This document shows, one piece after another, positions 1-10,002 of a stretch of DNA of 10,002 nucleotides. The first letter of the stretch is position 1. Every line of letters begins with the position of its first letter. The translations under genes and the position numbers were made by a program. Under the pieces are notes generated by a model. It did not search any database. It saw only the letters and a program-made list of their open reading frames with translations, and was not told the DNA's origin. This DNA is from Globomyces pollinis-pini (lineage: Eukaryota; Chytridiomycota; Chytridiomycetes; Rhizophydiales; Globomycetaceae): assembly GCA_025399215.1 (NCBI GenBank), contig MU621566.1, positions 1 through 10,002 on the forward strand, read 5' to 3'.

Positions 1-99
1 TATCTTAATGCTCAACTATAGGCAATATAGAATTAAGTGTTATATATTTCGGCAAAGTACTTATATAAATCAATATATTAACAGTATACAAAAAAAAAG

Positions 100-894
100 T
101 TACTTTTCATAAACGCATTCAAAACAAGATCCAATTTTTTTAAATCCAATTCCAAGGTACAATTTCTCAGGTCCGATTTCACTTTCCTGTAATACGACAC
201 GTTTGAAGCCTTGGTTAAAGAGATCACGTAATGCAAAGTGTAACATGGATTGTGCATACCCTTGTCGTCGATACATCTCTTTAGTTTCAACAGCACGAAT
301 ATAGACCATTTCCGAATTAGTTGCATGACAATATACACGACTTGTTGGTACCCCATTTGCATCCATGGTGATATAAAAAAATCCTTCTTGTAACCAAATA
401 CGAAGTTTACTGGTTTTGTAATCCAAATTGGAGCCAGGTTCACTCTCGATAGCGAGTGGTAGATCGGAAAGGAAGAGACCTTTGCATTGGTGTGTGATTT
501 CATATGGTTGAATATCAGCTGGGGTGATGGAGAGTAAATGAGTATGTTCGGGGGGTTCAAGTCGATACCCTAATCCCGTTAGATATTCATGCCATTGAAT
601 GTACATCTTCTCATGTAGATCAGGTACGAAAAATAGGAATTTAGGGTCACTTGTGAATGGGATGGAAGATTGTAGGATTTGTGAGTTTACGGGAGATGGA
701 TAATTGACAGCGATTGTATTATTTAAATCCCAGAATTGACCTGGTGGTGCCAAATATAACCTTGATTGACGGTTCAGTTGAATATATGGTGCACGACTAG
801 CAATTTCTTCATGGTCTACTGTATAAAATGTTGTAGGATTTTCGAACCATTCTTTTTCTTCCATCTTGACTTTTACTTGTATCTTAGTTGTCAT
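100..894 (-). CDS. GNAT-family N-acetyltransferase, paralog 1
   Basis: A complete single-exon protein of 264 aa. The C-terminal part (about 136-264) has the GNAT fold signature. A beta strand (VYIRAV, 197-202) leads into the acetyl-CoA pyrophosphate loop, RRQGYA at 209-214, which fits the family pattern R/Q-x-x-G-x-G/A. An amphipathic helix follows (ALRDLFNQGF, 221-230), then strand RVVLQ, then motif B with LYLGIGF at 245-251. The N-terminal 130 residues are a conserved extra domain shared with the neighbouring paralog (FYTVDH, LYLAPP, YLTGLGY); I do not recognise it. The family transfers acetyl from acetyl-CoA to an amine, but the substrate cannot be read from the sequence. No signal peptide or membrane segment is seen, so it is probably cytosolic or nuclear. 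The start is supported by collinearity with the paralog's N terminus. Stop is TAA. No intron is needed. Confidence 0.88.
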   Translation of the reverse strand: MTTKIQVKVKMEEKEWFENPTTFYTVDHEEIASRAPYIQLNRQSRLYLAPPGQFWDLNNTIAVNYPSPVNSQILQSSIPFTSDPKFLFFVPDLHEKMYIQWHEYLTGLGYRLEPPEHTHLLSITPADIQPYEITHQCKGLFLSDLPLAIESEPGSNLDYKTSKLRIWLQEGFFYITMDANGVPTSRVYCHATNSEMVYIRAVETKEMYRRQGYAQSMLHFALRDLFNQGFKRVVLQESEIGPEKLYLGIGFKKIGSCFECVYEK

Positions 895-949
895 TGACTT
901 TGTATTAGTCTACGGTTGGTTTTATAGTTTGTAAAATGCTTGTATCGAA

Positions 950-956
950 TGACTCA
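950..956. promoter_or_regulatory. TGACTCA, AP-1/Gcn4-like bZIP site upstream of paralog 1
   Basis: The heptamer TGACTCA lies 56-62 bases upstream of the first acetyltransferase start codon. The same half-palindromic site lies 49-55 bases upstream of the second paralog, sharing the 8-mer GTGAGTCA in opposite orientation. TGASTCA is the established binding site of fungal Gcn4 and animal AP-1. Binding here is inference: the motif occurs five times in the window and two of those are inside a gene. Confidence 0.3.
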
Positions 957-1037
957 CTTTTTTTTCACTTGGTTTCAGAACAACACCTTTGTGTAACGTT
1001 CAACTTTGGCAAATCCAAACATTTTTTTTGGTAGTGT

Positions 1038-1085
1038 ATTGATAGACCCAATAGAGGAAAGCGATACTTTCCCTAATCTATCAAT
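1038..1085. repeat. Imperfect inverted repeat / two-part hairpin
   Basis: ATTGATAGA (1038-1046) pairs perfectly with TCTATCAAT (1077-1085). Inside it, GGAAAG (1056-1061) pairs with CTTTCC (1067-1072) around the 5-base loop CGATA. The two stems are separated by an asymmetric internal loop (9 bases against 4). It lies in the 3' flank of the second acetyltransferase and upstream of the first, so it could be a transcript-end structure, a small mobile-element remnant or chance. No flanking target duplication was noticed. Confidence 0.5.
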
Positions 1086-1304
1086 TATTTTTAAAGAAAA
1101 ACCAAGAGTTTGACAATTGTAAAATCAAATATTATGAGAATTAAATGCAAAATCATCATATTGAACTCTACATTTACATTTGAATAAAAACTATTTTTAG
1201 ATCGTTTATCTTCAGTTCATTTATGGTTGTAAAATAAATAGTTTAATCAATAAACACGCGAAAATTCCATAATTTCATAACCATTTTATATGTTGAATAT
1301 ATTT

Positions 1305-2108
1305 TTATTTAGGTGGATCATATAAACATTCAAAAGCAGTTCCATGAATTTGAAACCCAACAGACAGATACAATTGTGCAGGTCCATCTTCACAAACTTG
1401 TAAAACCACTCTTTCAAATCCCAATGCAAATAAATCTTGTAATACATACAATAATAATGATCTTGCATATTGTTGTCGACGATATTCAATCTTGGTTTCC
1501 ACTGCTCGAATATAAGCCATTTGTTTTGATTTCGCATGGCAATAGATTTTACAAGTTGGCATATTATTGGAATCAAATGATACATAATAATATCCTTGCT
1601 GTAACCAAGTTGTTAATTTATTCGTTTTATGTAGAATATTTGTACCAGGTTCGATTTGCATAGCAATTTCTAAATCAGAAAGGGCTAAACGTTGGCATTT
1701 GTATTTGATAGGGGATTGAATGATCTCATCAGATTGAATTGACATCAATTGGAATTCATCTATATCAGGCTGTAACGTATACCCTAATCCAGTCAAATAA
1801 GTATCCCATTTCAAGTATTGCTCATCATTCATGTCAGGAATAAAGAAATGAAATTTAGGATTTGTAGTAAATGGTTTTGATGATTCAAGGATGTTTGGAT
1901 TGAAAGGTGAGATTTGATAAACTGAAATTGTATTGTTGAAATCCCAGTAATGATTTGGAGGTGCAAGATATAACCATGCTTGTGCTAATTGGATGTATGG
2001 TCCTCTACTTGCTAATTCATCATGGTCTACTTTGTAGAATGTGGATGGATTAGAAAACCATGAATCTTGCTTTGATTTGATTGTTATTTTGACTTTGTTC
2101 ATCAACAC
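1305..2108 (-). CDS. GNAT-family N-acetyltransferase, paralog 2 (altered acetyl-CoA loop)
   Basis: A complete single-exon protein of 267 aa, aligning end to end with the downstream paralog at about half of positions by eye (shared FYKVDH/FYTVDH, YLTGLGY, YIRAVETK, RVVLQ). The GNAT region is about 138-267, with motif B at LYLSVGF (246-252). The acetyl-CoA loop reads RRQQYA (210-215), so the usual glycine is Gln213. The codons are unambiguous: CAA here against GGG in the paralog. Loss of that glycine could weaken or change cofactor binding, so this copy may be a specialised or inactive paralog, although the frame is intact and the rest of the fold is conserved. A second Met two codons in (2102) is an alternative start. 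The TAA stop sits inside a minus-strand AATAAA (1304-1309), a possible polyadenylation signal. Two AP-1-like/repeat elements lie just upstream. Confidence 0.87.
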   Translation of the reverse strand: MLMNKVKITIKSKQDSWFSNPSTFYKVDHDELASRGPYIQLAQAWLYLAPPNHYWDFNNTISVYQISPFNPNILESSKPFTTNPKFHFFIPDMNDEQYLKWDTYLTGLGYTLQPDIDEFQLMSIQSDEIIQSPIKYKCQRLALSDLEIAMQIEPGTNILHKTNKLTTWLQQGYYYVSFDSNNMPTCKIYCHAKSKQMAYIRAVETKIEYRRQQYARSLLLYVLQDLFALGFERVVLQVCEDGPAQLYLSVGFQIHGTAFECLYDPPK

Positions 2109-2143
2109 TTTTACCTATTTTTTTGTGTTAGTTTTATGATGGA

Positions 2144-2227
2144 ATTCGGTGTCAGGTGAGTCACACTCTTCATATACAAAATGGGAAAAAAGTCACCGAT
2201 TCGGACTCAACCGAGTTTCAGGTGAGT
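2144..2227. repeat. Duplicated promoter module (ATTCGG ... TCAGGTGAGT, two copies)
   Basis: Two copies of the same pair of words occur upstream of the second acetyltransferase. ATTCGG is at 2144-2149 and 2199-2204; TCAGGTGAGT is at 2152-2161 and 2218-2227. The first long word overlaps a TGAGTCA site. On the gene's own strand the long word reads ACTCACCTGA. The location 36-119 bases upstream of the start codon suggests duplicated regulatory elements. On the plus strand CAGGTGAGT also resembles a strong 5' splice site, but no plus-strand gene is visible here. Confidence 0.45.
2157..2163. promoter_or_regulatory. TGAGTCA, AP-1/Gcn4-like bZIP site upstream of paralog 2
   Basis: TGAGTCA lies 49-55 bases upstream of the start codon at 2108, within the longer palindrome-like GTGAGTCAC. 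Distance and core match the site upstream of the first paralog, suggesting retained co-regulation after duplication. The claim rests on a 7-base match and is tentative. Confidence 0.3.
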
Positions 2228-2335
2228 TTCAATCCATACTTACCAACAGTCTGTGTCACGCATTATGATATAGGAGAACCTTGTCGATTTAGTTAAGAAA
2301 CAGTTTATGAAGACCATATCTACTTTATGATATAC

Positions 2336-2341
2336 TTTATT
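2336..2341 (-). terminator. Candidate polyadenylation signal AATAAA for the carrier gene
   Basis: On the minus strand AATAAA begins 43 bases after the carrier's TAA stop (2384-2386). This is a normal distance for a cleavage/polyadenylation signal. In AT-rich DNA such hexamers also arise by chance. Confidence 0.4.
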
Positions 2342-2383
2342 AAGAATAAATAGAAATTCCATTAACCAAATTATTTCAACACT

Positions 2384-3466
2384 TTAACGTCGATTTTGAG
2401 TCAACCACTCGGATACCAACTCATACACCTAAAATGAATACAAAGATTCCATTACCACCCAAGTAGTGGCCATACTAGGTGCAACCAATCGATGTACAAC
2501 TCCCTTATAAAAGGCACTGTATCCTTCATTTTTGATCATGTTTTTTGATATGTTGATGATTAGTTGTGAGCTATTGAGAGTGGAGGGTGATTTTTGAACT
2601 CTAGTTTTCAAAATATCTACAGGTGTGTTTATAAGTGGTCCAGCACATCCTGCTATAAAACCTATAATGGCAGTTTGATATAAAGGAATTGGACCATTGT
2701 TGTGAAACTCAAGAAGTTTGGATTTCAAATAGGTATATACTAAAAAGTTGGCACCTTGACAACTAGCTGATTGTTAAATTATGAAAATAACCTTGACGAA
2801 TTATGGTTAATCCCATTCCTTTATATAATGCTTGAATACCCTCTTCTTTGACAATTAATAATCCAGATTGAAATGCTCCCCGATATTTAGGTATATCTAA
2901 TGGATCAGTTATGGATTGTCTTTGTGCTTGTAATCTAATCTTGACAACTTCCATTGGAGTCACAACCAATGCTGCTTCAGTAGCACCTGCACTTAAACCG
3001 GCTAATCGAAATTAATTTCATTATAAAACATACCTAAAATAATGAGTCAATAATGGTCAATATACCCAAGAAAACACCTGTATATGTTATATTTCCAGCC
3101 TGATCTGTAAGAATTTCCTTGTAAATATCGTATGAAGTGAATCGAATGGCCATTTTTGGTACCATTCCAGTCAAAACAGCCCCAATACCTTTATACAAGG
3201 ATGGAAACCCTTCCTTTTGAATAATATTCCAAGCAGCATTCCAAAAATGTTTTTGAGGAGTCTAAATGATCAACATGGTTAAATTAAAATACAGTATTAG
3301 AATTAACAGTTTGAGTATAATTATTTGTAATTCGAATATGTCTTTGACGTAATTGTTTTCGAACTTTGACAGTATCGAATGGATGACAGACAAAAGCTTC
3401 ACAGAAACCTGCCAATCCGCCTGCTATTAAATTCACTGTTAATCCTTTATTGGCTTCATTCTTCAT
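2384..3466 (-). CDS. Mitochondrial carrier, succinate/fumarate (SFC1/ACR1)-like, five exons
   Basis: Joined exons 3466-3293, 3261-3066, 3001-2792, 2754-2456 and 2428-2384 give 924 nt, a 307-aa protein of normal carrier length. All three SLC25 signatures P-x-D/E-x-x-K are present: PFDTVK 29-34, PMEVVK 139-144 and PVDILK 238-243. Each is followed by the usual glycine-rich and basic matrix segment (KEEG, KNEG; YKGMG, YKGVV). VPKMAIRFTSYD in repeat 1 and LVVTPMEVVKIRLQAQ in repeat 2 are typical of the tricarboxylate/succinate-fumarate branch. Family members exchange carboxylates across the mitochondrial inner membrane, and in yeast Sfc1 supports growth on two-carbon sources. The exact substrate here is inference. 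Splicing restores F-L-A-G-L-S-A-G at exon 2/3, R-Q-G-A-N-F at exon 3/4 and T-W-V-V-Y-E-L at exon 4/5, each matching the family. The start ATG is the first Met, 18 residues before the first helix core. Confidence 0.88.
2429..2455 (-). other. Intron 4 of the carrier gene, 27 nt
   Basis: Donor GTAATG, acceptor TTTTAG. Removal joins ...TTWV to VYELVSEW..., restoring the end of transmembrane helix 6. Its length is a multiple of three and its last three bases are an in-frame TAG, so retention gives eight extra residues and then a stop. Shifting the donor three bases upstream (30 nt) is also in frame but has a poorer donor. Confidence 0.8.
2755..2791 (-). other. Intron 3 of the carrier gene, 37 nt, flanked by an 8-nt direct repeat
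   Basis: Donor GTTATT (unusual third base), acceptor CAAG, with TTTAAC as a possible branch point. GTCAAGGT spans both exon-intron junctions. Only the AG of the second copy restores the frame (R-Q-G-A-N-F); the nearer TAG would run into a stop. Confidence 0.82.
3002..3065 (-). other. Intron 2 of the carrier gene, 64 nt, divisible into two 32-nt introns
   Basis: The outer boundaries GTATAT...GATTAG restore the conserved F-L-A-G-L-S-A-G. Exactly halfway, TTTTAG meets GTATGT (junction 3034/3033), giving a first half at 3065-3034 and a second at 3033-3002, each 32 nt with GT and AG ends. It may be removed as one unit or in two steps. Confidence 0.85.
3262..3292 (-). other. Intron 1 of the carrier gene, 31 nt
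   Basis: Donor GTATTT, acceptor TTTAG, with TTTAAC inside as a possible branch point. It joins ...VNSNT to TPQKHFW... in phase 0. A 46-nt alternative starting at an upstream GTTAAT is also in frame and would remove five more residues from a loop. Confidence 0.72.
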
Positions 3467-3763
3467 CGTTAAAAAAAAATTAAAATTTTAGTGTTCTGTC
3501 ATTAAACTCTTTACACACACATTAGAAAACTCAATAAAACAAATCACAGTAATTTAATAAAGAATACAATGTAGTAAAAATTTAATGATAATGGAATGGT
3601 CAATCATTGATGTTCCATAATTACTTATGTTGCAAAATTAAGTACCTGACCCATACAATAATCAATCATATCTTATTTACAAGTAATAATTATTAGAGTA
3701 ACTTGGCGATTGTCGTAGACATGATGTCACCACTATCGCGCTATTGATATCTTTCCAATTTCA
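3467..3763. promoter_or_regulatory. Divergent promoter region, carrier (left) and 7TM gene (right)
   Basis: These 297 bases separate two divergently transcribed genes and must carry both promoters. An A-run at about 3471-3479 lies next to the carrier start (a T-run in its leader). Near the 7TM start are ATGATGTCAC (3721-3730) and the GC-rich patch TCGCGC. An in-frame TGA at 3722 limits the 7TM start to 3764. No clear TATA box or initiator can be singled out in this AT-rich background. Confidence 0.6.
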
Positions 3764-5272
3764 ATGTCGATAAATACAAATGCAAATGCTGCATTTGCAA
3801 TACAATCGCATTGGTTGCGCACTGATTGTAGTAACCCACCAGATTTCATTCTTGGAAATACAGATGTTTGGTCAACTATTCCTTTTAGTGGTTTGGTTTA
3901 CAATGGCTTGGGGTTTTGTGGTTGGGAATGGGTGAAAGATTGTAGTTCTCCTGGTATCTGTTCAGCATCACTCGATTTGGACATGTCTTCTGGATACAAA
4001 AGTTTTCAAAATTCATACCTGGATGCACTTCCAAATTCGTTCAATGATTGGTTATTTCCTAAAGACGCAAAAGGTGAATATTATTGTGTTATCTCGACGG
4101 ATCAAAATAATACTGCTCTAATTTTAGCTGGATCTTCATATTGTTATATGGATTCAATGAAATGTACCACAACGCATAAGCTTCACTTGTATCCTGACAC
4201 TGGTTGTGTGGGTATCCCAACAACCATAGTACTATCTCCAACCAGTGAATCAGTGACAATTAACCAGACCCCTTATGATCTATCAATATACCGAATTGGA
4301 AACGGTACAGAGAGTATCGATTGGACAACTTATATCTCCTCCTTACCCAATTTAGTCCAAGAACAAGAGCAGCTATGGATTGCTTCACTGGTATGTACAA
4401 TAATTGCCATTTTGATTGCGTTCTTCCACTTGATTATATCTACTACTCAATACTTACGCTCCAAGCGCTGGAATTATTTAGCTTACTCTATTGGATTTAG
4501 TCTCAATATCGTAGAAGTGATTGCAATCTTTTTAGCTTGGATTCAATGCACCATTCCTGGATATGTTAGTAATTTTGCTTATGGACTTGCATCTGGTTTT
4601 ACCGTCACATTGAATACAGCAGTACTTATGGAGATTGTTTTTCACAGCAAATCATATAGAATCTTGATTCTTTCGCTATTTACCACTCTGTATGTGTTTT
4701 TTGGATTTCCATTTGTACTTAACGTTGTATACATGACAGGAGATCCATCGCCAGTCAAAGATTGGATGATGTGGTATTTTAATTCAATTAGTTATATAGC
4801 CTGGCAAGTCATTTGTTATGTGTTTGAACCAGCTACAGCGATTACGATATTAATCTACATTGTTCAAAGTTGTCTCAAACAATCGACTTTTTGGACCAGT
4901 ATGAAGATTTTATTTAGCGACAAAAAGTTAATGTTTCTATGTAGCATCAGTCTTGGAAACAGTATCATCAGTATCTTTCTACAATTTGCCACTACTTACA
5001 CATTATTTGCAAATAACGACAAACGAATGATATTCTATCAAACCATATTTTCAATTCAACATACCATCAATTCTTGTTGTACACTGTGGTATTGCTTATA
5101 TTTTCCTCAAGTATTACAAAAGTTGAAATTGTTACAAAGTTGCGGTAGTGATCAAGTTCCGAAAATGAATACCGCGATTGATAGTTTAAAGATGAAAGGT
5201 TTGAAATTGAATCGAGGTGTGAAGAGTTCAATATCTTTTGGAGAGAAATTAACTCGAAAGGCTACGAAATAG
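3764..5272 (+). CDS. Seven-transmembrane protein with Cys-rich ectodomain (receptor-like, unknown family)
   Basis: An intronless 502-aa protein. Residues 1-200 are hydrophilic with eight cysteines (22, 52, 60, 66, 108, 127, 134, 148) and N-glycosylation sequons at 115, 167 and 180, as expected of a disulfide-bonded extracellular domain. Seven hydrophobic spans follow at about 204-228, 240-260, 272-294, 299-322, 343-367, 389-415 and 425-447, with basic connecting loops (LRSKRW). The tail of about 55 residues is lysine-rich and probably cytosolic. This is the shape of a G-protein-coupled receptor, with the N terminus outside. I recognise no family motif, so ligand and signalling role are unknown. 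There is no clear cleavable signal peptide; the first span may act as signal anchor. The start is the only ATG after an in-frame TGA at 3722. Stop is TAG. Confidence 0.85.
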   Translation: MSINTNANAAFAIQSHWLRTDCSNPPDFILGNTDVWSTIPFSGLVYNGLGFCGWEWVKDCSSPGICSASLDLDMSSGYKSFQNSYLDALPNSFNDWLFPKDAKGEYYCVISTDQNNTALILAGSSYCYMDSMKCTTTHKLHLYPDTGCVGIPTTIVLSPTSESVTINQTPYDLSIYRIGNGTESIDWTTYISSLPNLVQEQEQLWIASLVCTIIAILIAFFHLIISTTQYLRSKRWNYLAYSIGFSLNIVEVIAIFLAWIQCTIPGYVSNFAYGLASGFTVTLNTAVLMEIVFHSKSYRILILSLFTTLYVFFGFPFVLNVVYMTGDPSPVKDWMMWYFNSISYIAWQVICYVFEPATAITILIYIVQSCLKQSTFWTSMKILFSDKKLMFLCSISLGNSIISIFLQFATTYTLFANNDKRMIFYQTIFSIQHTINSCCTLWYCLYFPQVLQKLKLLQSCGSDQVPKMNTAIDSLKMKGLKLNRGVKSSISFGEKLTRKATK

Positions 5273-5479
5273 TCATTTATGGTAGAAACCAATGGTAGAT
5301 TAGAGTTTACCCTTACTTATGCAATGAAATTACATATATCAAATTAGTTAATAGATTTAATTACTTGATTGATTTCTACCTGTAATAGTTTCCCAAGCTC
5401 ATTTGGAAAGACTTAAGATGATCCACTATTTATTAGTAAAAGTGATACGTTATCAATTGAAAATTTAGAGACGTTTACC

Positions 5480-6496
5480 ATGATTGTTGTAACTATCATC
5501 AATTTTATGATACGATTTATGGAAACTATTTGCATCATTATTTTTATTAGTGTGTTTTCTAGGCAGATCAATGATTTAAAAGTGTGGCAAAATCTTCCCA
5601 AATCAAAACCTCAGCAATTCACATCTATGGATAAATCCTTGATAGCAAAAGGAGAGAATGTGGATTTGGATACAATTAATAGTTCATCACAACTAAGCGA
5701 CTTGGAGAAGTTTCCACAGGGATTGATTTATCATATTATTGGGTACTTGAACCTTTCTGATTTTTTATCATTCAATCGGGTATCCAAGAGTCTTTCTAAA
5801 TGTCCATTCACTCTACGACAATTACATGAGCTTTATCAGAACAGTGCGATATTCAAGAAAGTAGAATTACTGCAAAAATACTTGATCTTAATACCCTTCT
5901 CATCTATGACTTTTCACAACGTACTTATTCGTTCCATTTATCTGAATAACCTATCGATTGTGGAAATGTTATTGAAGGATTCAAGACTCAAACCCTCAGC
6001 TTATCGCAATTTCGCTATTCGACATGCTTCTATATATGGTTATGAAAGAATAGTGAAAATATTATTGGCAGATGTCAGAGTTGATCCATCTGCCAAAGGT
6101 AATTACGCCATTCGAAATGCTGCTGCAAATGGTCATGTAGAAGTAGTCAAACTTTTGATAGCAGATCCAAGAGTAGATCCCTCAGCTGATCATGATTATG
6201 CTATTCGACATGCAGCTGCATTGGGTCATCAGGAAGTAGTGGAAGTTTTATTGGATGATTCAAGAGTTGATCCGTCTATTTACGCCAATGGGTTGATTCG
6301 TAAAGCTTCTGCCAGTGGTTATACAGGAATTGTTAAACTGCTACTGAAAGATTCAAGAGTAGATCCATCTGATTCTGACAATGATGCTCTTAAGCAGGCT
6401 GTATCACATGGTCATTCAGGAGTGGTGAAACTTTTAATGGCAGATTCAAGAGTTAATTGCTCTGTTGGCCACACCTATGATATGGTGTACCCATAG
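5480..6496 (+). CDS. F-box protein with ankyrin repeats
   Basis: 338 aa from the first ATG. An F-box-like segment at about 75-106 (LEKFPQGLIYHIIGYL then NLSDFLSFNRVSKSL) precedes an ankyrin domain. One divergent repeat at about 141-166 is followed by five exact 31-residue units beginning at D167, D198, D229, D260 and D291, with consensus D-S-R-V-D-P-S ... AIR-A-A-GH-VVKLL, and a partial unit at 322. F-box proteins bind Skp1 in SCF ubiquitin ligases and ankyrins recruit the substrate; this role is inferred. Residues 1-27 are very hydrophobic and may be spurious: Met50 at 5627 is an attractive alternative start 25 residues before the F-box, though 5480 has the better A at -3. The protein ends abruptly after the partial repeat (TAG). 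The 207 bases before 5480 show nothing beyond AT-rich leader. Confidence 0.8.
   Translation: MIVVTIINFMIRFMETICIIIFISVFSRQINDLKVWQNLPKSKPQQFTSMDKSLIAKGENVDLDTINSSSQLSDLEKFPQGLIYHIIGYLNLSDFLSFNRVSKSLSKCPFTLRQLHELYQNSAIFKKVELLQKYLILIPFSSMTFHNVLIRSIYLNNLSIVEMLLKDSRLKPSAYRNFAIRHASIYGYERIVKILLADVRVDPSAKGNYAIRNAAANGHVEVVKLLIADPRVDPSADHDYAIRHAAALGHQEVVEVLLDDSRVDPSIYANGLIRKASASGYTGIVKLLLKDSRVDPSDSDNDALKQAVSHGHSGVVKLLMADSRVNCSVGHTYDMVYP
5978..6442 (+). repeat. Five tandem 93-bp units encoding the ankyrin array
   Basis: Five consecutive 93-base units with no indels. Each starts with a variant of GATTCAAGAGTTGATCC (for example at 5978, 6071, 6164, 6257 and 6350); a sixth partial unit begins at 6443. 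DNA-level likeness at the unit starts points to tandem duplication within the gene. Confidence 0.88.
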
Positions 6497-7050
6497 AACT
6501 GAATCTGAAATTCCATCATATCTTTACGATGACTTATAATGGAAATGGAGGTTTTAAAATCAGATTCTAACAATCAAATTTTAATTCAAGTTCATTCTGA
6601 AAGTTTCTTATATTACATTGTAGTCGTGATTTGAGTCTTATTAAACAAACTGTCATAGCTGTAATTTCAGCAATGTGTATTTGATTTAGGTTATTACTCT
6701 AGTCAATATGATCTTAACATTTTTATCAAAATTTGAATGACGTACAAAGATCGGTTATTTTGGTTAGGGATATCAATTCCTCCGGTTAGATTGTTGATTC
6801 AGGATTTGTATGGTTGACTATGTTTTAAAAGACTTCATCAAAAAATGTCAAGAATCATTCCATTTCACTTACCAATCCATGAAAACTTTATCCAAAAACA
6901 CCAAAGACGATGTTCTTATCTTCTTTACCATCGAATGGCAGATGAACTGGTCCTATGTGAATAAGTTTCCGATAAACGTTGTTGGTGAATTGAACCCAAT
7001 GAATTGCCACACATTAACTTTCCTAAAAAAACATAAACATCAACTTAGCA
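6497..7050. other. Intergenic region between ankyrin and acyltransferase genes
   Basis: 554 bases. No gene is convincingly supported. A plus-strand open frame from 6810 runs through 7050 and on to 7238 in a different frame from the acyltransferase. Its first 60 residues look protein-like but match nothing I know, and its second half overlaps the real first exon. The region must contain the acyltransferase promoter; an in-frame TAA at 7024 fixes that gene's earliest start at 7051. Confidence 0.55.
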
Positions 7051-8462
7051 ATGGAACCCATATCAAGACTACCAACTACCAAATCACCGGCTTCGACCAA
7101 AATATACATTCTCCAATCATTTATTTTTGGATTTATACTCTTTTCCGCTGCCATTTCAACCATTGCTATTGCTATGACTGTCAGTATACTTTTATTCATC
7201 CCTTTGATTGTTCAGAAATACGTTCCGGAACATTGTGATACTGTTCAAGTTCAGTGTCGACAACAATACATCAATTTTATTCGAATCACTAAAAAATCTT
7301 GTGCGTCTGCTTTTGTAAATTTTCCCATGTAGTTTAAATTTTTTGGTAGGATATTATGGTGGGATTGTTATGTCCAAATACAAAAATCATTCTCACTGGG
7401 GATCATGCTAAATTACAAACGATTGATAAGTTCACAATGTTTGCAAATCATCAATTGTACTGTGATTGTAATTTAGATTTCGCATTTTTAATTAAATACA
7501 GGGATCTATATCTTCTTATTGGCTCGGCATTTTGATAGACATGGAGATATCAAATTCATGTTAATTCAACTAGTTCAAAAGATTCCTTTGATTGGACAAG
7601 TTGGAACAATATGGGATCTACTGTTTATGCAACGAAAATTAGAACTGGATAAATTCAATATTTTGGCCAATATGAAACGTCAACGTGAATATGCTTCTCA
7701 TTTACCTCTTTGGATGGTGATATTTCCAGAAGGCACATTGAATGTATATAGTATAGGTAATGCTTACTTTAGACTCCTGAAACCCGTGCAAAGTGTCGAG
7801 AATTTGCAAAGAAGCATGATATCACTGAAGATCCAAAAGTAATACATGATGAGTTTTAACACCATTAGTACGTTTTATTACCCAAATCAACAGGACTGTT
7901 TATGGTAACAGATGCATTAAAAACACAATTGAATGATTGTTTTGATATCACCATTGGATATTCTGGTTTGGAAGCGGTCGATATCCCAATGGATTACTAT
8001 ATGCCAGGTGAAGTGTTTTTCGGACAACGATACCCAAAAGAAATCCATGTACATGTCAAGCACTATCAAGTTAATCAACAACCTGGATTTGATGACCAAG
8101 TCATTGACCCAACCAAACCACTTCAACCTGATTCGACAACTAAAAATTTTGTTCAAATCTTTGATGAAAAGACGGATCAACGTCGATTACGATTCTCCAA
8201 TTGGGTCACCAAACGATTTATGGAAAAGGATGAACGTATGAAAGATTTTTATGAAGATGGAGGGTTTGATAAAGCTCACCAACATGCAGGATATAAAACT
8301 AATGAGAAAGATATTTGGCAGGTGAATCCTAATGCGAATGATGTCATGCTTGTATTGACTACATGGGTGATTGGATACACGTTAGCTAATTTCTATTGGT
8401 GGACATTTGTCAAACTCATTTCAGTTATTGTCACCATCTCCAGATTTGTTTTGAGAATATGA
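7051..8462 (+). CDS. Lysophospholipid acyltransferase (LCLAT1/AGPAT5/CST26-like), five exons
   Basis: Exons 7051-7314, 7350-7467, 7502-7743, 7773-7838 and 7869-8462 join to 1284 nt, 427 aa. A long membrane segment (18-54) is followed by the acyltransferase domain. Motif I is NHQLYCDW at 121-128, with the catalytic His122 and Asp127 pair of NHx4D. The acceptor-binding region has FMQRK, and motif III is FPEGT at 202-206. The post-domain typical of this branch follows: TRAKCREFAKKHDI, then YVLLPKSTGLF at 231-241, then PKEIHVHV at 286-293, then W342 and RFMEKDERMKDFY at 346-358. A C-terminal hydrophobic stretch (about 388-426) suggests a second membrane anchor. The family transfers acyl groups from acyl-CoA to lysophosphatidate, lysophosphatidylinositol or lysocardiolipin, usually at the ER or mitochondria; the acceptor is not decidable here. 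All four introns are needed to keep these motifs in frame. Stop is TGA. Confidence 0.9.
7315..7349 (+). other. Intron 1 of the acyltransferase gene, 35 nt
   Basis: Donor GTAAAT, acceptor GGTAG, phase 0. It joins ...KSCASAF to DIMVGLLCP.... An in-frame TAG at 7330-7332 would end translation if it were retained. An earlier AG (18-nt version) destroys the NHQ reading frame. Confidence 0.85.
7468..7501 (+). other. Intron 2 of the acyltransferase gene, 34 nt
   Basis: Donor GTAATT, acceptor ATACAG. It interrupts the catalytic motif itself: D127 is upstream and the codon of W128 is split T|GG, so splicing is required to make NHQLYCDW. Confidence 0.92.
7744..7772 (+). other. Intron 3 of the acyltransferase gene, 29 nt
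   Basis: Donor GTATAT, acceptor CTTTAG, phase 0. It follows FPEGTLN directly and joins it to TPETRAKCREF, which matches the family. Confidence 0.9.
7839..7868 (+). other. Intron 4 of the acyltransferase gene, 30 nt
   Basis: Donor GTAATA, acceptor CATTAG, phase 0, with internal TTTTAACA as a possible branch point. It joins TEDPK to YVLLPKSTG. The length is a multiple of three and an in-frame TAA lies inside. Confidence 0.9.
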
Positions 8463-9294
8463 TTGATTTTTACAATATAAATGATTTTTTGTTAGTTAGA
8501 ATTTACAGCATTGATTTTAGAGTGTTCACAGCGTGGTATGAGACACGAGTTGTATCAGTATAGACGGGATGGGGATTTAAAGAAGATTTGAGTCAGTTGT
8601 GTTTCCTGGGTTTATTCTAATCCTTCATTCCATTGATTTTGGTAATCAATTACATTCTAATATATTATTGTTCTTTGCTTGCCATTGGTATGTTACCATA
8701 AACGAGGGGGAGATTAAGTGGAATTGACCACACTGTCTTCTTGATTGGTTCTACAATTCGTCACTTGGGCAGACGCGAAGTTCGCGCTTAAATAAAAACA
8801 AAAGCAAAACTTCCAAATAGAATCAATGGATATCAATCCTTTTGCAAAGTGTGACTTCATTATTCTCATTATTCTTTGATACATTCAAGATGACTGCCGT
8901 GATACACACATCGAAAGGTCAATGAATTCACAGCAATTGTAAAAGATCATAAATTCGGTTATTTGTGAATTAATTTCACTTGAAATTTCAATCAATCCAA
9001 CCAACGATTATCAGAATTGGATTTTTTGATAAGGTGTTATTTCATCAATCTGGAATAGGATGATATCTGTTTCAAAAGGGCGAAATAAATTACAAACGTT
9101 TTTGCCCGTCACAATCAGTCAATCTAGGGAAATGCATAACAACTTGAAAGTCGGTTAGATAATACGCGTTTTTCACACATTTGATATTCTGGTTTTCATT
9201 TGTAATCTTATTTTAGAGCAGTATCTAATCTATCATTAAGAATGATTGCCTCAAGTTATAATATTTGAGGAAGTGCAGTGGTGATTGTTTATTT
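8463..9294. other. Convergent intergenic region, 832 bases
   Basis: This lies between the 3' ends of two convergent genes, so it needs no promoter for either and is long for so compact a locus. I see no tRNA or known RNA. Contents: a GC-rich palindrome at 8774-8786; an AATAAA at about 8791; ACGCGT, the MluI cell-cycle box sequence, at 9164-9169; an inverted repeat AATCCAA (8994-9000) / TTGGATT (9017-9023); and a minus-strand open frame at 8714-8860 of 48 codons with a signal-peptide-like stretch. None is strong enough to call a gene. Confidence 0.6.
8774..8786. repeat. GC-rich palindrome CGCGAAGTTCGCG
   Basis: A perfect 6-bp palindrome around one central base, with three CpG steps per arm pair, in DNA that is otherwise AT-rich. 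It could be a binding site for a dimeric factor or a small hairpin; function is unknown. Confidence 0.6.
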
Positions 9295-9991
9295 CTAATT
9301 GCCAATGGAATGATCCAAAATCATATCATGCATAATATCATACCAACAGTCAATCCATTCTTCCTCATTATCACCATGTTCTAATGATTCTAGATGTGGA
9401 AACACATATTTATCAAAAGCTTTGGCCGTCACTCGATTCGCCACTGGTTTGACCAAATCTTTCAACCATACACGATCAAAATCAGCATCCAAATCAAATT
9501 CAGTTTCGAATGCTTGAATGAATTCTGTCCATTTACATGGTGATTTGAGATTCAATTGCTGAAATAGATATTTTCCAGGAGTGTATTTATAAATGATGGA
9601 TGATTGTCCAGTAAATCCAGAGATGTTGGACATACTTTCTGAGCCTTGTTTCTGATTGGTAGGTAATCGAGACACAACTAGTTCATTAAAAGTGTCATAC
9701 TAATTTACATTTTGAATAGGTTGGAGCCTTTCTTGTCACTTGGAATGAAGCTTGATCAATTGTTTCCAAAACTCTTAAAAGTTCAGTAGCGGTAGGTCGC
9801 AAATAAGGTTGATCATTTCGACAATCCATAATCAATTGAACTACACTAGGATTGGAAATATGAGCAGAAAGAAACTTTTCAACATCATTGGCAGATTTGT
9901 ATAATCCACTCCATAAACTAACATAGTTTTCCAACGTGATAATGTTGATCAAACATCCCCCAAACGCATAAATATCGTATTTTGAAGTTTT
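9295..9991 (-). CDS. Protein kinase (TKL-like), C-terminal part with extra C-terminal region; 5' end outside window
   Basis: Two exons are visible: 9991-9709 and 9677-9295, joined across a 31-nt intron, giving 221 residues up to a TAG stop. The first exon carries the kinase C-lobe: subdomain IX K-Y-D-I-Y-A-F-G-G (4-12), and subdomain XI with DCRNDQPYLRPTATELL (56-72), including the conserved Arg of RPTA. These are typical of tyrosine-kinase-like serine/threonine kinases. The catalytic HRD and DFG motifs and the ATP loop would lie beyond the right edge. A Ser/Gly-rich linker follows (about 96-120), then a predicted helical region (134-190; KWTEFIQAFETEF, NRVTAKAFDKYVFPHL) resembling EF-hand-like or linker domains without clear calcium loops, and an acidic tail (DNEEEW). 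The role of the extra domain is unknown. Activity cannot be judged from this part. Confidence 0.8.
9678..9708 (-). other. Intron of the kinase gene, 31 nt
   Basis: Donor GTAAAT, acceptor AACTAG. It splits a Phe codon T|TT and fuses the kinase domain exon to the last exon. Retention meets an in-frame TGA within the intron. Confidence 0.8.
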
Positions 9992-10002
9992 CTAATTGTT
10001 AG
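9992..10002 (-). other. 3' end of an upstream intron in the kinase gene
   Basis: On the minus strand the window begins CTAACAATTAG, a canonical CTAAC branch sequence followed at once by an acceptor. The next codons (K-T-S-K-Y-D-I-Y-A-F-G) are in phase 0 with the kinase. The donor lies outside the window. Confidence 0.65.

Follow-up and report, generated by a model that had tools for sequence, protein, structure and literature searches.

Tiny GT-AG introns and tandem arrays of complete introns in the chytrid fungus Globomyces pollinis-pini

Genes and introns in the window

The stretch of DNA that we analyzed (the window) comprises the 10,002-nt contig MU621566.1 of assembly GCA_025399215.1 of Globomyces pollinis-pini. 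It carries a succinate/fumarate-type mitochondrial carrier gene, a lysophospholipid acyltransferase-like gene, and a kinase-like gene that was named by eye and runs off the contig (Table 1). When the tiny introns of the carrier gene are removed, including a 64-nt segment at 3002-3065, the splice product is identical at 311/311 residues to a deposited protein of the same species (P0003). The preliminary description of this DNA, made from the sequence alone, had read the 64-nt segment as a single intron; we found instead that it is a tandem pair of complete 32-nt GT..AG introns that meet at an AG|GT junction. Keeping either unit shifts the frame, and taking both out gives VFL-A-GLSAGATEAAL. In the acyltransferase-like gene, the matches to Pfam Acyltransferase (23.0 bits, equal to the cut-off) and Acyltransf_C (32.2 bits) lie in different exons, and the three joins listed in Table 1 are what we take to be acyltransferase motifs.

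Table 1. Genes and intron units of the window, numbered from its first base
Feature	Position	Strand	Length (nt)	Phase	Basis and remarks
Succinate/fumarate-type mitochondrial carrier gene	2384..3466	-			311 aa spliced; five intron units at four sites; Mito_carr matches
Carrier intron	3262-3292	-	31	0	Gene model and match to deposited protein
Carrier tandem pair, unit 1	3034-3065	-	32	1	Own GT..AG (GTATAT..TTTTAG)
Carrier tandem pair, unit 2	3002-3033	-	32		Own GT..AG (GTATGT..GATTAG); preceded by zero-length exon
Carrier intron	2767-2791	-	25	1	Removal restores TIIRQ-A-SCQGANF, as in deposited protein
Carrier intron	2429-2455	-	27	0	Gene model and match to deposited protein
Lysophospholipid acyltransferase-like gene	7051..8462	+			Four introns; Pfam matches; spliced reading open to stop
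Acyltransferase-like intron	7315-7349	+	35	0	Gene model; spliced frame open
Acyltransferase-like intron	7468-7501	+	34	1	Join NHQLYCD-W-IY
Acyltransferase-like intron	7744-7772	+	29	0	Join FPEGTLN-TPETRAK
Acyltransferase-like intron	7839-7868	+	30	0	Join PK-YVLLPKSTGL
Candidate intron, kinase-like gene	9678-9708	-	31	1	Gene model only

Eight short introns had also been proposed, and seven of their lengths (27, 29, 30, 31, 31, 34, and 35 nt) were recovered, the kinase-like one by the gene model only. The eighth, of 37 nt, was unsupported: the window's only call of that length (9918-9954) lies where the frame is open without an intron, as does a rejected call at 8352-8385. Six further calls at 4899-5470, around 7TM-like and ankyrin ORFs, were also rejected, four of them lying within open frames and two bridging frames. 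Thus, 8 of the 17 intron sites that the gene model placed in the window were rejected; the model over-calls single introns, which makes its totals of 575 sites and 3.7 per kb too high.

Intron length, splice signals, and spliceosome components

We assessed intron length across the genome using a self-trained gene model run with flat length priors (15-300 and 12-80 nt), with decoy dinucleotides as controls. Under a flat prior, GT-AG introns numbered 202 in the 20-40 nt bin and 21 in the 41-61 nt bin, compared to 43-61 and 36-60 calls in the same bins for five decoy dinucleotide pairs. The 12-80 nt run gave 393 and 120 GT-AG introns in these bins and 146-264 and 148-319 decoy calls, so the decoys attracted many false calls and yet showed no length peak. 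In the gene for the splicing factor Prp8, all 15 of 15 introns measure 27-33 nt. Both the flat-prior runs and Prp8 are free of the trained length prior, on which our median intron length of 28.5 nt leans. We conclude that the introns detected are nearly all of the GT-AG kind and about 23-38 nt long, and that their branch A usually lies about 7-10 nt before the 3' end. Their length peak, at 28-29 nt, agrees with the genome-wide peak near 30 nt that had been predicted. Given the consistent GT..AG ends and branch motif, a narrow length peak that decoy dinucleotides lack, and the 15 joins that Prp8 supplies by itself, we regard it as extremely improbable that the tiny introns reflect artefacts of annotation or assembly, whether frameshift errors or programmed frameshifts.

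No excess over decoys was seen for single introns of 41-80 nt (calls with coding flanks: GT-AG, 20/190; five decoys, 64-119 of 97-187). Long introns from a model permitting up to 300-400 nt were discarded, since it filled gaps between genes with them. Among 25 long calls flanked by coding sequence, several were plain inter-gene bridges, including two at one locus (L018) that end within a start-codon-plus-signal-like stretch. The remainder were judged by eye only; rare genuine introns longer than 40 nt may exist. Retention would bring in an in-frame stop for 178/221 introns of 3n length versus 134/237 and 134/220 for the others, in a model that is poor at detecting stopless 3n introns. Among Paramecium introns, 3n lengths without an in-frame stop are depleted.

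The splice signals of these introns are consistent: 81% of 417 short calls have A at +3, and 71% have T at -3. The motifs TTAAC, CTAAC, and CTAAT are enriched in introns, with the A lying 7-10 nt from the end in 199/314 motif matches. The 5' splice site is about 19 nt from the branch A. As had been proposed, the genetic code is standard, with all three stops in use at 80 predicted gene ends (TAA 52, TAG 15, TGA 13), and the host is not a ciliate; it is a fungus (a chytrid). We found no support for the suggestion that its spliceosome may be "compacted": Prp8 is full length, aligning to human Prp8 as one stretch (residues 18-2320), and the U2 snRNA is canonical (135 bits, GUAGUA intact). A U2AF65-like gene is likely present, although its matches fall under the family cut-off and two bacterial control genomes also matched. 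On contigs of at least 10,002 bases, Rfam RF00003 revealed no U1 (41/244 candidates scored), and Rfam RF00026, two core patterns, and a stem-loop pattern revealed nothing convincing for U6 (47/1792 candidates scored by Rfam). Of 30 core-pattern matches, the one examined further, C70:57163, had no Rfam match. Both RNAs may sit on contigs shorter than 10,002 bases, outside the searched set. Judged from Prp8, U2, and the U2AF65-like gene, the spliceosome is apparently ordinary, and it likely operates by intron definition.

Tandem arrays of introns joined AG|GT

The carrier pair is one of a genome-wide class of arrays in which 2-12 complete introns, with zero-length exons between them, occupy a single insertion point in the reading frame. 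Units measure 24-38 nt, and whole arrays measure 50-365 nt. Homology extends across the array join in Ran, histone deacetylase, kinase, Ras-family, and carrier genes. The Ran array, in FKLVL(V)GDGGTGKTT, has 3 units, two of them identical, and the product aligns ungapped over 161 aa to Ran in the PDB. Likewise, the histone deacetylase array (26+26 nt at residue 17) leaves a product that aligns ungapped over 211 aa to human HDAC1, and the longest array, of 12 units and 365 nt in the kinase motif VKIT(D)FGLSN, leaves no gap at the join relative to MARK3. A carrier-gene array at locus L006 has 6 units. A Pfam match above cut-off spans the join in 7/10 scanned array-bearing proteins. We did not count as homology-verified a short-chain dehydrogenase array (L042), whose join lies three residues ahead of the Pfam match, or the second pair at locus L006, which falls outside its Pfam match.

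Arrays were also evident in genome counts. Pairs of TAGGTA numbered 379 at 23-36 nt spacing versus 68 at 86-99 nt, while the reversed control gave 270 and 245, and triples numbered 105 versus 10 in the reversed control. The gene model called 5 arrays of at least three units in 210 kb, compared to a single such array in all seven decoy runs together. For arrays of any size, decoy junctions produced 1-12 calls in each run (the 12 with CA), and GT produced 11; model-only two-unit arrays, such as L024 and L026, are therefore unreliable and were left out of the evidence. We prefer the 210-kb sample to a tally of 738 sites and 28 arrays, which mixes loci, some of them chosen for their arrays, and in which L003 and L030 overlap. 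From these results, we conclude that the genome contains tandem arrays of two to at least twelve introns joined AG|GT, exon-less between units.

Excision and growth of the arrays, and known systems

Each array may be excised unit by unit. Alternatively, it could be one long minisatellite-containing intron of 50-365 nt, excised in one step between the outermost GT and AG, with the inner AG|GT junctions as passive relics of duplication. Some arrays do consist of near-identical repeats, and one-step excision appears as an alternative pattern for stwintrons in the part of the literature considered here (PMC12403724). However, among diverged units (those of arrays whose neighbors share <60% of bases), the branch motif is kept at the right distance in 33/70 versus 11 expected by shuffling, much as in single introns (47.6%; decoys, 13.5%), which suggests that each unit is spliced separately. 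Inner units also match single introns in score at both splice sites, a comparison that is partly circular because the gene model picked those sites. Given also that 41-80 nt single introns with coding flanks do not exceed decoys, we consider excision as one long intron quite unlikely.

How the units came to lie together can be addressed through their similarity. Neighboring units exceeded the 99th percentile of unrelated pairs in 14/72 cases, and the other 58/72 had no detectable similarity; in a local set, 18/89 neighboring units exceeded it versus 13/587 exon-separated neighboring introns. Six of the ten fetched array loci were picked partly for look-alike units, a choice from which the 72-pair test is free. 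The dissimilar majority means that unrelated introns could contribute, inserted repeatedly, by reverse splicing or as introners, into the AG|GT left by an earlier intron. In favor of such insertion, exons adjoining arrays end in AG in 9/16 cases, compared to 147/678 beside single introns, and 7/16 begin with GT, compared to 77/678, in a small set with some model-only pairs. Near-identical neighbors (Ran, 32/32 nt; C12, 28/28 nt) point instead to tandem duplication, as does a gradient in mean identity from neighboring (0.62) to non-neighboring units (0.57) and units of other arrays (0.54), in a set partly chosen for similarity. By comparison, a sample of 3,000 pairs drawn at random from single introns reached a maximum identity of 0.83 (mean, 0.535). 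Repeated insertion strikes us as a rather unlikely origin for the arrays.

Instead, we think it probable that tiny GT-AG introns form AG|GT arrays whose units are excised individually and which grow by tandem duplication. A U2-type spliceosome would most likely pair the nearest splice sites and remove units singly, in any order; with zero-length exons between units, the mRNA would be the same whichever order was followed. Arrays would most likely lengthen by duplication of whole units, perhaps through slippage or unequal exchange aided by the repeated AG|GT. Such duplication would be nearly neutral because each new unit removes itself, and the copies could later diverge within the constraints of tiny-intron signals, consistent with the branch sites kept in diverged units. 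We lean slightly toward a broader reading, in which one genome contains hundreds of self-excising intron minisatellites, or "polyintrons," and these represent a gene architecture of a new class. If the spliceosome is limited to about 23-40 nt, intron growth would become copy-number growth, and extra intronic DNA would persist only as whole self-splicing units, so that introns would spread by tandem duplication.

The mechanism of intron gain is a long-standing open question, and here the multiplication of intron units seems to be visible at many loci and at every degree of divergence, so that birth, copy-number change, and selection acting on single introns should be measurable between isolates. 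This genome also tests the minimum substrate of an apparently ordinary spliceosome and a possible upper size limit, and gene predictors with a minimum intron length may misread genomes of this kind.

Globomyces pollinis-pini is saprotrophic. Its tiny introns invite comparison with those of Paramecium, which are about 25 nt long. Ciliates, mikrocytids, and nucleomorphs likewise have genome-wide GT-AG introns that are very short and vary little in size, with lengths of 15-16 nt in Stentor, 16-17 nt in mikrocytids, and 18-21 nt in nucleomorphs in the portions of the sources used here (PMC9505925, PMC10245619). The present case differs in being a fungus with full-length Prp8, many introns, and tandem intron arrays. 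In Drosophila, recursive splicing at zero-length exons, the ratchet points, subdivides introns of many kilobases. Our arrays share this AG|GT zero-length exon, but each step here would remove a whole intron of 24-38 nt, and the longest array is 365 nt. Stwintrons (spliceosomal twin introns) of Ascomycota similarly place more than one U2 intron in an intronic stretch, with consecutive excision by intron definition, as far as the cited portion describes them (PMC12403724). In a stwintron, however, one intron interrupts the splice signal of the other, whereas the chytrid arrays consist of complete, contiguous units, up to 12, and so fall outside that class. New introns arising from duplicated existing ones are also known from Cryptococcus CNN00420, where introns were gained through DNA repeat expansion in a repetitive gene region; going by the section cited, exon and intron there apparently repeat together, whereas here the intron alone repeats, at many loci (PMC2395259). 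Finally, introners, as outlined in the excerpt consulted (PMC9860276), multiply within a genome, as the intron units of our arrays seem to do, but introners reach new genes, whereas the similar copies of the chytrid lie side by side.

Tiny introns in the window and across the genome

The preliminary description of the window had listed eight introns of 27-37 nt and a ninth of 64 nt. We recovered seven of the eight short lengths and also the 64-nt segment, although the 37-nt intron was not recovered, and our reading of the carrier gene agrees exactly with the deposited gene model, a third-party annotation. The 64-nt segment, however, is not one intron but two full 32-nt introns, GTATAT..TTTTAG and GTATGT..GATTAG, and removing one unit alone shifts the frame.

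Features of the window, a further duplicated locus, and tandem intron arrays at other loci
Feature	Position	Strand	Detail
GNAT-like paralogues, neighbouring	100-909; 1305-2114	-	intronless pair
Carrier gene	2384-3466	-	introns required: 31, 64, 25, 27 nt
515-aa open frame	3725-5272	+	7TM-like by eye, more than one hydrophobic stretch; Pfam scan negative
Ankyrin-repeat protein	5417-6496	+	near-regular DSRVDPS repeats; N-terminal part F-box-like by eye
Acyltransferase gene	7051-8462	+	introns required: 35, 34, 29, 30 nt
31-nt intron	9678-9708		gene model as sole basis
Near-identical stretches	C68:55194-60634		four inside 5.5 kb, each opening with TAGGTATTCATC; resemble copies within a duplicated gene family
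Mitochondrial carrier (L006), presumably SLC25A38-like			six units
Ras-family GTPase, presumably Rab type			five units, between TITT and YYRG
Kinase			five units, ahead of LIHTDLKPEN
Ran			three units, ahead of P-loop
Kinase			twelve units, 365 nt, directly ahead of DFG
PhyH-domain gene			eleven units
Short-chain dehydrogenase			six units, 27 nt each
Histone deacetylase			two units, 26+26 nt

The window, 10,002 bases long, corresponds to contig C459 in an assembly of 459 contigs and 18.5 Mb; PMC13391722 names Amses et al. 2022 as the genome paper. The carrier protein matches an entry deposited as Globomyces pollinis-pini at 311/311 residues, and the source organism belongs to the Rhizophydiales, an order of chytrids. 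Two separate Globomyces sp. JEL0801 proteins (P0001 and P0002) cover the first GNAT-like protein, against which they show 99% identity over 69% and 100% identity over 33%.

We assessed intron lengths with a gene model that combines codon usage, splice-site matrices and an explicit treatment of intron length. It was self-trained on 210 kb comprising the window and twenty 10-kb stretches, five of them sited at carrier genes and all picked before the arrays were discovered. Under a flat prior of 15-300 nt, three rounds with GT-AG gave 202 introns in the 20-40 nt range and 21 in the 41-61 nt range, versus 43-61 and 36-60, respectively, for five decoy dinucleotide pairs. Under a flat prior of 12-80 nt, with two stretches (L039 and L040) added, the corresponding counts were 393 and 120, versus 146-264 and 148-319 for decoys. 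The model therefore yields many false calls whatever the dinucleotides, yet a length peak, at 28-29 nt, appears with GT-AG only, which bears out the genome-wide peak near 30 nt predicted earlier. When the model was subsequently given a trained length prior (18-42 nt per unit), it called 575 intron sites in the 210 kb (564 single; median, 28.5 nt), or 3.7 per kb of coding sequence, both figures including false calls (8 of 17 window calls were rejected). Among calls with coding flanks, singles of 41-80 nt made up 20/190 for GT-AG versus 64-119 of 97-187 for decoys, giving no indication that longer single introns form a class.

Prp8 provided an independent test. After removal of 15 introns of 27-33 nt each, it aligned with human Prp8 as one stretch (residues 18 to 2320; 4,560 bits), with small gaps inside a variable region of the first ~516 residues, the part inspected. 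The tiny introns are certain as sequence and very likely as spliced introns. A 644-genome fungal survey rates the 63-bp mean of Cryptococcus neoformans as relatively short (PMC8476143). In-frame stops occurred in 178/221 introns of length 3n, 134/237 of 3n+1 and 134/220 of 3n+2 (window, L001-L030, L039 and L040; biased detection); subject to that bias, the 3n excess is as would be expected under selection by NMD.

Branch site and splicing machinery

The branch-like motifs TTAAC, CTAAC and CTAAT are enriched; their A lies ~19 nt downstream of the 5' splice site and, in 199/314 motif matches, 7-10 nt before the end of the intron. U2 snRNA has the canonical form, and the GUAGUA that pairs with the branch site is intact. 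Contig C16 probably carries a U2AF65-like gene, where the best exon of the candidate scored 94.7 bits against a family cut-off of 310.3; in a control of 14 genomes, two, both bacterial, also matched this profile below cut-off. U6 and U1 snRNAs were not found in the genome contigs searched, though U2 and Prp8 are present there; the two missing snRNAs are possibly on other contigs, interrupted or divergent.

Tandem arrays of complete introns

The arrangement of the window's 64-nt pair, in which complete introns are joined AG|GT with zero-length exons between them, recurs at other loci, and such tandem arrays are real and widespread. Pairs of TAGGTA, the 3' end of one unit plus the 5' start of the next, numbered 379 at 23-36 nt spacing and 68 at 86-99 nt, against 270 and 245 for the reversed control pattern, and triples in which each of the two spacings was 23-36 nt numbered 105, versus 10 reversed. 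In the 210-kb sample, 11 of the 575 called sites were arrays, the window's pair included, and five had at least three units. Seven runs with decoy chain junctions gave 2, 12, 2, 5, 1, 6 and 3 array calls, with one array of at least three units in total; long arrays are therefore reliable, and two-unit calls from the model only are unreliable. Five long arrays per 210 kb scale to roughly 440 per 18.5 Mb, with wide error.

We scanned ten spliced array-bearing proteins against Pfam and then located their joins. Seven of them had the join inside an above-cut-off match: Ran, the Ras-family GTPase, two kinases, the PhyH protein and two carriers, that of L006 among them. A universal-stress-protein match (E 2e-4) spans its join marginally under the cut-off, and in the dehydrogenase and deacetylase the match begins downstream, the deacetylase join falling inside a 211-residue gapless alignment with human HDAC1. 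Spliced Ran aligned over 161 residues without a gap, and the twelve-unit kinase aligned gaplessly through VKITDFGLSN.

Excision and origin of the units

An array could be removed either as one long intron or unit by unit. Our array-finding pattern is blind to the branch site, and among 70 units from pairs less than 60% identical, 33 had a YTRAY motif whose A lay 6-13 nt before the end, versus 11 with interiors shuffled; the rate was 47.6% in single introns and 13.5% in unused GTA..TAG decoys. With the motif kept in diverged units, each unit seems to be maintained as its own intron, which favors intron definition with the units excised one by one, rather than a single long intron. Judging from sequence, separate excision is likely.

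We compared neighboring units in 72 triple matches, drawn from those listed among the 105, with overlaps dropped by eye and similarity ignored. In 14/72 the neighbors were more alike than the 99th percentile for unrelated pairs, five of these being at least 85% identical. In a local set partly chosen for similarity, mean identity was 0.62 for neighbors, 0.57 for same-array non-neighbors and 0.54 between arrays; exon-separated neighboring introns passed the threshold in 13/587. This pattern fits tandem duplication with later divergence, although most pairs have no detectable similarity, and arrays likely grew by duplication.

Among the matches listed from openly licensed literature, we found no description of tiny introns in a chytrid, or of such arrays, in titles or abstract openings. 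We file the tandem arrays as a variant of complex introns; on a bolder reading, they may be intron minisatellites, a class of their own.
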